Source: Microbacterium protaetiae (lineage in GTDB: Bacteria > Actinomycetota > Actinomycetes > Actinomycetales > Microbacteriaceae). Taken from it: 64,000 nucleotides of DNA. Position numbers and translations under genes: made by a program. The notes below the pieces were generated by a model that made no database searches, was not told the DNA's origin, and saw only the letters and a program-made list of their open reading frames with translations. The stretch is taken from NCBI RefSeq assembly GCF_004135285.1, contig NZ_CP035494.1, positions 1,116,001-1,180,000 of the forward strand, read 5' to 3'. This document shows positions 1-64,000 of the stretch, one piece after another. Within the stretch, counting starts at the first letter, position 1. Every line of letters begins with the position of its first letter.

Positions 1-895
<895 letters not shown>

Positions 896-1101
896 TTTGG
901 CATTCCCCAGGGGACCCGTCAGCGCTCTGCGCGCGGGCGGAAGGACGCGAGCCCGTCCGTTCCGAGCTCGGTCGGCACCGAGCCGACGGCGAGGTCGGCG
1001 TCGACGAGCCGCGCCAGGGAGCGGCCGCCGGCGAGTTCCGCACGCGCGGCAGATCCCGCAGCTGTGGCATCCCGCCTCGTCCTTCCCGTAGCCTGAGCGG
1101 T

Positions 1102-2484
1102 GTGACCGGCCACGATGCCCCCGACCCGCGCTTTTCCACCGCAGCGTTGACGACGCCCGATGCGCCCGAACCGGTGCCCGGCAAGCGTGTGTGGTCGTGG
1201 GCGATGTGGGACTGGGCGACACAGCCGTTCAACTCCGTCATCCTCACGTTCGTGTTCGTGTCGCTGTACCTCGTCTCCGACACATTCCTTCCCGCCGACA
1301 TCGCCGCATTGGATGCCTCTGACCCGGTCAAAGAGCGGGCGTTGGCGGAGCTGTCCAGTGGATACGGGTTCGTGACGTTCTGGGCGGGCATCGCGATCCT
1401 CGTGCTGGCGCCTGCCCTCGGACAGAGCGCCGACCGCGCTGGGCGCAAGAAGCGCTGGCTGCTGGTGGCGACGGCGCTGCTGGCACTGACACAGTTCGCG
1501 CTATTCTTCGTGCACGCCGACCCCGCTTACTTCTGGTTCGGTGCGGTCACGGTGGCGATCGGTTCGGTGTTCAGCGAGATCGCCGGCGTCAACTACAACG
1601 CGCTCCTGGTGAGCGTGTCCACACCGAAGACCATCGGCAAGGTCAGTGGCCTGGGCTGGGGTATGGGCTACATCGGCGGCATCATCGCGCTGGCGATCGT
1701 CGTCGTGCTCAACGCTGCGCACTGGTTCGGCATCGACACCTCAGGCGGCATGGCCTATCGGCTCATCGCCGTCGGCTGCGCGGTGTGGACGGTCGTCTTC
1801 GCGATTCCTCTCGTCCTGAACGTGCCCGAGCCACCCACCATGCCGGGCACGAAGCGCGTGAACTTCTTCGCGAGCTACGTCGAACTCGTCAAGGACATCA
1901 TCCGGCTGTTCCGCAGCCACCGGCCGACGTTCTGGTTCCTGCTGGCAAGCGCCGTGTACCGCGACGGGCTGGCGGGGGTTTTCGCATTCGGCGGCGTACT
2001 GGCCGCCGTCGTCTTCGGATTCTCGAGCAACCAGGTCATCATCTTCGGCATCGCCGCCAACGTCGTCGCCGGCATCGCGACGATCTTCGCGGGGCGCCTC
2101 GACGACCGCTATGGCGCGCGCGCCGTCATCATCTCGGCGCTGAGCATCCTGATCGCCATGGCGCTCGTCGTCTTCTTCCTGCACGACGCCGGCCAGCTGC
2201 CGTTCTGGATCTGCGGGCTCATCCTCTCGGCCTGCGTCGGCCCGGCGCAGGCGGCATCCCGTTCCCTGCTGGCGCGCGTGACCCCCGCGGGTATGCAGGG
2301 CGAGATCTTCGGCCTGTATGCCACCACCGGCCGGGTTGCCAGCTTCCTCGCACCGGGACTGTGGGCGCTGCTGATCGCGTGGTTCGGCGCGACCTATTGG
2401 GGCATCCTCGGCATCATGATCGTGTTGCTGGCCGGGCTCATCTTGCTGTTGTTCGTGCGACTGCCCAAGCACGTGCGCCTCTGA
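1102..2484 (+). CDS. UMF1/Atg22-like major facilitator superfamily transporter
   Basis: A 460-aa polytopic inner-membrane protein with about 12 hydrophobic helices. It opens with VWSWAMWDWATQPFNSVILT, typical of the UMF1 (vacuole effluxer Atg22-like) branch of the MFS, and has the cytoplasmic loop SADRAGRKKRW after helix 2, an MFS loop motif. The substrate of bacterial members is unknown. The GTG start at 1102 precedes a soluble lead of about 25 residues. The gene is monocistronic: the next gene starts 192 nt later and I see nothing supportable in that gap. A role with the downstream sugar cluster is possible but unproven. Confidence 0.85.
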   Translation: MTGHDAPDPRFSTAALTTPDAPEPVPGKRVWSWAMWDWATQPFNSVILTFVFVSLYLVSDTFLPADIAALDASDPVKERALAELSSGYGFVTFWAGIAILVLAPALGQSADRAGRKKRWLLVATALLALTQFALFFVHADPAYFWFGAVTVAIGSVFSEIAGVNYNALLVSVSTPKTIGKVSGLGWGMGYIGGIIALAIVVVLNAAHWFGIDTSGGMAYRLIAVGCAVWTVVFAIPLVLNVPEPPTMPGTKRVNFFASYVELVKDIIRLFRSHRPTFWFLLASAVYRDGLAGVFAFGGVLAAVVFGFSSNQVIIFGIAANVVAGIATIFAGRLDDRYGARAVIISALSILIAMALVVFFLHDAGQLPFWICGLILSACVGPAQAASRSLLARVTPAGMQGEIFGLYATTGRVASFLAPGLWALLIAWFGATYWGILGIMIVLLAGLILLLFVRLPKHVRL

Positions 2485-2676
2485 TCCCGGGCACACTTCG
2501 CGCACACGGTGTTCGCGATTTCGTGCCGACAGGGGTCGGGATGCCGAAGCCCGGCCATCCCTTCGGCCGCCGGGGCGCAGCATCCGCGCGCCGGCTCGAT
2601 GAGCCGATCCGCATCCGTCGCCGTGTGTTCACCGGGAGGTCGCCGGACGGTCACCGCGACGTGACACGGTCGCAGG

Positions 2677-3654
2677 GTGCCCAGCCCCATAGCCACCGCC
2701 ATTCTGCCGGCCAAGGACGCCGGCGAGTTCGTCGGCACCACGCTCGAGACGCTGCTGCGGCAGTTCGATCAGCCCGACGCCCTCAAGCTCGTCGCGATCG
2801 ACGACGGGTCCCGTGACGACACCGGCGCGATCATGGCGCACTATGCGGAGAGGTTCGAGCACGCCGAAGTCCTGACCAACCCCACCCCGGTGGGACTCGC
2901 CAGCGCCCGCAACCAGGGGCTGGTGCACGTCGAGGGCGATGCCTTCTGCTTCATCGACGGGGACGACTGGATGGCCCCGCGCCGGCTCGCCGCCCTGGCC
3001 GCCGCCCTCCGTGACCTCGGGTGCGACTTCGTGCGCACCGACCACGTGACCGTCACCGAGACCCGCCGGGCGCTCGTGCGCGCACCGTTCCCGTGGCGCG
3101 GCGTGGCCGTCTCGCCGCGCGACGCGATACTGCCGCCCGACGAATCGACGATGGTCGACTACCCCTACGCCTGGGCCGGGATGTTCCACCGCCGCCTGCT
3201 CGACGAGGGCCTGGCCGAGTTCCCGCCCGGGCTGTTCACCGCCGAGGACAGACCATGGATCTGGCGCCTGCACCTGCAGGCGGCATCCTTCGCCGTCGTG
3301 GATGCCCCGCACCTGCTGTATCGGCGCGGCGTCTCGAGCTCGCTCACCCAGGTGCTCGACCGCCGACAGCTCGATTTCGGACGGGCGCTCATCCAGGTCG
3401 TCGACATCGTGGAGCAGGATGCCGACGCCGAGCGTTTCCGCCCGAAGATCACGGCGACCGCCCTCGCCGTCAGCTCGCACCACCTCATCCGCTCGCGGGG
3501 CATGAGCATGGCAGTGCGCGGCGAGCTGGTCGGGGTCATCCGCCAGCTGCTGGCGCGCCTGGACCCGGACGAGGTGGAAGCCGCCCTCCCGCGGCTGAGC
3601 GATCCCCGGCGCCGGGTGCTGGCCCGCCACGTGCGAAGGATGGGCCGCGCGTGA
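2677..3654 (+). CDS. Family 2 glycosyltransferase
   Basis: A 325-aa GT-A glycosyltransferase. The N-terminus PIATAILPAKDAGEFVG and the nucleotide-binding AIDDGSRDDTG (about residue 30) are followed by the DXD-like motif CFIDGDDWM near residue 92, which binds the metal and nucleotide-sugar. It presumably transfers a sugar onto the cell-surface polymer made by the genes downstream. GTG start; the stop overlaps the next gene's start in a GTGA junction at 3651-3654, so the two are translationally coupled. It is the first gene of the nonulosonic-acid-type cluster. Acceptor and donor cannot be read from the sequence. Confidence 0.88.
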   Translation: MPSPIATAILPAKDAGEFVGTTLETLLRQFDQPDALKLVAIDDGSRDDTGAIMAHYAERFEHAEVLTNPTPVGLASARNQGLVHVEGDAFCFIDGDDWMAPRRLAALAAALRDLGCDFVRTDHVTVTETRRALVRAPFPWRGVAVSPRDAILPPDESTMVDYPYAWAGMFHRRLLDEGLAEFPPGLFTAEDRPWIWRLHLQAASFAVVDAPHLLYRRGVSSSLTQVLDRRQLDFGRALIQVVDIVEQDADAERFRPKITATALAVSSHHLIRSRGMSMAVRGELVGVIRQLLARLDPDEVEAALPRLSDPRRRVLARHVRRMGRA

Positions 3655-5000
3655 CCCAGGTGTTCGCCCTGCACACCCCGTACGGGCTGATGACGGCGAT
3701 CGCGGCAATCGATGCGGGGCTCGTGCCGCCCGACGACGAGCGCGTGCTCGTTCCGATCAATTCTGCGGCCGTGCCAGAGACCAACCGAGGGCTCGACGAG
3801 TCGCCGCAGCTGCGATCGCTGCGGAACCGATTCGATCGCGTGGTGCCACTGAACCCGCTGCTGGATCCCCTGCATCCGACGGCGTGGGCTCCGCGCGAGA
3901 CAGAGCTGCCGGCGTGGGAGCGCCTGCTCGCCCACGCGTGGGACCTGGATCCTGCCCGACTGGACCTTTATGTGCAGACGCCCCAGGTCGCACCGACCCG
4001 CACCCTGCTCTCGACGTTCCGGCGGGCGCGGATCACCGTCATCGGCGACGGACTGATGACCTACGCCCCTGTTCGCACCCGGCTGCCGCGCACCATCGCC
4101 GGGCGCGTGCAGAGCGTGCTCTACCCCGACGTGGTGCCGGGACTGGTCCCACTGCTGTTCGCCGAGGTCGGGGCAGCCCCGGTCGCGATTCCCGCACCCG
4201 CGTTCGCCGCGGTGGTCGCCGAGATCGACGACGCCTCGGCCGAGCGCGACCACACCCCACACGGCGCTCCCGCCGCGCTCGTGCTCGGTCAGTACCTCGC
4301 AGCGCTCGGCCTGGTCACCGTCGACGAAGAGACGGCGATGCAGGCCGAGATGGTCGACCGCGCCGTCGAGCACGGGGCGCGGCGCATTGTGTTCAAGCCG
4401 CATCCGACCGCGCCGCCGGCGCTCGCCGAGAGCGTGCATGGACGGGCGCGACGCCACGGCGTGGCCTTCGAGCCCTACCCCGGCGACGCCCCCGCCGAAG
4501 TGCTCACCCGCCGGCTCGACGCGGTCGCCGTGGTCGCCGGCTTCTCCACCGCGCTGCCGACCGTGCGCGCGCTGTACGGAACGCCCACCGAGGCCGTCGG
4601 CAACGCCACGGTGCTCGCCGCCCTCCGGCCGTTCGAGAACAGCAACCGCATCCCCGCGACCATCGTCGATGCGACCAACCGACCCGATACGGCCTTCGCC
4701 GCACCCGGTCGCCTGCAGCACCTCGTCGACGCTGTCGGCTACTGCATGCAGCCGCGCACCGCCGCACATCTGCGCCCCCGCGCCGAGGCACTTCTCGACG
4801 GGCTCGACCCCGGTGAGCGCAGCCGCTACTTCAGCGCTCGGCGCCTGGCCGAACTGCGTCTGCCCGGCGCCCCGCGCGGCATGATCACGCACATCCTCAT
4901 CGGCACCGGCGGCGTCGGCCACGCCGAGGAGGCCCGCCTCGCGATGCGCGGGGCGGGCCGGCGCACCCGGCGTGCCTGGAAGGCGGTGACCGGTCGATGA
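3651..5000 (+). CDS. Polysialyltransferase-family (alpha-2,8-polysialyltransferase-like) glycosyltransferase
   Basis: A 449-aa GT-B-type protein resembling the bacterial polysialyltransferase family (A-2_8-polyST). It shows LHTPYGLMTAIAAI at the start, the acidic-Gly motif VIGDGLMTY (about residue 131), the HP motif IVFKPHPTAPPAL (about 250) and the Ser/Thr motif VVAGFSTALPTVRALYG (about 300). These are the three motifs that bind CMP-sialic acid in bacterial sialyltransferases. The likely role is polymerising a CMP-activated nonulosonic acid. It is coupled at both ends (GTGA upstream, ATGA downstream to the CMP-sugar synthetase), which ties donor synthesis to transfer. Sugar identity is inferred from neighbours only. 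Confidence 0.82.
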   Translation: MTQVFALHTPYGLMTAIAAIDAGLVPPDDERVLVPINSAAVPETNRGLDESPQLRSLRNRFDRVVPLNPLLDPLHPTAWAPRETELPAWERLLAHAWDLDPARLDLYVQTPQVAPTRTLLSTFRRARITVIGDGLMTYAPVRTRLPRTIAGRVQSVLYPDVVPGLVPLLFAEVGAAPVAIPAPAFAAVVAEIDDASAERDHTPHGAPAALVLGQYLAALGLVTVDEETAMQAEMVDRAVEHGARRIVFKPHPTAPPALAESVHGRARRHGVAFEPYPGDAPAEVLTRRLDAVAVVAGFSTALPTVRALYGTPTEAVGNATVLAALRPFENSNRIPATIVDATNRPDTAFAAPGRLQHLVDAVGYCMQPRTAAHLRPRAEALLDGLDPGERSRYFSARRLAELRLPGAPRGMITHILIGTGGVGHAEEARLAMRGAGRRTRRAWKAVTGR

Positions 5001-6145
5001 GCGTCGTCGCGGCCATCATCCCCGCCCGGGGCGGGTCCAAGGGCGTGCCCGGCAAGAACCTGCGCCGCGTCGGCGGGGTCCCTCTCATCACACGGGCGGT
5101 GCGCGCGGCACAGGCCGCGTCGAACGTCGATCTGGTCGTGGTCACCACCGACGACGACGCCATCGCGACGGTCGCCGCCGACGCCGGCGCCCGCGTGATA
5201 CGACGCCCGGCCCACCTCGCCGGAGACACCGCAAGCAGCGAGAGCGCCGTGCTGCACGCGCTCGAGACCCTTGCTGCCCACGGCATCGACGTGGGCATCG
5301 TCGCCTTCCTGCAGGCCACGTCGCCGTTCATCCCTTCCGAGAGAGTGCAGGATGCCGTGGCCGCCGTGCGCGCGGGACGGTACGACAGCATCTTCTCGGC
5401 GCACGAGACCTACGGCTTCCTCTGGCGGCGCGGCGACGACGGCATCGCGGAACCGATCAACCATGCGGCATCCCACCGCCCCCGCAGGCAGGACCGCGAG
5501 CCGCACTACCTCGAGACCGGGGCCTTCTACGTGTTCGATGCCGCGGGGTTCCGCACCGCCGGCCATCGCTTCTTCGGTCGGGTCGGCATCGTCGAGGTTC
5601 CCGAGCGGACCGCGATCGAGATCGACGACGTGGAACAGCTGGCGCGGGCATCAGCCCTCGCCCCTCTCGTCGAGGAGCCGGCCCGCATCTCCGCGCGCGC
5701 CGTCGTGACCGACTTCGACGGCGTGCACACCGATGACACCGCGCTCGTCGATCAGGACGGACGGGAACTCGTGCGAGTGAGCCGGTCCGACGGAATGGGC
5801 GTCGGTATCCTGCGACGCGGCGGCATCCCGGTCCTGATCCTGTCGACCGAGACCAACCCGGTCGTGGCCGCCCGCGCGGCCAAGTTGCGCGCGGACGTGC
5901 GCCAGGGGGTGGACGACAAGGCCTCCGCGCTGCGGGCGTGGGCCAGTGCGGTCGGGGTGGCCCTGGACGATGTCGCCTACCTCGGCAACGACATCAACGA
6001 CCTGTCGGCGATGGCACTGGTCGGGTGGCCGATCGCCGTTGCCGACGCGCATCCCGCCGTGCGTGCGCAGGCGCGTGTGGTGCTCGCGCGCCCCGGCGGG
6101 TCCGGCGCCGTTCGCGAACTCGTCGACCGGCTGTCGACCGACTGA
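4997..6145 (+). CDS. neuA: CMP-nonulosonate synthetase (NeuA-like) fused to a KdsC-like HAD phosphatase
   Basis: A 382-aa bifunctional protein. Residues 1-225 are a cytidylyltransferase: IIPARGGSKGVPGKNLR is the CTP-binding signature, with QATSPF further on. Residues 232-382 are a HAD domain with complete catalytic motifs: DFDGVHTDD (nucleophile D239, acid/base D241), LSTETN, the Lys of DDKASAL, and YLGNDINDLSAM. It would activate a nonulosonic acid with CMP, and the HAD half could dephosphorylate a 9-phosphate intermediate. ATGA overlap with the preceding transferase. A catalytically intact HAD favours a route through a phosphorylated sugar (Kdn-9-P or Neu5Ac-9-P), but this is inference. Confidence 0.9.
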   Translation: MSVVAAIIPARGGSKGVPGKNLRRVGGVPLITRAVRAAQAASNVDLVVVTTDDDAIATVAADAGARVIRRPAHLAGDTASSESAVLHALETLAAHGIDVGIVAFLQATSPFIPSERVQDAVAAVRAGRYDSIFSAHETYGFLWRRGDDGIAEPINHAASHRPRRQDREPHYLETGAFYVFDAAGFRTAGHRFFGRVGIVEVPERTAIEIDDVEQLARASALAPLVEEPARISARAVVTDFDGVHTDDTALVDQDGRELVRVSRSDGMGVGILRRGGIPVLILSTETNPVVAARAAKLRADVRQGVDDKASALRAWASAVGVALDDVAYLGNDINDLSAMALVGWPIAVADAHPAVRAQARVVLARPGGSGAVRELVDRLSTD

Positions 6146-6236
6146 CGGCATCCCGTCACGGCCACGTCACCGCCCGGTGGGGCGGCGTTCACGTGCAACG
6201 CCGACTCTCGAAGTGTCACGTTGAGAGGACACAGAA

Positions 6237-7109
6237 ATGACCGTCAGAATCGGTTCGCACACCATCGGCGGCGGGAATCCCGCCTACGTCATCGCCGAGA
6301 TCGGCCTCAATCACAACGGAGATGTCGAACTGGCCAAGCGCCTCATCGACGTCGCTGCCCGTGCGGGCGCCGACGCCGTGAAGTTCCAGAAGCGCACGCC
6401 CGAGATCTCCACCCCCGAGCACATGCGCGACACCCCGCGCGAGACGCCGTGGGGAACCATGACCTACCTCGAGTATCGGCGCCGTGTCGAGTTCGGGCGC
6501 GACGCGTATGTGGAGATCAGCGACTACGCGACGATGGCGGGGCTCGACTGGTTCGCCTCGCCGTGGGACGTGCCCTCGGTCGCGTTCCTTGAGGACCTGA
6601 ACGTCGTCGCGCACAAGGTGGCCTCAGCCTCAGTCACCGACCTCGAGCTGCTCGCGGCGATCCGCGAGACCGGTAAGCCGGTGATCCTGTCGACCGGCAT
6701 GTCGACGATCGACGAGATCGACCGGGCGCTGGGTGCGCTCGACACCGGCCGGCTGGTGCTCATGCATGCGACCTCGACCTACCCGATGGAGCCTGAAGAG
6801 GCCAACATCAAGACGATAGCGACGCTGCGCGACCGCTACCCGGGCATTCCGGTGGGGTACTCGGGCCACGAGCGCGGCCTGCAGATCTCGCTGGCCGCCG
6901 TCGCGCTGGGCGCGGTCGCGGTGGAGCGCCACATCACCCTCGATCGCACCATGTGGGGCTCAGACCACGCCGCATCGCTCGAGCCGGCGGGCCTGGAACA
7001 CCTGGTCCGCGACATCCGCATCGTCGAGACCGCCCTCGGTGACGGCGTGAAGCGGGTCTTCCCGGGCGAGCTCGCGCCCAAGGCGAAGCTGCGGCGCGTA
7101 CCGGCATGA
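6237..7109 (+). CDS. neuB: NeuB-type sialic acid / nonulosonic acid synthase, barrel domain only
   Basis: A 290-aa PEP-dependent aldolase. AYVIAEIGLNHNGD, DAVKFQKR, YSGHERG and the C-terminal-barrel motif HITLDRTMWGSDHAASLEP place it in the NeuB family, which condenses PEP with ManNAc, mannose or their 6-phosphates. Usual NeuB proteins are about 340-350 aa because an SAF (antifreeze-like) domain follows the barrel; here the protein ends right after the barrel. It starts 91 nt after the CMP-synthetase gene, so may have its own promoter, and overlaps the next gene in ATGA. No NeuC epimerase gene is present in the window. Confidence 0.9.
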   Translation: MTVRIGSHTIGGGNPAYVIAEIGLNHNGDVELAKRLIDVAARAGADAVKFQKRTPEISTPEHMRDTPRETPWGTMTYLEYRRRVEFGRDAYVEISDYATMAGLDWFASPWDVPSVAFLEDLNVVAHKVASASVTDLELLAAIRETGKPVILSTGMSTIDEIDRALGALDTGRLVLMHATSTYPMEPEEANIKTIATLRDRYPGIPVGYSGHERGLQISLAAVALGAVAVERHITLDRTMWGSDHAASLEPAGLEHLVRDIRIVETALGDGVKRVFPGELAPKAKLRRVPA

Positions 7110-8524
7110 GCCTGCTCGCCGCTCGTCCCGCACCCGGTGTCGATGACGTCGGCACGCGGTCCGTCTCCGGACCGGATGCCGCCTCCCGGCGCGAACCGAC
7201 CGTGCTGCGACGCGGCGCCACGATGAGGGTCGTGGCGATCGCCGACGCCGATTCGTACGTCAAGTGGGCTGCCGCGATGCTCGACTCGGCTGACGGGATC
7301 GACCCGCGGATGCTGATAGTGCGCACCCCGCTGACGGTCAGCCGGGCGCAGGAGCGTGCGGCGCTGGCCGGCACGACGCTGGGCGTCGGTGAGCCGGCGG
7401 CGCGCTCGGTGTCGCGGGTCGCGCACGGGGGGATAGTGCCGCGCTTGCGCGCCCTGCGACCCGATGTCGTGCTCATCGCCGGGCGTGGCCAGTTCGTGCG
7501 TCTCGTGCAGCGCGAAATCGACCGTCTCGAACGGCGGCCCATCGTCGTCGCGGGGCTACCCGGCATCTCCATCCCCGCCCAGCGCGGGGCTGCCACCTAC
7601 CGCCGCCACTGCGACCTGCTCGTGGTGCACTCGCTGCGCGAGCGCCACGCGTTCTCTGATCTGTGCGCACGCCTGAACATCGACGTGCCCCTGGGCCTGG
7701 CGACGCTGCCGTACGCCCGTGGCCGCCTGCCCGCCGCAGGCGGGACCGATCTCGTCTTCGCCGCGCAGGCGATAGTGCCGGGCACCCGGGACGACCGGCA
7801 GCGCCTCGCCGACCTGCTCGTGGCAGCCGCCCGGTCCCGCCCCGACCGGCGGGTCGTGCTCAAGCTGCGCTCACGCGAGAACGAGACGGAGACGCACTTC
7901 GAACGCACCCGGCTGGTCGAGCTCATGCACGAGCGACCCGGCAATCTCGTGGTGTCGTACGAGCCCATGCGCACGGCGCTGCAGACCGCCGAGGGACTGG
8001 TCACGGTGGGATCGACCGCGGCCGTCGAGGCCATCGCGCTGGGCGTGCCGGTGATTGCTCTGGACATGTTCGGCGTGCGCAAGACACTGCTGAACACGGT
8101 GTTCCGCGGCAGCGGGCTGTTCGGCGACGCCGACGACGTGATAGCACGGCGGTTCCGGCATCCTGCCGCGCAATGGATGACCGACAACTACTTTCACGAC
8201 CCGGCGGAATCGACCTGGTGGACGCAGGTCTGCGAGCTTGTCGAGCAGCGCCGCCGTGGTGCTCTAGCACCACGGCCGGTTCCACCGCCGCGCGGGGGAG
8301 CGCTGCATCTGGCGTTCGAGCGCAAGAGCGTGCTCGGGCATGAGGACCGCACCCTCACCGGTGCTCTCGCTCTTGCGATCGGCGTGCCGCTGGCCGGCAT
8401 CGTCGTGCGCCTGCGTCGGTACCGCAACCGTGGACGCGCCCTGTCGTGGAGCGACGAATCGGGCGACATCACTGTCACTCCGGCGCTCTACCAAGACCCG
8501 ATTCGTCGCAGGGTGCGGCGCTGA
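7106..8524 (+). CDS. DUF6716-type putative glycosyltransferase
   Basis: A 472-aa protein resembling the DUF6716 putative glycosyltransferases of actinobacteria. After about 38 variable residues a Rossmann-like half starts at MRVVAIADADSYVKW; VVAGLPGISIPA and, in the second half, LVTVGSTAAVEAIALGVP resemble capsule-type GT-B enzymes. It has no obvious membrane span. The gene is coupled by ATGA to neuB and is the last of the cluster; a convergent MarR gene ends 18 nt downstream. It is probably a second polymer-building or linking transferase. Donor and acceptor are unknown. An alternative start at the internal ATG before RVVAIADAD would remove the unconserved lead. Confidence 0.75.
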   Translation: MSLLAARPAPGVDDVGTRSVSGPDAASRREPTVLRRGATMRVVAIADADSYVKWAAAMLDSADGIDPRMLIVRTPLTVSRAQERAALAGTTLGVGEPAARSVSRVAHGGIVPRLRALRPDVVLIAGRGQFVRLVQREIDRLERRPIVVAGLPGISIPAQRGAATYRRHCDLLVVHSLRERHAFSDLCARLNIDVPLGLATLPYARGRLPAAGGTDLVFAAQAIVPGTRDDRQRLADLLVAAARSRPDRRVVLKLRSRENETETHFERTRLVELMHERPGNLVVSYEPMRTALQTAEGLVTVGSTAAVEAIALGVPVIALDMFGVRKTLLNTVFRGSGLFGDADDVIARRFRHPAAQWMTDNYFHDPAESTWWTQVCELVEQRRRGALAPRPVPPPRGGALHLAFERKSVLGHEDRTLTGALALAIGVPLAGIVVRLRRYRNRGRALSWSDESGDITVTPALYQDPIRRRVRR

Positions 8525-8542
8525 GCCGCGTGCCTGGGCCGC

Positions 8543-9124
8543 TCACCGCCCCCACGAGTCGGCGAGCTTGGTCAGCAGCCGCGCCAGCTCCGCCCGCTCG
8601 GCGTCAGTGAACTCGGCGAGGGCGTCTTCGATCGCCGCGCGGCGGTTGCCGCGGAACCCGCTGATGACGGCGTTCCCCTGCTCGGTCAGCACGATGCGCG
8701 TGCGCCGGGCGTCGTCGGGATCGGCCTCACGGCGCACGAACCCGAGACCCACACACTGCTGCACGAGCCGGGATGCCCGGGGCTGATCGACCCCGATCCG
8801 TTCGGCGAGTTCGCTGACCGAGAGGGGTGTGGATGCCGCGGCCAGCGCCTCGAGCAGACGCACACGCGCGGGCCCGCCGAAACGTCCGTGTGCCCCCGAC
8901 CAGGGCATTCCCGGTGCCGGCATTGTGCGCGGATCGAACGGGTCGGGAATGCCGCGGCGCCCCCGTTGGTGCATGTCGGCATGGATGCCGCGGTGGAGGT
9001 CGCCGTGGCTCGGGTCACCGTGATGCCTTCCGCCGCCGGCGCCCGGAGGCGGAAGGCGACGTGCCCGCAGCCGGGCGAGCGCTGCGGCGATGACGTCGGC
9101 AGGATCGGGCGATGCATCAGACAT
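8543..9124 (-). CDS. MarR-family regulator with a histidine-rich N-terminal tail
   Basis: A 193-aa protein. The C-terminal 120 residues form a winged helix: PLSVSELAERIGVDQPRASR is the helix-turn-helix and DDARRTRIVLTEQG the wing. The first 60 residues are low-complexity and His-rich (GGRHHGDPSHGDLHRGIHAD), unusual for MarR and suggestive of metal binding. It is divergent from another winged-helix gene at 9243; the 118-nt gap carries TTACATG palindromes that are probable operators. The target genes are unknown. Confidence 0.85.
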   Translation of the reverse strand: MSDASPDPADVIAAALARLRARRLPPPGAGGGRHHGDPSHGDLHRGIHADMHQRGRRGIPDPFDPRTMPAPGMPWSGAHGRFGGPARVRLLEALAAASTPLSVSELAERIGVDQPRASRLVQQCVGLGFVRREADPDDARRTRIVLTEQGNAVISGFRGNRRAAIEDALAEFTDAERAELARLLTKLADSWGR

Positions 9125-9133
9125 GCCTCCAAT

Positions 9134-9189
9134 TTACATGCGATTTGACATGTAATGCTCCTGCATGTCACACTACATATACATGTCAA
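9134..9189. promoter_or_regulatory. Palindromic operators between two divergent MarR-type genes
   Basis: TTACATG-N8-CATGTAA spans 9134-9155, and TTGACATGTA (9145-9154) is repeated inverted as TACATGTCAA (9180-9189), with a further half-site GCATGTCA at 9163-9170. The shared core is ACATGTCA. Spaced copies of one core between two divergent winged-helix genes suggest cooperative repressor binding controlling both. Confidence 0.7.
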
Positions 9190-9242
9190 TGGACATAGTT
9201 TGATCCGGCGGCCACGATGCCGCCGACCCGAAAGGACTTCTC

Positions 9243-10121
9243 ATGAACACCACACCTGAACAGGGCGCATCGACGCCCGAAGAAGGTTCCACTCCCACCG
9301 ATCCCCGACCGCTGGGCGCCTGGCTGCGCCTGGTCGACCGGCTGATCGCTCGCGAGTTCGCCTCGGCGCTTGAGGGCGCCGACCTCACCCGCCGCGACTG
9401 GATGCTGCTCAACGCAGCAGCCGGCACGGTCGAGGCCCCCTGGATGGCCGATCGGCTCACCCCGGGCGGCAAGCGTGTCGCCCGACTGGCCCGCCGCGGC
9501 TGGATCGCGCGCGAAGGCGACACCTGGAAGGTCACCGACGAGGGCCGCAGCGCGCTCGATCGTCTCACCGAGAAGGTCGAGGCCGTACGCGCGAAGGTCA
9601 CCGGCACGCTCTCTGACGACGAGTTCGCTCAGCTGAAGGGCTCGCTCGAGTCCATCGCGCGCGGCCTGGGCTGGGACGAATCCCAGCCGCTGCCGCCGCG
9701 CCGTGGGCGCCGCGGTGCCCGGCGCGGTGCACGCCCGAACGGCGACGAGCGCGGCGCCGGCTGGGGACCCTATGGTCGCGGTCACGGATTCGGCGGCTAC
9801 GGCCGCGAGTTCGGCGAGCGCCGCCGTGGGCATGACCCGCGCGGTGCCTACCAGCGCGGGTGGAACGCCCGCGAACGCCGGATCGGCGAGGCCGGAGGGG
9901 ACTTCGACGCGCGCGCCGAGTTCGAGCATGGCTTCGGACCTGGCCGCCGTGGATTCGGTCCCGGCCACCACGCGTACCTGCGCGAAGAGTTCGAGCGCCG
10001 TCACCACGGCCGCGGCATGCGCAACCCGCGCAGTGCCGAGGGCGCGTACGAGCGCGGCTTCGCGGCCGGTTTCACCGCCGCGAACGCTCGGCCCGCAGCA
10101 TCCACTCCCCCGGTCGACTGA
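9243..10121 (+). CDS. Winged-helix (MarR/PadR-like) protein with Gly/Arg/His-rich C-terminal tail
   Basis: A 292-aa protein. Residues 25-145 look like a MarR-type fold (WLRLVDRLIAREFASALEG, DLTRRDWMLLNAAAG, GGKRVARLARRGWIARE, then the wing WKVTDEGRSALDRL). From residue 155 on it is rich in Gly, Arg, His and Glu with GYGREFGERRRGHD-like stretches and repeated YERGF/YQRGW elements, an unusual disordered tail that might bind nucleic acid or metal. It is divergent from the His-rich MarR gene and shares its operators. I do not recognise a specific function; the pairing suggests co-regulation. Confidence 0.8.
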   Translation: MNTTPEQGASTPEEGSTPTDPRPLGAWLRLVDRLIAREFASALEGADLTRRDWMLLNAAAGTVEAPWMADRLTPGGKRVARLARRGWIAREGDTWKVTDEGRSALDRLTEKVEAVRAKVTGTLSDDEFAQLKGSLESIARGLGWDESQPLPPRRGRRGARRGARPNGDERGAGWGPYGRGHGFGGYGREFGERRRGHDPRGAYQRGWNARERRIGEAGGDFDARAEFEHGFGPGRRGFGPGHHAYLREEFERRHHGRGMRNPRSAEGAYERGFAAGFTAANARPAASTPPVD

Positions 10122-10219
10122 GTCGACCACACAAGGTGGCAGAGGGAATCAACATAAGATTCCCGCCCCTTCTGCCACCTCACCGCGTCACGGGTGGCAT
10201 CCACCGCGCCAGGAACACC

Positions 10220-10612
10220 TCAGCTCTCGAGCAGAGTCAGGTCGCGGTCGCGGTTCTCACCCACGACGTCGTCGAGGTGGTGCTCGACCCACACGCGCAG
10301 ACCGCGCAGCGGCTCAGAGACGCTTCGACCCAGCGCGGTGAGCTCGTACTCGACATGAGCGGGAACCGCCGGGTACACCGTGCGAGCGACCATGCCGGAG
10401 TCTTCGAGTCGCCGCAGCGTCTGGGTGAGCACCTTGGGACTCACTCCGGCCAGCAGCTGCTTGAGCGCTCCGAAGCGCATCGGCCCCGCTTCCAGGGCCC
10501 CGATCGCCAGCGCCGTCCACTTGTTCGCGAGCAGTTCGAGCAGGGCACGGCAGGGACACTGCGCCGCGTACACGTTGTGCACATCGTGCGTTCCGGTCGG
10601 ACAGGCTTCCAC
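10220..10612 (-). CDS. HxlR-family transcriptional regulator
   Basis: A 130-aa winged-helix regulator. CPCRALLELLANKWTALAIG opens the HxlR domain, followed by MRFGALKQLLAGVSPKVLTQ (recognition helix) and YELTALGRS. The Cys residues just before the first helix are at the position used by YodB/HypR-type HxlR proteins to sense quinones or disulfide stress. The start is GTG at 10612: GGAGG lies four bases upstream, while the nearby ATG at 10623 is out of frame. Divergent from a quinone oxidoreductase gene, its likely target; the gap holds GGGTGCCC and GGGTAACC direct repeats. Confidence 0.87.
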   Translation of the reverse strand: MEACPTGTHDVHNVYAAQCPCRALLELLANKWTALAIGALEAGPMRFGALKQLLAGVSPKVLTQTLRRLEDSGMVARTVYPAVPAHVEYELTALGRSVSEPLRGLRVWVEHHLDDVVGENRDRDLTLLES

Positions 10613-10720
10613 GACGCCTCCATGCTTCCCATTGGATACTGGGTGCCCTTGCGGGTAACCACTACCGAAAGCATACGGTCGGTGTCGTCGGACGGAAACG
10701 CCGTCCAGAAGGAGCTGACA

Positions 10721-11686
10721 ATGACCGACGACACGATGCGGGCGATCAGGCAAGACGCCTTCGGGCCCTCTTCGGTGCTGCATATCGCCGAGGTCGCCGT
10801 CCCCGTGCCGCTGCCCACCGAGGTGCGCGTGCGCGTGCACGCGGCCGGGGTCAACCCCGTCGATTGGAAGACCCGCGCCGGCGGGGGCGTGTCGGGGGTT
10901 CCGCGGCCTCTTCCGTTCACCGTGGGATGGGATGTCTCGGGTGTGGTCGACGCGGTGGGCTTCGGGGTGACCACACTCAAGCCCGGCGACGAGGTCTTCG
11001 GCATGCCGTGGTTCCCGCGCGAGGCCGGCGCCTACGCCGAGTACGTCACCGCGCCGTCGCGGCACTTCGCCCGCAAGCCGCGCACCATCGGGCATATGGA
11101 TGCCGCGGCCCTGCCGCTTGCCTCGCTCACCGCCTGGCAGGCCATCGTCGACACCGCCGGCGTCGAAGCCGGGCAGCGCGTGCTCATCCACGCCGCCGCC
11201 GGCGGGGTCGGGCATCTCGCCGTGCAGATCGCCGTCGCCCGTGGCGCCCATGTGATCGGCACCGCCAGCGGCGCCCGTGAGGAGTTCGTGCGCGGGCTCG
11301 GCGCTGAAGAGTTCGTCGACTACCGCTCCGCGCGCTTCGACGAGCAGCTCGACGACGTCGACGTGGTCATCGATCTGGTGGGCGATGTCGCACAGACCGG
11401 GGTGCCCTCCATCGGCATCCTCACCCCCGGCGGCCTCTACATCGGGGTGCCCGGTGGGATCAGCCCCGAGGTGGCGGCCGCCGCCGAGGCACGCGGTGTG
11501 CGCACCACCGGCATCCTGGTCGAGCCCGACCACACCGCCCTCGCCGCGATCGCCGAACTGGTCGACGCGGGCAGGCTGCGCGTGGCCGTCGAGCAGACGT
11601 TCCCGCTCGAGCAGGCCGGGGCCGCGCACGACGCAGTGGCCACCGGACACACGCAGGGCAAGATCGTGCTCGAGGTCGCACGATGA
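10721..11686 (+). CDS. Zinc-independent NADPH:quinone oxidoreductase (MDR superfamily)
   Basis: A 321-aa two-domain reductase. The GroES-like N-terminal half carries VRVHAAGVNPVDWKTRAGGG and FTVGWDVSGVV; the nucleotide-binding half carries VLIHAAAGGVGHLAVQIA, the QOR form of the Rossmann motif. The structural-zinc cysteines of alcohol dehydrogenases are absent. It reduces quinones or activated alkenes with NADPH in the cytosol. ATG at 10721 follows AGAAGGAGCTGACA, a good ribosome site. It is divergent from the HxlR regulator and coupled by ATGA to a NIPSNAP gene, a typical quinone/electrophile-stress arrangement. Confidence 0.9.
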   Translation: MTDDTMRAIRQDAFGPSSVLHIAEVAVPVPLPTEVRVRVHAAGVNPVDWKTRAGGGVSGVPRPLPFTVGWDVSGVVDAVGFGVTTLKPGDEVFGMPWFPREAGAYAEYVTAPSRHFARKPRTIGHMDAAALPLASLTAWQAIVDTAGVEAGQRVLIHAAAGGVGHLAVQIAVARGAHVIGTASGAREEFVRGLGAEEFVDYRSARFDEQLDDVDVVIDLVGDVAQTGVPSIGILTPGGLYIGVPGGISPEVAAAAEARGVRTTGILVEPDHTALAAIAELVDAGRLRVAVEQTFPLEQAGAAHDAVATGHTQGKIVLEVAR

Positions 11687-11997
11687 CCGGCCGGCTCGTC
11701 GAGATCCGCCGATACGTCGCATTTCCGGGTCGGCGTGCCGAGCTTGCCGACATCATGGATCGGGTCGTCATTCCCTTCGTCCGGGCCCGCGGGGTCGAGG
11801 TGACCGGCTCGCTGCTGGTCGAAGACGATGACGACGCGTACATCTGGATTCGCGCCTTCCACGACGAGAGCGACCGCGAGCGCGCCTACGCCGCCATCTA
11901 CCAAGACCCGGAGTGGATCGACACGATCGGGCCGGCGGTGAAAGAGCTGATGGACGTGGAGCGGGCCGTCATCACCACCGCGACGACCACAGCCTGA
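11683..11997 (+). CDS. NIPSNAP-family small protein
   Basis: A 104-aa protein with the dimeric alpha-beta barrel pattern of NIPSNAP/Dabb proteins: VEIRRYVAFPGRRAELADIM, then IWIRAFHDESDRERAYAAIY. Such proteins accompany monooxygenases and reductases, but their biochemical role is generally unknown. It is coupled by ATGA to the quinone oxidoreductase, so probably belongs to the same stress response. Confidence 0.75.
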   Translation: MTGRLVEIRRYVAFPGRRAELADIMDRVVIPFVRARGVEVTGSLLVEDDDDAYIWIRAFHDESDRERAYAAIYQDPEWIDTIGPAVKELMDVERAVITTATTTA

Positions 11998-12080
11998 TCC
12001 CCGCGCGCAGGGCGGGCGATGCAAGGCGTTGTGTGACGCACGAAACCGCGCCGCAACAATCGCCTGGCATCCTGAACACC

Positions 12081-12755
12081 ATGCCCGCCCTGCTCGCCGT
12101 CTCGCACGGCACCTCCTCGGTGCGGGGGGCGGCTGCGATCGCCGCGCTGGTCGACGGCGTCGCCGCACGTCTTCCCGGCATCGAGGTGCGGGCCGCTTTC
12201 GTCGACGTGCAGCAGCCGGATGCCGCATCCGCGGTACGAGCGACCGGGGGGCCGCTCGTCGTGGTGCCGCTGCTGCTGTCGACGGGGTTCCATGTGCGCG
12301 TCGACCTGCAGACGGCCGTGGCCGGACGGCCGGATGCCGTGGTCGCGCCGCCGCTGGGACCAGACGCCCGCCTGGCCCAGGTGCTCGCCGATCGCATCCC
12401 CGACCATCGGCCGGTGATCCTCGCGGCCGCGGGATCGCGCGAGCCCGCATCGGCCCCGGCATGCGAGCGGGCCGCCGCCCTGCTGCGCGAACGCGTCGAC
12501 GCCCCCGTGCACCTGGCATATCTGGCCGCCCGCACGCCGACGCTGCCCGATGTCGCGGCGCGACATCCCGATGCACTCGTGGTTCCCTACCTGCTCGCGC
12601 ACGGCTTCTTCCACGACCTGGCCACGCGTCAGGCGCCTGGCCACACCGTGACCGCGCCGCTGCTTGACGGGCAGGAGGTGCCCGACGCGCTCATCGACCT
12701 CGTCGTCGCCCGGTTCACCGCCGCCGCGGCAGATCACCGCAGCACACCACAGTGA
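12081..12755 (+). CDS. Sirohydrochlorin chelatase (CbiX/SirB-like)
   Basis: A 224-aa protein of two repeated chelatase lobes: PALLAVSHGTSS begins the first and carries the metal-binding His, VVVPLLLSTGFHVRVDL follows, then the second lobe has VILAAAGSREPAS and VVPYLLAHGFFHDLA with the second His. In this context it most likely inserts iron into sirohydrochlorin to make siroheme for the sulfite reductase encoded downstream, although CbiX homologs can also insert cobalt. ATG 12081 was chosen because the SHGTS motif normally lies within the first ten residues. Confidence 0.87.
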   Translation: MPALLAVSHGTSSVRGAAAIAALVDGVAARLPGIEVRAAFVDVQQPDAASAVRATGGPLVVVPLLLSTGFHVRVDLQTAVAGRPDAVVAPPLGPDARLAQVLADRIPDHRPVILAAAGSREPASAPACERAAALLRERVDAPVHLAYLAARTPTLPDVAARHPDALVVPYLLAHGFFHDLATRQAPGHTVTAPLLDGQEVPDALIDLVVARFTAAAADHRSTPQ

Positions 12756-12896
12756 CGTTTCGCACGTCACATGACGAAGTGTGTCGCCGAAAGGCATCGC
12801 AACGTCATCCGACGCCGTAACCGACGCGAAAGTTCCTACTCTCGGTGTCATCCAATTCTTCAGCGGGTTGTTTCCGCACGTCCAGAGGGGGCGGTC

Positions 12897-14642
12897 GTGA
12901 CCATCGACACCACCACCACGACGGCGCCCACCGGTGCCGGGACGGTGCGCGGCGCCCGCACCCGCACCAGCCGCGCGCCGCAGAAGCCGAATGCGCAGTG
13001 GAAGATCGACGGGACCACGCCGCAGAACCCTGTCGAGGCGTTCAAGCTCGAAGACGACGGACTCAACGTGCGCCGCCGTATCGAAGAGGTCTATGCCAAG
13101 CAGGGCTTCGACTCCATCGCCGGCGACGACCTGCACGGGCGCTTCCGCTGGTGGGGGCTGTACACGCAGCGCAAGCCCGGCATCGACGGCGGACGCACTG
13201 CCCAGCTCGAACCGCACGAGCTCGAAGACCGTTATTTCATGATGCGCATCCGCATCGACGGCGGTCAGTTGACCACCGAGCAGCTGCGGGTGATCGGTGG
13301 CATCTCGACCGAGTTCGCGCGCGATGTCGCCGATGTCACCGACCGACAGAACGTGCAGCTTCACTGGGTGCGCATCGAAGACGTGCCCGAGATCTGGCGC
13401 CGGCTCGAGGCCGTCGGCCTGCAGACGACCGAGGCGTGCGGCGATGTGCCTCGCGCGTTTCTCGCCTCTCCGGTGGCCGGCATCGCCGCCGATGAGCTCA
13501 TCGACCCGACGCCGCAGCTGCGCGGCATCGTCGACACCTACATCGGCGACCCGAGCGTGTCGAACCTGCCGCGCAAATACAAGACCGCGATCACCGGGCA
13601 CCCCAGCCAAGACGTCGTGCATGAGATCAACGACTGCTCGTTCGTGGCGGTCGAGCACCCCGAACTGGGCATCGGCTACGACCTGTGGGTGGGCGGGGCC
13701 CTGGCCGCCGTGCCGCGGCTGGGCGAGCGTCTGGGCGCCTTCGTGCCGCCCGAGCGCGTCGTCGAGGTCTGGTACGGCGTGACCCGCCTGTTCCGCGACT
13801 ACGGCTACCGGCGACTGCGCAACAAGGCCCGCATGAAGTTCCTGCTGGCCGACTGGGGTCCCGAGAAGCTGCGGAACGTGCTCGAGACCGAATACCTCGA
13901 CGCGCCGCTGCCCGACGGTCCCGCCGCGCCCGAGCCGGTCGGCGCGCCCGACCACGTGGGCGTGCACAAGCAGAAGGACGGCCGCTACTTCATCGGCGCC
14001 TCCACACTTGTCGGCCGGGTCTCGGGGTCGACGCTGACGGCGGTCGCCGAGCTCGCCGAGGCCAACGGGTCGCGCCGCGTGCGCACCACCGCGTTCCAGA
14101 AGATCCTCGTGCTCGACGTGCCCGAAGAGCGAGTGGACGCCGTCACCGCCGGGCTCGAAGAACTCGACCTGTCGGTGCATCCCAGCATGTTCCGCCGCGC
14201 GACCATGGCGTGCACGGGAATCGAGTTCTGCAAGCTCGCGATCGTGGAGACGAAGGTCAACGCCGCGCAGGCGATCACGCAGCTCGAGCAGCGCCTGGGC
14301 GACCTCGAGCCCGAGATCGGCCGCCCCATCACGCTGCATGTGAACGGCTGCCCCAACTCGTGCGCACGCATCCAGGTCGCCGACATCGGCTTGAAGGGGC
14401 AGCTGATCACCGACGCCGCCGGCAACCAGGTGCCCGGCTACCAGGTGCACCTGGGGGGAGGCCTGGCCACCGAGGGGCGTCCCGAGGCGGGCCTGGGCCG
14501 CACCGTGCGCGGCCTGAAGGTGCCCGCCGACGGCATCGCCGACTATGCCGAGCGCGTCATCCGCCGCTATCTCGCCGACCGCGAACCCGGCCAGACCTTC
14601 GCGCAGTGGGCGCACGAAGCCTCCGACGAGGCACTGCAGTGA
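12897..14642 (+). CDS. Ferredoxin-dependent sulfite reductase (siroheme / 4Fe-4S)
   Basis: A 581-aa enzyme of the nitrite/sulfite reductase family catalysing six-electron reduction of sulfite to sulfide. The cluster-siroheme cysteines are visible as ACTGIEFCK (C439, C445) and GCPNSCA (C485, C489). The two ferredoxin-like half-domains begin at HGRFRWWGLYTQR and, in the second half, at DGRYFIGASTLVGRVSG. GTG 12897 follows an AGAGGGGG ribosome site; an in-frame ATG at 12771 would add 42 poorly conserved residues. A nitrite substrate is possible for the family, but the adjoining cysH-cysD-cysN genes make sulfite far more likely. It overlaps cysH by GTGA. Confidence 0.93.
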   Translation: MTIDTTTTTAPTGAGTVRGARTRTSRAPQKPNAQWKIDGTTPQNPVEAFKLEDDGLNVRRRIEEVYAKQGFDSIAGDDLHGRFRWWGLYTQRKPGIDGGRTAQLEPHELEDRYFMMRIRIDGGQLTTEQLRVIGGISTEFARDVADVTDRQNVQLHWVRIEDVPEIWRRLEAVGLQTTEACGDVPRAFLASPVAGIAADELIDPTPQLRGIVDTYIGDPSVSNLPRKYKTAITGHPSQDVVHEINDCSFVAVEHPELGIGYDLWVGGALAAVPRLGERLGAFVPPERVVEVWYGVTRLFRDYGYRRLRNKARMKFLLADWGPEKLRNVLETEYLDAPLPDGPAAPEPVGAPDHVGVHKQKDGRYFIGASTLVGRVSGSTLTAVAELAEANGSRRVRTTAFQKILVLDVPEERVDAVTAGLEELDLSVHPSMFRRATMACTGIEFCKLAIVETKVNAAQAITQLEQRLGDLEPEIGRPITLHVNGCPNSCARIQVADIGLKGQLITDAAGNQVPGYQVHLGGGLATEGRPEAGLGRTVRGLKVPADGIADYAERVIRRYLADREPGQTFAQWAHEASDEALQ

Positions 14643-15394
14643 GCACGGCCACGCGCACGCGGGATGCCGCGGCCTTGCAGGCGCTCGCCGTCGCCGGCCG
14701 GCACGCGCTCGGCGACGCGCCGCACGGTGTCGCCCCCGACGAGCTGCCCGGCCCCGAGGCCACACCCACGCAGGTGGTGGCGTGGGTGGCCGAGAACTTT
14801 CCGCTGCGCAGCGTCGCGGTCGCTTGCTCGATGGCCGACGGCGCGCTGCCGCACCTTGTCGCACAGCAGCTACCGGGCGTCGATGTGCTCTTCCTCGACA
14901 CCGGCTATCACTTCGCCGAGACCGCCTTCACCCGCAACGAGGTCGCCGAGCGGCTCGATGTCACGGTCGTCGATGTGCGCCCCGAGCTCACCATCGCGCA
15001 GCAGACGGCCGCGCACGGCAAAGACCTCTTCGCCCGCGACCCCAACCTGTGCTGCGCGATCCGAAAGGTCGAGCCGCTGCACCGCGCGCTGCAGGGTTAT
15101 GACGTGTGGATCACCGGTGTGCGCCGCGACGAAAGCCCCACCCGCACCGACACGCCCCTGATCACCTGGGACGAGCGCAACGGCCTGGTCAAGGTCAACC
15201 CGGTCGCCGCGTGGAGCTTCGACGACCTGCTCGACTACGCCACCGTGCACGAGGTGCCGGTCAATCCCCTCGTCGCCCAGGGCTACCCCTCGATCGGCTG
15301 CGCGCCCTGCACCCGCCCGGTCGCCGCCGGCGAAGACCCCCGGGCCGGCCGCTGGGCGGGCCTGGCCAAGACGGAATGCGGACTGCACTTATGA
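14639..15394 (+). CDS. cysH: Assimilatory adenylylsulfate (APS) reductase
   Basis: A 251-aa CysH-family enzyme reducing activated sulfate to sulfite. VACSMADGALPHL is the PP-loop region; the C-terminus has the catalytic-cysteine tail KTECGLHL. It contains the CC pair (C138-C139) and CXXC (C221, C224) that ligate a 4Fe-4S cluster, the mark of APS rather than PAPS reductases. That fits the lack of an APS kinase domain in the neighbouring CysN. The start is the GTG in a GTGA overlap with the sulfite reductase gene; the end overlaps cysD by ATGA. Confidence 0.93.
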   Translation: MSTATRTRDAAALQALAVAGRHALGDAPHGVAPDELPGPEATPTQVVAWVAENFPLRSVAVACSMADGALPHLVAQQLPGVDVLFLDTGYHFAETAFTRNEVAERLDVTVVDVRPELTIAQQTAAHGKDLFARDPNLCCAIRKVEPLHRALQGYDVWITGVRRDESPTRTDTPLITWDERNGLVKVNPVAAWSFDDLLDYATVHEVPVNPLVAQGYPSIGCAPCTRPVAAGEDPRAGRWAGLAKTECGLHL

Positions 15395-16350
15395 CCCTGA
15401 TCACCTCGATCGACGAGTTCGACGACCTCGATGCGCCCGATGCCGCCGCTGCGGCATCGGCTCTGGACACCCTCGATCTGCTCGAGGCCGAAGCCATCCA
15501 CATCATCCGCGAGGTCGTGGCCGAATTCGCCCGACCGGTGCTGCTGTTCTCGGGCGGCAAGGACTCGGCACTCGTGCTGCACCTGGCCGCCAAGGCGTTC
15601 TTCCCTGCGCGCGTGCCGTTTCCGGTGCTGCATGTGGACACGGGCCACAACTTTCCCGAAGTGCTCGATTTTCGCGACCGCACGGTGGCACGACTCGGTC
15701 TCGACCTGCGTGTCGCACACGTGCAGGACTACATCGACGACGGCCGCCTGACCGAGCGCGCCGACGGCACGCGCAACACGTTGCAGACCCGGCCGCTGCT
15801 GGATGCCATCGCCGCGGGAGGGCATGACGCCGTCTTCGGTGGCGCGCGCCGCGACGAAGACAAGGCACGCGCCAAGGAGCGCATCATCTCGCTGCGCGAC
15901 GAGTTCGGGCAGTGGAACCCCCGCAACCAGCGCCCCGAGCTGTGGAGCCTGTACAACGGACGGCACCGGCCCGGCGAGCACGTGCGGGCCTTTCCGATCT
16001 CGAACTGGACCGAGCTCGACGTGTGGCGGTACATCGCCAGGGAACGCATCGAGCTGGCACCGCTGTACTACGCCCACGAGCGCGCGGTGTTCCGCCGCGA
16101 CGGCATGTGGCGGGCGGTCGGCGACAGCTCACAGCCCCGCGGCGACGAGACCGTCGAGCGCCGCGTCGTGCGCTACCGCACCGTGGGCGACATGAGCTGC
16201 ACCGGGGCGGTGGCCTCTGACGCCGCCGATATCGCCGCGGTCCTCGACGAAGTGGCGCGCTCGACCATCACCGAGCGCGGCGCGACCCGCGCCGATGACC
16301 GCATCAGCGAGGCCGCCATGGAAGACCGCAAGAAGGACGGGTACTTCTGA
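15391..16350 (+). CDS. cysD: Sulfate adenylyltransferase subunit 2 (ATP sulfurylase, CysD)
   Basis: A 319-aa N-type ATP pyrophosphatase that makes APS from sulfate and ATP with the CysN GTPase. The PP-loop VLLFSGGKDSALVLHLA is near residue 55, then VLHVDTGHNFPEVLDFRD, GGARRDEDKARAKERI, and the C-terminal SEAAMEDRKKDGYF that is nearly invariant in CysD. It overlaps cysH by ATGA and cysN by one base (TGATG), the central coupling of the operon. Confidence 0.96.
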   Translation: MTLITSIDEFDDLDAPDAAAAASALDTLDLLEAEAIHIIREVVAEFARPVLLFSGGKDSALVLHLAAKAFFPARVPFPVLHVDTGHNFPEVLDFRDRTVARLGLDLRVAHVQDYIDDGRLTERADGTRNTLQTRPLLDAIAAGGHDAVFGGARRDEDKARAKERIISLRDEFGQWNPRNQRPELWSLYNGRHRPGEHVRAFPISNWTELDVWRYIARERIELAPLYYAHERAVFRRDGMWRAVGDSSQPRGDETVERRVVRYRTVGDMSCTGAVASDAADIAAVLDEVARSTITERGATRADDRISEAAMEDRKKDGYF

Positions 16351-17651
16351 TGACTGCGAACACCCTCTTCCGGTTCGCGACGGCCGGCTCGGTCGACGAC
16401 GGCAAATCGACCCTGGTCGGCCGGCTGCTGCATGATGCCAAGGCCATCCTCGCCGACCAGCTCGAGCAGGTCACCCGCACCTCGCGCGACCGCGGCTTCG
16501 CCCTGGGCGAGTTCGACTTCGCGCTGCTCACCGACGGGCTGCGCGCCGAGCGCGAGCAGGGCATCACCATCGACGTGGCCTACCGCTATTTCGCGACCGA
16601 TCGGCGCACCTTCATCCTCGCCGACTGCCCCGGGCACGTGCAGTACACCCGCAACATGGTGACGGGTTCGGCCACCGCCGACGCCGTGGTGCTCCTGGTC
16701 GATGCGCGCAAGGGAGTGCTCGAGCAGACCCGCCGGCACCTGGCGGTGGTCGCGCTGCTGCGCGTGCCGCACATCGTCATCGCGGTGAACAAGATCGACC
16801 TGATCGGGTTCGACGAGCCGACATTCACCCAGGTGGCACAGCAGGCGAGGGATGCCGCCGCCGCGCTGGGCCGCGACGATGTGCACGTGGTCCCGGTCTC
16901 GGCGCTGGAGGGCGACAACATCGTGGCCCGGTCCGCGCGCACGCCCTGGTACGAGGGCCCGACGCTGGTCGAACTTCTCGAGGCACTGCCGTCGACCTCG
17001 GCAGAGGCCGACCAACGCCGCTTTCGACTGCCGGTGCAGTTCGTGCTGCGCCCGCAGGGCGCGCTTGCCACCGAGTTGGCCGACCGCGCCGACGACTACC
17101 GCGACTACCGCGGCTTCGCCGGGCGCGTCGCCGAGGGCAGCGTGCGCGTGGGGGAGCGCGTGCGCCTGCTGCCGGGCACCGCCACGACGCAGGTCACCGG
17201 CATCCAGGTCGCCGGGCGGGCGGCATCCGAAGCCCGTGCCCCGCAGTCGGTCACCCTCACCCTCGCCGACGAGCTCGACGCGCCGCGCGGCACCGTGATC
17301 ACCACCGATGGCGCGCCGGCCACCCGTCGCGACGCGCTCGTCGAGGTCTTCCAGCTCGACGAGCGGCCCCTGCAGGTCGGCGACCGGGTGCTGGCCAAGC
17401 ACGGCACCGCGACGGTGCAGGCGCGTGTGGACGAGATAGTGTCGCGGCGCGACCTCGACACCCTGGGACACGAGCCGGCCTCGGCACTGCAGGCCAACGA
17501 CATCGGACGAGTGCGGCTGCGCTTCGCCGCCGAGTTACCGCTCGAACCGTATGCGATCAGCCGGGAGAGCGGTTCGCTCATCCTCATTCACCCCGATGAC
17601 GGCGCCACGCTGGCAGCCGTCACCGTTCTCGCCGACGAGCGCGCACGATGA
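16350..17651 (+). CDS. cysN: Sulfate adenylyltransferase subunit 1 (GTPase CysN)
   Basis: A 433-aa EF-Tu-like GTPase that drives APS synthesis by CysD. G1 is GSVDDGKSTLVGRLL, G3 is DCPGH and G4 is NKID, followed by two beta-barrel domains. Length fits CysN alone: there is no C-terminal APS kinase (CysC) domain, in agreement with an APS-reducing pathway. ATGA overlap with the uroporphyrinogen methyltransferase gene. Confidence 0.96.
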   Translation: MTANTLFRFATAGSVDDGKSTLVGRLLHDAKAILADQLEQVTRTSRDRGFALGEFDFALLTDGLRAEREQGITIDVAYRYFATDRRTFILADCPGHVQYTRNMVTGSATADAVVLLVDARKGVLEQTRRHLAVVALLRVPHIVIAVNKIDLIGFDEPTFTQVAQQARDAAAALGRDDVHVVPVSALEGDNIVARSARTPWYEGPTLVELLEALPSTSAEADQRRFRLPVQFVLRPQGALATELADRADDYRDYRGFAGRVAEGSVRVGERVRLLPGTATTQVTGIQVAGRAASEARAPQSVTLTLADELDAPRGTVITTDGAPATRRDALVEVFQLDERPLQVGDRVLAKHGTATVQARVDEIVSRRDLDTLGHEPASALQANDIGRVRLRFAAELPLEPYAISRESGSLILIHPDDGATLAAVTVLADERAR

Positions 17652-18409
17652 GCGGACGCGTCGATCTCGTCGGGGCCGGGCCCGGCGACGCCGGGCTGCT
17701 GACCCTGCGCGGGCTGCGCCTGCTACGAGAAGCCGACGTCATCATCGCCGACCGCCTGGGGGCACGGCAGGTGCTCGACGAGCTCATCACCGCCGGTGAG
17801 CCGATCACCGCGCAGATCGTCGATGTCGGCAAACTGCCCGGTCACCATGCGGTGCCGCAGCATGTGATCAACGATATGCTCGTGAACTTCGCGCGGGCCG
17901 GCGCCCGCGTGGTGCGCCTGAAGGGCGGCGACCCGTTCGTGCTGGGCCGGGGACGCGAAGAGCAGCTGCACTGTGTGGCCGCCGGCGTTGAGGTGTCGGT
18001 CGTGTCGGGGGTGACCAGCGCGGTGTCGGTGCCGGCCGTGGCCGGCATTCCGCTCACCCATCGCGGCATCGCCACCGGGTTCAGCGTGGTGAGTGGGCAC
18101 GATCAGATCGAGACGGTGCCCGGCGGGCGCGACCACACCGTGGTGCTGCTGATGGGCATCGGCACGCTCGCCCACTCCGCCCACGTTCTCGCACAGGGCG
18201 AGCGCGGCGGCGCCTGCCCCGTCGCAATCGTCGAAGATGGGTATGGGCCCGCCGAGCGGGTGACCATCGGCACCTTGGCCACCATCGTGTACGACGCAGC
18301 CGCTCGGCAGGTTCGCAACCCCGCTGTCGTGGTGATCGGCGATGTCGTGCGTCTCGCACACGCCGCCACCGACCGTCTCGCCGCACCCGCGGCGGCCGCG
18401 GCATCCTGA
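17648..18409 (+). CDS. cobA: Uroporphyrinogen-III C-methyltransferase (SUMT)
   Basis: A 253-aa SAM-dependent enzyme that methylates uroporphyrinogen III at C2 and C7 to precorrin-2, the entry to siroheme and cobalamin. VDLVGAGPGDAGLLTLRGLR is the N-terminal signature, VVRLKGGDPFVLGRGREE the second, and GIPLTHRGIATGFSVVSGH the third. It has only the methyltransferase domain, unlike the CysG fusion, so precorrin-2 oxidation must be done by another protein. Its place inside the sulfate operon indicates that it supplies siroheme to the sulfite reductase. Confidence 0.94.
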   Translation: MSGRVDLVGAGPGDAGLLTLRGLRLLREADVIIADRLGARQVLDELITAGEPITAQIVDVGKLPGHHAVPQHVINDMLVNFARAGARVVRLKGGDPFVLGRGREEQLHCVAAGVEVSVVSGVTSAVSVPAVAGIPLTHRGIATGFSVVSGHDQIETVPGGRDHTVVLLMGIGTLAHSAHVLAQGERGGACPVAIVEDGYGPAERVTIGTLATIVYDAAARQVRNPAVVVIGDVVRLAHAATDRLAAPAAAAAS

Positions 18410-18440
18410 CCTTCCCTGTCGAACCCGAAAGGCAATTGAC

Positions 18441-19799
18441 GTGACGAGTTCTGCACTCTCTTTGCGTGTGGCGATCGTGGGCTCCGGCCCCGCCGGTATC
18501 TACGCCGGAAACCTGCTCAGCACCGCCGTGGCCGAAGCCGGCGGCGAGGTGACGATCGACCTGTTCGAGTCGCTCCCGGCCCCGTACGGACTGATCCGGT
18601 ACGGCGTCTCACCCGACCACCCGCGCATCAAGGGGGTCATCGACTCGCTGCACCACATGCTGCACGACGGTGACATCCGCTTCCTCGGCAACATCGAGGT
18701 CGGTCGCGACATCGCCCTCGACGAGCTGCGCGAGCGCTACCACGCCGTGATCCTGGCCACCGGCGCGCTGCGCGACGCCGCCCTGCCGATCCCCGGCATC
18801 GACCTGCCCGGCTCGTACGGCGCGGCTGACTTCGTGGCCTGGTACGACGGCCACCCCGACGTTCCGCGCACCTGGCCGCTCGACCAGCAGTCGGTCGCCG
18901 TCATCGGCAACGGCAACGTCGCCCTCGACGTGGCTCGCGTGCTGGCCAAGCGGGGCGAAGACATGCGCACCACCGATGTGCCCGACAACGTGCTGGCTGG
19001 GCTGGAATCGTCGGCGGTGACCGATGTGCACGTGTTCGGCCGCCGCGGTCCCTCTGGCATCAAGTTCACTCCGATCGAACTGCGCGAGCTGGGCGAGGTA
19101 CGCGACCTGGACATCATCCTCGACGACGACGATTTCGCGTTGGATGCCGACACCGTGCCCGCCAGCAACCAGGTCAAGGTCATGCAGCGCATTCTGAACT
19201 CGTGGCGCGAGCGCGAGGTCGGGCAGGCATCGCGGCGACTGCATCTGCACTTCTGGCACACCCCGGTCGCCGTGCTCGGCCACGATCGCGTCACGGCGGT
19301 GCGATTCGAGCGCACCCGTCCCGGCGCCGACGGCGCACTGCAGACGACCGGCGAGTTCCGCGAGTACCAGGTGGGCGCGCTGTACCGGGCCATCGGGTAC
19401 TACGGCACGCAGGTCGAGGGCGCCCCCTTCGACCAAGCGCGCGGCGTCGTACCCAACGCCGAGGGGCGTGTCGTCGGTGAGACGGGGCTGTACGCGACCG
19501 GGTGGGTCAAGCGCGGGCCGGTGGGACTGATCGGCAGCACGAAATCCGACGCGCTCGAGACGATCGGCCACGTCGTCGACGACGCGCAGGCGGGGCTGCT
19601 GACGGCGCCGGTGGCCGGCGACGTGCTCGAGCTGCTCGCCTCTCGGGGCGTGGTCCACACCGACTGGAGCGGTTGGCTGGCCCTTGACGCGCACGAGCGC
19701 GCCCTGGGCGAGAACCATGAGCACCGGCGTGAGCGGGTCAAGGTCGTCGACCGCGACGAGCAGGTCGAGATCGCCTCGTCCGAGGTGCTCGCGCGATGA
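18441..19799 (+). CDS. FprA-type ferredoxin-NADP+ reductase
   Basis: A 452-aa flavoprotein of the adrenodoxin-reductase/FprA family. LRVAIVGSGPAGIYAGNLL binds FAD, YGVSPDHPRIKGV and VAVIGNGNVALDVARVL (NADPH site) follow, and ATGWVKRGPVGLIGSTKSDA is the conserved C-terminal FAD loop. It would pass electrons from NADPH to the ferredoxin encoded next, and so to sulfite reductase. GTG 18441 is placed after a GAAAGG ribosome site, 31 nt after cobA. ATGA overlap with the ferredoxin gene. Confidence 0.92.
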   Translation: MTSSALSLRVAIVGSGPAGIYAGNLLSTAVAEAGGEVTIDLFESLPAPYGLIRYGVSPDHPRIKGVIDSLHHMLHDGDIRFLGNIEVGRDIALDELRERYHAVILATGALRDAALPIPGIDLPGSYGAADFVAWYDGHPDVPRTWPLDQQSVAVIGNGNVALDVARVLAKRGEDMRTTDVPDNVLAGLESSAVTDVHVFGRRGPSGIKFTPIELRELGEVRDLDIILDDDDFALDADTVPASNQVKVMQRILNSWREREVGQASRRLHLHFWHTPVAVLGHDRVTAVRFERTRPGADGALQTTGEFREYQVGALYRAIGYYGTQVEGAPFDQARGVVPNAEGRVVGETGLYATGWVKRGPVGLIGSTKSDALETIGHVVDDAQAGLLTAPVAGDVLELLASRGVVHTDWSGWLALDAHERALGENHEHRRERVKVVDRDEQVEIASSEVLAR

Positions 19800-20116
19800 C
19801 GTATGTCATCGCTCTGCCCTGCGTCGACGTCAAAGACCGCGCGTGCGTCGACGAGTGTCCCGTCGACTGCATCTATGAGGGCGAGCGCTCGCTCTACATC
19901 CATCCCGACGAGTGCATCGACTGCGGCGCGTGCGAACCGGTGTGCCCCGTCGAGGCCATCTACTACGAAGACGACCTGCCCGAAGAGTGGGCCGACTACT
20001 ACAAGGTGAATGTCGAGTTCTTCTCCGACCTCGGCTCGCCGGGCGGCGCACAGAAGCTCGGTCCCACCCACGTCGACCACCCGCTGGTCGCCGCTCTGCC
20101 ACCGCAAGGAGAATAG
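19796..20116 (+). CDS. fdxA: FdxA-type 7Fe ferredoxin (3Fe-4S + 4Fe-4S)
   Basis: A 106-aa ferredoxin. The cluster ligands lie in CVDVKDRACVDECPVDC, with CIDCGACEPVCPVEA further on, followed by the FdxA-type tail EEWADYYKVNVEFF. The arrangement CX7CX3C(P) plus CX2CX2CX3CP is that of actinobacterial seven-iron ferredoxins. It is the likely electron donor to the siroheme sulfite reductase, reduced by the FprA-like enzyme whose gene it overlaps by ATGA. Confidence 0.94.
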   Translation: MTYVIALPCVDVKDRACVDECPVDCIYEGERSLYIHPDECIDCGACEPVCPVEAIYYEDDLPEEWADYYKVNVEFFSDLGSPGGAQKLGPTHVDHPLVAALPPQGE

Positions 20117-20118
20117 GG

Positions 20119-21039
20119 ATGTCGGAACTGCAGGATGTGCTGATCATCGGCGGCGGCCCCGCCGGGCTGTCGGCGGCGCTGAATCTGGGTCGGTCGGTCG
20201 CCGAGGTCACCGTCGTCGACGCCGACCGTCCGCGCAACGCCGCGACGCTGTCGGTGCATGGGTTCCTCACCCGCGACGGCATAGCCCCGAACGAGCTCAA
20301 GCGCATAGCGCGCGAAGAGCTGACCGCCTATCCGACCGTGCACTACCGCGCGCGTCAGCGGGTGTTCCGCCTCGGTCGTGATGAGGGCGTGTTTGTGGCC
20401 GAGATCGGCCAGCGGGCGGCCACCGATGTGGTGTTCGCACAGAACGTGCTCATCGCCACCGGCCTGCATGAGACACTGCCCGACGTTCCCGACCTCATCT
20501 CGTTCTACGGCATGAGCCTTTTCAGCTGTGCGGCCTGCGACGGGTGGGAGCAGCGCGGACGGCGCCTCGCGCTGTTCGGGGCATCCGACGACCTCGCCGA
20601 CCGGGCCCGCCTGATCGCGCGCTGGACCGACGAGCTCACCGTGTTCACCCACGGGGCCGCGGTGATCGATGCGGTCGCCGAGGCCGAGCTGACCGCCGCG
20701 GGGGTGACGGTCGAGCGCACGCCGGTGGCCGCCCTGGTCGGCGAGCGCGGGCGGATCGAAAGCGTCGAGCTGGTCGATGGACGCGGCATCCCCGTCGACG
20801 GTGGCTTCATCCGCCCCGAATGGACGGTCGATCTGGCCTTTCTCGACGGCATCGTCCCCGACCGCGACGAGAACGGCCACCTCCTCACCGACGGGTCGGG
20901 TCGCACGAGCGAGTTCGGCGTCTACGCCGCCGGCGACATCACCGCGGGCCCGCAGCAGCTCATCGTCGCCGCCGGCGCTGGTGCACGCGCCGCCGCCGTC
21001 ATCGTGCACGACGCGGTCGGGGTCGTCACCTCGCACTGA
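20119..21039 (+). CDS. Thioredoxin-reductase-like FAD-dependent oxidoreductase
   Basis: A 306-aa two-Rossmann flavoprotein. DVLIIGGGPAGLSAALNLGR binds FAD, FSCAACDGWEQRG carries a CXXC at the redox position of thioredoxin reductases (usually CATCDG), and FGVYAAGDITAGPQQLIVAA is the C-terminal FAD motif. It starts 3 nt after fdxA, preceded by AAGGAGAATAGGG, so it is part of the sulfate operon. It may regenerate reductant for APS reductase, but the substrate is not evident; many homologs of this size are annotated only as NAD(P)/FAD-dependent oxidoreductases. Confidence 0.82.
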   Translation: MSELQDVLIIGGGPAGLSAALNLGRSVAEVTVVDADRPRNAATLSVHGFLTRDGIAPNELKRIAREELTAYPTVHYRARQRVFRLGRDEGVFVAEIGQRAATDVVFAQNVLIATGLHETLPDVPDLISFYGMSLFSCAACDGWEQRGRRLALFGASDDLADRARLIARWTDELTVFTHGAAVIDAVAEAELTAAGVTVERTPVAALVGERGRIESVELVDGRGIPVDGGFIRPEWTVDLAFLDGIVPDRDENGHLLTDGSGRTSEFGVYAAGDITAGPQQLIVAAGAGARAAAVIVHDAVGVVTSH

Positions 21040-21139
21040 CGCCGCGGCGCGGCATCCCACCTCCGCGCGGCCGCCGCGCTATCGGTGGGCGTGCAGAGAT
21101 ATCCCGAGGCATACGCGGATAGCGGCTAAAACGACTGGT

Positions 21140-21155
21140 CGTAGACTAGTCTACG
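21140..21155. promoter_or_regulatory. Perfect 16-bp palindromic operator of the toxin-antitoxin operon
   Basis: CGTAGACTAGTCTACG is a perfect palindrome ending 3 nt before the antitoxin ATG at 21159. Its location is what is expected for autorepression by the antitoxin or the toxin-antitoxin complex. It leaves little room for a ribosome site, so the operon may have a very short leader. Confidence 0.75.
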
Positions 21156-21158
21156 TAC

Positions 21159-21395
21159 ATGAGCAGAGTCAGCGCCTACGACGCGAAGACGCACCTGTCC
21201 GCCCTCCTTGAGAGAGCAGCAGCAGGCGAGTCGATCACGATCACGAAACATGGCCACGATGTCGCTCGACTCACGCCCGTCGACGCGCGACCAGACCCCG
21301 CCGGGCTCATCGAGAAGGTCCGCGGCTTCCGCGCATCCCTCCCCCAAGAGCTGATCGATATCCGAGAACTCATCGATGACGGGCGCCGCTACTGA
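21159..21395 (+). CDS. Type II antitoxin, Phd/YefM family
   Basis: A 78-aa protein. VSAYDAKTHLSALLERAAAG and ITITKHGHDVARLTPVD are the signature of Phd/YefM antitoxins: the N-terminal half dimerises and binds DNA, while the C-terminal helix (about residues 50-75) wraps the toxin. One-base overlap (TGATG) with the PIN toxin gene. A palindromic operator lies just upstream. Confidence 0.93.
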   Translation: MSRVSAYDAKTHLSALLERAAAGESITITKHGHDVARLTPVDARPDPAGLIEKVRGFRASLPQELIDIRELIDDGRRY

Positions 21396-21808
21396 TGCCT
21401 CTCGTCCTTGACACGTCGCTGACCCTGGCGTGGCTTCTGCCCGATGAAACGAACGACGCTGCCGACGCCGTGCTGAATCCTGCGATCTCGAACCGCGACG
21501 TCATCTTGGCACCGAGCCTGTGGCGGTACGAGACCTCCAACGCGATCGTCAGCGCGCGCCGTCGCGGCCGCCTGACCGACGCACAGGTTACTCAGGCCAT
21601 CGACATCCTCGACGCTTTGAACGTCGAGACACCGGAACGGCCGCCGGCCCGCGCAGCACTCGTCGCCGCATCTCTGCGCACGGGTCTGAGCGCCTACGAC
21701 GCGAGCTACCTCGTGCTCGCTGAGACGGCGGGCTGCCCGCTGGCGACGCTCGACGCGAAGCTCGCGCAGGCCGCCCGCGACTCAGGGGTGGAAGTCCTGC
21801 CCGGCTGA
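21395..21808 (+). CDS. PIN-domain ribonuclease toxin (VapC-like)
   Basis: A 137-aa PIN nuclease. The acidic metal-binding residues are visible: Asp in LVLDTSLTLAWLLPDE, Glu in LWRYETSNAI, Asp in LSAYDASYLVLAE and Asp in LATLDAKLAQAA. When free it would cleave RNA and stop growth; it is neutralised by the upstream Phd-type antitoxin, with which it is co-translated. A convergent dcd gene ends 4 nt downstream. Confidence 0.93.
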   Translation: MPLVLDTSLTLAWLLPDETNDAADAVLNPAISNRDVILAPSLWRYETSNAIVSARRRGRLTDAQVTQAIDILDALNVETPERPPARAALVAASLRTGLSAYDASYLVLAETAGCPLATLDAKLAQAARDSGVEVLPG

Positions 21809-21811
21809 GCC

Positions 21812-22417
21812 TCAGCCGCCGAGCGCCCCATCGTCGCGGGCGCCCACGTTGGTCACGTGAAAGTTCTGGAACGACCGGGATGCCGTGGGTCCACGCTGGC
21901 CCTGATACCTGTTGCCATACGGGCCCGAGCCATAGGGTGACTCGGCCGCCGACGAAAGCTGGAAGAAGCACAGCTGACCGATCTTCATGCCCGGCCAGAG
22001 TTTGATCGGCAGCGTCGCGACGTTCGACAGCTCAAGCGTGACGTGCCCCGAGAATCCCGGGTCGATGAACCCCGCCGTGGAGTGGGTGAGAAGTCCCAGC
22101 CGGCCCAGCGACGACTTGCCCTCCAGCCGCGCGGCGATGTCGTCGGGCAGTGTCACCTGCTCGAATGTCGAGCCGAGCGCGAACTCGCCCGGGTGCAGCA
22201 CGAACGGCTCATCGGGCGCCACCTCGATCAGGTGCGTGAGGTCGGGCTGGTCCTCGGCCGGATCGATGAACGGGTACTTGTGATTGTCGAAGAGGCGGAA
22301 GTATCGGTCCAGACGCACATCGACGCTCGACGGCTGGACCATGTCGGCGTCCCACGGGTCCAGCGCTATGCGCGCGTCGTCGATCTGTCGGCGGATGTCT
22401 CGGTCGCTGAGCAGCAC
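21812..22417 (-). CDS. dcd: dCTP deaminase, probably bifunctional dCTP deaminase/dUTPase
   Basis: A 201-aa trimeric enzyme making dUMP precursors for d[15 protein letters not shown] is the usual N-terminus; [20 protein letters not shown] and [15 protein letters not shown] form the active site. The [14 protein letters not shown] form and the length match the actinobacterial (M. tuberculosis) enzyme, which converts dCTP to dUMP directly, so a bifunctional activity is likely. It is transcribed toward the toxin-antitoxin pair. Confidence 0.95.
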
Positions 22418-22459
22418 GTCGCCAGCCTACCGAGCCCCGATCAGTGCCAAGAACCCGCG

Positions 22460-23236
22460 TCAGCCGGCGAAGCGCTCCCGCAGCATCCCGAGCTCGTCGT
22501 CGCTGAGCCCCCCCCCCCCCTTGCGCAGATACGCCGCCGACCCGCCCTGATCGTCGAGCCAGCGCAACGTCGTCTGCATCGCATCGGGCGGGGTGGCCGA
22601 AACCAGCGCCGTGATCTGGGGCAGCATCGGCACGCCCATCCGCGCGACGCCCTCCAGCATCCGTTCAGCCCACTCTCCGGCGAGATTGCGCTCACTGGCC
22701 GCGTAGTCGGCCACGATCGCGTCGCGCTGTGCACCGACCGCGTCGAGCAGCAGTGCGACAGCGACACCAGTGCGGTCCTTGCCTGCGGTGCAGTGCACGA
22801 GCACGCCTGCCTTGTCGGAATCGGCCGAGGTGGCCACGAGGCGAGCGACGCGGGCGAAGGATGCCGCGGCCGTGCCCAGCATCCGGATGTACAGATCGCC
22901 CAGCGTGGGGATCTCCTGCAGCACCGCGTGCACCGCCTCACTCGTCATCTCGGCGGGCGCCGCCATGCCCGGCGCCGCACCTTCCATGACCGAGAGCAGC
23001 TCGGTGCGCACGGGTCGCGACGGCAGCCGGTTCGGCGCGGTCGCCCGCTCGGTGTCGGTGCGCAGGTCGACGATAGTGCCGATGGGGCTCTCATCGAGTT
23101 CGACCAGGCCGGTGCCGGTGACCGTGGCCAACGCGTCGGAACGGAACAGCACGCCCGAACGGGTCTGTCCCCCGCTGCGCAGCGGGATTGCTCCGGTATC
23201 GCGCGAGTTGTACGTTCCGTCGAACAGCGCGGTCAT
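22460..23236 (-). CDS. Tyrosine-protein phosphatase (MptpB-like), with a 13-G tract near the 3' end
   Basis: A 258-aa phosphatase. VLVHCTAGKDRTGVAVALLL is the P-loop HCX5R signature with the extra Lys and Asp typical of MptpB-type dual or phosphoinositide phosphatases; the N-terminus RDTGAIPLRSGGQTRSGVLF is also characteristic. It acts in the cytosol or is secreted (no signal peptide seen). The coding strand carries a run of 13 G (22508-22520) encoding the four Gly before LSDDELGMLRERFAG. Loss or gain of one G would change the last 15 or so residues. Confidence 0.9.
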   Translation of the reverse strand: MTALFDGTYNSRDTGAIPLRSGGQTRSGVLFRSDALATVTGTGLVELDESPIGTIVDLRTDTERATAPNRLPSRPVRTELLSVMEGAAPGMAAPAEMTSEAVHAVLQEIPTLGDLYIRMLGTAAASFARVARLVATSADSDKAGVLVHCTAGKDRTGVAVALLLDAVGAQRDAIVADYAASERNLAGEWAERMLEGVARMGVPMLPQITALVSATPPDAMQTTLRWLDDQGGSAAYLRKGGGGLSDDELGMLRERFAG

Positions 23237-23310
23237 GCGGCCTCCTCGGGTTCGTCAGATCACGCTAGCCGAGACTACCGTCGAAGGATCACCACACAGG
23301 CGGGAACCCC

Positions 23311-24027
23311 ATGAGCAGTCCGATACGTCGACGCGGGCGCGGCATCAGTGCCGGCCTCGGTCGTGACGCCATCGTGGCCGCCGCCCGCGAACTCGACCCG
23401 GCCACGCTCACCGTGCAGGCGGTCGCCGACCAGCTCGGCGTCGATCGCAAGGCGGTCACCTACCACGTCGCCGGGCGCGAAGGCCTGCTGCAGTTGCTGG
23501 CCGAAGACGCCTTCACGAGCCGTTTCGAGGTGCTGGCGATTCCGCACGGCGCCGACTGGCGCGATGCGTTGCGCCTTGTCGCCACGGCCATGCGCGACAT
23601 CCTGCTGGGCTCTGCCACCGTCGTCACGCACATCCGGTTCGATCCCTCGACACGGGCGGCAGCGCTGCGCCCGGCCGAAGAGGTGCTCGCACGACTCGTG
23701 GACGCGGGCTTCGACGAAGACTCCGCGGTGCGGGCCATAGCCCTGGTCGCCGACGTCGCGATGGCACATGCGCGCGGCGTGCTGCTCAACGCGCGCGCCG
23801 GCGGGCATCCGCAGCGCGCCGAGCTGCACGAGGCTTTGGCGACGGTGGATGCCGCAGACCACGCGCTGCTGCACCGCATCGACGACACCGGCTTCTCGAC
23901 CTTCGACGAGGAGCAGTTCGCGTTCGATCTCGACGTGCTCATCCGCGGGCTCGAGTCGCGGCTTGCTCACTCGTCGACCAGCGCCCACACTCTACGCGCG
24001 GCTGCCTCGTCGCGCAGCGACCGGTAG
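23311..24027 (+). CDS. TetR-family transcriptional regulator
   Basis: A 238-aa regulator. The N-terminal helix-turn-helix is LTVQAVADQLGVDRKAVTYH, and the helical ligand domain (residues 75-225) resembles TetR_C-like folds. It is divergent from the phosphatase gene with a 74-nt gap. Its 3' end overlaps the convergent SDR gene by 61 nt, so the last 20 residues are encoded opposite the SDR C-terminus. The regulated gene is unknown; the SDR is a candidate. Confidence 0.85.
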   Translation: MSSPIRRRGRGISAGLGRDAIVAAARELDPATLTVQAVADQLGVDRKAVTYHVAGREGLLQLLAEDAFTSRFEVLAIPHGADWRDALRLVATAMRDILLGSATVVTHIRFDPSTRAAALRPAEEVLARLVDAGFDEDSAVRAIALVADVAMAHARGVLLNARAGGHPQRAELHEALATVDAADHALLHRIDDTGFSTFDEEQFAFDLDVLIRGLESRLAHSSTSAHTLRAAASSRSDR

Positions 24028-24803
24028 AGACGCAGCTGCCTCGGCGCACCCCAGAACTGCAGAAAGCCACCGGGTCCGTAGAAGGTGCCGGAGGCGGCAT
24101 CCGCCGTCACCGCCATCATCGCGGGCAACGCCGCTTGCGCGGGCGGGTTGCCGAGGTGACGGGTCACCCACTGCACGAGCGAGGCGGGCAGCATCGCCCG
24201 CAGCGCCGGCGCTATCGCCGTATCGGGCGCGATGCCGGGGTGGCATAAGGCCACGTGGAGCGCGGGCTCGCGGCGGGCCAGTTCGAGCCCGAAGAGCCCG
24301 AGCGCGACCTTCGACTGGCCGTACGCCCGGAACGGGCCGTAGCGACGCTCGCCCTGCAGGTCATCCCAATTCAGGTGCGCCAGGGCTGCCTCAACGCTGC
24401 ACTGCAGCGCGACACGCGCGTTGCCGGCGCGCAGCTGGGGCAGGATGCCGCGCACCAGGGCCGCGTGACCGAGGAAATTCGTCTGCCAGTGCCGTTCGTA
24501 GCCGTCGACTGTCATGTGCCGAACGCGGTCGCCCAGCAGCACGATGCCCGCGTTGAGCACGCACAGGTGAATGGGCTCGTCGAGGGCGCGGGCGAATGCG
24601 CGAACAGAGTCGAGGCGGGCGAGGTCGAGGTCGGCGACCATGCTGCCGGGGATGCCCGCGGAGACTTTCTCGCCCTTGGCACGGTCGCGGCAGGCGAGGA
24701 TGACCCGCGCACCGCCGCCGGCGAGCGCCCGGGCGATCTCGAGGCCGATGCCGCCGGTCGCGCCGGTGACCAGCGCGGTGCGCCCGGCGAAATCAGCGGT
24801 CAT
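23967..24803 (-). CDS. Short-chain dehydrogenase/reductase
   Basis: A 278-aa SDR oxidoreductase. FAGRTALVTGATGGIGLEIA holds the TGXXXGIG cofactor motif, LCVLNAGIV the NAG motif and YGQSKVAL the YXXXK catalytic pair, with VALCHPGIAPDTAIAP after it. NADP(H) use is likely from the Arg-containing second loop (LACRDRAKGEKV). The substrate is unknown. The start at 24803 gives the conserved MTADFAGRTALVTG; an ATG three codons upstream (24812) is the alternative, and neither has a clear ribosome site. Confidence 0.88.
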   Translation of the reverse strand: MTADFAGRTALVTGATGGIGLEIARALAGGGARVILACRDRAKGEKVSAGIPGSMVADLDLARLDSVRAFARALDEPIHLCVLNAGIVLLGDRVRHMTVDGYERHWQTNFLGHAALVRGILPQLRAGNARVALQCSVEAALAHLNWDDLQGERRYGPFRAYGQSKVALGLFGLELARREPALHVALCHPGIAPDTAIAPALRAMLPASLVQWVTRHLGNPPAQAALPAMMAVTADAASGTFYGPGGFLQFWGAPRQLRLYRSLRDEAAARRVWALVDE

Positions 24804-24837
24804 GCAGGCCATTCTGGCCGGTACTCGCCCGCGGGGC

Positions 24838-24923
24838 GTTCAAAACTCATTCGATTCGGGCCCCTGCGAGCCGACAGCGGCCTTTCTGGGGGCGTGCGGT
24901 CATGGATGGGATGAGTTTTGAAC
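24838..24923. repeat. 86-bp segment bounded by perfect 13-bp inverted repeats
   Basis: GTTCAAAACTCAT (24838-24850) is repeated exactly inverted as ATGAGTTTTGAAC (24911-24923), enclosing 60 bases. It lies between the SDR start and the tRNA-Gly gene. The AT-rich ends stand out from the surrounding sequence. It could be a MITE-like remnant, an operator or a large stem-loop; no target-site duplication is evident. Confidence 0.6.
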
Positions 24924-24990
24924 TGTGCCGGCGTGAGAGGCGGTCTGCGATGGTCCTGTTATGCTGGCCGAAGCGCATTTCGGTGCGCGT

Positions 24991-25061
24991 GGGGCTGTAG
25001 TTCAATGGCAGAACTTCTGCTTCCCAAGCAGACAGCGCGGGTTCGATTCCCGTCAGCCCCT
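24991..25061 (+). tRNA. tRNA-Gly (anticodon CCC)
   Basis: A full cloverleaf folds: acceptor GGGGCTG/CAGCCCC (7 bp), D stem GTTC/GAAC, anticodon stem TCTGC/GCAGA with loop TTCCCAA (anticodon CCC, reading GGG glycine codons), T arm GCGGG-TTCGATT-CCCGT, discriminator T. CCA is not encoded. The 3' half is the attachment site of the integrated element to its right and is duplicated at 30487-30529. Confidence 0.97.
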
Positions 25062-25062
25062 C
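25020..25062 (+). repeat. attL, 43-bp direct repeat inside tRNA-Gly
   Basis: The sequence from CTTCCCAAGCAGACAGCG through the tRNA 3' end plus one base is identical to 30487-30529. This copy keeps the tRNA gene intact. Confidence 0.95.
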
Positions 25063-25078
25063 CACCAAAGAATCCCTG

Positions 25079-25589
25079 TTAGGCCGGCAATTCTCGACCT
25101 CCCTGCGGTGAGTCTCGATTCTCAGAATCACGGGCGCGTGCCATCGGCGTGCCATTGCGCGCAGATCCGGCACCCGTGATGAGCGCGTCCAGTTGGTCGG
25201 CAATAGCGGCGAGACGACCCTCGGCGACGTGCTAATAGATGCCCGCGGCGCGGCTTGTCCGGTGGCCGGCGCGAGCCATCAGCTCACGCTGAGAGGCGCC
25301 GGCGATGGTCGCCAGCGTGATCGAGGATGTCTTGGTACAGCTCGGTTGTTTTGGGTGCGAGCTTTCCGCGGGTGCCGCCGTTGTCGATCCACCCGCGCGC
25401 GTAGTCACCGAACGCGCGGCGCCGCACTTCGGCGATGTGGTCCGTCGCCTCGCGCTTCGTAGCGAACGTGCGCGGCCCAGTCATCAGCTTCCTTGTGGCC
25501 AGATCCGGGTAGCACACCTGCCACCGGCCCGATGGCAGCTGACGCGCCGACCCGAACGACGCACGGCTGGTCTTCCGCTGCTTCGTCAT
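25079..25589 (-). pseudogene. Tyrosine site-specific integrase, internally deleted and interrupted
   Basis: The N-terminal part is intact (SARQLPSGRWQVCYPDLATR, an AP2-like DNA-binding arm domain, then PKTTELYQDIL of the core-binding domain). After about 95 residues the frame breaks; in another frame the distal C-terminal part appears as GASQRELMARAGHRTSRAAG then IY-stop-HVAEGRLAAIADQLDAL, ending at 25079. A full integrase is about 380-400 aa, so most of the catalytic domain including the RHR residues has been deleted, and a TAG replaces what is normally Gln (IYQH). The position next to attL and the orientation are typical for the integrase of such elements. Confidence 0.88.
25137..25155 (+). 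promoter_or_regulatory. Putative integrase arm-type sites, left end
   Basis: Two copies of cgtgccat start at 25137 and 25148, exactly 11 bp apart, 75 bp inside attL. The same octamer occurs with the same spacing near attR (30317-30346). Confidence 0.5.
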
Positions 25590-25777
25590 CGCCGGGCTCC
25601 AGCGGCTCGCTCGCGCTCGGCCTCTTCTACCGCGACCTGAAAGGTATCAGCGACGCGGCCAAGAGCAGCAGCGATTGCACGGATCTCGCCCGCGTCTTCG
25701 GGGCGGAACCTGACGGTGTATTCCTCGCCGCTTATCACCACTTCAGGCATGCCTCGCCGCTGACCGCCGGGCGTCAT
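25586..25777 (-). CDS. Small protein coupled to the integrase gene
   Basis: A 63-aa protein ending VVISGEEYTVRFRPEDAGEI and a C-terminal helix rich in Ala, Glu and Arg. I do not recognise it. Its stop overlaps the integrase ATG (ATGA at 25586-25589), and its ATG at 25777 overlaps the stop of the preceding mini-gene (TGATG), which decides the start; an internal ATG at 25750 has a GGCGAGG site and is an alternative. Small proteins in this position may regulate integration. Confidence 0.6.
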   Translation of the reverse strand: MTPGGQRRGMPEVVISGEEYTVRFRPEDAGEIRAIAAALGRVADTFQVAVEEAERERAAGARR

Positions 25778-25914
25778 CACGTCGACTTGCTGGAGCCAGG
25801 CATTCTCGGTTTGCCCCCGCTGCTGTAGTGAACGGCGCAGGGAAACCCGTCCACCGAGTCCAGGCTCTTCGTCAGGGTCATCTCGGCCCACTCGGGGATG
25901 GTCGTCGTTCTCAC
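25777..25914 (-). CDS. 45-aa hypothetical protein in the integrase operon
   Basis: GTG start at 25914; the product begins MRTTTIPEWAEMTLTKSLDS. It is unrecognised. The case for a real gene is translational coupling on both sides: GTGA overlap with the stop of the 28-aa gene and TGATG overlap with the 63-aa gene. Confidence 0.45.
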   Translation of the reverse strand: MRTTTIPEWAEMTLTKSLDSVDGFPCAVHYSSGGKPRMPGSSKST

Positions 25915-25997
25915 AGCGCACCGTCCTTCTCAAGCGCCCTGACCTCGGTCGCGTCGGCGGTCCGTGCCAGACTGCATGGGGTTAGCTGACGGGTCAT
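25911..25997 (-). CDS. 28-aa mini-protein in the integrase operon
   Basis: ATG at 25997 preceded by GGGGAGGAGCG, the strongest ribosome site of this operon; the product begins MTRQLTPCSLARTADATEVR. Function unknown. ATGA overlap with the upstream frame and GTGA overlap with the next gene support that it is translated. Confidence 0.45.
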   Translation of the reverse strand: MTRQLTPCSLARTADATEVRALEKDGAL

Positions 25998-26251
25998 CGC
26001 TCCTCCCCGAAGAGGTGCGCGTACTTCTGGCGCCACAGGTCCTTGGGGTCGAGGGCTGACCGCAGACAGTCACGTCCCATGTCAACAAACGTCAGGTGCT
26101 TGACCGTCATGGTGACAATGCTGTCGGCGAGTTCCTTCGCGTCGATGATCGGCACCGCGATGATGTCGCTGCCGTTGTCGAGCTTGATGACGGGCTGACA
26201 CCGCGACGCTTTGGCGGTGGGAGTCCGGCCAGCGGATCCCCCGCGGCGAGG
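25994..26251 (-). pseudogene. Start-less coding fragment, first frame of the integrase operon
   Basis: The frame reads VIKLDNGSDIIAVPIIDAKE on through LRSALDPKDLWRQKYAHLFG and ends at 25994 with coding-like composition, yet no ATG lies upstream before a TAA at 26252-26254. A GTG inside IIAVPII is the only standard start and has no ribosome site, whereas AGGAGGG sits just upstream of the TAA. It is probably a gene truncated or mutated at its start. The function is not recognisable. Confidence 0.45.
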
Positions 26252-26299
26252 TTACCCTCCTCTATCGCACCCTCCTGACGAAGCTGCAGGCGGTGTGAC

Positions 26300-26539
26300 A
26301 TGACCGCAGTCGCTGCCCCACCGACCCTGAGTCCGACTGCGACGTGCACCGTCGACGAGTTGGCGCGCCTGACCGGGCTCTCTTGCGATTCCGCGTCCCA
26401 CGCAGTCAGATCTGGCGTCATCCCCACGGCACGGCTCGGCCGACGTTGGCTCGTGCCGCGGGCGCGGATCGCGGAGTTCCTCCACATCACAGAGGAACAG
26501 CTCGACAGGCGCATCGCAGCACTCCCTCGTGAGAGCTGA
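26300..26539 (+). CDS. Excisionase-like helix-turn-helix protein
   Basis: A 79-aa protein with CTVDELARLTGLSCDSASHA as the MerR/Xis-type helix-turn-helix and GVIPTARLGRRWLVPRARIA as the wing, the pattern of excisionase-family proteins. Such proteins direct excision or repress integrase operons. It is divergent from the integrase operon and coupled by TGATG to the next gene, with which it forms the plus-strand early operon of the element. Confidence 0.75.
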   Translation: MTAVAAPPTLSPTATCTVDELARLTGLSCDSASHAVRSGVIPTARLGRRWLVPRARIAEFLHITEEQLDRRIAALPRES

Positions 26540-26907
26540 TGGGTACCCGCCTCGTCATGAGCGCCTACGCAGTCGCGGCGCGGGCGGGCCTCGACCACGC
26601 ACCCACACTTGTCTTCGTCTACATGGCAGCGATCGCACTCGACACAGACCGGCGGCCGGTGTTCTACGGCGGCCGCGACGCGCTCGCCGGCGCGCTGAGA
26701 GCGCCGCTCAACTCGAATGGTTATCGGTCCGTCGAGCGCGCCGTCCAGACACTCACGTCTAAGCGCGTGCTCGAGGTCGCCGCCACGGACGCCCCGGGGC
26801 GCAACACCCGGTATTGGCTGTGCGATGGAGCCGGTCTGCCACTCAGCGCAGACACCCGACGTTCAGTGGTCGAAACACCCGACGCTCAACGTCGGCCTGA
26901 GGAATAA
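26539..26907 (+). CDS. Winged-helix phage-type protein, possible replication initiator fragment
   Basis: A 122-aa protein with LVMSAYAVAARAGLDHAPTL, then RSVERAVQTLTSKRVLEVAA and RNTRYWLCDGAG, which reads as a helix-turn-helix with a beta wing like the DNA-binding part of phage replisome-organiser proteins. It is short for an initiator. It ends just before a purine-only tract (26906-26935). One-base overlap with the upstream HTH gene. Function is a guess from fold and position. Confidence 0.6.
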   Translation: MGTRLVMSAYAVAARAGLDHAPTLVFVYMAAIALDTDRRPVFYGGRDALAGALRAPLNSNGYRSVERAVQTLTSKRVLEVAATDAPGRNTRYWLCDGAGLPLSADTRRSVVETPDAQRRPEE

Positions 26908-27051
26908 GGAGGAAGAAGAAGAAGAGGAGGAGCGCGCAGGTGCGCCCGCCCGAACCTGCAACCGCCATCCGAACTGGAACCACGACGCAGAGCATGCGCC
27001 GTCGACCGCAGAGCCGCGGAAACCTTCACCGGCAACCGACGCCCGCGGACG

Positions 27052-27174
27052 ATGAGCGAATCCGCCAGCACATGCGCGCCAAGACACCAGCTCTGGATGC
27101 CACTCGAACCAGACGGACGCCGCACATGTAAGCACTGCCCGACACGATGGCACCCTGACGAGGCCGAACCATGA
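27052..27174 (+). CDS. 40-aa Cys/His-containing phage-type mini-protein
   Basis: Starts MSESASTCAPRHQLWMPLEP and ends CKHCPTRWHPDEAEP, with a CXXC and nearby His that could hold zinc. Small proteins of this kind are common in actinophages and related elements; function unknown. Its stop overlaps the next start (ATGA at 27171-27174). It lies 144 nt after the winged-helix gene; an overlapping 63-aa frame from GTG 26940 is less convincing. Confidence 0.6.
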   Translation: MSESASTCAPRHQLWMPLEPDGRRTCKHCPTRWHPDEAEP

Positions 27175-27359
27175 TCCCCAGCAGCCGGGGCACGGCGCAT
27201 CGCTTCGATCCCGTCAGCGGCTGGTGCATCAGCGGGTGCGGGATCCGGGACGACGGCCGCGTGGAGCGCCAGCATGTCGGCCTGGTGCGGCAGGCGCCCA
27301 TACACCGCAGACCAGCCGAGGCGATTGACTTCGCCGAGCCATCGCGAACACCAGAGTGA
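27171..27359 (+). CDS. Small Cys-containing phage-type protein
   Basis: A 62-aa protein with GTAHRFDPVSGWCISGCGIR, a conserved-looking element of small actinophage proteins (HRFD..SGWC..GCG.RDDGR), with two cysteines that may bind metal. Function unknown. It is coupled to the 40-aa gene and ends 32 nt before a terminator hairpin. Confidence 0.65.
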   Translation: MIPSSRGTAHRFDPVSGWCISGCGIRDDGRVERQHVGLVRQAPIHRRPAEAIDFAEPSRTPE

Positions 27360-27390
27360 AGATGGCTTCCAGTGAGTCATGAACAACCCA

Positions 27391-27423
27391 GGGCCCCGCA
27401 GTCAAGTGAAGACCGCGGGGCCT
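27391..27423. terminator. GC-rich hairpin between convergent element genes
   Basis: GGCCCCGC (27392-27399) pairs with GCGGGGCC (27415-27422) around a 15-nt loop. It sits between the ends of the plus-strand gene at 27359 and the minus-strand gene at 27444, as expected of a bidirectional terminator. There is no T-run. Confidence 0.6.
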
Positions 27424-27443
27424 CTGCCGGGCTACAAGCTGAA

Positions 27444-27629
27444 TCAGGCGCCGTGGCGGCGGGCTTCGATGAACGCGTCGAGATCCGATTCAAGTACGCG
27501 CTGGTTTTTCCCGGTCGCGCCCAACTCCACCACCGGCAGCTCACCGGACTCGATGCGGCGATAGACCCAATCGCGGCCGACGCCCAGAGTCTCAGCCACC
27601 TCGATCACCTTCGACAACCCACGACCCAT
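27444..27629 (-). CDS. Excisionase-family helix-turn-helix protein
   Basis: A 61-aa protein: VIEVAETLGVGRDWVYRRIE is the helix-turn-helix, GELPVVELGATGKNQRVLES the wing. It is a typical short Xis/AlpA-like DNA-binding protein. It is on the strand opposite the first HTH gene, so the element has two candidate excision or repressor factors. ATG at 27629. Confidence 0.78.
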   Translation of the reverse strand: MGRGLSKVIEVAETLGVGRDWVYRRIESGELPVVELGATGKNQRVLESDLDAFIEARRHGA

Positions 27630-27656
27630 CGCGCACGGCCATCATCACACTGCCGG

Positions 27657-27845
27657 CTACCGTGGCCGTCGAGGTTTTGACGGATGCTCAATCGCAGACC
27701 CGAAGCCCACCACGTGCCACCACCCGCAGTACGGGCACAGCTGTGCAGACGCCCCCTTTGCCACACGACGCGCGATCGCGGCCGCTTCTTCCCGAGATGG
27801 GATCGCATCCCTCTTCGTTCTACACCGCACGCCCTTCATTGCCAC
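27657..27845 (-). CDS. Small CPYCG zinc-ribbon-like protein
   Basis: A 62-aa protein: KRDAIPSREEAAAIARRVAK then QLCPYCGWWHVVG. A basic helix followed by CPYC-GWWH is a recurrent small protein of actinobacterial phages and integrative elements, probably nucleic-acid binding. It is 27 nt upstream of the excisionase-like gene on the same strand. The Met three codons in (27839) is an alternative start. Confidence 0.65.
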   Translation of the reverse strand: MAMKGVRCRTKRDAIPSREEAAAIARRVAKGASAQLCPYCGWWHVVGFGSAIEHPSKPRRPR

Positions 27846-27925
27846 CCGCCTCTCGCCCAGGCTCCGGTACCCAAGCTCTCCAGGCTACGACCGACCTCCG
27901 ACATCACGCGTGCACGTATGGGCAA

Positions 27926-28732
27926 ACCCAGAACGAAACCCCGCCCTCACATGAGGAAGCCGGGCTTCGTTAACGGGCATGATGGCATTCGTGGACAACA
28001 CCCGGACCATGAGCGCACAGCGTCGACTGCGCAAGTTCCTCGCCCGCTCGGCGCCCGGCGTGGGTCAGCCAATCGTCGACCTGCGCGACCCCGACCGCGG
28101 CGAGATCGCACTCACGATCATCTGGGAAGGCGACAGTGAGAACGGGCCCTGGCGATCGCCCACACTGCGCAAGCCGATGCTCGACAAGTACACTCTCGAT
28201 GGCGTGATCGCAGAATGCCGAGTGTTCTTCCTCACGAAGGAGGATTGCTACCTTCCCAGCGTCGTGAAGGCTCTCCAGGCGATGGTCACCCGCGAGCAGG
28301 CAATCGCAAGGCGTCCGCTCGCTGCATACGTCGCCCAGGTAGTCCGAGGCAACGAGCTCGTAATGCCCGCGGGCAGAGCGCCAATGTACGCAGGGCGTCT
28401 GGAAGCCGACAACGGTCTCGGCCCCAATAAGCTCCTCGGCAGCCACCAGATCACCATGGACTACATCTACGGCGCCCTCCTCCACGAAGACGACGAGAGG
28501 CGCAAGCGCCTCGACAATCTCGCCGACGTCGAAAGCATTCGCTTCGCCGTCATTCTGCAACTGGATTCACTACTCCGCGTCGTCACAAATGTCCGCGCTC
28601 AAATCGAGCACGACCTATCCAGCGGGTACTTCTCACTCGGGGGAGTATCCCGGTAGACCCGGAGCCACGTGGCGCGCGTGCGCGTCGTGCACACTCCGCC
28701 CAGAACGAAGCCCCGGGCCCTCACACGAGGAA
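27926..28732. repeat. Imperfect direct repeats flanking the 225-aa cargo gene
   Basis: CCCAGAACGAAACCCCG..CCTCACATGAGGAA (27927-27958) recurs as CCCAGAACGAAGCCCCG..CCTCACACGAGGAA (28699-28732). Both contain the small dyad CCTCA-N2-YGAGG, and the first also pairs AACGAA with a downstream TTCGTT, so they may be terminators bracketing an inserted module. Confidence 0.5.
27979..28656 (+). CDS. Unrecognised 225-aa cargo protein of the element
   Basis: A soluble protein: RRLRKFLARSAPGVGQPIVD, then IWEGDSENGPWRSPTLRKPM, LHEDDERRKRLDNLADVESI and a C-terminal helix-rich segment ending ARAQIEHDLSSGYFSLGG-like. There is no signal peptide, membrane span or known catalytic motif. I cannot assign a function. 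It is the largest intact gene before the toxin-antitoxin pair and is bracketed by repeated terminator-like sequences, the position of accessory cargo (for example defence) genes. ATG 27979 or the adjacent ATG 27982; no strong ribosome site. Confidence 0.6.
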   Translation: MMAFVDNTRTMSAQRRLRKFLARSAPGVGQPIVDLRDPDRGEIALTIIWEGDSENGPWRSPTLRKPMLDKYTLDGVIAECRVFFLTKEDCYLPSVVKALQAMVTREQAIARRPLAAYVAQVVRGNELVMPAGRAPMYAGRLEADNGLGPNKLLGSHQITMDYIYGALLHEDDERRKRLDNLADVESIRFAVILQLDSLLRVVTNVRAQIEHDLSSGYFSLGGVSR

Positions 28733-28747
28733 ATTCTTCCGTGAGCG

Positions 28748-28918
28748 CTAGTCGATCACCGTGATTTTCGTGACCAGCTTCGTCGGCACTGCGAGAACAA
28801 CGTCACCAGCGCCGACGACGAACTTCGTGTAGCTGCCGTCCTCGATGAACCCATCGGCCTCGACCTCCTCATAGTCGCTCGACTTGAACGGATTCTTCTG
28901 CACCCGGTACTTCGCCAT
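28748..28918 (-). CDS. 56-aa hypothetical protein
   Basis: Starts MAKYRVQKNPFKSSDYEEVE and ends VPTKLVTKITVID; the middle reads FIEDGSYTKFVVGAGDVVLA. Good codon usage, an ATG at 28918 with a GGGGAAAC ribosome site, and a beta-strand-like pattern support a real gene. It is transcribed away from the toxin-antitoxin pair. No function is recognised. Confidence 0.6.
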   Translation of the reverse strand: MAKYRVQKNPFKSSDYEEVEADGFIEDGSYTKFVVGAGDVVLAVPTKLVTKITVID

Positions 28919-29018
28919 TCTGTTTCCCCAATCTCCCCAGACCCTGCGTCAAGGGGCAACCAGACTACGACCAGCCCCCGACGTCGCCGCCACGGTCCTC
29001 CCTGACTGAAGACCTCGG

Positions 29019-29157
29019 CTCGGGCACCCTGCTCACCGCCTCAGCGGTGATGCCCGAGTCCCAGGGGCCCTCGTGCTGCTCGAGGTTGCCCCGGCCGTCC
29101 GATCGGGCATGAACGGACGGCGCCCCCGTGGCGGACCACCCCGGTCCCCGCGGGGGC
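29019..29157. other. Two strong stem-loops in the divergent intergenic region
   Basis: First: CTCGGGCA (29019-29026) pairs with TGCCCGAG (29051-29058) around an inner stem TCACCGC (29033-29039)/GCGGTGA (29044-29050). Second: GCCCCCG (29122-29128) pairs with CGGGGGC (29151-29157) around an inner GGACC/GGTCC stem. The 382-nt region 28919-29300 has no supportable gene. Candidates are terminators, leader RNA or a former origin. Confidence 0.6.
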
Positions 29158-29300
29158 TCTCTCGTTGTTCGATCGGATCTCCCCAGGTTGTTCTCGGCGA
29201 GGGAATGTCGGACCCCGTCAGTACTGTTTTTGGTGGCTCAGGTGCATGGTTCGATCAGGCTCAACTGTTACGCTGGGCCCGTCCCGAGGAGGCGAGAAAG

Positions 29301-29999
29301 ATGGCAGACGTTCGTGACGTTGCAGAGTACATACTCCGCGGCGCTGGCAGCATGACGGCGATGAAGCTGCAGAAGCTCGTCTACTACTCGCAGGCGTGGC
29401 ACCTCGTCTGGGAGGAACGCCCACTGTTCGACAACGTGATCGAGGCTTGGGCCAACGGACCCGTCGTCAAGCGCCTCTACGCTTATCACCGCGGGCGATT
29501 CACCGTCGCTGCCGGCGACATCACGCCAGAACCGAAAATACTCTCTGAGGATGAGAAGACCACGGTCGACTCCGTCCTCAAGTTCTACGGCTCCCACAGC
29601 GCAATGGAGTTGAGCCAGTTGACCCACGCCGAAGACCCTTGGCGCAACGCACGAGGCGGCCTGCCGGCGGGGGCGAGGTGTGAGACCGAGATTACCAAGG
29701 CGGCGATGGCCGAGTACTACGGTCGTTGGTCTAGGACGGCTCGGCGTTGGGCCGCTCCAAGACACCCAAGGTGTCGCAGAATCCGTTCAAGGGCGCGAGG
29801 AAGACGCCACATGCGGTACTGGCCGCGGACGTCGTTCGCGTTCCGAAAGCGGCGACCCCCGTCCCCTCAGATGAGAATCAGCGCAAGGTGCGCTTCCTCT
29901 TCGATCTCGTCGATCACGATGGCGATTGGTCCCTGCTCGACATCTCGAAAGAAGACCATTCACGACTACTCGACGTCATGGCTCAAGTCGAGCAAATGA
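29301..29999 (+). CDS. Panacea-domain (DUF4065) antitoxin, reading frame disturbed at its 3' end
   Basis: The Panacea domain occupies residues 1-140: VRDVAEYILRGAGSMTAMKL, QKLVYYSQAWHLVWEERPLF and VIEAWANGPVVKRLYAYHRG. Panacea proteins are antitoxins that neutralise unrelated toxins. ATG 29301 follows GGAGGCGAG. The frame should stop after AMAEYYG: a single extra base near 29723 would give YYGSLV-stop at 29734, but as sequenced it runs on to 29999 through an Arg/Ser-rich tail antisense in character and overlapping the toxin gene. A one-base deletion or sequencing error is likely. Confidence 0.82.
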   Translation: MADVRDVAEYILRGAGSMTAMKLQKLVYYSQAWHLVWEERPLFDNVIEAWANGPVVKRLYAYHRGRFTVAAGDITPEPKILSEDEKTTVDSVLKFYGSHSAMELSQLTHAEDPWRNARGGLPAGARCETEITKAAMAEYYGRWSRTARRWAAPRHPRCRRIRSRARGRRHMRYWPRTSFAFRKRRPPSPQMRISARCASSSISSITMAIGPCSTSRKKTIHDYSTSWLKSSK

Positions 30000-30241
30000 C
30001 AGCGGGGGAACTGTTCAAGCCGGGCCAGCGCCTGTGTAAGACCTACAGTGACATGGCTGCGTGCCCAAATTCGAAGGCCACCGACCGACTCGTCAACCGG
30101 TACGAAGGGCTCGACCATATGGTGCGTCTCGAAATCGACGGGGTCAAGCGCCTATACGGAGTTCGAGCAGGTCATGAATTCCACATCATCTGGTGGGACC
30201 CAAAGCACGAAGTATGGCCAAGCAAGCTCCACAACACGTGA
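29747..30241 (+). CDS. Probable toxin partner of the Panacea antitoxin
   Basis: A 164-aa protein. The N-terminal 45 residues are basic and disordered (SKTPKVSQNPFKGARKTPHA), then VRFLFDLVDHDGDWSLLDIS and the end KRLYGVRAGHEFHIIWWDPK. The Trp/His-rich end resembles the last strands of RelE/HigB-like toxins, but I see no firm family. TTG start at 29747, about 12 nt after where the antitoxin would normally end. The toxin role is inferred from pairing with a Panacea gene. Confidence 0.62.
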   Translation: MGRSKTPKVSQNPFKGARKTPHAVLAADVVRVPKAATPVPSDENQRKVRFLFDLVDHDGDWSLLDISKEDHSRLLDVMAQVEQMTAGELFKPGQRLCKTYSDMAACPNSKATDRLVNRYEGLDHMVRLEIDGVKRLYGVRAGHEFHIIWWDPKHEVWPSKLHNT

Positions 30242-30316
30242 CCCCTGCAGAGGGTGGCGTGCGCTTGACGAGATCGATTGCAGCAGTTCCCTCATCGTGC
30301 CGCCGACCTCTGATAT

Positions 30317-30346
30317 CGTGCCATTGACGTGCCATTGACGTGCCAC
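30317..30346 (+). promoter_or_regulatory. Putative integrase arm-type sites, right end
   Basis: Three copies of cgtgcca(t/c) start at 30317, 30328 and 30339, each 11 bp apart, ending 140 bp before attR. The spacing and octamer match the pair near attL. Otherwise the 333-nt stretch 30242-30574 contains only attR and no gene. Confidence 0.55.
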
Positions 30347-30486
30347 TACGGGGCCGTACTAGAACCTACTCGGACACAGTCACGTGCGCCGTTGAGGGCT
30401 CGATTTGTCCTTCTGACCTGGGATCGCGACTACAGAATCACACTGGGCCGCACTTGAGCGCACTCGCGCGAGCGACCCAGAACCAT

Positions 30487-30529
30487 CTTCCCAAGCAGAC
30501 AGCGCGGGTTCGATTCCCGTCAGCCCCTC
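30487..30529 (+). repeat. attR, 43-bp copy of the tRNA-Gly 3' half
   Basis: Identical to 25020-25062. Only the 3' half of the tRNA is present (no acceptor 5' strand or D arm), so it is an attachment site and not a second tRNA gene. It marks the right end of the integrated element. Confidence 0.95.
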
Positions 30530-30574
30530 TACAAGGTTAAAGGTCTCTCAAGCGACACCTCCTAGACTCGGTCC

Positions 30575-31267
30575 GTGACCGAGCACGACAACGCGTACCA
30601 CGGCGATGCAGGAGTCATCTTCGCTGCCCGTGCCGCCGAGGCCGGACTGAATTCGCTGCACGAGCGGCCGGCCATGCTCCGGATGGTCGGAGAGGTGGCA
30701 GGCCTGAAGGTCGCGGATCTGGGCTGCGGCGCAGGCCAACTCGCAGCGATCCTCAGCGCTGCCGGTGCGCAGGTCACTGGTGTCGACGGCAGCGAAGTCC
30801 TGGTGGATGCTGCGACTCGGGCAGCGCCCGAGGCCACGATTGTGCAGCATGACCTGGACCTGCCGCTCGAATTCCTGGCGGACGACTCGCTGGACGGCGT
30901 GGTCTGCGCTCTGGTGATCCACCATCTGAACGATCGACCGCGATTCCTGGCCGAGATCCGCCGCGTGCTTCGTCCCGGAGGCTGGATCGTGCTGTCCACA
31001 ACGCATCCCACCGCCGACTGGGGTTATTTCGGGGGCTCATACTTTGATGAGCGCTGGGTAACGCGTTCGCTGGGCGAAGCGACGATGGAGTACCAGCTCA
31101 TCACCATGAGCACTCTGATCAACGAGATCATCGACGCAGGATTCGTGCTGGAGAGGATGCTGGAACCGCAGCCGGACGAGGCCATGCGCACCGTCGACCC
31201 AGAGCGTTACGAGCGCTACCGCTCGGATCCCATCTTCGTCATCCTGCGAGCCCACGCCGACAAGTGA
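30575..31267 (+). CDS. Class I SAM-dependent methyltransferase
   Basis: A 230-aa methyltransferase: LKVADLGCGAGQLAAILSAA is SAM motif I, VTGVDGSEVLVDAA motif II, LDGVVCALVIHHLNDRPRF and RVLRPGGWIVLSTTHP motifs III-IV. The substrate is unknown. GTG start 45 nt after attR; being outside the repeat it is host sequence. The downstream MFS gene is convergent. Confidence 0.9.
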   Translation: MTEHDNAYHGDAGVIFAARAAEAGLNSLHERPAMLRMVGEVAGLKVADLGCGAGQLAAILSAAGAQVTGVDGSEVLVDAATRAAPEATIVQHDLDLPLEFLADDSLDGVVCALVIHHLNDRPRFLAEIRRVLRPGGWIVLSTTHPTADWGYFGGSYFDERWVTRSLGEATMEYQLITMSTLINEIIDAGFVLERMLEPQPDEAMRTVDPERYERYRSDPIFVILRAHADK

Positions 31268-31333
31268 AGGCCTGACGACGGTGGCGCCGCGGGGCCACCG
31301 TTCCGGAGACCCCAGGGGTGGATACCGTGCCAC

Positions 31334-32551
31334 TCACGCTTCCCGCAGCATCCGCCACCCCGATCCCACGACGAGCGCGGCCATGAGCACCGCGATCACG
31401 ACCACGACCGTCGCGACCTGCCAGACGGTCAGCGCAGCGGCGGTCAGCAGCGGCGGGATCGTCATTCCGGCATAGGCCACAAGAAAGATCCCGGCGAGCG
31501 CCTCTCCCCGGCGTGCGGCATCCGCCAGCCCGGCGACCGTTCCCAGTGATGCGCGGAACACGATGCCGACCCCGGCACCGGCAAGGCCGCAGCCGATCAA
31601 GAACAGCACGAGCGACGCTGCCAGAGCCCCGAGAGCGAGCCCGGCGAACCCGAACACGGCGGCCGTGAGGGCCAGCATCATCTGCGCGCGGATCGCCATC
31701 CGCACCGTCACGATCTGCGCAAGCGCGGCAGCCATGAACACGAGAAACGGCACCACCCCGCCCAGCAGGTGCGAACGCACGCCGAGAAGTCCCACCAGAA
31801 AGGTCGAACTCAGCCCGGTGAACGTACCGAACACCGCGAACGCACCGAAGGCCGCCGCGGCCGCCGCGATGTACGCCCCACGCGCCGCAGCCGGCACGGC
31901 GATCCGCTGCGGGCGATACGCAAAGCGCTCGGCCGACTGCTCCACCGTCTCGGGCACGAACAGCACGACCAGGCCCTCGGCGATGAACAGCACCGCGAAC
32001 AGCACATACGGCGCCACCAACGGCTGCACGATGAACGTCGCCATCACTCCGGCCACGAGCGGCCCGATACCGATCCCGCCCAGATTCGCAAAAGTCGAGA
32101 CGATCCCCGAGCGCAGCGGCGACCTCCCGGCCGCCACGCCGAGTTCCGCGATGTGCGCCGTGGCTGTCGCGGTGAGGATGCCGATCCCGAGACCGCAGAT
32201 GAAGCGGGCGACGATCAGCCCGGCCACGTCGTTCCAGACCAGGAACAGCACCGCGGCCACCAGGTTCAGCGCGAGCGAGGCGAGAATGATCCGTCGCCGC
32301 CCGAGCCGATCCGACAGATGCCCGGCCAAATACAGGCTCAGCATCACGCCGACCGCGTACACGACGAAGATCACGGTGAGCACGAGCGTGGGAAACCCGT
32401 CGCGCTGCTGATAGATCGCATAGAGCGGCGTGGGCACGGCACAGAACGCCATCTGAGTGAGGAAGACAGTGGCGATCATCCAGAAGGAGATTCCGTGAGG
32501 GATGCCGCGGGTCGGCGCGACAGCGGGAGCGGTGATGGTCGTGGTGGTCAT
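31334..32551 (-). CDS. Major facilitator superfamily efflux transporter
   Basis: A 405-aa, 12-helix MFS carrier. AGHLSDRLGRRRIILASLAL is the loop 2-3 signature, RFICGLGIGILTATATAHIA and VSTFANLGGIGIGPLVAGVM the antiporter-type motifs of helices 4-5. Divergent from a LysR gene, its probable regulator; an exporter of a small compound or drug is likely. The start at 32551 begins MTTTTITAPAVAPTRGIPHG; an upstream in-frame ATG at 32596 would add 15 residues across the operators. Confidence 0.88.
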   Translation of the reverse strand: MTTTTITAPAVAPTRGIPHGISFWMIATVFLTQMAFCAVPTPLYAIYQQRDGFPTLVLTVIFVVYAVGVMLSLYLAGHLSDRLGRRRIILASLALNLVAAVLFLVWNDVAGLIVARFICGLGIGILTATATAHIAELGVAAGRSPLRSGIVSTFANLGGIGIGPLVAGVMATFIVQPLVAPYVLFAVLFIAEGLVVLFVPETVEQSAERFAYRPQRIAVPAAARGAYIAAAAAAFGAFAVFGTFTGLSSTFLVGLLGVRSHLLGGVVPFLVFMAAALAQIVTVRMAIRAQMMLALTAAVFGFAGLALGALAASLVLFLIGCGLAGAGVGIVFRASLGTVAGLADAARRGEALAGIFLVAYAGMTIPPLLTAAALTVWQVATVVVVIAVLMAALVVGSGWRMLREA

Positions 32552-32593
32552 GGATCCATGCTCGACTCCCCACTCAATCGTGTCCAACGAACG

Positions 32594-32631
32594 CATTGCA
32601 TAGCAATGATCGAGTAATACGATTACTCGAT
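32594..32631. promoter_or_regulatory. Two adjacent perfect dyads between the MFS and LysR genes
   Basis: CATTGC-ATA-GCAATG (32594-32608) is directly followed by ATCGAGTAAT-ACG-ATTACTCGAT (32609-32631), whose last bases overlap the LysR start codon. Both contain T-N11-A, the LysR-box form. Binding would both regulate the MFS gene and repress the regulator. Confidence 0.8.
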
Positions 32632-33499
32632 GGACACCCGCCAGGCCGAGTACGCCATCGCCGTCGCCGAAGAGCTGAACTTCACTCGGGCTGCGCGCCG
32701 TGTGTTCGCGGTGCAGTCGACGGTGTCTGCCGGCGTCCGTGCGCTGGAGAAGGAGCTCGGCGCCGACATCTTCGATCGCGATCAGGGCGGTGTCCGCCTC
32801 ACTGCGGCCGGCGAGGAGATCATCCCGCGCCTGCGCGAGTTCCTCGACGCCGGCACACGTGCCCTCACGGCCGCCGACCCGCAGGGCTCACTGCGCGGCG
32901 AATTGCGGGTCGGCGTGTTCGCCAACTTCGGGCCGTTCGATCTGCCACGCATCATCGGCGACTTCCACCACGCACATCCCCTCGTCGATCTGCGACTGCG
33001 CTCTTCGCCGATCGGCTCGGCCGGATTCGCCGAAGACGTCAGCCGCGGCCGCCTCGACGTCGCCCTGTTCGGGCTGCCGGCCACGGCCGCGCCCGGGCTG
33101 ACGATGCACCCACTCGCCACGAGCACGTTCGTCGCCCTGCTGCCGACCGACCACGCGCGCGCCGGGGATCGTCACGTGCCGATCGCGGCGCTGGCCGACG
33201 AGCGCTTCATCGACACCCCCGCGGGGTTCGGCAACAGGACGGTGCTGGATGCCGCGCTCGGCCGCCACGGCATCGTGCGCGATATCGCGACCGAGATCGG
33301 AGAGACGGGCCTTATTCCGTCCTTCGTCGCGGCCGGACTCGGCGTCGCCATCCTGCCCGAAATGTTCGCGGGCGATGTGCCCGGGGTCGTCAAGGTTCCC
33401 CTCGACGTGCAGATCGGGTGGGAACTGACCGCGATCACCCGCCCACAGCCGACCGCCGCGGCATCCGCGTTCGTCGCACGCCTCGTGCCGCCGGCCTGA
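32630..33499 (+). CDS. LysR-family transcriptional regulator
   Basis: A 289-aa regulator: QAEYAIAVAEELNFTRAARR and VQSTVSAGVRALEKELGADI form the winged helix; residues 90-285 are the periplasmic-binding-like co-inducer domain (LRGELRVGVFANFGPFDLPR). ATG at 32630 lies inside the operator palindrome, so translation starts at or just after the transcription start. The co-inducer is unknown; the target is probably the divergent transporter. Confidence 0.92.
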   Translation: MDTRQAEYAIAVAEELNFTRAARRVFAVQSTVSAGVRALEKELGADIFDRDQGGVRLTAAGEEIIPRLREFLDAGTRALTAADPQGSLRGELRVGVFANFGPFDLPRIIGDFHHAHPLVDLRLRSSPIGSAGFAEDVSRGRLDVALFGLPATAAPGLTMHPLATSTFVALLPTDHARAGDRHVPIAALADERFIDTPAGFGNRTVLDAALGRHGIVRDIATEIGETGLIPSFVAAGLGVAILPEMFAGDVPGVVKVPLDVQIGWELTAITRPQPTAAASAFVARLVPPA

Positions 33500-33555
33500 G
33501 GCGAGGGTCAGGCCGGCGTGCGCTGCTGACGTGCACAGACCATCGGCGCGCCGGG

Positions 33556-35040
33556 TCACTCGATCGCGGCGAGGTACCTCGAGACGGCGGTCGCGTCGCC
33601 GGCATCCGAGATGAGGCCGATGTACCCGTCGGGGCGGATGAGTACGAGCGTGTGGTCGGTCGGTCGATACGCCTCGGCGAGATGACCAGCCGTATCGACG
33701 ATCTGGCCCGACTCGCTCGCCCGCGGGGCGACGCGCAGGATCCGAAGGTCACCCCCGGTGGTGTCGAGTTCAGGCGCCCGCCCGAAGGTCAGCAGCGTGA
33801 ACCTGCCACCTGCTGTGAGCTCGAACAGCCGGCGCTCACCATCGACGGTGGCCAAGCCGGTGGCATCCGGGGCCCGATCTCCCGCCCGCAGCGCGGCGGT
33901 CTCGTCGCGGTCATCGTGCGCCAGCATCGATCCGCGATACCCGACACCGAGCTGGATCGTGCTCGCATCTCGACGAGTGGTCATCCCCTTCTGCGCGAGG
34001 GCCTGCTTCAGCCGCTCGTTCGACAGGCCGAGAACCCCGGCCGCGACCGGCCGCCGTTCGGCCTCGTAGCTGTCCAGCAGCACCGCATCGGCGCCCTGCA
34101 ACACCGCCGCGAGCTTCCAGCCCAGGTTTGCGGCATCCTGAATTCCGGTGTTCATCCCCTGACCGCCGGCGGGCGAGTGGACATGCGCGGCGTCGCCGGC
34201 CAGGAACACCCGACCTTCGCGATAGCGTTCGGCCAGACGCACATTCGCACGCCACAGTGTCGACCATTCCGGTTCGTGCAGGTGGATGCCGCGGCCCCCG
34301 CTGCGTCGATCGAGGATGTCCTGCAGATTGGCCGGCTCGAGGGTGAGGTTCTGCCCCGGCCCGATGCTCGCTTGAAACTGGAACAGCTCGGTGGACGGGA
34401 GCGGGCACAGACTGACCGCGCCCTCGGCGTGTCGCCACATGTGCCACGCGTCGCGATCGAGGCCGTCGACGCGCAGGTCGGCCACGAGCATGCGCACGTC
34501 TTCACGGGTCTCGCCTTCGAAAGCGATGCCGGACTGCTTGCGTACGACACTGTGCCCGCCATCGCAGCCGACCACCCAGCCGGCTACCACCGTTTCGTCA
34601 CCGTCGCGCGTCTCGAGCGTGGCCGTCACCGCACCCTCCTCCTGCGCGAGAGCGACAAGGGGCGTGCCGAACTCCACCGACCCGCCCAGCTGCGCGAGCA
34701 GTTCGCGCAAGGCCTCTTCGACGCGCCACTCCGGTGTGATCAGGCTTGCCGGGTAGGGGATGTCGGAGCGGCCGCGCAGCGACTCGGGCACGTCACCCCC
34801 GACGGTGACGGTGCCGTCGGGGGCCGTCGAGCGCATCGGCATCGCCATCCGGCCATGGGCGATCACGCGGGCGCCGATGCCGAGGTCGTCGAAGACCTCG
34901 AGCGTGCGGGGCTGAATGCCCTTTCCGCGCGAACCGGGCTGCGGCGCCGCGGCCGCCTCGATCAGCCGGAAGGCGACGCCGCGGCGCGCCAGCTCGCAGG
35001 CCAGCGTCAAGCCGGTCGGGCCCGCGCCCACGATCAGCAC
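33556..35040 (-). CDS. FAD-dependent aromatic-type monooxygenase
   Basis: A 494-aa flavoprotein hydroxylase (PheA/TfdB-like). LIVGAGPTGLTLACELARRG binds FAD, VVGCDGGHSVVRKQSGI holds the DG motif, and GRVFLAGDAAHVHSPAGGQG the GD motif; a thioredoxin-like C-terminal domain follows (FTLLTFGRAPELDTTGGDLR). It would hydroxylate a phenolic or polyketide substrate with NAD(P)H. The frame opens only 12 nt upstream of GTG 35040, and an ATG with a better leader in another frame lies 36 nt further up, so a start-region frameshift is possible. Divergent from a TetR gene. Confidence 0.87.
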   Translation of the reverse strand: MLIVGAGPTGLTLACELARRGVAFRLIEAAAAPQPGSRGKGIQPRTLEVFDDLGIGARVIAHGRMAMPMRSTAPDGTVTVGGDVPESLRGRSDIPYPASLITPEWRVEEALRELLAQLGGSVEFGTPLVALAQEEGAVTATLETRDGDETVVAGWVVGCDGGHSVVRKQSGIAFEGETREDVRMLVADLRVDGLDRDAWHMWRHAEGAVSLCPLPSTELFQFQASIGPGQNLTLEPANLQDILDRRSGGRGIHLHEPEWSTLWRANVRLAERYREGRVFLAGDAAHVHSPAGGQGMNTGIQDAANLGWKLAAVLQGADAVLLDSYEAERRPVAAGVLGLSNERLKQALAQKGMTTRRDASTIQLGVGYRGSMLAHDDRDETAALRAGDRAPDATGLATVDGERRLFELTAGGRFTLLTFGRAPELDTTGGDLRILRVAPRASESGQIVDTAGHLAEAYRPTDHTLVLIRPDGYIGLISDAGDATAVSRYLAAIE

Positions 35041-35127
35041 CGGGCGCGACCATCACGCGTCGACGAAAGCTGAGTCATCTCGATCATCTCCATACTCCAG
35101 AGGAGGGACTTACAAGATAGGTTTCCC

Positions 35128-35163
35128 TCTCTTAGAGAGATTAGGCTCCTTTGCTAAGAAAGG
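35128..35163. promoter_or_regulatory. Dyads between the monooxygenase and TetR genes
   Basis: TCTCT-TAG-AGAGA (35128-35140) and CCTTT-N6-AAAGG (35148-35163) lie in an AT-rich stretch just before the TetR start, in a region otherwise over 65 percent GC. They are the probable TetR operator and promoter. Confidence 0.6.
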
Positions 35164-35185
35164 CAAATCTATCTATTGTGGACGA

Positions 35186-35800
35186 ATGGTCACTGCAGCA
35201 TCCCTCCCCACACGACGTCGCCGGCGCGGCGCCGAACTCGAGGCAGCGCTTCTCGAGGCCGCCTGGGACGAGCTCGTGCAGACGGGGTACGCGCGACTGA
35301 CGATGGGCACCATCGCGACGCGGGCCGCGACCAGCGAGGCTGTGCTCTATCGTCGGTGGGCGAACAAAGACGAGCTCACTCTCGCCGCCATCGAGCACTA
35401 TCGCCGCATGCATCCCGTCGCCGATCCCGACACCGGCGCACTGCGCAGCGACCTCATCGCGCTGCTGACCGCGATCAGCGACTCCCGCGCCGGCTACTTC
35501 GCCATCGCCGCGGGCGCTGCCTTCTCGGGCCTGCTCGCCGACGCCGGTCTCACACCCACTCAGGCCCGCGACCGCGTGATGGGCGACTCGCTGCGACCAC
35601 GCGACCGTGCCGTCTTCCGCCGCGCGCACGACCGTGGCGAGATTGATCTGCAGGGCATTCCGGCGGCGGTGCTCGCCCTGCCCTTCGACCTGGCCCGCCA
35701 CGACCTGATCATGGACCTCGGACCCCTGAAGCCGGCGCGCATCCGGTCGATCGTCGACGAGCTGTTCCTGCCGCTCGTGCGCGCCGCTGACCGCGGCTGA
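35186..35800 (+). CDS. TetR-family transcriptional regulator
   Basis: A 204-aa regulator: RRRRRGAELEAALLEAAWDE leads into LTMGTIATRAATSEAVLYRR, the helix-turn-helix, followed by WANKDELTLAAIEHYRR. The C-terminal domain (75-200) is of the TetR_C type (ending VDELFLPLVRAADRG). ATG 35186 was chosen because the basic arm starts directly after it. It probably represses the divergent flavin monooxygenase. Confidence 0.9.
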   Translation: MVTAASLPTRRRRRGAELEAALLEAAWDELVQTGYARLTMGTIATRAATSEAVLYRRWANKDELTLAAIEHYRRMHPVADPDTGALRSDLIALLTAISDSRAGYFAIAAGAAFSGLLADAGLTPTQARDRVMGDSLRPRDRAVFRRAHDRGEIDLQGIPAAVLALPFDLARHDLIMDLGPLKPARIRSIVDELFLPLVRAADRG

Positions 35801-35830
35801 ACCGGGCGAAGCCTGGCCGAGTGGTGCGTC

Positions 35831-36424
35831 TCAGCGCGGGCCGCTCCGGCGGGCCCGCCGCAACCCCACGAGACCGACCACCGCGGCCACCGGCTTGAGC
35901 AATATCAGCTCACCGAAGCGGTAATCGCGGCCTCGCACGAGCCGGGCGGCCAAGTCGGGGCGCAGCATCCACAGATACCGTCGCCCCTTCTGCGCATGGA
36001 GCGGATCCGAGACGATCTTGATCGTGTCGTACGGTTCGATGAGCCCGATCGCGTTGCGGATGTTCTCCCACGTCGTGGTGCTCTCACGCTCGATCAGCAT
36101 CGGGCCGGTATAGTCGCGCTCGTCGCGGGCGTAGCCGGCCATGATGTCGGCTTCGGGCTGTGCGCCGGCCACGGCTCCCCCGCAGAGTACGAGCACCGAC
36201 GTCGAGGTGCTCAGAGAACGGATGCCGGCGCGCACACGATACCGGTTGACGAAGTTCGCGCGACCCGGCTTGTTGCCGAATCCGAGCACGACGACCGCTT
36301 CGCGGCCAGAGTGCGGCATCCCCTCGCCCAACTCACGCCGGCTCGCGCGCCAGCTGATGGCCTCACCCCACCCGAGCACGGCGGCGACCACCAGAACGGG
36401 GATCGTGATCAGCCGCACGCGCAC
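35831..36424 (-). CDS. YdcF/DUF218-family membrane-anchored protein
   Basis: A 197-aa protein with one N-terminal membrane helix (LITIPVLVVAAVLGWGEAIS) and a DUF218 domain: EAVVVLGFGNKPGRANFVNR, LVLCGGAVAGAQPEADIMAG, then IERESTTTWENIRNAIGLIE and KIVSDPLHAQKGRRYLWMLR. Relatives (YdcF, SanA) act at the cell envelope, but the reaction is unknown. It is convergent with the TetR gene and divergent from the methyltransferase gene. Confidence 0.88.
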   Translation of the reverse strand: MRVRLITIPVLVVAAVLGWGEAISWRASRRELGEGMPHSGREAVVVLGFGNKPGRANFVNRYRVRAGIRSLSTSTSVLVLCGGAVAGAQPEADIMAGYARDERDYTGPMLIERESTTTWENIRNAIGLIEPYDTIKIVSDPLHAQKGRRYLWMLRPDLAARLVRGRDYRFGELILLKPVAAVVGLVGLRRARRSGPR

Positions 36425-36483
36425 GAGTCCAGAGTATGCGCGATCCGGCCCCGACCCCGCCTGGCGCTTGTAGCGTGAAAGTC

Positions 36484-37317
36484 ATGAGCGATCACGCGGC
36501 AGCGCAGGTTCCCCTCGCCGGCCGGCGCGCCGAAGACCTACCCGCGCATTGGCTGCTCGCGCGGCTGGGCAAGAAGGTGCTGCGCCCGGGTGGCAAGCAG
36601 CTGACCACACGATTGGTCGGGATGCTGCCGCTGCGCGATGCCGACGTCGTCGAGCTTGCCCCCGGCCTGGGTCTGACGGCGAAGCTGTTGCTGGAGGCCG
36701 GCCCTGCCTCGTACATCGGGGTGGAGAACGACGCGGATGCGGCCGCTCTCGCTGCGGCATCCCTCGGCGCACGCGGTGAGGTGACCATCGGCGAGGCCAA
36801 GAGCACCGGACTCGCGGATGCCTCGTGCGATGTCGTGCTGACCGAGGCCATGCTCACCATGCACACGAACGCGCAGAAGGGCGAGATCCTCGACGAAGTG
36901 GCACGCATTCTGCGACCGGGCGGATGCTACGCCGTGCACGAGCTCGCTCTCGTGCCCGATGACATCCCGATCGAGACGGCCGAGGACGTGCGCCTGTCGC
37001 TCGTGCGCTCGCAGAAGGTCAACACGCGCCCGCAGACCACGCCCGAGTGGATCGCACTGTTCGCCGCGCACGGATTCGAGGTCGAACATGTCGTGCACGC
37101 TCCGATGCGGCTGCTGCATTTTCGGCGACTGCTGGCCGACGAGGGCCTGCGCGGTACCCTGCACATCGCCGGCACCTATCTGCGCGACGCCGACGTACGG
37201 CGCCGCGTGAACACCATGCGCGCGGCGTTCCGGCGCAACGAGAAGCACATCGCGGCCATCGCCATCATCGCGCGCCGGGCCGCGGCATCCACCCCCGACA
37301 CTGAGGAGGCACCATGA
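36484..37317 (+). CDS. Class I SAM-dependent methyltransferase
   Basis: A 277-aa methyltransferase: DADVVELAPGLGLTAKLLLE is SAM motif I, YIGVENDADAA motif II, DASCDVVLTEAMLTMHTNAQ and ARILRPGGCYAVHELALVPD follow. It is coupled by ATGA to a DUF2249 gene. The substrate is unknown. ATG 36484 was chosen over a longer frame from 36436 because it lies where the sequence becomes coding-like. Confidence 0.85.
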   Translation: MSDHAAAQVPLAGRRAEDLPAHWLLARLGKKVLRPGGKQLTTRLVGMLPLRDADVVELAPGLGLTAKLLLEAGPASYIGVENDADAAALAAASLGARGEVTIGEAKSTGLADASCDVVLTEAMLTMHTNAQKGEILDEVARILRPGGCYAVHELALVPDDIPIETAEDVRLSLVRSQKVNTRPQTTPEWIALFAAHGFEVEHVVHAPMRLLHFRRLLADEGLRGTLHIAGTYLRDADVRRRVNTMRAAFRRNEKHIAAIAIIARRAAASTPDTEEAP

Positions 37318-37565
37318 CCGAGACGGCCGATTTCGCCGGCGAGCAGATCGTCGACGCGCGCGTGCGCGGCGAGATGAGCTGCGCCGACATGACGATGGGC
37401 GCGTTCGACGCCCTCGCGGCCGAGCGCAGCTTCGTGCTCGTGGCCGACCACGACCCGGTGGGCATCCGCTACATGCTGCAGGCCGAACGGCCGGGGGCCT
37501 CGGGCTGGGAAGAGCTCGAGTCCGGCCCCGAGCTCTGGCGCGCCCGAGTCAGCCGCACGGCCTGA
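37314..37565 (+). CDS. DUF2249 domain protein
   Basis: An 83-aa protein with DMTMGAFDALAAERSFVLVA and DHDPVGIRYMLQAERPGASG, ending in a conserved Trp-containing region. DUF2249 proteins have a TusA/SirA-like fold and often sit with redox, nitric-oxide or hemerythrin-type genes. Here it is co-translated with a methyltransferase; a joint function is not known. Confidence 0.85.
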   Translation: MTETADFAGEQIVDARVRGEMSCADMTMGAFDALAAERSFVLVADHDPVGIRYMLQAERPGASGWEELESGPELWRARVSRTA

Positions 37566-37611
37566 GCACGCTGTCGACGCTCGGGTGCCGCTGACGCCGA
37601 CCGCCCCGCGC

Positions 37612-38220
37612 TCAGCGCACGACGCGGATGTTGAAGTCTGCGCCGCGGAACCGCTGCATCATCGCGACGAAGAGCAAGAAGTAGTGCTCGACCCCGCGCG
37701 CTGTCTCGATGCCGCCGAGATCGATCTGTCGAGCGGCATCCCACCCCAGATCCGCCAGCAGCGAGCCGACGAGCGCTTTGGCGTCGGCGTCGTCGCCCGA
37801 CAAGAACACCGACGTGGGTTCTGCGACCGATTGCGGCGCGACGGTGACCGTTCCCGGCAGGGTGTTGAGCGACTTCACGACCTTTGCGGCCGGGAGCGCC
37901 TGCTGCAGACGCTCGCCGAGGCTCGTGTCGGGGTAGAGCAGCTCGAAGTCGGGCGAGACAGCGTTGCCGATGTCGAGCACGACCTTGCCGGCCAGTTCGT
38001 CGGCCAGCGGCCCAAGCGCCTGCAACGATGCCGACGCCGCCAGCGCGTTCACGACGATGTCGGCGCTGCCGATCGCCTCGACGGTGCTGACAACGGGGGC
38101 GGCAAGATCGGTGTGCTGTTCGGGATGCCGCGATCCGAACGTGACGGTGTGCCCCGCCGCGAGCAACCCACCGGCGAGGGTCGTGCCCATGTGGCCGGTT
38201 CCGAGGACTGCGATGTTCAT
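37612..38220 (-). CDS. NADPH-dependent F420-reductase-like oxidoreductase
   Basis: A 202-aa Rossmann protein: MNIAVLGTGHMGTTLAGGLL is the GXGXXG nucleotide site, TVTFGSRHPEQ the NADP-phosphate loop, KVVLDIGNAVSPDFELLYPD the central region. It belongs to the F420:NADP+ oxidoreductase/NAD-binding-2 family; whether it uses F420 cannot be told. Divergent from a MarR gene with an operator between, so it is probably induced by the MarR ligand. Confidence 0.85.
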   Translation of the reverse strand: MNIAVLGTGHMGTTLAGGLLAAGHTVTFGSRHPEQHTDLAAPVVSTVEAIGSADIVVNALAASASLQALGPLADELAGKVVLDIGNAVSPDFELLYPDTSLGERLQQALPAAKVVKSLNTLPGTVTVAPQSVAEPTSVFLSGDDADAKALVGSLLADLGWDAARQIDLGGIETARGVEHYFLLFVAMMQRFRGADFNIRVVR

Positions 38221-38274
38221 GACTGCTCCTCTAGAATGTTATTCGAACTTGAACTACACCACACGATACCACTC

Positions 38275-38288
38275 ATTCGAATTCGAAT
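38275..38288. promoter_or_regulatory. MarR operator, perfect 14-bp palindrome
   Basis: ATTCGAATTCGAAT is a perfect palindrome 21 bp before the MarR start. A related half-site ATTCGAACTTGAA lies at 38241-38253 near the divergent reductase start. Both are in an AT-rich promoter gap. Confidence 0.78.
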
Positions 38289-38308
38289 CGCATGATCGGA
38301 AGACGCCC

Positions 38309-38761
38309 ATGTCAGAACTCAATCCGGACGAGCTCGCGGCGTACTTCGCCGTCGTCACGGCCGGCGACCTCATGCAGCGGAAGGTGTCGACGCAGTTGGC
38401 CGAGCACACCCTCACGCCGATCAAGTTCTCGGTGCTGGCGACGCTCGTCAACGCGCCCGACGGGCTGCGGATGAACGAGCTCGCCGATGCGCTCGTCATC
38501 TCACGAAGCGGCTTGACCTATCAGGTCGGGCGATTGGAGAAGGAGGGGCTCGTCGAACGCACGGCATCGGTCGGCGACGACCGCGGCGTCACGGCACGAC
38601 TGACCCCCCGGGGCCGTGCGCGGGTCACCGAAACGCTTCCCGGTCACGTCGAACTCGTGCGGTCGAACTTTCTGAACGTGCTCAGCCCCGACGAACTGTC
38701 CGTCGTGCGCACCGCGCTCGAGAAGGTCGTCACCGCCTTGCGGGCATCGAACACACCGTAG
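38309..38761 (+). CDS. MarR-family transcriptional regulator
   Basis: A 150-aa winged-helix regulator: KFSVLATLVNAPDGLRMNEL, ADALVISRSGLTYQVGRLEK (recognition helix) and VGDDRGVTARLTPRGRARVT (wing). ATG 38309 matches the usual N-terminal helix. It presumably binds the TTCGAA palindromes and represses the divergent reductase and itself. The ilvD gene ends 10 nt downstream, convergent. Confidence 0.91.
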   Translation: MSELNPDELAAYFAVVTAGDLMQRKVSTQLAEHTLTPIKFSVLATLVNAPDGLRMNELADALVISRSGLTYQVGRLEKEGLVERTASVGDDRGVTARLTPRGRARVTETLPGHVELVRSNFLNVLSPDELSVVRTALEKVVTALRASNTP

Positions 38762-38770
38762 GGCGCCGAC

Positions 38771-40687
38771 TCAGAGCGCGGCCGGCTCCACCTCGGCGAT
38801 GGCGTCGTCGGCGGCGGCGCGGGCCATCGCCCGCTCGACGGCATCGACGTCGCGCACCGCGCCCTTGTCGGCCGACTGCGCCATCACGGCATACGCACGC
38901 AGCGCGGCCGAGACCTGCCGCACGCGGTTGCGTGGCTGATAGCCACCCGCGGCCAGCAGTGCCCGGCGCCGCTCGGCGAGCACGTCGTCGGGCACCTCGA
39001 GCACGAGCGACCGGTTCGGGATGTCGATCGAGACGATGTCGCCGTCTTCGACCAGCGCTATCACGCCGCCCGAGGCCGCCTCGGGCGAGATGTGCCCGAT
39101 CGACAGTCCGCTGGTTCCGCCCGAGAAGCGTCCATCGGTGATCAGCGCACACTTCTTGCCCAGGCCCCGCCCCTTCAGGAACGACGTCGGGTAGAGCATC
39201 TCCTGCATGCCGGGCCCTCCCTTGGGGCCCTCGTAGCGGATGACCACGACGTCGCCCTCGCCGACCTGCTTGTTCAGGATCTTCTCGACGGCCTCTTCCT
39301 GCGACTCGCACACGACGGCCGGGCCTTGGAACGTCCAGATCGAGGGGTCGACGCCGGCGGTCTTCACGACGGCGCCGTCCACCGCGATGTTTCCGCGCAG
39401 CACGCCCAGACCCCCGTCGACCGAGTACGCGTGCGCCACGTCGTGAATGCATCCGGATGCGGCATCCTCGTCCAACGCCAGCCAGCGCTCCGACTGGCTG
39501 AACGCGCTGGAGGAACGCACCCCGCCGGGGGCGGCGAACCACAGATCGCGCGCCTCGTCCGACACCTTTCCACCGCGGATGTCCCACGCATCGAGCCACT
39601 CGCCCAGGCTCGGGGCATGCACTGCGTGCACGTCTTCGTGCAGCAGCCCGCCGCGCCGCAACTCACCAAGGATGGCCGGGATGCCGCCGGCCCGGTGCAC
39701 GTCCTCCATGTAATAGATGCGGTCGCCGGCGACGTTGGGCGCGACCTTGGCCAGGCACGGCACACGGCGCGACACAGCATCGATGTCGTCGAGGCCATAG
39801 TCGACGCCGGCCTCGTGCGCGGCGGCGAGCAGATGCAGGATCGTGTTGGTCGACCCGCCCATGGCGATGTCGAGGGCCATGGCGTTGTCGAAGGCGTCGC
39901 GCGTGGCGACGTTGCGCGGCAGCACCGAGGCGTCGTCGCCGTCGTAGTAGCGATGCGCGATGTCGACGACCAGCGAGCCCGCTCGTTCGTACAGCGCGCG
40001 GCGCGCGGTGTGCGTCGCGAGCACCGAGCCGTTGCCGGGCAGCGCGAGGCCCATCGCCTCGGTGAGGCAGTTCATCGAGTTCGCGGTGAACATTCCCGAG
40101 CACGAGCCGCAGGTGGGGCACGCCGACTCTTCGATGCGCAGGATGTCGGCGTCGGAGATGCTCTCGTTGACCGCGTCGCTGATGGCGTCGACGAGGTCGA
40201 GGGTGCGCACGGTGCCGTCCTGCAACACGGCCCGACCCGACTCCATGGGCCCGCCCGAGACGAACACGGTCGGGATGTTCAGCCGCAGGGCTGCCAGCAG
40301 CATCCCGGGCGTGATCTTGTCGCAGTTCGAGATGCACACGAGCGCGTCGGCCTGGTGCGCGTTGGCCATGTACTCGACCGAGTCGGCGATCAGGTCGCGG
40401 CTGGGCAGCGAGTACAGCATGCCGGAGTGGCCCATCGCGATGCCGTCGTCGACGGCGATCGTGTTGAACTCGCGGGCGATGCCGCCGGCCTGCTTGATCG
40501 CCTCGCTGACGATACGCCCGACCGGCTGCAGGTGCGTGTGGCCGGGGACGAACTCGGTGAAGCTGTTGGCCACCGCGATGATCGGCTTGCCGAAGTCGCC
40601 GGCGTCGACGCCGGAGGCGCGCATCAGGGCGCGGGCGCCGGCCATGTTGCGGCCATGGGTGACGGTACGAGAACGCAGAACGGGCAT
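38771..40687 (-). CDS. ilvD: Dihydroxy-acid dehydratase
   Basis: A 638-aa iron-sulfur dehydratase of valine, isoleucine and pantothenate synthesis. [20 protein letters not shown] is the E. coli-like N-terminus; [19 protein letters not shown] and [19 protein letters not shown] hold cluster cysteines, [12 protein letters not shown] and [20 protein letters not shown] follow. It acts in the cytosol. It is monocistronic and divergent from an MmyB-like regulator. Confidence 0.97.
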
Positions 40688-40731
40688 TGTCTGATTATCA
40701 GGTAGTGGTGGGATGACTCAACAGACGGCGC

Positions 40732-40745
40732 TACCACTAGTAGTA
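40732..40745. promoter_or_regulatory. Near-palindrome before the MmyB-like regulator
   Basis: TACCACTAGTAGTA is TAC-N-ACTAGT-N-GTA. CAGGTAGTG (40699-40707) and CACTACCCTG (40751-40760) form a wider inverted pair around it. This is the probable operator of the divergent HTH gene and perhaps of ilvD. Confidence 0.55.
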
Positions 40746-40764
40746 CGAGCACTACCCTGGAAGA

Positions 40765-41544
40765 ATGGCCGATCCGCGACGCACCGAACTGGGCGCGTTC
40801 TTGCGCTCGCGGCGCGAGCGGCTCGACCGCGCCGCGCTCGGCCTGCCGCCCGGATCACGCGGACGCACCACGGGCCTGCGGCGCGAAGAGGTCTCGGTGG
40901 AGTCGGGTGTGAGCATGACCTGGTACACGTGGCTCGAACAGGGCCGCGACATCCACCCTTCTCGTCAGGTGCTGCTGGCGGTCGCCGACGCCCTGCGCCT
41001 GACCGATGCCGAGCGACGTTACGCGCTGGGACTGGCGGGCTACGCCCCGCCGCGCCCGGCCCGGGTCGACGAGGCGCCCGCGCACCTGCAACGCCTGATG
41101 GACGCCCTGCCCCACCCGGCATACGCCCTTGCACCCGACTGGGGCATGGCCGGATGGAACACCGCCTACGAGCGTCTGTACCCGCGCATCGCGGCGGTGG
41201 CCCGCGGCGAGCGCAACCTGCTGTGGCTGGTGTTCACCGATCCGTACGTGCGCACGTTGCTGGACGACTGGGACGTCACGAGCCGGCGCTTTCTCGCCGA
41301 GTTCCGCGCCGAGGTGGGCCGGGCGACCGAGCCGCAGGCCGCCCAGCTGGTGCGGGCGCTCATCGAGGCCAGCCCCGAGTTCCGCGCCGGCTGGGAGTCA
41401 TACGACATCGGCGGCTTCGAGTCGCGCGAGCGCGTGTTCCACCTGCCCGACGGCACGGTCGAGACGTTCGAGCACCACCAGCTGCGGCCTTCCGACCGCC
41501 CCGACCTGCAGGTCGTGCTCTACACGCCCCTGCCCGGGCGTTGA
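40765..41544 (+). CDS. MmyB-like helix-turn-helix transcriptional regulator
   Basis: A 259-aa protein: TELGAFLRSRRERLDRAALG and TTGLRREEVSVESGVSMTWY form the XRE-type helix-turn-helix, LARWYTW-like WYTWLEQGRDIHPSRQVLLA follows, and residues 100-255 are the PAS-like MmyB ligand-binding domain (WGMAGWNTAYERLYPRIAAV). Such regulators usually control one nearby reductase or dehydrogenase in actinobacteria; none is adjacent here except divergent ilvD. It is followed by a 436-nt non-coding stretch of repeats. Confidence 0.88.
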   Translation: MADPRRTELGAFLRSRRERLDRAALGLPPGSRGRTTGLRREEVSVESGVSMTWYTWLEQGRDIHPSRQVLLAVADALRLTDAERRYALGLAGYAPPRPARVDEAPAHLQRLMDALPHPAYALAPDWGMAGWNTAYERLYPRIAAVARGERNLLWLVFTDPYVRTLLDDWDVTSRRFLAEFRAEVGRATEPQAAQLVRALIEASPEFRAGWESYDIGGFESRERVFHLPDGTVETFEHHQLRPSDRPDLQVVLYTPLPGR

Positions 41545-41577
41545 GCTGCGCGCGAAGCGCGGGGTCGCATCGCGCGG

Positions 41578-41681
41578 CCGCCGTCTCTGCCCGACCGGCC
41601 GTGTCTCCGCCCGCTCGGCCGCCGTCTCCGCCCGCTCGGCCGCCGTCTCCGCCCGACCGGTCGCCGTCTCTGCCCGACCGG
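41578..41681. repeat. 21-bp minisatellite, five units
   Basis: Five near-identical units with the core CCGTCTCYGCCCGMYCGG, period 21 (one unit is 20), run without a gap into the large palindromic repeat that starts at 41682. Units begin at 41578, 41599, 41619, 41640 and 41661. Confidence 0.8.
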
Positions 41682-41842
41682 CCGTGTCATAACTCCGCCT
41701 CGCCGCGCCGCCGCCGGCGCGCCTTGCGCGTGATTCCGCGGGGACTGCTCGCAGTGGGCGTGACCCAGACTGAGTTGGTGCACGCCCTGCTCGGTAGCCG
41801 AGGGCGTTCGCCCGCCGGGGCCCGCTGCGCTCCGCGCCACGG
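41682..41842. repeat. Large intergenic repeat, dispersed copy (type A)
   Basis: Begins CCGTGTCATAACTC and contains CGCGTGATTCCGCG, GACTGCTCGC, CCAGACTGAGTTGGTGCACG and GCTCGGTAGCCGAG, in the same order as the three tandem units at 49116-49590, 7.4 kb away. The left arm is degraded here (aactccgcct for aactcagtct). The stretch 41545-41980 holds only this repeat, the minisatellite and the promoter region of the next operon. Confidence 0.85.
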
Positions 41843-41980
41843 ATCTATGACGTTGCATGACGTCGCAATCCGACACACAGCGTGAGCTCTCTGCCGTCGG
41901 ATGTCACTGTGATCAGGTACCGGTGAGGAATCAGCTCCCCCGGTGCATCACCCGCTTCGCGCATTCCAAGGAGTCATCCG

Positions 41981-43150
41981 ATGTCACGCATCATCCGACG
42001 CACGCTGTTCGCCAGTGCCGTTGCGAGCTTGGCGGCCATGACGCTCGCGGGCTGCAGCCTCGCCGCCACGAACGCGGCCGAGAGCGATTCCGGTTCGTCC
42101 GACAGCCCCGTCTACTTCGGCGTATCGGCGGCGCAGACCGGCCAATATGCACAGTACGGCGAGCAGTTCAAGCAGGCTTTCGACCTCGCCGTCGACCAGG
42201 TCAACGCGAACGGCGGCATCAACGGGCACCCCGTCGCCCTCAAGTACGAAGACTCGCAGTCCGATCCCAAGCAGTCGGTCACCGTCGCGCAGAAGTTCGT
42301 CGGCGACCCGGACGTCATCCTCGTGTTCGGCGATTACTCGTCGGCGGCATCCATCCCCGCTTCACCGATCTACACGGCCGGCAAGCTCCTGCAGTACGGC
42401 TTCAACAACTCGAACGCCGATTTCACCGACAAGGGCAGCCAATACCAATGGTCGAGCTCGACGACAACGGCGGACGAATACGTCTGGGAGGCCGACTACA
42501 TCAAGGAGCAGGGCGTCGATTCGATCGGCCTGACCTATCTGAACACCTCGGACTGGGGCATCCCTGCCTACCAGGCCTTCAAGGCCGAGGCCGACAAGAT
42601 CGGACTGAAGATCACCGATGCCGAGGCGGTCGACCCCACGTCTGACGACTACCGGCCGTCGCTGACGAAGGCCACCGCAGGCTCCCCCGAGGCATTCGCC
42701 CACCTCGGCTACGGACCCGACTCGGCCAAGCTCGTCACGCAACTGCGCTCGATCGGCTACAAGGGAACGTTCTACGGCGGGCAGGACGAGCAGTCCTTCG
42801 ACGAGACGCCCGATGCCGAAGGCTCGATCATCCCCGCCCAGTTCATCGCGTCAAACCCCGACGCCGACGTCCAGAAGTTCGTGAAGGCGTTCCAAGCGAA
42901 GTACCCCGACGACAAGGACGTCACGAACTTCGAGGCGGGCGCGTACGACGCGCTCAATATCGCGGTCGCTGCGGCGAAGGCCGGCGGCATCACCCGCGAA
43001 GGCATCCTCAAGGGCTTCAGCGAGATCAAGGACGTCCCGAGCGTCGTCTACGGCAAGGTCACGTTCGACACCCAGACCCGACGCATCCTGAACCCGCAGT
43101 TCACCCCCGCCATCCTGAAGGACGGCGCGTGGGTCACGTACAACGGCTGA
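41981..43150 (+). CDS. Branched-chain amino acid-type ABC transporter substrate-binding lipoprotein
   Basis: A 389-aa lipoprotein: RRTLFASAVASLAAMTLAGC is a signal peptide ending in a lipobox (LAGC), followed by a Ser-rich linker and a Peripla_BP_6 domain (VYFGVSAAQTGQYAQYGEQF, VNANGGINGHPVALKYEDSQ). It catches the substrate outside the membrane for the permease encoded next. ATG follows CAAGGAGTCATCCG. The ligand may not be an amino acid: the operon ends in oxidative enzymes. Confidence 0.92.
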   Translation: MSRIIRRTLFASAVASLAAMTLAGCSLAATNAAESDSGSSDSPVYFGVSAAQTGQYAQYGEQFKQAFDLAVDQVNANGGINGHPVALKYEDSQSDPKQSVTVAQKFVGDPDVILVFGDYSSAASIPASPIYTAGKLLQYGFNNSNADFTDKGSQYQWSSSTTTADEYVWEADYIKEQGVDSIGLTYLNTSDWGIPAYQAFKAEADKIGLKITDAEAVDPTSDDYRPSLTKATAGSPEAFAHLGYGPDSAKLVTQLRSIGYKGTFYGGQDEQSFDETPDAEGSIIPAQFIASNPDADVQKFVKAFQAKYPDDKDVTNFEAGAYDALNIAVAAAKAGGITREGILKGFSEIKDVPSVVYGKVTFDTQTRRILNPQFTPAILKDGAWVTYNG

Positions 43151-43169
43151 TCGGGGCCCGCGCCACACC

Positions 43170-44972
43170 ATGCTCGACACACTGATCGCCGGCCTGCTCC
43201 GAGGGAACGTCTACGCCCTCGGAGCAGTCGGCGTCTCCCTGGTCTTCGGCGTCATGAACGTCGTCAACTTCGCGCAGTTCTCCTTCTTCGGGCTGGGCGC
43301 CATGCTGGCGTGGTTCTTCGTCGTCACTCTCGGCTATTCGTTCTGGATCGCACTGCCGCTGGTGCTGGTCATCTGCGCCCTGCTCGGCCTGGTGATAAAC
43401 ATCTCGGTCGTCCGCCCGCTGGCGAAGTACCTGCCGCTGGCGGCGATGCTGTCGACGTATGCGGTCTCGCAAGTCCTCGACAACGCCTCGCAGCTGGCGT
43501 TCTCGGCGCAGTTCCGCGTGTTTCCGCAGGTGCTGCCCACCTCCAATCTGCACATCGGGAACATGCGGGTGGGCACCTCCGACATCGTGATGCTCGGGGT
43601 CACCGCTGTCGTGATGGTCGCGATGTCACTGTTCCTCAAGTACGGCAAGACCGGACGCGCCATCCGTGCGACCGCGCAGGACCAAGAGGCCGCGCTGCAG
43701 ATGGGCATCCCGGTGGGGCCGGTGCAGAATCTGTCATTCGTGATCGCCTCGGCCCTGGGCGGACTGGCCGGCATCTTCTTCTCGTTGTACATCGGCGTGG
43801 TCAACCCGACCTCGGGGTTGAACATCGGCATGACCTCTTTCGTCGCGGCGACTCTGGGAGGGCTGGGGTCGCTGGTCGGCGCGGTCATCGGCGGCTTCGT
43901 GCTCGGCATCTTCGAAGCGTTCGGCATCTATGCGTTCGGCGATGCCGCGCGCCAGATCATCGTCTTCGTCATTCTGATCGTCGTGCTCATCGTTCGACCG
44001 GGCGGCCTGCTGGGCAAGATACCGCTGATCTCCAGCGAGCCGCTCACCGGTACCTTCCTCGGCAAGGGGCGGCCGCTGCGCATCCCCCGATGGGTGTGGG
44101 TGGCCGCCATCCTTGCCGGAGGAGTGGTCATCCCCCTCGTCGCGAACAACTACCTGCTCACGACCGGCACCCAGGTGCTCGTCTACGCCATCATCGCCGC
44201 CGGCTTCACCGTCACGGCCGGGCAGGCGGGGGTGCTCGCCCTGGGCCAAGCCGGGCCCATCGCGATCGGCGCCTACGCGTCGGCGATGCTGAGCGTCTAC
44301 GTGCACATCCCGTTCTGGTTCGCGCTGCCGCTGGCGGGGCTGATCGCCGCGGTCATCGCCTCGGTGCTGGCATCGCCCATCTGGGGCGTCAAAGGCCACT
44401 ACATCTCCATCGCGACGCTCGGCCTCGGCATCGCGATCGTCGCCGTCATCCAGCTGATCGTGCCGCAGGCCATCTACAACATCCCGGTCCCCTCGATCGG
44501 CGGCATCCCGTTGAACACTCCGCTGGCCTACTACCTCATCGACTTCGTGATCCTCATGCTGACGCTGCTGATCATGTGGCGGCTGCGTCGGTCGCATCTC
44601 GGGCGGGTGATCTCCTCGGTCGGCTCCGACGAGGTGGCGGCGCTCGCGTCGGGCGTGCGTGTGCGCGACTACAAGGCGCTCGCTTTCGCCGTCTCGGCGT
44701 TCTTCGCCGGCATCGGCGGCTCGCTGCTGGCGCACCAGTACACCTACATCGACACGACCATCTTCACGATGCTGATGTCGCTGCTGGTCGTGACGATCGT
44801 CATCCTCGGCGGCATCAGCCTGCCGTACGGCGCCGTGGTGGGATCGATCATCTTGATCGGGGCGATGGAGTTGCTGCGTTTCGCCCCGGAGTGGCGGATC
44901 ATCGTCTACGGATTCGTGTTGATCCTCGTGGTGCGGTTCCGTCCGGGCGGGATCCTGGTGAGGAACTCATGA
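43170..44972 (+). CDS. Fused LivH-LivM-type ABC transporter permease
   Basis: A 600-aa membrane protein. Residues 1-285 are LivH-like (LLRGNVYALGAVGVSLVFGV, EAALQMGIPVGPVQNLSFVI), residues 310-600 LivM-like (GQAGVLALGQAGPIAIGAYA, VAALASGVRVRDYKALAFAV). Normally two proteins; the fusion fixes the heterodimer. It follows the binding protein by 19 nt and overlaps the ATPase gene by ATGA. Confidence 0.93.
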   Translation: MLDTLIAGLLRGNVYALGAVGVSLVFGVMNVVNFAQFSFFGLGAMLAWFFVVTLGYSFWIALPLVLVICALLGLVINISVVRPLAKYLPLAAMLSTYAVSQVLDNASQLAFSAQFRVFPQVLPTSNLHIGNMRVGTSDIVMLGVTAVVMVAMSLFLKYGKTGRAIRATAQDQEAALQMGIPVGPVQNLSFVIASALGGLAGIFFSLYIGVVNPTSGLNIGMTSFVAATLGGLGSLVGAVIGGFVLGIFEAFGIYAFGDAARQIIVFVILIVVLIVRPGGLLGKIPLISSEPLTGTFLGKGRPLRIPRWVWVAAILAGGVVIPLVANNYLLTTGTQVLVYAIIAAGFTVTAGQAGVLALGQAGPIAIGAYASAMLSVYVHIPFWFALPLAGLIAAVIASVLASPIWGVKGHYISIATLGLGIAIVAVIQLIVPQAIYNIPVPSIGGIPLNTPLAYYLIDFVILMLTLLIMWRLRRSHLGRVISSVGSDEVAALASGVRVRDYKALAFAVSAFFAGIGGSLLAHQYTYIDTTIFTMLMSLLVVTIVILGGISLPYGAVVGSIILIGAMELLRFAPEWRIIVYGFVLILVVRFRPGGILVRNS

Positions 44973-45826
44973 GCGACGCATTGCTGCAGGTGGACGACCT
45001 CGAGCGTCACTTCGAGGGGCTCAAGGCCGTCGGCGGCGTCTCGTTCCACGTCTCACCCGGCGAGGTGGTGTCGATCATCGGGCCGAACGGCTCGGGAAAG
45101 ACCACGACTCTCAACCTCGTCACGGGCGCGCTGCGCCCGAACGCCGGCTCCATCTCCCTCGACGGCGTTCGCATCGATCGCGCACGCAGTGTCGACATCG
45201 CCGAGCACGGCATCGCGCGCACATTCCAAAACGGCCGTGTGTTCGCCACGCTGTCGGTCGCGGACAACATCGAGGTCGGCATCCATTCGACCCTTCGGGC
45301 GCACCGCCCGTTCCGCCGGCTCTCGCATCTGTTCCTGCTGCGCTGGATACCGCTGCTGGCCGAGTTGTTCGTCGCGATCTTCGGCACTCCGGCTGCCCGC
45401 CGCGAGCGCCGGAGCATCGACGCGATCGTCGAGACCGAGATCGATCGCTTCGAGGCGCGGCTCGGACCGCGGCGCGACGACCCCGCGTATTCGCTCAGTT
45501 ATGCGAACCGGCGGCGCACCGAGATCGCCCGCGCGCTCGCTCTCAAGCCGAAGCTGCTCGTGCTCGACGAGCCCACCGCGGGCATGAACCAGTCCGAGAC
45601 CGCCGAGGTGCTGGCGCAGCTTCTGCAGCTGAAGGCCGAAGGCCAGACGATCCTGCTCGTCGAGCACAAGCTCGACCTGGTCATGACCGTGTCGGATCGG
45701 GTGATAGTGATGGACGGCGGGCGAATCATCGCCGAGGGGGCACCGCAGGCTGTGCGCCGCGATCCTGCGGTGATCGAAGCGTACCTGGGCCGGCGACGGC
45801 ACCTCGGTGGGGAGGACGCCCGATGA
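44969..45826 (+). CDS. ABC transporter ATP-binding protein, LivG type
   Basis: A 285-aa ATPase: VSIIGPNGSGKTTTLNLVTG is Walker A, YSLSYANRRRTEIARALALK contains the signature region (LSYANRR in place of canonical LSGGQ), and LLVLDEPTAGMNQSE Walker B. LivG-like proteins commonly carry LSYG/LSYAxQR here. The gene sits inside the transporter operon with ATGA overlaps on both sides. Confidence 0.93.
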   Translation: MSDALLQVDDLERHFEGLKAVGGVSFHVSPGEVVSIIGPNGSGKTTTLNLVTGALRPNAGSISLDGVRIDRARSVDIAEHGIARTFQNGRVFATLSVADNIEVGIHSTLRAHRPFRRLSHLFLLRWIPLLAELFVAIFGTPAARRERRSIDAIVETEIDRFEARLGPRRDDPAYSLSYANRRRTEIARALALKPKLLVLDEPTAGMNQSETAEVLAQLLQLKAEGQTILLVEHKLDLVMTVSDRVIVMDGGRIIAEGAPQAVRRDPAVIEAYLGRRRHLGGEDAR

Positions 45827-46551
45827 CCGCTCTGCTCACGCTGGACGCTGTCGATGTGTACTACGGCCCCTTCCACGCCCTGCGAGGCGTGTCGATCGAG
45901 GTCGGCGAGGGTGAGATCGTCTCCCTGCTCGGCGGCAACGCCTCGGGCAAGTCCACGACGATGAAAACCATCCTGGGCCTGAACAAAGCCAAGTCGGGCG
46001 TCATCACCTTCGATGGCGCCGACATCACCCATCGCACCACGACAAAGCGCATCCGCGCCGGGATCGCCAGCGTTCCCGAAGCGCGTCGTGTGTTCCCTCA
46101 GATGACCGTGGATGAGAATCTGTACGCCGGCGCCCATACGCGGCGGGACCGCGCGGGCATCGCCGAAGACATCGAGCGGATGCGCACGTATTTCCCCCGA
46201 CTGGCCGAACGTCGCCGGCAAGAGGCGGGGACGCTCTCCGGCGGCGAGCAGCAGATGCTCGCGTTCGCCCGGGCGCTGATGAGCCGGCCGCGCCTCATCT
46301 GCATGGACGAGCCCACCATGGGCCTGTCGCCGAAGCTCGTCGACCAGGTGCTCGACGAGATCGCCCGACTCAACTCCGAACTCGGCATCGCCGTGCTCCT
46401 GGTCGAGCAGCAGGCCGAGCTCGCCCTGTCGATCGCGAGTCGAGGGTACGTCCTCGCGACCGGCGAGATCGCCGTCACCGGTTCCGCTGCGGAACTGCTC
46501 GACGATCCGAGAATCCAGGAGGCGTACCTGGGAAAGAGCGGTGACCGATGA
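45823..46551 (+). CDS. ABC transporter ATP-binding protein, LivF type
   Basis: A 242-aa ATPase: VSLLGGNASGKSTTMKTILG is Walker A, GTLSGGEQQMLAFARALMSR the signature motif and LICMDEPTMGLSPKLVDQVL Walker B. It pairs with the LivG-type subunit. ATGA overlap with the luciferase-like gene links transport to the enzymes downstream. Confidence 0.94.
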   Translation: MTALLTLDAVDVYYGPFHALRGVSIEVGEGEIVSLLGGNASGKSTTMKTILGLNKAKSGVITFDGADITHRTTTKRIRAGIASVPEARRVFPQMTVDENLYAGAHTRRDRAGIAEDIERMRTYFPRLAERRRQEAGTLSGGEQQMLAFARALMSRPRLICMDEPTMGLSPKLVDQVLDEIARLNSELGIAVLLVEQQAELALSIASRGYVLATGEIAVTGSAAELLDDPRIQEAYLGKSGDR

Positions 46552-47579
46552 CGGCACGACAAAGGCTGGGATTCTTCACGCGAGTGCTCGACGAGACGAC
46601 GGCCGCCGAGCGCTACCGCCTCGCTCTCGAGCAGATCACCACGGCCGAGTCGGTGGGCTTCGACACCGCTTGGGTCGCGCAGCACCATTTCCACGAAGCC
46701 GAGGGTGGACTGCCCTCGCCGTTCGTGCTGCTCTCCCAGGCGGCACTGCTCACCTCACGTCTGGTGTTGGGCACGAGCATCATCACCCTTCCCCTGGAGG
46801 CGCCTCTGCGGGTCGCGGAGGATGCCGCGGTGCTCTCGCTGCTCTCCGGTGACCGCCTTGAGCTCGGGGTGGGCAGCGGGGGCACGCCCAGTTCCTTCCC
46901 TCCGTTCGGGCATGACCCGAAAGACCGCCCGGCGATCTTCGCCGAGCATCTGCGTCAGCTCGTCTCCGCGCTGCGCGGCGACATCCTCACCGACGATGGC
47001 GGCGCGCTGTATCCGGCCGCCCCGCAGCTGGTCGACACGCTCTGGCAGGCCACGTTCTCGTCCGAGGGCGCCGCGCGCATCGGCGCCGCCGGCTTCGGCC
47101 TGATGCTCTCCAAGACGCAGCCGCACACCACCGGCAGCGGCTTCGCAGCGCTCGGCGACACGCAGCGTCTCGTCGTCGACGCCTATCGAGAGAACCTGCC
47201 CGAGGGCGCCGAGCCCCGGGTGTTCGCCTCGCGCAACCTCGTGGTCGTCGAGGATGAGAGCACAGCTGAGCGCCTTCTCGAGCGAGGGATCGAGCGATCG
47301 CTGCCCGCAGCGCGGGCCCTGCACATCGACGTTCCCGCCGGCGCCGACAACCGCGAGCTGGCCGCCCTGTTCGACCTGCATGTGGGCACGCCCGCGCAGA
47401 TCATCGCCGAGCTCGGCGAAGACCAGGTCGTGCGCGATGCGAGCGATGTCGTCTTCCAGACCCATCCGATCGATCCGCCGCACGAGGTGCTGCTGCGATC
47501 GCTCGAACTCATCGCGACCGAAATCGCCCCCGCGCTCGGCTGGAGCCGAGCCGCCGACGCCCAGGAGAACCATGACTGA
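46548..47579 (+). CDS. Luciferase-like FMN-dependent monooxygenase (KPN_01858-like)
   Basis: A 343-aa TIM-barrel flavin monooxygenase: FFTRVLDETTAAERYRLALE, GFDTAWVAQHHFHEAEGGLP and RLVLGTSIITLPLEAPLRVA, then LELGVGSGGTPSSFPPFGHD. It matches the putative FMN-dependent luciferase-like monooxygenase family known to occur with two AhpD-type proteins and an ABC transporter. It would oxidise an imported substrate with reduced FMN and O2. Overlaps the neighbouring genes at both ends (4 nt and 8 nt). Confidence 0.87.
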   Translation: MTARQRLGFFTRVLDETTAAERYRLALEQITTAESVGFDTAWVAQHHFHEAEGGLPSPFVLLSQAALLTSRLVLGTSIITLPLEAPLRVAEDAAVLSLLSGDRLELGVGSGGTPSSFPPFGHDPKDRPAIFAEHLRQLVSALRGDILTDDGGALYPAAPQLVDTLWQATFSSEGAARIGAAGFGLMLSKTQPHTTGSGFAALGDTQRLVVDAYRENLPEGAEPRVFASRNLVVVEDESTAERLLERGIERSLPAARALHIDVPAGADNRELAALFDLHVGTPAQIIAELGEDQVVRDASDVVFQTHPIDPPHEVLLRSLELIATEIAPALGWSRAADAQENHD

Positions 47580-48159
47580 TCTCATCGACACCCTCGTCGG
47601 CATCGACGTGGGCAGCCCGCTCGATGCGCTGCGTGCCAAGCGTCCGGTCGCCCGCAGCGATGCGCAGACGACTTACGACGCCCTGATCACCGACCCCGGC
47701 GACCTGGCACGTGCCAGCGCCGTCGAGCGCGCCGCGATCGCGTTCTGGGTGGCGGCACTGAGCCGGGCCGAGCAGCTCGCGGCCAACTACCGCGGGCTGC
47801 TCGCTGATCTGGATCCGGCCGTGGCGACGTCCATCGACGACGCGCTCCCCGACGCGACAACGACGGGACCATACGGCACCTACCCCGCTGGACCCCTGAG
47901 CGCCGAAGACGAGGCGGGACTGCACTTCACCGCCTCGCCGGCCCTTCGTGATGCCGTCGGCACGCGGCTCGCAGCGGCCCTCGAACATGCGCATCTGCTC
48001 ACCTTCCGGCCGCGGGATGCAAGCCCCGACGCCCTGCAGGCTCTGCTCGAGGCCGGGTGGAGCACCGACGGCATCGTGACAGTGTCGCAGCTCGTGGCCT
48101 TCATCCACTTTCAGCTCCGGGTCATCACCGGACTCACCGTCCTGAAGAAGGCGATCTGA
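47572..48159 (+). CDS. CMD-domain protein (Avi_7170-like) of the monooxygenase cassette
   Basis: A 195-aa helical protein related to carboxymuconolactone decarboxylase/AhpD: ASAVERAAIAFWVAALSRAE, DEAGLHFTASPALRDAVGTR and TVSQLVAFIHFQLRVITGLT. No CXXC is present, so peroxidase activity through the AhpD cysteines is unlikely. It is the standard second member of the three-gene cassette with the luciferase-like and AhpD-type proteins. Confidence 0.82.
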   Translation: MTDLIDTLVGIDVGSPLDALRAKRPVARSDAQTTYDALITDPGDLARASAVERAAIAFWVAALSRAEQLAANYRGLLADLDPAVATSIDDALPDATTTGPYGTYPAGPLSAEDEAGLHFTASPALRDAVGTRLAAALEHAHLLTFRPRDASPDALQALLEAGWSTDGIVTVSQLVAFIHFQLRVITGLTVLKKAI

Positions 48160-48160
48160 C

Positions 48161-48772
48161 ATGACCGAGCACGTCATCCGCTACCCCGATCTCACACGCC
48201 CGAACGCTTTCACCCAAGAGGAGCTCGGCTGGGTGCCGTGGCTCGAACCCAAGCCCGAGAGCGAACTCACCGACGAGGATTACACCGCTCTCGTCGAGCG
48301 CTCGCGGGCGGCGAGCCCGTATTTCCGGCTGCTCGTGCGCGACCCGGTGGTGCTCGGGGCGCGCACCCGCGCCGACAACGACATCTTCTACAACACCGAC
48401 GCGGGCCTGGCCCGAGCAGAGCGCGAACTCTCGGCCGCCACCACCTCACGGACGAATGGATGCCTCTTCTGTGCATCTGTGCACTCGCGGTTCGCCTCGC
48501 TTCAGGCGCCCTCCCGGCGCGATGACGTGCAGCGACTGCTCGATCTCGGCATCGACGGCGATCAAGACGAACGCTGGACCGCGATCATCGAGGCCGCAGC
48601 TGCCCTGACTGCGACGCCGTCGGCCTTCGGCCCCGCGCATGTCGAGGCGCTGCGCGCTGTGGGCCTCGACGACCAAGCGGTCGTCGATCTGATCCAGAGC
48701 GCGGCGTTCTTCAACTGGGCGAACCGGCTCATGCTCTCGCTGGGCGAGCCGACCCCGCCGACTGCCGCGTAG
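48161..48772 (+). CDS. Alkylhydroperoxidase-domain protein (Avi_7169-like)
   Basis: A 203-aa AhpD-type protein: TTSRTNGCLFCASVHSRFAS carries the CXXC and nearby His of the AhpD proton-relay site, so thiol peroxidase activity is plausible. FNWANRLMLSLGEPTPPTAA ends the protein. It starts 1 nt after the CMD gene. It may deal with peroxide or peroxy-intermediates from the monooxygenase. Its last codons lie at the edge of the repeat region. Confidence 0.87.
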   Translation: MTEHVIRYPDLTRPNAFTQEELGWVPWLEPKPESELTDEDYTALVERSRAASPYFRLLVRDPVVLGARTRADNDIFYNTDAGLARAERELSAATTSRTNGCLFCASVHSRFASLQAPSRRDDVQRLLDLGIDGDQDERWTAIIEAAAALTATPSAFGPAHVEALRAVGLDDQAVVDLIQSAAFFNWANRLMLSLGEPTPPTAA

Positions 48773-48869
48773 CGGCGCCGCCGCCGCGGACCGGCGACCC
48801 CGCGAAGCCAGGCGAAGCACCGTGAAGCCCGGCGAAGCACCCGCGAAGCACCAGGTTCGCAACCCCAGC

Positions 48870-49046
48870 GTGCAACAACTCAGTCTGGCCGCGCGCCCCG
48901 CGCCGGTCCGCCCGCTCCACGGCGCGAAAGCGCCCCCTGGGCACGCGCGCACAGACTGAGTACGTGCACGCCCTGCCAGACACCCGCCGACACGTTCGTG
49001 GGTCTCCAACCGCCCCCACCTGCTGGTCATGCTTTCCACGCCCGTA
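48870..49046. repeat. Large intergenic repeat, type B, copy 1
   Basis: Begins GTGCAACAACTCAGTCTGG, passes through GCGCGCCCCG and ends its palindromic core with GCGCACAGACTGAGTACG then TGCACGCCCTGCCAGA, CGACACGTTCGTGG and GCTTTCCACGCC. CTCAGTCTG and CAGACTGAG are exact inverted arms about 70 bp apart. Just before it (48810-48860) are five GCGAAGC words. The whole of 48773-49917 contains no supportable gene. Confidence 0.85.
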
Positions 49047-49115
49047 CCGGCCATCGAGGCGACGAGCGAAGCGAGGAGTCGAAACGCGCGTCCGCCACCG
49101 CCTCTCCCGGGCCCA

Positions 49116-49590
49116 CCGTGTCATAACTCAGTCTCGCCGCCCCGCCCCCGGCGCGCCCCGCGCGTGATTCCGCAGGGACTGCTCGCGGTGCGCGTCACCC
49201 AGACTGAATTGGTGCACGCCCCGCTCGGTAGCCGAGCGGAAGCTGCGTCCGCCACCGCCTCTCCCGGACCCACCGTGTCATAACTCAGTCTCGCCGCCCC
49301 GCCCCCGGCGCGCCCCGCGCGTGATTCCGCGGCGACTGCTCGCGGTGGGCGTGACCCAGACTGCATTGGTGCACGCCCCGCTCGGTAGCCGAGCGGAAGC
49401 TGCGGCCGCCGCCGCCTCTCCCGGACCCACCGTGTCATAACTCAGTCTCGCCGCCCCGCCCCGGCGCGCCTCGCGCGTGATTCCGCGGGGACTGCTCGCG
49501 GTGGGCGTGACCCAGACTGAGTTGGTGCACGCCCTGCTTGGTGGCCGAGGGCGTTCGCCCGCCGGGGCCCGCTGCGCTCCGCGCCGCGGA
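49116..49590. repeat. Three tandem copies of a 157-bp palindromic repeat (type A)
   Basis: Units start at 49116, 49273 and 49430 with CCGTGTCATAACTCAGTCTC, exactly 157 bp apart. Each holds the inverted arms CTCAGTCT and AGACTG(A/C)(G/A)T about 85 bp apart, CGCGTGATTCCGC, GACTGCTCGCGGTG, GGTGCACGCCC and the small dyad CTCGGTAGCCGAG. The third unit diverges after GCCGAGGGCG, where it becomes like the dispersed copy at 41682. Confidence 0.9.
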
Positions 49591-49665
49591 CTAACCCCGC
49601 TGGCTGCCGCGTGGCGACGCCGCCGACCACCGACCGCCGCGAAGCCCCGGGTTCGCGGCGGTACC

Positions 49666-49848
49666 GTGCAACGACTCAGTCTGGCCGCGCGCCCCGTGCC
49701 GGTCCGCCAGCGCCACGGCGCGAACGCGCCCCCGGGGCACGTGCGCACAGACTGAGTACGTGCACGCCCTGCCAGAAACCCACCGACACGTTCGTGGCTT
49801 TCCAACCGCCCCGCCCGCTGGGCGTGCTTTCCACGCCTGTGCCCGGTC
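49666..49848. repeat. Large intergenic repeat, type B, copy 2
   Basis: Same order of blocks as 48870-49046: GTGCAACGACTCAGTCTGG, GCGCACAGACTGAGTACG, TGCACGCCCTGCCAGA, CGACACGTTCGTGG and GCTTTCCACGCC. The preceding 60 bases also resemble the 3' end of the AhpD-type gene (GCTGCCGCGTGGCG), so the duplicated block once included that gene's end. Confidence 0.85.
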
Positions 49849-49917
49849 GAAAGGAACGTTCGGCTGCCGTCTCGACTCGCTGCGCGTGTGGATGAGCTAT
49901 GCGCGTACCGAGGTGCG

Positions 49918-50778
49918 TCATGTCTGTGTTGAGATCTCCATGGCGCGCACCGCCCGGTGGACCCCCCGTTCGACTTCGTCGTCCGATCGCTCGTGCACAA
50001 GAGCGAACGCTATGACCTGAAGGGGGAATGAGGCGCGGAAGACTGCTGCTCGTGCGACGGTGTCCGGGTCGGCGAGATCTGAGACGAGATCCCACCCGTG
50101 CCAGCCTGCGAGGCTCGCGACATCTTCGGCGGGATCATCTTCTGCGGCCAGGTCCCAGTCCAGCACACCGGTCACGCGACCGCGCCGCCACAAGATGTTG
50201 GAGCCGGCGAGGTCCCCGTGATTCACCGTCAGGACGGGCGGCCTCAGGGCTGCCAGCGCCGAGATCCGCCGCAACGCCTCGCCGCGCACATGGGCCGGAA
50301 GGCGAGGTAAAACCTGCTCGATCATCACCTCGTGCCACGCGACCCCACCTGAAAAGGAGCGAGCCGGTGCCAGCCACTCACGTAGCGGGGCTGGGTCGAG
50401 AGAGTGGATCACATCAAGGAGGCCACGCAATGTATCGGCCTCGCCCGACCCGTGCGGGTGCGGTTCTCCGTCGAGGCGGCGTGTGGGAACAGCAACGATC
50501 TGACCGCGCGAGACAGGCTCACCCACGCTTCGCGGGACACCGAACGGCAACTCTGGGAGCCGATCCACCAGTGCCTGGGCGCGGCACAATTCGGCACCCG
50601 TTTTGGCATCCCGGGCGACGCGAACAGCGGTATCTGCAGCCAGCACCACGACGCTGCTGCTGCCCGACTCGATGAACTCCCATGTGTTGCGGTGGATGCC
50701 GCGAGAACACAGCGCATCTCGAACGACCGCTTCGATCAGGTCGTCATCTGGGCGGCGATAGCGCGTCTCCATCGTCAT
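49918..50778 (-). CDS. Aminoglycoside-phosphotransferase-family (APH) kinase-like protein
   Basis: A 286-aa protein with the eukaryotic-kinase-like APH fold: VLTVNHGDLAGSNILWRRGR contains the catalytic HGDLXXXN motif and VTGVLDWDLAAEDDPAEDVA the metal-binding Asp. The N-lobe reads FIESGSSSVVVLAADTAVRV. The substrate may be an antibiotic, a sugar or a metabolite; the family name alone does not show resistance. Divergent from the XRE-MNT gene. Confidence 0.88.
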   Translation of the reverse strand: MTMETRYRRPDDDLIEAVVRDALCSRGIHRNTWEFIESGSSSVVVLAADTAVRVARDAKTGAELCRAQALVDRLPELPFGVPRSVGEPVSRGQIVAVPTRRLDGEPHPHGSGEADTLRGLLDVIHSLDPAPLREWLAPARSFSGGVAWHEVMIEQVLPRLPAHVRGEALRRISALAALRPPVLTVNHGDLAGSNILWRRGRVTGVLDWDLAAEDDPAEDVASLAGWHGWDLVSDLADPDTVARAAVFRASFPLQVIAFALVHERSDDEVERGVHRAVRAMEISTQT

Positions 50779-50828
50779 GCGATCAACGTATCGGAGCTCG
50801 CCGAGGAGGACATTGACCCCCTACCGAG

Positions 50829-50843
50829 ATATCATTCTGATAT
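50829..50843. promoter_or_regulatory. Palindrome over the start of the XRE-MNT gene
   Basis: ATATCA-TTC-TGATAT is a perfect dyad whose last two bases are the A and T of the ATG at 50842. It is the obvious operator for autoregulation by the gene's own XRE domain. There is no ribosome site between, so the mRNA may be nearly leaderless. Confidence 0.75.
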
Positions 50844-51306
50844 GACAGAGGATCGCGGGCTCGGAGAGTTGATCCGTCGCGCTCGAATCGACGTCGGGCT
50901 CAGTCAGTATGAGTTGGCTGACCGAGCGGGGACCAGCCAATCTGCGGTTTCCGCGATCGAGAGCGGCGCACGGCCCGTGAGCGACGCGCTCGCACGGCGT
51001 CTGCTGGCTGCTGCGCAACTGCGCCCGAGCATTCCTGTGGAGCTGTATGCCGAGACGCTTCGCGCGCTCGCAGCCGACCATGGGTTGACTAATCTTCGCG
51101 TATTCGGCTCGATGGTGCGGGGTTTGGACCGGGCGGACAGCGATGTGGACATCGTCGCCACGCCGGCTCCGGGAGCTGATCCGCTTCGCATGTACGCGTT
51201 CTCGTCACATGCGGCTGACCTGCTCGGCTTTCCTGTCGATCTCGTGCTCGACGGCAGTCGCGGCGAAGCGATGGACGAGATCCTGGCGACGGCGGTTCCG
51301 CTATGA
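50842..51306 (+). CDS. XRE-family HTH fused to a minimal nucleotidyltransferase (MntA-like antitoxin)
   Basis: A 154-aa protein. Residues 8-60 are an XRE helix-turn-helix (LIRRARIDVGLSQYELADRA, GTSQSAVSAIESGARPVSDA). Residues 70-150 are a minimal nucleotidyltransferase: RVFGSMVRGLDRADSDVDIV holds the GSXXRG and SDXD catalytic motif. MNT antitoxins of type VII systems inactivate HEPN toxins by AMPylation. Here the DNA-binding repressor is part of the same chain. ATGA overlap with the HEPN gene. Confidence 0.9.
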   Translation: MTEDRGLGELIRRARIDVGLSQYELADRAGTSQSAVSAIESGARPVSDALARRLLAAAQLRPSIPVELYAETLRALAADHGLTNLRVFGSMVRGLDRADSDVDIVATPAPGADPLRMYAFSSHAADLLGFPVDLVLDGSRGEAMDEILATAVPL

Positions 51307-51695
51307 CCGACGACGGCTCGAGCGAGGCCACGCCGTTCCGGGCGGCGCCTCGCAGTGATCGTGCAGCCTCCGCCACGCACCACGAGCGCGTCGACGAAGT
51401 GCGCGCCGCGATCGTCCGCCTCGGCGACCTGACGGTGTCAGATCTCGATGACAGATCGGGTGACACGATGCTGCGTGTCGAAGCGATCATCATTCGTGCG
51501 GCAGCACTGGTGGAACGACTGCCCGGTGAAGTGCGTGACAAGCTTGCGGTGGATGACGTCCGCGGGCTGACCGGCATTCGCAATGTCGTCGCACACGGGT
51601 ACGGGCAGCTGGACCCTGAGATCACCGTAAGGGTGATCCACGCGTCGCTGCCGCGCGTTCTTGACGGCATCGACGCCGCACTCGGCGAGGGGTGA
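51303..51695 (+). CDS. HEPN-domain ribonuclease toxin (HepT/DUF86-like)
   Basis: A 130-aa helical protein: TMLRVEAIIIRAAALVERLP, then GLTGIRNVVAHGYGQLDPEI contains the RX4HXY active-site motif (R, H and Y as in RNVVAHGY) of HEPN RNases. The Tyr is the residue AMPylated by MntA in characterised pairs. A 40-residue disordered lead precedes the domain. It is co-translated with the XRE-MNT protein. Confidence 0.9.
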   Translation: MTDDGSSEATPFRAAPRSDRAASATHHERVDEVRAAIVRLGDLTVSDLDDRSGDTMLRVEAIIIRAAALVERLPGEVRDKLAVDDVRGLTGIRNVVAHGYGQLDPEITVRVIHASLPRVLDGIDAALGEG

Positions 51696-51752
51696 ACAGC
51701 GTCACTTGAGCCGCTGAGACTCGAGGAGCACCAGGGCCCGCGCCGCCGCGCG

Positions 51753-53666
51753 TCAGTGTGCCGGCTGCGCCCCGGTCAGGAATTCCTTCGCGATGGGGCC
51801 GGCGGTGTCGGCTCCGCTCTCGCCCGTGTCGACGAAGACGGTCACGGCGAGGTCATCTTGGGCGGCGACCATCCACGCGTGGACCAGAGTCTTGCCGTCT
51901 CGGGTGAACTCGGCAGTGCCGGTTTTGGCGATGACGGGCGTGCCGGGCACGTCCTTCAGCCCGACGGCGGTGCCATCGACCACCGGCTGGCGGAAGATGG
52001 CCTTCAGCTGCCGGGCCTCATCGGCGCTCAAGGGCGTCACCCCGTCTGGTACCTTCGCCGGCTGCGAAGCAACCAGCATCGGCACGACGGTGTGCCCGGC
52101 TTGGATCGAGGCGATCCCGGCCGCCATGGCCACCGGCGAGGCGAGCACCTTGCCCTGCCCGATCACCGCAGCGGCGGCCTCGGTATCGGATGCCGCCTGC
52201 GGAATCTGGCCCGGAAAGCTGTCGATGCCCGGAACCTTGGCGATGCCGAAGCCCAGGCTCTGCGCGGCCGCGGTGACATCGCCGATCTTGCTGCGGGCGT
52301 TGATCATCGCCGTGTTGCACGACTGGGCGATCGCCGTCTGCAAGGGAATCTTGCCGACGGCCGACGAGGGGTACCACGAGTCGTTCACGAACCGATAGCC
52401 GTCGACGACGGCGTCTTGCGTGCAGTCGAGCTTCGAGTCAGGAGTCAGTCCGGCACGCAGGAGTGCGAGCGCATCGAACATCTTGAACGTCGACCCGGGC
52501 GGCACCTGCCCGGCCAGGGCCGCGTCGAACGCGCCCGTTCCCGACCCGTTCGCCGCCGCCAGGATCGCGCCATCGCTCGGCCGGATCGCCACCAGGGCGC
52601 TGGCCGGACCGATGTCGTGCAGCGTCGTCTCCGCCAGGGTCTGCAGGCGTTCGTCGAGGGTCGTCTGCAGTGGCGCCCCCGGCTTCGGCTCGGCCGTGAA
52701 GAGCGTCGTGGCGTCGCCACTGGCGGGCACCCGGCTGATCTCCACCCCGGGAGTCCCGCGCAATTCGCTGTCATAACGCTGCTCCAGGCCGCTGAGGCCG
52801 ACGGTGTCGGTGGCCTGGTATGTGCCCGGGTTCTTCTCCATGATCTCTGCGGTGACCGGACCGACCGAGCCCAACAGCGCACCGGCGAAGCCCCGGTACG
52901 GTCCGAGCTGCTGAGAGCTCGATACCGCCAGGGCGCCGGGAATGTCAGACAAATCGGCAGCCGCCGAGGGGACCGCGGCTTTTCGGTAGGTGATCGCCTC
53001 GACGAACTGCTTTTCGCCGCCGGATTTCACGCGCGCCGCGAAGTCGTCGGCGTCGACTCCGACCACTTTCGCCAGCGCCCCCGCCGAGGTCACCGCCTGG
53101 TCGGCTGTGACGTGGCTCTTGTCGATGCCGAAGATCACGACCGGCCGGCTCGTGATCAGGGGGCTGCCATCGCCGCCGAGGATGTCGGCACGCTCGGGCG
53201 CATGGGTCGTGACGCGCAGCACGTCACCGGCGACGAGGTCGCCCTGGATGACCGCCGGCGCCCAGTCGACGTACCACTTGTCGGACTTCTTCGTGGTCGT
53301 GACCGTCGTCGTGTAGGTCCAGTTCTCGCCGCCTGTGGGCCAGCTCCAGTGCACGAGGGAGGTGCCGCGGTCGTCCTCGACCTTCGGCGCGTCGATCTTC
53401 ACGGTGGGCTTCATCTTGTTCAGGCCCGCCACGATGTCTGCGTACTCCGTGCCCACCTGCTGCACCGACGCCCCGTTCAGCAATACATGGCTGAAGTCTC
53501 CGGACACGAGCGCGTCACGCAGTGCCGTCGTCTCCGGCTGATCCGTGAAGCTGCATGCCGACAGCGACGAGGCGAGCACACACATGATCGCAGCCGCAAC
53601 CAGTCGCACGGTCCAACGGGACGCAGAGTTCTTCGGCATATGGGTAATGCTTGTGCAGCGGCTCAT
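51753..53666 (-). CDS. Penicillin-binding transpeptidase with NTF2-like N-terminal domain
   Basis: A 637-aa envelope protein. The signal peptide ends in a lipobox-like LASSLSAC; residues 45-155 are NTF2-like (MecA_N type), 165-320 a PBP dimerisation region, and 335-630 the transpeptidase: PPGSTFKMF (SXXK), QSCNTAM (SXN-type) and AKTGTAEF (KTG). It cross-links peptidoglycan and may have low beta-lactam affinity given its MecA-like layout, an inference only. An internal ATG at 53639 is an alternative start giving a shorter signal-peptide lead. Confidence 0.92.
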   Translation of the reverse strand: MSRCTSITHMPKNSASRWTVRLVAAAIMCVLASSLSACSFTDQPETTALRDALVSGDFSHVLLNGASVQQVGTEYADIVAGLNKMKPTVKIDAPKVEDDRGTSLVHWSWPTGGENWTYTTTVTTTKKSDKWYVDWAPAVIQGDLVAGDVLRVTTHAPERADILGGDGSPLITSRPVVIFGIDKSHVTADQAVTSAGALAKVVGVDADDFAARVKSGGEKQFVEAITYRKAAVPSAAADLSDIPGALAVSSSQQLGPYRGFAGALLGSVGPVTAEIMEKNPGTYQATDTVGLSGLEQRYDSELRGTPGVEISRVPASGDATTLFTAEPKPGAPLQTTLDERLQTLAETTLHDIGPASALVAIRPSDGAILAAANGSGTGAFDAALAGQVPPGSTFKMFDALALLRAGLTPDSKLDCTQDAVVDGYRFVNDSWYPSSAVGKIPLQTAIAQSCNTAMINARSKIGDVTAAAQSLGFGIAKVPGIDSFPGQIPQAASDTEAAAAVIGQGKVLASPVAMAAGIASIQAGHTVVPMLVASQPAKVPDGVTPLSADEARQLKAIFRQPVVDGTAVGLKDVPGTPVIAKTGTAEFTRDGKTLVHAWMVAAQDDLAVTVFVDTGESGADTAGPIAKEFLTGAQPAH

Positions 53667-53672
53667 CCTAAG

Positions 53673-54065
53673 TCAAAACCCGACGCCGCTGCCGGCCACC
53701 AGCCACCCGAGCCACAGGCCCAGGGCCGCCGCGCCCAGTGCGACCACCAGCATCCCGAACGCGTTGCCCACGGCGGCGCGCCAGCGCCCTTCCTGGGCGA
53801 GCCGCACCGTCTCGTAGCTGGCGGTCGAGAACGTCGTGTACCCACCGATCAAGCCGGTTCCGAGCACGACCGCCCACGGGCCGAGCCCCGCGCCCAGCGC
53901 CGTGACGAAGCCCAGCACGAGCGACCCTGACACGTTGATGACGGTCGTTCCCAGCGGATACGCCACACGCACGGCCCTCTTCATCGCCCCGTCGAGCACC
54001 ATGCGGCACGCGGCGCCCACCCCGCCGGCGAGTGCAACAACCAGCGCGAGCCACACGCCCGTCAC
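53673..54065 (-). CDS. crcB: Fluoride channel subunit CrcB/FluC
   Basis: A 130-aa four-helix membrane protein: LAGGVGAACRMVLDGAMKRA, YPLGTTVINVSGSLVLGFVT and GTGLIGGYTTFSTASYETVR, the last with the fluoride-lining Phe/Thr/Ser residues. It overlaps the second crcB gene by ATGA; in Gram-positives the two paralogs form a heterodimeric channel that exports fluoride. Confidence 0.93.
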   Translation of the reverse strand: MTGVWLALVVALAGGVGAACRMVLDGAMKRAVRVAYPLGTTVINVSGSLVLGFVTALGAGLGPWAVVLGTGLIGGYTTFSTASYETVRLAQEGRWRAAVGNAFGMLVVALGAAALGLWLGWLVAGSGVGF

Positions 54066-54523
54066 GAGTCAGGTTCCGCGACGCCGCGGGCACGTGAGCT
54101 GCGCGCGCCCAAGAGAATGCCGGCGATGGATGCCGCGGCTCCGACGAGCACTGTCGCCACGGCATACACGATCCCGGGCCAGACGTCCCCGGTCACGAAC
54201 AACCCATCGGTGCCCACCGCGAAGGTCGAGTAGGTGGTGAACCCGCCCAGCACACCGGTGCCGGCGAACAGGCGCATGGCACGGCGGCGTCCGGCGTCGG
54301 GGCCCCCACGCGCGAGGAACTCCAACAGCCACCCCAGGATGAACGCCCCCACCACGTTGATGAGGAAGATGGGCCACGGCATCCCACCCCACTCGGGCAG
54401 GGTGATCGACAGCAGGTAGCGTGCGAGCGTACCCAGAAAGCCTCCGACCACGACCAGACCGACCGACGACCAACGCAGATGCACCGGGCGGGTCGTGGCC
54501 GAGGCGGTCACGCGACGTCCCAC
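54062..54523 (-). CDS. crcB: Fluoride channel subunit CrcB/FluC
   Basis: A 153-aa four-helix protein: LVVVGGFLGTLARYLLSITL, WPIFLINVVGAFILGWLLEF and GTGVLGGFTTYSTFAVGTDG. It pairs with the 130-aa paralog. The start at 54523 lies 16 nt inside the universal-stress-protein gene, so all three genes are one operon. Confidence 0.93.
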   Translation of the reverse strand: MGRRVTASATTRPVHLRWSSVGLVVVGGFLGTLARYLLSITLPEWGGMPWPIFLINVVGAFILGWLLEFLARGGPDAGRRRAMRLFAGTGVLGGFTTYSTFAVGTDGLFVTGDVWPGIVYAVATVLVGAAASIAGILLGARSSRARGVAEPDS

Positions 54524-55023
54524 GGAAGGGGCTCGTCGTCGGCGATCGGCTTGAGCGGCACCACGAGCACCGGGCGATGCTGCCGATGGGCGAGGTGGCT
54601 GGCCACCGACCCCTGGAAGAACTCGCGCAAGGTCTCGCGCATGGATGCCTCACGGGTGCCGACCACGATGTATCGGGCGTTGACGACCTCGGCGAGGTGG
54701 CCGAGCGCGCGCCCGGGATCGCCCGCGAGTTCGCGGCCGGTCCACTCCACACCGCTGCCGGTGAGCACATCGTCGATGTGCCCGGCAAGCGACGCGTCGA
54801 ACTCGCCCTCACGCTCGTCGGGCAGATCGGGGTCGATCGACCGGGTCAGCGCCGAGCCGTCGAGCCGCTCACCGACGGTGAACCGCTCGAGGTCGACGTG
54901 TGCACAGACGAGGTCGAGACCGAGGTCGCGTGCCAGGCGTGCTGCTTCGCGCAACACGGCATCGGGCAAGCCCTTCTGCACTCCGACGAGGATCGTGCCT
55001 TCGGTCATGGGGTCCTTCCTCAT
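54508..55023 (-). CDS. Universal stress protein (UspA family)
   Basis: A 171-aa single-domain Usp: EGTILVGVQKGLPDAVLREA begins the fold and RYIVVGTREASMRETLREFF followed by GSVASHLAHRQHRPVLVVPL is the nucleotide-binding end (GXXG-like replaced by GTRE..GSVA). Usp genes are a known class of fluoride-responsive genes. First gene of the Usp-crcB-crcB operon, with GAGGAAGGA before the ATG, and preceded by a riboswitch-like leader. Confidence 0.88.
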   Translation of the reverse strand: MRKDPMTEGTILVGVQKGLPDAVLREAARLARDLGLDLVCAHVDLERFTVGERLDGSALTRSIDPDLPDEREGEFDASLAGHIDDVLTGSGVEWTGRELAGDPGRALGHLAEVVNARYIVVGTREASMRETLREFFQGSVASHLAHRQHRPVLVVPLKPIADDEPLPWDVA

Positions 55024-55030
55024 TCGCGCT

Positions 55031-55116
55031 CCTGTCTGGCCGCAGACGTGCGGCGATCAAGACAGGGACCGTTGTCGGCGGCGCCGAGGTTGTTCGCGGT
55101 GAGCCCCACCACCGCC
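55031..55116 (-). promoter_or_regulatory. Candidate fluoride riboswitch in the leader of the Usp-crcB-crcB operon
   Basis: The transcript (55116 to 55031) reads GGCGGTGGTGGGGCTCACC then GCGAACAACC, a hairpin UCGGC-GCC-GCCGA, and AACGGTCCCTGTC. The order P2 (GGUG/CACC), AACAACC, P3, then a strand able to pair GGGG with UCCC matches the crcB motif, though the usual CUGAUG is CAACGG here. The 3' P1 strand overlaps CCTGTCT, which can instead pair with AGACAGG (55037-55031) around the stem GCCGCA/TGCGGC, giving two exclusive folds before the ribosome site. Confidence 0.5.
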
Positions 55117-55139
55117 TGAGTCCAGTGTGCCACAGCGGC

Positions 55140-55736
55140 TCAGTGCGCATGCCCGACGGCGGCGACCACGCCGCGCACGGTGCGCTCGAGAAAGCCGACG
55201 ATCTCGTCGACGGGGTGGTCTGCCTCCACGGCCAGCTCGACGAGCACCTCTTCGGCGAAGCCCACCCAGGAGCGCACGGCCACGCGCAGCAGCTCGGTTT
55301 CGTCGGTGCCCAGTTCGAGGAAGACCTCCAGCAGCCGGCGTGCGTTCTCATCGCGCGACTGGTCGATGACCTCACGAATGGCGGGGTCGCCGCTGGCGAC
55401 GCCGCGCACGAGCGAGTAGAAGGTGCCGCGGTGTTCGCGCACGAAGATGACGATGCGGGTGAGGGTGTCATGCAGCCGCTCGGGTGCGGCCAGTTCGGGC
55501 CGTGGCTCGCTTGCCCGCAGCAGACTGTCGCGCGCGGTGAGCACGACGTCGTGGTGCAGTCCCTGCCGCGAGCCGAAGTAATGGAAGACCAGCCCGCGTG
55601 ACACGCCGGCCTGCACCGAGAGCTCGTCGATGGTGAGCTCATCAAGCGGGTGCTCGGCGAGGTAGTTGACGCCGAGGGCGACAAGTTGCGCGCGGCGCTC
55701 GTCGGGCGTCAGCCGGCGGCGGCGATCGGCGGACAT
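55140..55736 (-). CDS. TetR-family transcriptional regulator
   Basis: A 198-aa regulator: LTIDELSVQAGVSRGLVFHY is the helix-turn-helix with FGSRQGLHHDVVLTAR after it. Divergent from the DUF6230 operon with a TetR-type operator in the gap, so it most likely represses that operon. Its 3' end directly precedes the fluoride operon leader. Confidence 0.9.
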   Translation of the reverse strand: MSADRRRRLTPDERRAQLVALGVNYLAEHPLDELTIDELSVQAGVSRGLVFHYFGSRQGLHHDVVLTARDSLLRASEPRPELAAPERLHDTLTRIVIFVREHRGTFYSLVRGVASGDPAIREVIDQSRDENARRLLEVFLELGTDETELLRVAVRSWVGFAEEVLVELAVEADHPVDEIVGFLERTVRGVVAAVGHAH

Positions 55737-55758
55737 GAAAGAAGACTAATCCCCGTTC

Positions 55759-55779
55759 TTATTGACTGGTGGTCAATAA
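55759..55779. promoter_or_regulatory. TetR operator, perfect 21-bp dyad
   Basis: TTATTGAC-TGGTG-GTCAATAA, a perfect inverted repeat of the TTGAC-N-GTCAA class bound by many TetR proteins. It lies 22 bp before the TetR start and 58 bp before the DUF6230 start. Confidence 0.85.
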
Positions 55780-55837
55780 CTCTTAGGCTCGGTGGGGTGC
55801 GCAGCAACGATGCCGCGCCGTGATCCAGGAGGCCTCG

Positions 55838-56434
55838 ATGTCGTTTCGTTCCTTCGCCCGCTCGCACACCGGGCGGGTCGTTCTCACCGCCGTCCCCGTC
55901 GCCGCCGCTGTCACACTGCTGACGACCGGGGTCGCCCAGGGTGCGGTGCCCGTCTCGTTCGCGGTGTCGGGCACGCAGTTTCAGATCAGCGCCTCGCAGC
56001 TGAACGGCACCGGGTTCTCGCAGTACGCGGGTGTCGCGCAAGACACCGAGGGAGCGAACCACGCCGTGGCGATCGCGAACATCAAGTCCGCGACCCTGAC
56101 CGATCTGTGCCAGTCGGTCATCACCGACACCCCTCTGGGCAAGGTCGGGCTGCTCATCACCGCCGGCGGCGGAAAGACCCCGGCGACGGCATCCGATCTG
56201 CAGATCGGGATGACCGGGCTGAAGGGCGACTCCGAGTTCGGCGACATCCGCATCGGCGTCGACGCCTCCACCGTTAACACGAAGGCCAAGGGCGCCGCCG
56301 GCGACTTCGCCCAAGATGCCGACACGGTGAAGATCACCAACCTCGAGCAGACCGCCTGGAGCACGCAGGCCTCGGTGTTCACGCTCAGCGGGATGACGAT
56401 GAAGCTGACGGACGGATCGAAGGGATGCTTCTGA
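55838..56434 (+). CDS. DUF6230 secreted/cell-surface protein
   Basis: A 198-aa exported protein: GRVVLTAVPVAAAVTLLTTG is the signal peptide, cleaved near AQGAVP, followed by a beta-rich domain (VSFAVSGTQFQISASQLNGT). This is the DUF6230 family of actinobacteria, some members of which have been annotated as cholesterol esterases without clear basis. ATG 55838 is set by CCAGGAGGCCTCG. Overlaps the DUF6114 gene by 10 nt. Confidence 0.85.
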   Translation: MSFRSFARSHTGRVVLTAVPVAAAVTLLTTGVAQGAVPVSFAVSGTQFQISASQLNGTGFSQYAGVAQDTEGANHAVAIANIKSATLTDLCQSVITDTPLGKVGLLITAGGGKTPATASDLQIGMTGLKGDSEFGDIRIGVDASTVNTKAKGAAGDFAQDADTVKITNLEQTAWSTQASVFTLSGMTMKLTDGSKGCF

Positions 56435-56886
56435 TTAGGACGCCGCAGCGCCGCCGTGACGCCGCGGCCCCGTCCGTGTGGAGCCGGTTCGGCGCCTGGC
56501 GTCGCCGCCGTCCCTTTATCGGCGGCGCACTGGTGGCACTCGCCGGCATCGAGATGTTCTTCTCGGGTCAGCTCGACATGGGCCACATCCACGTGCAGCT
56601 GGGCATCGAGGGCTTCCAGGCCACCGTCATCCCGATCGCCCTCGTGCTGCTCGGGCTGCTGGCGATCGCGATGCCCGCCCACCACGTGTTCTACGGCGTA
56701 TTGGCGCTGGTGGTGGCGGTGTACTCCCTCATCGGGGTGAACCTCGGTGGTTTCGTGCTCGGAATGCTGCTGGGCTGCATCGGCGGCGTGCTGGTGGTGG
56801 CGTGGATGCCGCGGGCTGCCCGTGCGGCGGATGACGAGCGGGCGGCACACGAGGCGGACTCGGCGACGACGGGCACCGCCGCATGA
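56425..56886 (+). CDS. DUF6114 membrane protein
   Basis: A 153-aa protein with about four membrane helices (RRPFIGGALVALAGIEMFFS, VIPIALVLLGLLAIAMPAHH, VFYGVLALVVAVYSLIGVNL, GMLLGCIGGVLVVAWMPRAA). DUF6114 proteins are the constant partner of DUF6230. Probably an anchor or exporter of the adjacent secreted proteins. ATGA overlap with the next gene. Confidence 0.85.
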   Translation: MLLIRTPQRRRDAAAPSVWSRFGAWRRRRPFIGGALVALAGIEMFFSGQLDMGHIHVQLGIEGFQATVIPIALVLLGLLAIAMPAHHVFYGVLALVVAVYSLIGVNLGGFVLGMLLGCIGGVLVVAWMPRAARAADDERAAHEADSATTGTAA

Positions 56887-57668
56887 TGCGCCGCCGTACC
56901 ACTGCGCTGGTCGGCGTGGCCGCCGTCGTGGGCAGCCTTGTGGCCGGGTCTTCTGTGGCCACGGCGGCTCCGGCATCCGCTCACATCTGCATCCCGATCA
57001 TCTGGCCGTGCGATGATCCCGCGCCCTCCGACACCCCCAGCGCCACGCCCACCGCGACGGCGAGCGCCACGGCCGACCCCGGCGGCAGCGGCGGCGCGGG
57101 CGACGCGAACGGTGACGGCGCTCCCGGCGACGCCGACACGCGGGGCGACGACCCGGGCTCCGGCACCGCCCCGGATGACGCAGGCGACGACGGCGCCGGT
57201 GGCGCGAAGAATGCCGCCGACTCCGCGTCGTGGTCGATCGTGACGAACGACGACAGCGCCGTGTTCACCCAGCCTTCCGCACAGCTGGGCTCTCAGTCAC
57301 TGTCATTCTCGGGGCTGAAGGGCATCGCCCTGGTCAAGGTCAAGCTGGCCGACGGTTCGCGCGTGACCGCTGTCCGGCTGCGGGCCGACACCATCACGAT
57401 CAGCGGTTTCAGCCTGACCGTGCGCGCCGAGACCGGCCCCAAGCTCGTCACGACCGCCGACCAGATGACCCTGCGCGGCGATGTCAGCGTGTATGTCAAC
57501 TCGTTGACAGCGACCACCCCGAGCGGAAAGTCGTTCACGCTCGGTGCCGACACCCCACCGCCGGCCGACGGCCTCACCCCGAAGCTGCTCCGGGTCACGC
57601 TGGGCCTTCTCGGCTCGACCGCCGACGAGATCAGCTACTCGAACACCGACCAGACCATGCACGAGTGA
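56883..57668 (+). CDS. Secreted protein with Thr/Ala/Gly/Asp-rich linker, third member of the DUF6230 operon
   Basis: A 261-aa protein: TTALVGVAAVVGSLVAGSSV is a signal peptide cleaved near ATAAPASA, then a Pro/Thr/Ala/Gly/Asp linker (residues 45-120), then a 140-residue beta-rich domain (LSFSGLKGIALVKVKLADGS, VRLRADTITISGFSLTVRAE) that seems related in pattern to the DUF6230 protein. Unnamed. Co-translated with the DUF6114 gene, so likely part of the same surface assembly. Confidence 0.8.
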   Translation: MMRRRTTALVGVAAVVGSLVAGSSVATAAPASAHICIPIIWPCDDPAPSDTPSATPTATASATADPGGSGGAGDANGDGAPGDADTRGDDPGSGTAPDDAGDDGAGGAKNAADSASWSIVTNDDSAVFTQPSAQLGSQSLSFSGLKGIALVKVKLADGSRVTAVRLRADTITISGFSLTVRAETGPKLVTTADQMTLRGDVSVYVNSLTATTPSGKSFTLGADTPPPADGLTPKLLRVTLGLLGSTADEISYSNTDQTMHE

Positions 57669-57744
57669 CGGGGCGTCCGTCAGGCGATCTGGCGGGCGCC
57701 CCGTTCCGCGAACGCGCCCGCCCCGCGGACCGATCGCGGAAACG

Positions 57745-58371
57745 TCACTTCGGCTCGCCGACGTTGACGCCGAGCGAGAAGTCGAACCCCACGCCGTTGC
57801 GTGCCAAGTTGACCTCCAGCAGCCCGGCGCCTTCCAGCCAGCGCGCCATGTTCAGGCCACCGGCATCCCGCGGACGAAGCCCCAGGCTTGTGATGAACGC
57901 AGAAACGCTCGCCTTGGCCTGCGGGTCGTCGCCGGCCAGGAACACATCCACAGCGCGCCCCGAGGCCACGATGGGCTGGAACAGGGTGTTGAACCCCTTC
58001 ACGACATGGGTGCTGGCAGGGGCTGCCTCGGCGATCAGCTGAGCTCCGGAGGTGTCATCGGGGACGACAAGACCCGTGACATCCGCGCTGAACGGGTTGG
58101 TGATGTCGATGACGATCTTGTCGGCCAGCGCGTCACCGTACTCGGTGACCACCGGCACAGCGGCGGGGAAGAGCACGGCGAGAATGACGATGTCTCCAGT
58201 CGGGGTGGCGCCCCAGGTTCCTGCCGTGGCACCGTCGCCGAGTGCCCGTGCCAGCGCCGCGGCCTTGCCCGGATCGCGGCCGAGGATCTCGACGGTGTTG
58301 CCGCCCTTGAGGGACGCAGCGCCGATCGCTTTGGCCATGTTCCCGGTGCCGATGATGCTGATGCTGCTCAT
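57745..58371 (-). CDS. F420-reductase-like NAD(P)-binding oxidoreductase
   Basis: A 208-aa Rossmann protein: SSISIIGTGNMAKAIGAASL, VIDITNPFSADVTGLVVPDD and LEGAGLLEVNLARNGVGFDF. Paralogous in type to the gene at 37612. The start at 58371 has AAAGGAG eight bases upstream; the longer frame to 58413 has none. Cofactor and substrate unknown. Confidence 0.84.
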   Translation of the reverse strand: MSSISIIGTGNMAKAIGAASLKGGNTVEILGRDPGKAAALARALGDGATAGTWGATPTGDIVILAVLFPAAVPVVTEYGDALADKIVIDITNPFSADVTGLVVPDDTSGAQLIAEAAPASTHVVKGFNTLFQPIVASGRAVDVFLAGDDPQAKASVSAFITSLGLRPRDAGGLNMARWLEGAGLLEVNLARNGVGFDFSLGVNVGEPK

Positions 58372-58505
58372 GACGAACTCCTTTGCGGTGTCTTTCGGTG
58401 GACCGGCGAACATCCATCGCGAACGTCACGGTGAGGTGCGCCTCCGGTAAGGAGGTAGAACCGGAGGGGTGCCTCACCTATTCCGGCGATGATGAAGAAT
58501 CCGAC

Positions 58506-59534
58506 TCACGCCAGTGGTTGGGCGAAGGGTTCCTCGGGCTCGTCCGGCGGCTGAAGCATCTCGATCGGGCCGGTGAGCGGGCCGTTGAGCGCGGCCAGCG
58601 GACCGGTCGGGTCGGCCACCAGGGCACCGGGGGTCGCCAGCGGCCCGGTCGAGGCATCCGCGCTGGGATGCCGCGCCCCCGCCTCGGCGACTCCGGCGCG
58701 CACGGCGCCCACGCCGGCGGCCACCACCAGGGCGATCCCGACGAGTTCGAGTGCGGTCAGCCGCTGGCCGAGCAGCACAAAACCGGCCAGCACCGCGGTG
58801 GCCGGCGAGATGCTCATCAGAATCGCGAACGCCGAGGCGGGCAGCCGCCGCAGGGCGATGAGTTCGAGGGCATACGGAATGGTGCTCGACAGCAGCGCGA
58901 CCGCCGCACCCAGCCCCAGCACCTCGGGGCGCACGAGCGCGGCCCCGGCGGCGACAATGCCGAAGGGCAGCGACAACAGTGCCCCGATGCTCATCGCAAT
59001 CGCCAGGCCGTCGAGCTTGGCGAAACGCTGACCGACGCGTGCGGCGGCGAGAATGTAGAACGCCCAGCTCGCGGCCGCTCCCAGCGCGAACACGACGCCC
59101 AGCGGGTCGATGGCATCCCATCCGCCACCGCCCAGGCAGAGCACCCCCGCGAAGGCTATGACCGCCCACAGCCACGCCGAGGCCCGCCGGCTCGCGACGA
59201 TCGAGAGCACGAGCGGGCCGAGCACTTCGATCGTCACCGTCACGCCGAGCGGCAACCGCTCCAGCGCAAGGTAGAAGAGTGAGTTCATGGTGGCCAGCAC
59301 CACGCCGTAGCCCAGCACCGACAGCCAGTCGTCACGGCCGTGCCCGCGCAGGCGCGGCCGGGTGAGCGCGAGCAGGATCAGCGCCGAGAACACCAGTCGC
59401 AGCATGACCATCCCCAGGGGACCGACCCGGGGAAAGACCAGTACGGCGATCGCCGCACCGGCATCCATGCACAGCTCCCCCGCGACCACCAGGCCGGTCG
59501 CCCAGAACGCGCCGGAGCGCGCACTGCGGGTCAC
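58506..59534 (-). CDS. EamA/DMT-superfamily exporter (RhtA-like)
   Basis: A 342-aa, ten-helix membrane protein: VVAGELCMDAGAAIAVLVFP, FYLALERLPLGVTVTIEVLG (EamA repeat 1) and LISLSTIPYALELIALRRLP-like STIPYALELIALRRLPASAF (repeat 2). The RhtA branch exports threonine, homoserine and related amino acids. A hydrophilic tail of about 45 residues ends the protein. It overlaps the upstream beta-lactamase-fold gene by 4 nt. Confidence 0.88.
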   Translation of the reverse strand: MTRSARSGAFWATGLVVAGELCMDAGAAIAVLVFPRVGPLGMVMLRLVFSALILLALTRPRLRGHGRDDWLSVLGYGVVLATMNSLFYLALERLPLGVTVTIEVLGPLVLSIVASRRASAWLWAVIAFAGVLCLGGGGWDAIDPLGVVFALGAAASWAFYILAAARVGQRFAKLDGLAIAMSIGALLSLPFGIVAAGAALVRPEVLGLGAAVALLSSTIPYALELIALRRLPASAFAILMSISPATAVLAGFVLLGQRLTALELVGIALVVAAGVGAVRAGVAEAGARHPSADASTGPLATPGALVADPTGPLAALNGPLTGPIEMLQPPDEPEEPFAQPLA

Positions 59535-60823
59535 TTCTTCGCCGTGGTACAGATCGCCGCGTCAGCGATCGTCGTGTGGTATTGCTCGGCCGTCCACGGC
59601 AGCCCGACGGCCACCGCCTGTTCTCCGTCGGCGGCGGGCGTCTGCGCCGCGATGGCGGCCAGCTCACGGGCCAGGTCGACGACCACGCCCCGTCCGGCTG
59701 CGGAGTTGTTCAGCACGACGGCCACGGTCAGGCCGCTGGTGGGGTCGGAGAAGGCGCTGGTGAGGTACCCGCGCGTGGAACCGTACTGGCCGATGAGGGG
59801 GCCCGCCTCGACCACCCCACCCGAGGTGGTGAACCACGAGGGCGACCCCGACGAGAGGGGTAGGCCCTCGGTGAACCGGGTCTTGCTCTTCACCAGCGCC
59901 TGACTGGCGAGCGCCCGGGTATACGTGGCCAGGTCGCGGATGTCGGTGACCACACCCGAGTCGGTGAATCCGTAGCTGGCCGACTGCTCGGTGATCTCGG
60001 TCGCCTTGTCACACTGGTAGGCGCCCGATTTGGTCTTGGATGCGAAGTAGAACCCGCGCAGCGGCGTCGACGAGTCGACCACCGGCGCGGCCGACTGGTC
60101 GCCGGGCAGCGCGGTGTGCTCGAGCCCGAGCGGGTCGAAGATGCGCTTGTCGAACAGCTGCTGCGCGCTCTTGCCGCTGGCGCGCTCGAGCGCGAGCCCG
60201 AGCAGCAGATAGCCGGCGTCGGAGTCGCGAAAGGTGTTTCCGGGCTCGATGTCGCCGGAGACCTGACCCACGCCGTAGCCGACCAGCTCGCGGGGGTCCC
60301 ACTCGCGCGCCGGGTTTGTCAGCGACTGCGCGCCCAGGATCCTGTTGTACGAGCCGATGCCGCTCGTGCTGTCGCACAGCTGCTCGAGCGTGATGTCGGT
60401 GTACTTCGGGATCCCCCCGACGTAGTCGGTGACCGAGTCGTCGAGCTGCACGGTTCCGTCGGCGGCCAGTTCATACAGTGCGTCACACGTCATCGCCCGG
60501 GTCACCGGACCCGCACGGAACGTCATGTCGTCGTCGACCGGGGTCTTGCTGCCCGGTGCCACGGTGCCCACACCGGCGACCCATGAGCCGCTCCAGGGCA
60601 CCCACACCCCCACGATCGCACCCGAGGCGCCGGTGGCCGCCATTGCGTCGGTGACCGCGCTTTCGAGCTGCTTCTGCGTGTCGGTGGGCAGTTTCTGGTC
60701 GGGAGCGAGCGTGGCCAGACCTGCCACGGCGGGGTCGCCCGAGCACCCTGCTGCGCCAAGGGTGAGCGCGACGACGACCGCGGCCACTGCGGCCACGCGT
60801 CTGACTCCGGTGCGGATCGGCAT
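59531..60823 (-). CDS. Beta-lactamase/PBP-fold lipoprotein lacking catalytic residues
   Basis: A 430-aa lipoprotein (AAVVVALTLGAAGC lipobox) with the class C beta-lactamase/D-Ala-D-Ala carboxypeptidase fold. The expected SXXK (as in GSVTK) is GPVTR near residue 100, so both the nucleophile Ser and the Lys are replaced; the YXN site reads DSD in TFRDSDAGYLLLG; the HXG site reads QYG in IGQYGSTRGYL. It is therefore probably a non-catalytic binding protein. ATG 60823 has GGTGAGG before it; an ATG at 60862 is the longer option. Co-transcribed with the DMT exporter. Confidence 0.85.
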   Translation of the reverse strand: MPIRTGVRRVAAVAAVVVALTLGAAGCSGDPAVAGLATLAPDQKLPTDTQKQLESAVTDAMAATGASGAIVGVWVPWSGSWVAGVGTVAPGSKTPVDDDMTFRAGPVTRAMTCDALYELAADGTVQLDDSVTDYVGGIPKYTDITLEQLCDSTSGIGSYNRILGAQSLTNPAREWDPRELVGYGVGQVSGDIEPGNTFRDSDAGYLLLGLALERASGKSAQQLFDKRIFDPLGLEHTALPGDQSAAPVVDSSTPLRGFYFASKTKSGAYQCDKATEITEQSASYGFTDSGVVTDIRDLATYTRALASQALVKSKTRFTEGLPLSSGSPSWFTTSGGVVEAGPLIGQYGSTRGYLTSAFSDPTSGLTVAVVLNNSAAGRGVVVDLARELAAIAAQTPAADGEQAVAVGLPWTAEQYHTTIADAAICTTAKK

Positions 60824-60924
60824 CCTCACCCCCCGTGATCGTGCATAAGCATTCAAACACACCCGCAGGCCCTGTCTGGGCTTGAGCGGGGCTTGAGTGT
60901 CGCTGCGTTTCGTAGGCTTGCCAC

Positions 60925-61230
60925 ATGCCCCATCGTTTCGAAGCCGACGCCGTGACCGCCATCCTGAGCCACATGAACGGCGACCACACCGACGACAACC
61001 TCCTCATCGTGCGGGCCTTCGGCGTACCCGACGCCTTCTCTGCCCGCATGATCGGATTGGACGGCGATGCCGGCGAGTGGGAGGCGACCACGCCGGATGC
61101 CGCGACGCAGACGGTGCGCGTGCCGTGGCCGGACGGCCCGATCGCGGAGCGCCCGGCGGTGCGCAAGGCCGTCGTGCTCGTCTACCGCGAGGCGTGCGCC
61201 CGCCTCGGGCTCGAGCCGCGCTCGCACTGA
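60925..61230 (+). CDS. DUF2470 protein
   Basis: A 101-aa protein: FEADAVTAILSHMNGDHTDD is the DUF2470 signature with its His pair, as found at the C-terminus of HugZ-type heme-utilisation proteins. It lies 81 nt before a heme oxygenase gene on the same strand, so a role in heme handling is likely. Confidence 0.87.
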   Translation: MPHRFEADAVTAILSHMNGDHTDDNLLIVRAFGVPDAFSARMIGLDGDAGEWEATTPDAATQTVRVPWPDGPIAERPAVRKAVVLVYREACARLGLEPRSH

Positions 61231-61272
61231 GCGTCGCGCCACGGGCCGGCGCAGCATCCCGAATCCAGAAAC

Positions 61273-61291
61273 TTAGCTTAGGCATGCCTTA
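61273..61291 (+). promoter_or_regulatory. DtxR/IdeR-type iron box before the heme oxygenase gene
   Basis: TTAGCTTAGGCATGCCTTA matches the 19-bp DtxR consensus TWAGGTWAGSCTWACCTWA at most positions. It lies 20 bp before the start codon, so iron-loaded DtxR/IdeR would repress heme oxygenase. Confidence 0.75.
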
Positions 61292-61311
61292 TCTTCAGCT
61301 ATATTGAAGGC

Positions 61312-61965
61312 ATGACCGATCCGATCTCCTTCTCCACCGCCCTGCGCGAGCGCTCCGGCGCTGCCCACTCCGGCAGCGAGCACTCCGGATTCATGGCCGA
61401 CCTGCTGCGCGGCGAAGGCACGCGCGAGGACTACACGGCCCTGGTTGTGCAGCACTGGTACATCTACGCCGCGCTCGAGACCGCGACCGAGCGCATGCGC
61501 CACGACCCGATCGCGGCGCCGTTCATCAGCGACCGCCTCACCCGCATCCCGGCACTCGAAGCCGACCTCGAGTTCCTCATCGGGTCCGACTGGCGTGAGA
61601 GCATCGCCCCGCTGCCGACCACCCGCCGCTACGTCGAGCGCATCTCGCAGGTGGGCACTGTGTGGGCAGGCGGCTTCGTCGCTCACCACTACACGCGCTA
61701 TCTCGGCGACCTGTCGGGCGGTCTGTACATCGGCAAGGTCATGAAGCGGCAATTCGGCTTCGAGACCAACGGCATCGGTTTCTACCTCTTCGATGACATC
61801 GCCGATCCGGCCGAGTTCAAGAACGTCTACCGCGAGCAGCTGGATGCCGCCCCCTGGGACGCCGTGGAGCGCGAGCGCGTCATCGACGAGGTGCTGCTGG
61901 CCTACCGCTTCAACACCGAACTGTTCGAAGACCTGGCTCGCGCCAAGGCCGAGCTCGTCGCCTGA
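61312..61965 (+). CDS. Biliverdin-producing heme oxygenase
   Basis: A 217-aa all-helical enzyme opening heme to biliverdin, CO and Fe2+. LRERSGAAHSGSEHSGFMAD carries the proximal heme His, and HHYTRYLGDLSGGLYIGKVM the Gly-rich distal helix. Cytosolic. ATG at 61312 follows TTGAAGG. The iron box upstream indicates expression under iron starvation to release iron from heme. Confidence 0.94.
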   Translation: MTDPISFSTALRERSGAAHSGSEHSGFMADLLRGEGTREDYTALVVQHWYIYAALETATERMRHDPIAAPFISDRLTRIPALEADLEFLIGSDWRESIAPLPTTRRYVERISQVGTVWAGGFVAHHYTRYLGDLSGGLYIGKVMKRQFGFETNGIGFYLFDDIADPAEFKNVYREQLDAAPWDAVERERVIDEVLLAYRFNTELFEDLARAKAELVA

Positions 61966-61986
61966 GCGCGCCTCGGCGCCGCGGGA

Positions 61987-63354
61987 TCAGGATGCCGCGA
62001 CCCGCGCGCCGGCCATGAACCGCTGCACGTCGGGGTCGACCTGAATGTCGCGCGGCCGCAGCGGACGCGTGAGATAGAGGCCCTCCAGCGAGGTCAGCCG
62101 CGACAGTGCCACATATGTCTGGCCGGGTGCGAATGCACCCGAACCGAGGTCGATGATCGCGCGGTCGTACGTCTTTCCCTGTGACTTGTGGATCGTCACC
62201 GCCCACGCCAGCCGCAGCGGAAACTGCGTGAACTCCGCGGCGATGTCGCGAGTGAGCGCCTTGGTCTTCGGGTCATACGCGTAGCGGAACTTCTCCCACA
62301 CCGTCGGCTCGACGTCATGCTCTTCGCCATCGACCTCGACGCGCACGGTATCGCCGGCGATGCGGGTCACCGTGCCGATGGTGCCGTTCACCCACCGCGG
62401 TGGCTCGCCGCGCGATGAGACGTCGTTGCGCAGAAACATCACCTGCGCGCCGATCTTCAGCTGCAGCTCGACGTCGGCGGGGTACGCGTCGCCCCGACCG
62501 AAGTCGCCGCTGATGTCGGCCATCGCCGTCTGCGCGCGCCCGGGCAGGGCGTTCAGGTGCCGCTGGTTGATGGCGTTGACCCGGTCGTTGCGCGTGGCCA
62601 GCGTGATGATCGGCGGCTCGCCCGCCTCGGGCTCGGGCGGCCGGCGGGCGCCGGTGTCGTTGAGCACCTGCGCGATATCGGCGGTCACCCGACCGTGCCG
62701 CACGGCGTTGAGCATCGCCTTGAACGCCGGGTCGGACTGCCGATGGATGTCGCGCAGCTCGCGAATATGCAGTTCGGCGCCGTAGTTGCCGACATCCAGC
62801 AGTCCGTCGGCGTCTGCACCCGACCCCGCCCACACGTGCGCGTCGAAGAACCAGAACGAGCGATAGTGGTCGTCGACGTACCGGCGCTCGTCGCCGCGCG
62901 GCGGCACCGGAGCCAGCTGGTAGGGATCGCCGAACATCACCACCTGCACGCCGCCGAACGGTTCGGCACGACGCCCGCGGGCAGTGCGCAGCGCACGGTC
63001 GACGGCATCCATCAGATCCGCGTTGACCATCGAGATCTCGTCGATCACGAGCGTGTCGATGGCGTTCAGCAGCTTGCGAGTGGCGTCGGACTGCGGTTCG
63101 TCCTTGGTGCCGATCAGGCCGATGGGCAACTTGAACAGCGAGTGGATCGTCTGCCCCTCGACGTTCAGCGCCGCCACCCCGGTCGGTGCGCACACGGCGA
63201 TCTGCTTCTTCGTCGTCCAGGCCAGCTGCTGCAGCAGCGTCGATTTTCCGGTGCCCGCCCGTCCGGTGACGAAGACATGGTCGCGGGTGTCTTCGATGAG
63301 GCGGTACACCTCCTCCTGCTCGGCGGACAGGGCGGGGATGCTCACCCGATCCAT
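61987..63354 (-). CDS. PIF1/RecD-like superfamily 1 DNA helicase (AAA ATPase)
   Basis: A 455-aa helicase: HVFVTGRAGTGKSTLLQQLA is Walker A, TLVIDEISMVNADLMDAVDR Walker B, VVMFGDPYQLAPVPP motif III, and WAVTIHKSQGKTYDRAIIDL plus QTYVALSRLTSLEGLYLTRP the C-terminal motifs V-VI. It would unwind DNA, possibly at stalled forks or G-rich structures as PIF1 does. ATG 63354 fits the conserved N-terminus; the open frame upstream is not conserved-looking. Confidence 0.9.
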   Translation of the reverse strand: MDRVSIPALSAEQEEVYRLIEDTRDHVFVTGRAGTGKSTLLQQLAWTTKKQIAVCAPTGVAALNVEGQTIHSLFKLPIGLIGTKDEPQSDATRKLLNAIDTLVIDEISMVNADLMDAVDRALRTARGRRAEPFGGVQVVMFGDPYQLAPVPPRGDERRYVDDHYRSFWFFDAHVWAGSGADADGLLDVGNYGAELHIRELRDIHRQSDPAFKAMLNAVRHGRVTADIAQVLNDTGARRPPEPEAGEPPIITLATRNDRVNAINQRHLNALPGRAQTAMADISGDFGRGDAYPADVELQLKIGAQVMFLRNDVSSRGEPPRWVNGTIGTVTRIAGDTVRVEVDGEEHDVEPTVWEKFRYAYDPKTKALTRDIAAEFTQFPLRLAWAVTIHKSQGKTYDRAIIDLGSGAFAPGQTYVALSRLTSLEGLYLTRPLRPRDIQVDPDVQRFMAGARVAAS

Positions 63355-63453
63355 GGTACGGCGATGGATGCCGCGGCCCGGCAGATTCTCCACAGGCTGT
63401 CGCTTTGCGCCATTCCCCAGGCTGCGCACGCCCGGTTTTCTTAGACTGGGTCC

Positions 63454-64000
63454 GTGGAGAAGGCGGCGCTGGACGCATCGACGCCCCCGGGCGCTTCCTC
63501 CGCCGCGCCCGCGGGCACGATTCCTCCCGTCCGCGAGGCCGGAGAGGGCGCACTCGGCGGGGACGCGACAGCCACCGCACAGGCGAGTCGCCCGGGCCCC
63601 GGCATCCCGCCCCGACGCACTCATCTCGCGCGCGATCTGACCGCCATCGTCGTGACCGTGGTGGTGTTGCTGGCCGCGCTGGGCACGGGTGGGTTCTTTC
63701 TCTATCGGGCGCTGTACAGCCCGTCGGCGTTCGTGCAGCACTATCTGTCGCTGCTGTCGACCGGGCACGCCGCCGATGCGCTGCACGTTCCAGGTGTGGC
63801 CATCGACCGGTCTCAGCTCGAGGCGGCCGGTCTGCCCAAGAACTCCTCCGAGGCGCTGCTGCGCCGCTCGGCGCTGTCGGCCCTGACCGATGTGCGCGTC
63901 GAGTCCGAGACCACGGCGGGAGACGTGACCCAGGTGACCGTGTCATATCTGGCCGGCCAGCGATACCCGGGCACGACGACATTCTCGGTGGAGCAGTCGG
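63454..64000 (+). CDS. Single-pass membrane protein, N-terminal part; runs off the window
   Basis: 182 residues are visible: an Ala/Pro/Gly-rich disordered cytoplasmic lead of 55 residues, one membrane helix (LTAIVVTVVVLLAALGTGGF) and an external domain starting LYRALYSPSAFVQHYLSLLS that resembles NTF2-like/DUF4878-type lipoprotein domains. GTG start at 63454. Function unknown; divergent from the helicase gene. Confidence 0.7.
   Translation, partial: MEKAALDASTPPGASSAAPAGTIPPVREAGEGALGGDATATAQASRPGPGIPPRRTHLARDLTAIVVTVVVLLAALGTGGFFLYRALYSPSAFVQHYLSLLSTGHAADALHVPGVAIDRSQLEAAGLPKNSSEALLRRSALSALTDVRVESETTAGDVTQVTVSYLAGQRYPGTTTFSVEQS

Follow-up and report, generated by a model that had tools for sequence, protein, structure and literature searches.

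Dispersed 100-bp dyads with helical-turn spacing accompany a predicted AbiEi/Vsr-like nuclease gene in Microbacterium

The window, a 64,000-nucleotide stretch of the Microbacterium protaetiae chromosome, contains an array of large palindromic intergenic repeats, which raises the question of whether such elements represent a local duplication, a structured RNA, a mobile repeat or the sites of a protein. A sequence-only reading had described the array as B-A-A-A-B and, indeed, five dyads were located at 48870-49765 (Table 1). The tandem period of the A units, given as 157 bp, is found as both 157 bp and 156 bp, and the two B units share 89% identity across 176 bp. The sequence GTGCACGCCC, said to follow the arms, is present but does not constitute a separate motif, as it is composed of the outer conserved part of the half-site plus flank. 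The array is flanked on one side by a carboxymuconolactone-decarboxylase-type gene, which ends at 48772, and on the other by an APH-type phosphotransferase gene on the minus strand (49918-50778). Within the window ACTCAGTCT occurs 9 times, where 0.27 occurrences are expected. The additional A copy that had been placed at 41682 corresponds to a solitary dyad with a partly decayed left arm, the interior of which is in common with that of the array 7.4 kb away. Just ahead of this dyad (41577-41680) are short degenerate tandem repeats of the type CCGTCTCCGCCCG(A/C)(T/C)CGG, identified by eye. The window also harbors a dyad of a second family, ~70 bp before a tRNA gene (24991-25061), whose arms resemble those of dyads beside a paralogous nuclease gene in the same genome (G000:C1:2486459-2487232; here and below, G and L numbers denote genomes and loci, G000 being the M. 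protaetiae genome).

Table 1. Dyads located in the window, in window coordinates.
Feature	Position	Strand	Remarks
Dyad B1, 100 bp	48870..48969	.	inverted half-sites 48870-48887 and 48952-48969
Dyad A1, 100 bp	49118..49217	.	centre GCGCGTGATTCCGCAG
Dyad A2, 100 bp	49275..49374	.	
Dyad A3, 99 bp	49432..49530	.	
Dyad B2, 100 bp	49666..49765	.	
Solitary A-type dyad, 100 bp	41684..41783	.	left half-site 6/18 off consensus
Second-family dyad	24838..24923	.	arms GTTCAAAACTCAT.., core span 74 bp (hand count)

These elements are not confined to the window. In the 3.79-Mb genome ACTCAGTCT is found 69 times (30 forward, 39 reverse), compared to 1 and 4 in a reversed control, and at least 38 two-armed elements are distributed over ~20 chromosomal places, a count that is a lower bound as the loci were chosen via an exact 9-mer. 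Simple local duplication, which the sequence-only reading had tied to copies being present only here, is thus not enough to account for the family. Thirty of the 38 elements are 100 bp long, four are 99 bp, two are 101 bp and the remaining two are 88 and 89 bp; in two of them (at window position 41684 and genome position 532323) one arm differs at 6 of 18 positions. Beyond the 38 there are a dyad interrupted by an insertion sequence and a solitary half-site. The insertion sequence, which is IS110-like by eye, resides inside the dyad interior (L004 1230-3256; G000:C1 ~379429-381455).

Each element is composed of inverted 18-bp half-sites with the approximate sequence GTGCAACAACTCAGTCTG, a central CCGCGNNATNNCGCGG and sequence-free linkers of fixed length. 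Information content, computed on 16 elements that are non-redundant at 60%, is high in the half-sites, drops to about zero in the linkers and increases again at the centred dyad CCGCGNNATNNCGCGG. The CCGCGNNATNNCGCGG block at the exact centre matches 9.7 of its 12 specified bases, while at the shifts tried the value was at most 5.4, and the base before the half-site is C in 34 of 42 flanks. Both the genome-wide copies and the column information content bear out the earlier description of a dispersed family in which the arms are kept and the interior varies. A family defined by the central motif only was considered and rejected; CCGCGNNATNNCGCGG with up to one mismatch is found at 144 places versus 75 in the reversed control (seven other such places were inspected), and hence the centre alone is not diagnostic. 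The interiors are alike in local arrays and unlike between distant loci, although their length stays constant. Among 662 pairs more than 3 kb apart, six exceed the maximum of 3000 shuffles; all six lie within 8 kb and derive from the lone A dyad and the window array or from the two halves of the IS-split array.

The dispersed dyads are mostly intergenic. For 115 elements, the flanking genes, as assigned with a simple ORF caller, are convergent in 31 cases, divergent in 25 and tandem in 41, with nine elements inside a predicted gene and nine undetermined. The neighbor genes examined are mixed, mostly with metabolic and repair functions. Several dyads in the M. protaetiae genome (L061, L063, L067 and L071) are close neighbors of genes for DNA repair (Fpg type, Ada-AlkA and Ogt, methylpurine glycosylase), which may be coincidence; L071 also contains an ATPase that is RadA-like by eye. 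In L023 (~735-830), the element at 3492637 is followed by tandem repeats containing GAGTACGTGCACGCGAAGA, which, by eye, continue its right half-site and look as if the arm was amplified.

Long inverted arms and a mostly intergenic location are also features that could be expected if the dyads were structured RNAs, terminators or attenuators. To assess this reading, Watson-Crick pairing across the dyad was counted in 15 non-redundant 100-bp elements and compared with the expectation from column composition. The observed and expected numbers were 229 and 229.3 for the half-sites, 116 and 120.9 for the linkers and 64 and 68.5 for the centre; at single positions the largest excess was 8 versus 4.9 expected and the largest deficit was 1 versus 4.8. 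Compensatory stem changes, the test put forward in the sequence-only reading itself, are not seen, as the arm differences are uncompensated, and the RNA or hairpin reading fails because the pairing totals equal the column-composition expectation. Three of 21 interiors do fold better than shuffles at z < -2, on one strand only (-3.1, -2.8, -2.1); the mean z for the interiors, however, is -0.44. In addition, the linkers have a fixed length although they are unpaired, and copies are located within araA and an ABC ATPase gene. At the Rfam gathering threshold, the sole match in the window is one tRNA, which agrees with the earlier statement that no named family fits. Thus, with neither compensatory changes nor an Rfam match at that threshold, we consider an RNA function for the dyads extremely improbable. 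The half-site arms vary independently, and each half-site therefore seems to be recognized separately, as in double-stranded DNA. Judged from these sequence comparisons, the dyad behaves as a double-stranded protein site rather than as an RNA or hairpin.

Which protein might recognize such sites? A check for a linked RAYT-type (Y1) transposase had been suggested; the M. protaetiae genome encodes none, and a search with Y1_Tnp (PF01797), which was positive in 5 of 14 control genomes, found one in 1 of 59 genus genomes. That single gene (L158, G238:C15) is located ~2.6 kb from a single AACTCAGTCTG, which looks like a coincidence. A linked enzyme gene does exist and is bracketed by elements, but it encodes an AbiEi/Vsr-like predicted nuclease and not a RAYT. 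The gene (G000:C1:367286-368155) sits between trpS and a GNAT acetyltransferase gene, and encodes a 290-residue protein predicted to contain an N-terminal AbiEi-like DNA-binding part and a C-terminal Vsr / I-Bth0305I endonuclease fold. The match to the AbiEi part is modest (Z = 7.0) and could reflect a common arrangement; at the level of predicted fold, the protein belongs with the AbiEi-type DNA-binding proteins. The C-terminal part similarly has the predicted fold and the acidic/His active-site-type residues of the Vsr / EDxHD (PD-(D/E)XK-like) family, and these catalytic-type residues are invariant across 40 aligned sequences. The neighbors examined for the main gene, trpS, the GNAT acetyltransferase gene and an Fpg-type glycosylase gene, include no AbiEii-type nucleotidyltransferase toxin.

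The gene is fast-evolving. Homologs are present in 95 of 99 genus genomes, often with several per genome, and in 105 of 150 Microbacteriaceae genomes, where they carry source names such as AbiEi-family antitoxin domain, DUF559 and very-short-patch-repair endonuclease. Plasmid or phage carriage was considered and rejected. The phage and plasmid collections contain one distant phage record and seven distant plasmid records, each with less than 60% identity (one of the seven plasmid loci was inspected), and this near-absence speaks against plasmid-borne defence cargo.

The gene is bracketed by dyads in the M. protaetiae genome and in several relatives, and this linkage extends to homologs. For the 30 best-matching loci of the genus together with 20 loci of paralogs, 38 of 100 flanks contain an inverted repeat with a score of at least 14, whereas 1 of 400 shuffles and none of 97 distant windows do; for 28 loci outside the genus, the corresponding counts are 24 of 56 flanks and 1 of 52 controls. 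When 78 loci, including paralogs and other genera, were combined, 64 have a dyad with a score of at least 12 on at least one side (within ~420 bp), whereas only one of the 78 does in its own distant windows (1 of 134 when windows are counted singly). Dyads are present on both sides in only 21 of the 78 loci and on neither in 14. Where both flanking repeats score at least 9, an arm of at least 10 nt is common to the two sides in 30 of 46 loci, versus 4.6% of swapped pairs, and the remaining 16 lack a common 10-nt arm. In G246 dispersed elements are present, with none seen beside the best-matching gene.

The dyads could instead serve some other chromosomal protein, with the nuclease genes merely located in site-rich places. 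The majority of copies are far from the gene, as this reading would have it, and arm similarity does not follow protein identity at long distance (Mantel rho -0.003, p 0.50; second run rho 0.000, p 0.47), nor does the class of span (rho 0.045, p 0.08). For proteins in the 0.5-0.6 identity bin, the increase in arm identity is limited to a step from 0.50 to 0.57, and arm-protein co-evolution across distant paralogs is therefore not shown by these comparisons. However, the many genes with matched arms on both sides, the different arms seen at paralogs and outside the genus and the near-absence of dyads from distant windows of the same loci make an unrelated protein distinctly unlikely.

The geometry of the flank repeats is also informative. 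An unsupervised motif search on 89 flank repeats from 63 of the 78 loci recovered a common half-site core, AACTCAGGA. The outer core-to-core spans fall into steps of a helical turn at about 63, 74, 85 and 95 bp, the classes being 61-64, 72-75, 83-87 and 94-96 bp, with few values between, and these classes recur across genera and paralogs. The span periodicity is 10.9 bp, with a resultant of 0.82 for 77 repeats and 0.81 for 58 loci. At 10.5 bp the Rayleigh p is ~2e-16, a value that overstates independence as related loci have common ancestry, and none of 2000 jittered nulls was as strong. In the main family (n = 38), 30 spans are 86 bp and six are 85 or 87 bp, and the two short copies have spans of 74 and 75 bp.

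Dyads with this architecture are found elsewhere in the genus, with other arms. The exact pattern is present in one of 199 family genomes, that of M. protaetiae, and was absent from the other contig records searched; in 98 other genus genomes, AACTCAGTCTG is either missing or present in at most two copies per genome. A sequence-only profile built from 21 copies matched 73 of 99 genus genomes at E <= 0.1 per genome, a threshold at which ~10 genomes are expected by chance, with the strongest matches in G243, G216, G276, G277, G270 and G217. In the matched genomes inspected, the architecture is common and the arms differ, for example CGTACCGTATTCAGTCT in G216 and GTGCCACAACTCCGCCT in G243. The distance between the arms equivalent to ACTCAGTCT is mostly 66 bp, with some (G246, G164) off by one or two. 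When one arm type was scanned for, 61 records matched, 51 from Microbacterium and two from Microbacteriaceae; the other eight are within the ~11 estimated by chance for 18 specified bases and three spacings.

Several further repeat types were observed. A fixed-length family, GCGAGACTTCA-47-TGAAGTCTCGC (69 bp, inner arms), is present in G246, G225, G207 and G215 (L137-L152, L156); it shows no covariation in G246 (60 observed versus 59.5 expected pairs), a slight excess of pairs in G225/G207 (70 versus 63.8), and no partner gene was found for it. Dispersed 88-bp dyads with CGTTCGTCTCGCAGGA and a conserved off-centre GACACGCCCGGGAT are found in L066 (8166 and 8329), L068 (3219 and 3423), L069 (6852) and L320; those in L066, L068 and L069 match the flanks of the paralog at 136571-137368 in the M. 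protaetiae genome, 7-8% of which was covered by the search for paralog-type dyads. Beside the paralog at G000:C1:2486459-2487232, L319 contains a tandem array with a 55-bp period and AAAACTCATCCCATCC-like half-sites. The xylA-xylB spacers of G216 and G210 (L082, L090) contain inverted repeats with TGTCCCACTT arms, perhaps a further genus family. The only viral match, an RNA-phage-like contig (by eye) with ACTCAGTCTG arms and a span of 88 bp (L059 41-128), was taken as chance, and a viral source of the dyads was rejected.

How individual sites arise is suggested by copies at places that can be aligned between species. Inside araA (assigned by Pfam) there is an 89-bp copy, at 2201057. The sequence around it aligns gaplessly to 19 relatives (18 from the same genus, one from the same order), none of which has the arms. 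By hand count, the central AT of this copy occupies positions 50/51, matching the 100-bp copies, and it is the other linker that is shorter, by 11 bp. These alignments indicate that the araA site was formed in place by substitution without insertion; chance was rejected as its origin, as only ~2.5e-9 such pairs are expected (computed post hoc). A second in-gene copy is located in the variable linker of the ABC ATPase gene, which we take to be of the ABC-F type. In M. protaetiae the xylA-xylB spacer is 196 bp and contains an element, while the spacers measured in relatives with the forward orientation vary in length between 1 and 524 bp, and other inverted repeats are present in some of them. 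In the syntenic groups aligned across species, place, arms and near-constant length are kept, and the linkers diverge about as much as the flanks.

These data also bear on whether the dyads are REPIN-like mobile hairpins, moved by a RAYT or another transposase. REPINs are inverted doublets with a preferred spacing and a variable spacer that occur near an enzyme gene and form ordered clusters (PMC3116915). All of these features have parallels here, and the interior in common between the lone A and the array indicates that short-range copying has happened. Against such mobility are the lack of a Y1 transposase in the M. protaetiae genome, pairing that does not exceed expectation, interiors that are not in common beyond 8 kb and the gapless araA alignment. 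Moreover, abutting direct repeats of at least 4 bp are present in only 1 of 38 elements, compared to 2.3% by swapping. Movement of this kind is thus very unlikely.

We favor, as rather probable, a model in which the 100-bp dyads are recognition sites of a dimeric predicted nuclease encoded in the same chromosome. Two protein copies would each bind one 18-bp half-site on the same helix face, with the AbiEi-like parts responsible for binding, and the nuclease domains would meet, and possibly cleave or nick, at the central CCGCGNNATNNCGCGG, which lies some four helical turns inward of either half-site. The linkers would be mere spacers and, because of this, free in sequence but fixed in length to whole helical turns. 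With its own sites on both sides, the gene would plausibly be autoregulated, as expected from the upstream dyad. Tens of further sites would be dispersed, the set being kept as a REPIN-like population with arms that differ by lineage. Several observations weigh against the model: the missing overall correlation between arm similarity and protein identity, the 14 of 78 loci that have no dyad with a score of 12, the 16 of 46 two-sided loci whose arms do not match and the G246 gene with no dyad beside it. Free cutting would also be difficult to reconcile with ~40 intact sites in a viable genome; the activity would have to be held back, and cutting is expected to be restrained or conditional.

A possible, though in our view less probable, variant is that the dyads are bound by the AbiEi-like protein in a regulatory or chromosome-organizing role, with the nuclease fold inactive or unused and the sites serving as a regulon or as anchors. 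The conservation of place, arms and near-constant length in syntenic copies, with linkers that differ much like flanks, is consistent with this, fixed helical phase would suit looping, and AbiEi proteins are described as DNA-binding autoregulators. However, the catalytic-type residues are invariant in the 40 aligned sequences, there is no orientation rule among the genes flanking the 115 elements, and the neighbors examined are functionally mixed.

As to how sites of the proposed nuclease spread, it may be that the enzyme writes its own half-sites, with breaks at imperfect sites being repaired from resident dyads; by short gene conversion, arms would spread and change together while linkers stay local. 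We regard such self-writing as unlikely. If true, it would explain the araA site made by substitution without insertion, arms that are common genome-wide yet lineage-specific, the missing target duplications and the arrays around the gene, and the dyads would be a self-propagating population of nuclease sites and not of mobile DNA segments. Whichever route applies, a common protein family, for which we found no described function in the open-access literature, gains concrete, testable DNA targets. The data also suggest that a genome sequence directly reveals the site geometry, in the form of helical-turn classes, and that an enzyme with no relation to RAYTs can underlie a REPIN-like population, in which one enzyme gene is accompanied by cognate inverted doublets in the tens.

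The system resembles several known ones in part. Like REPIN-RAYT systems, it has dispersed inverted doublets with preferred spacing, a variable middle, ordered clusters and an enzyme gene beside copies. Membership was rejected, as the enzyme is unrelated to RAYT, the genome has no Y1 transposase, and the dyads show helical-turn spacing and no common interiors beyond 8 kb; their arms are complementary, but linker pairing is not in excess and changes are uncompensated, as would not be expected of hairpin doublets. Short palindromic intergenic repeats in arrays are also typical of BIME, ERIC and MITE repeats. Unlike these, the dyads have interiors that are unrelated between distant loci at constant length, lack target duplications and accompany a cognate gene of another type; a MITE was rejected on the basis of the 1 of 38 elements with repeats of the target-site duplication type and the confinement of the 6 of 662 alike interiors to within 8 kb.

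In two systems, AbiEi-type proteins bind inverted repeats, and the spacing of these repeats is ten base pairs longer in one system than in the other (PMC7319586). The predicted AbiEi-like fold is shared with the AbiEi antitoxin and Rv2827c, as is the principle of spacings that differ by about one turn (3 or 13 bp in their operators). By contrast, the half-site cores here span 61-96 bp, the sites are genome-dispersed and a nuclease domain is fused, and, in contrast to AbiE toxin-antitoxin systems, the examined neighbors of the main gene include no AbiEii-type toxin. I-Bth0305I appears to dimerize on a target of nearly 60 bp (PMC3943268). This very long target and the C-terminal catalytic fold, predicted here, liken the protein to I-Bth0305I (EDxHD) and Vsr; it differs in that its gene is flanked by intact sites and does not interrupt one, in the many sites per genome and in its DNA-binding part. 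The intact dyads beside the gene likewise misfit the simple form of a homing endonuclease, whose gene interrupts the site that the enzyme cleaves and is copied into that site. Term searches of the open-access literature returned no report tying such dyads to the AbiEi/Vsr-like family. Counted broadly, as any enzyme with dispersed cognate repeats, the system would be a variant of an existing kind; we rate it as a new kind, as enzyme, site geometry and the absence of a hairpin separate it from each of its neighbors.
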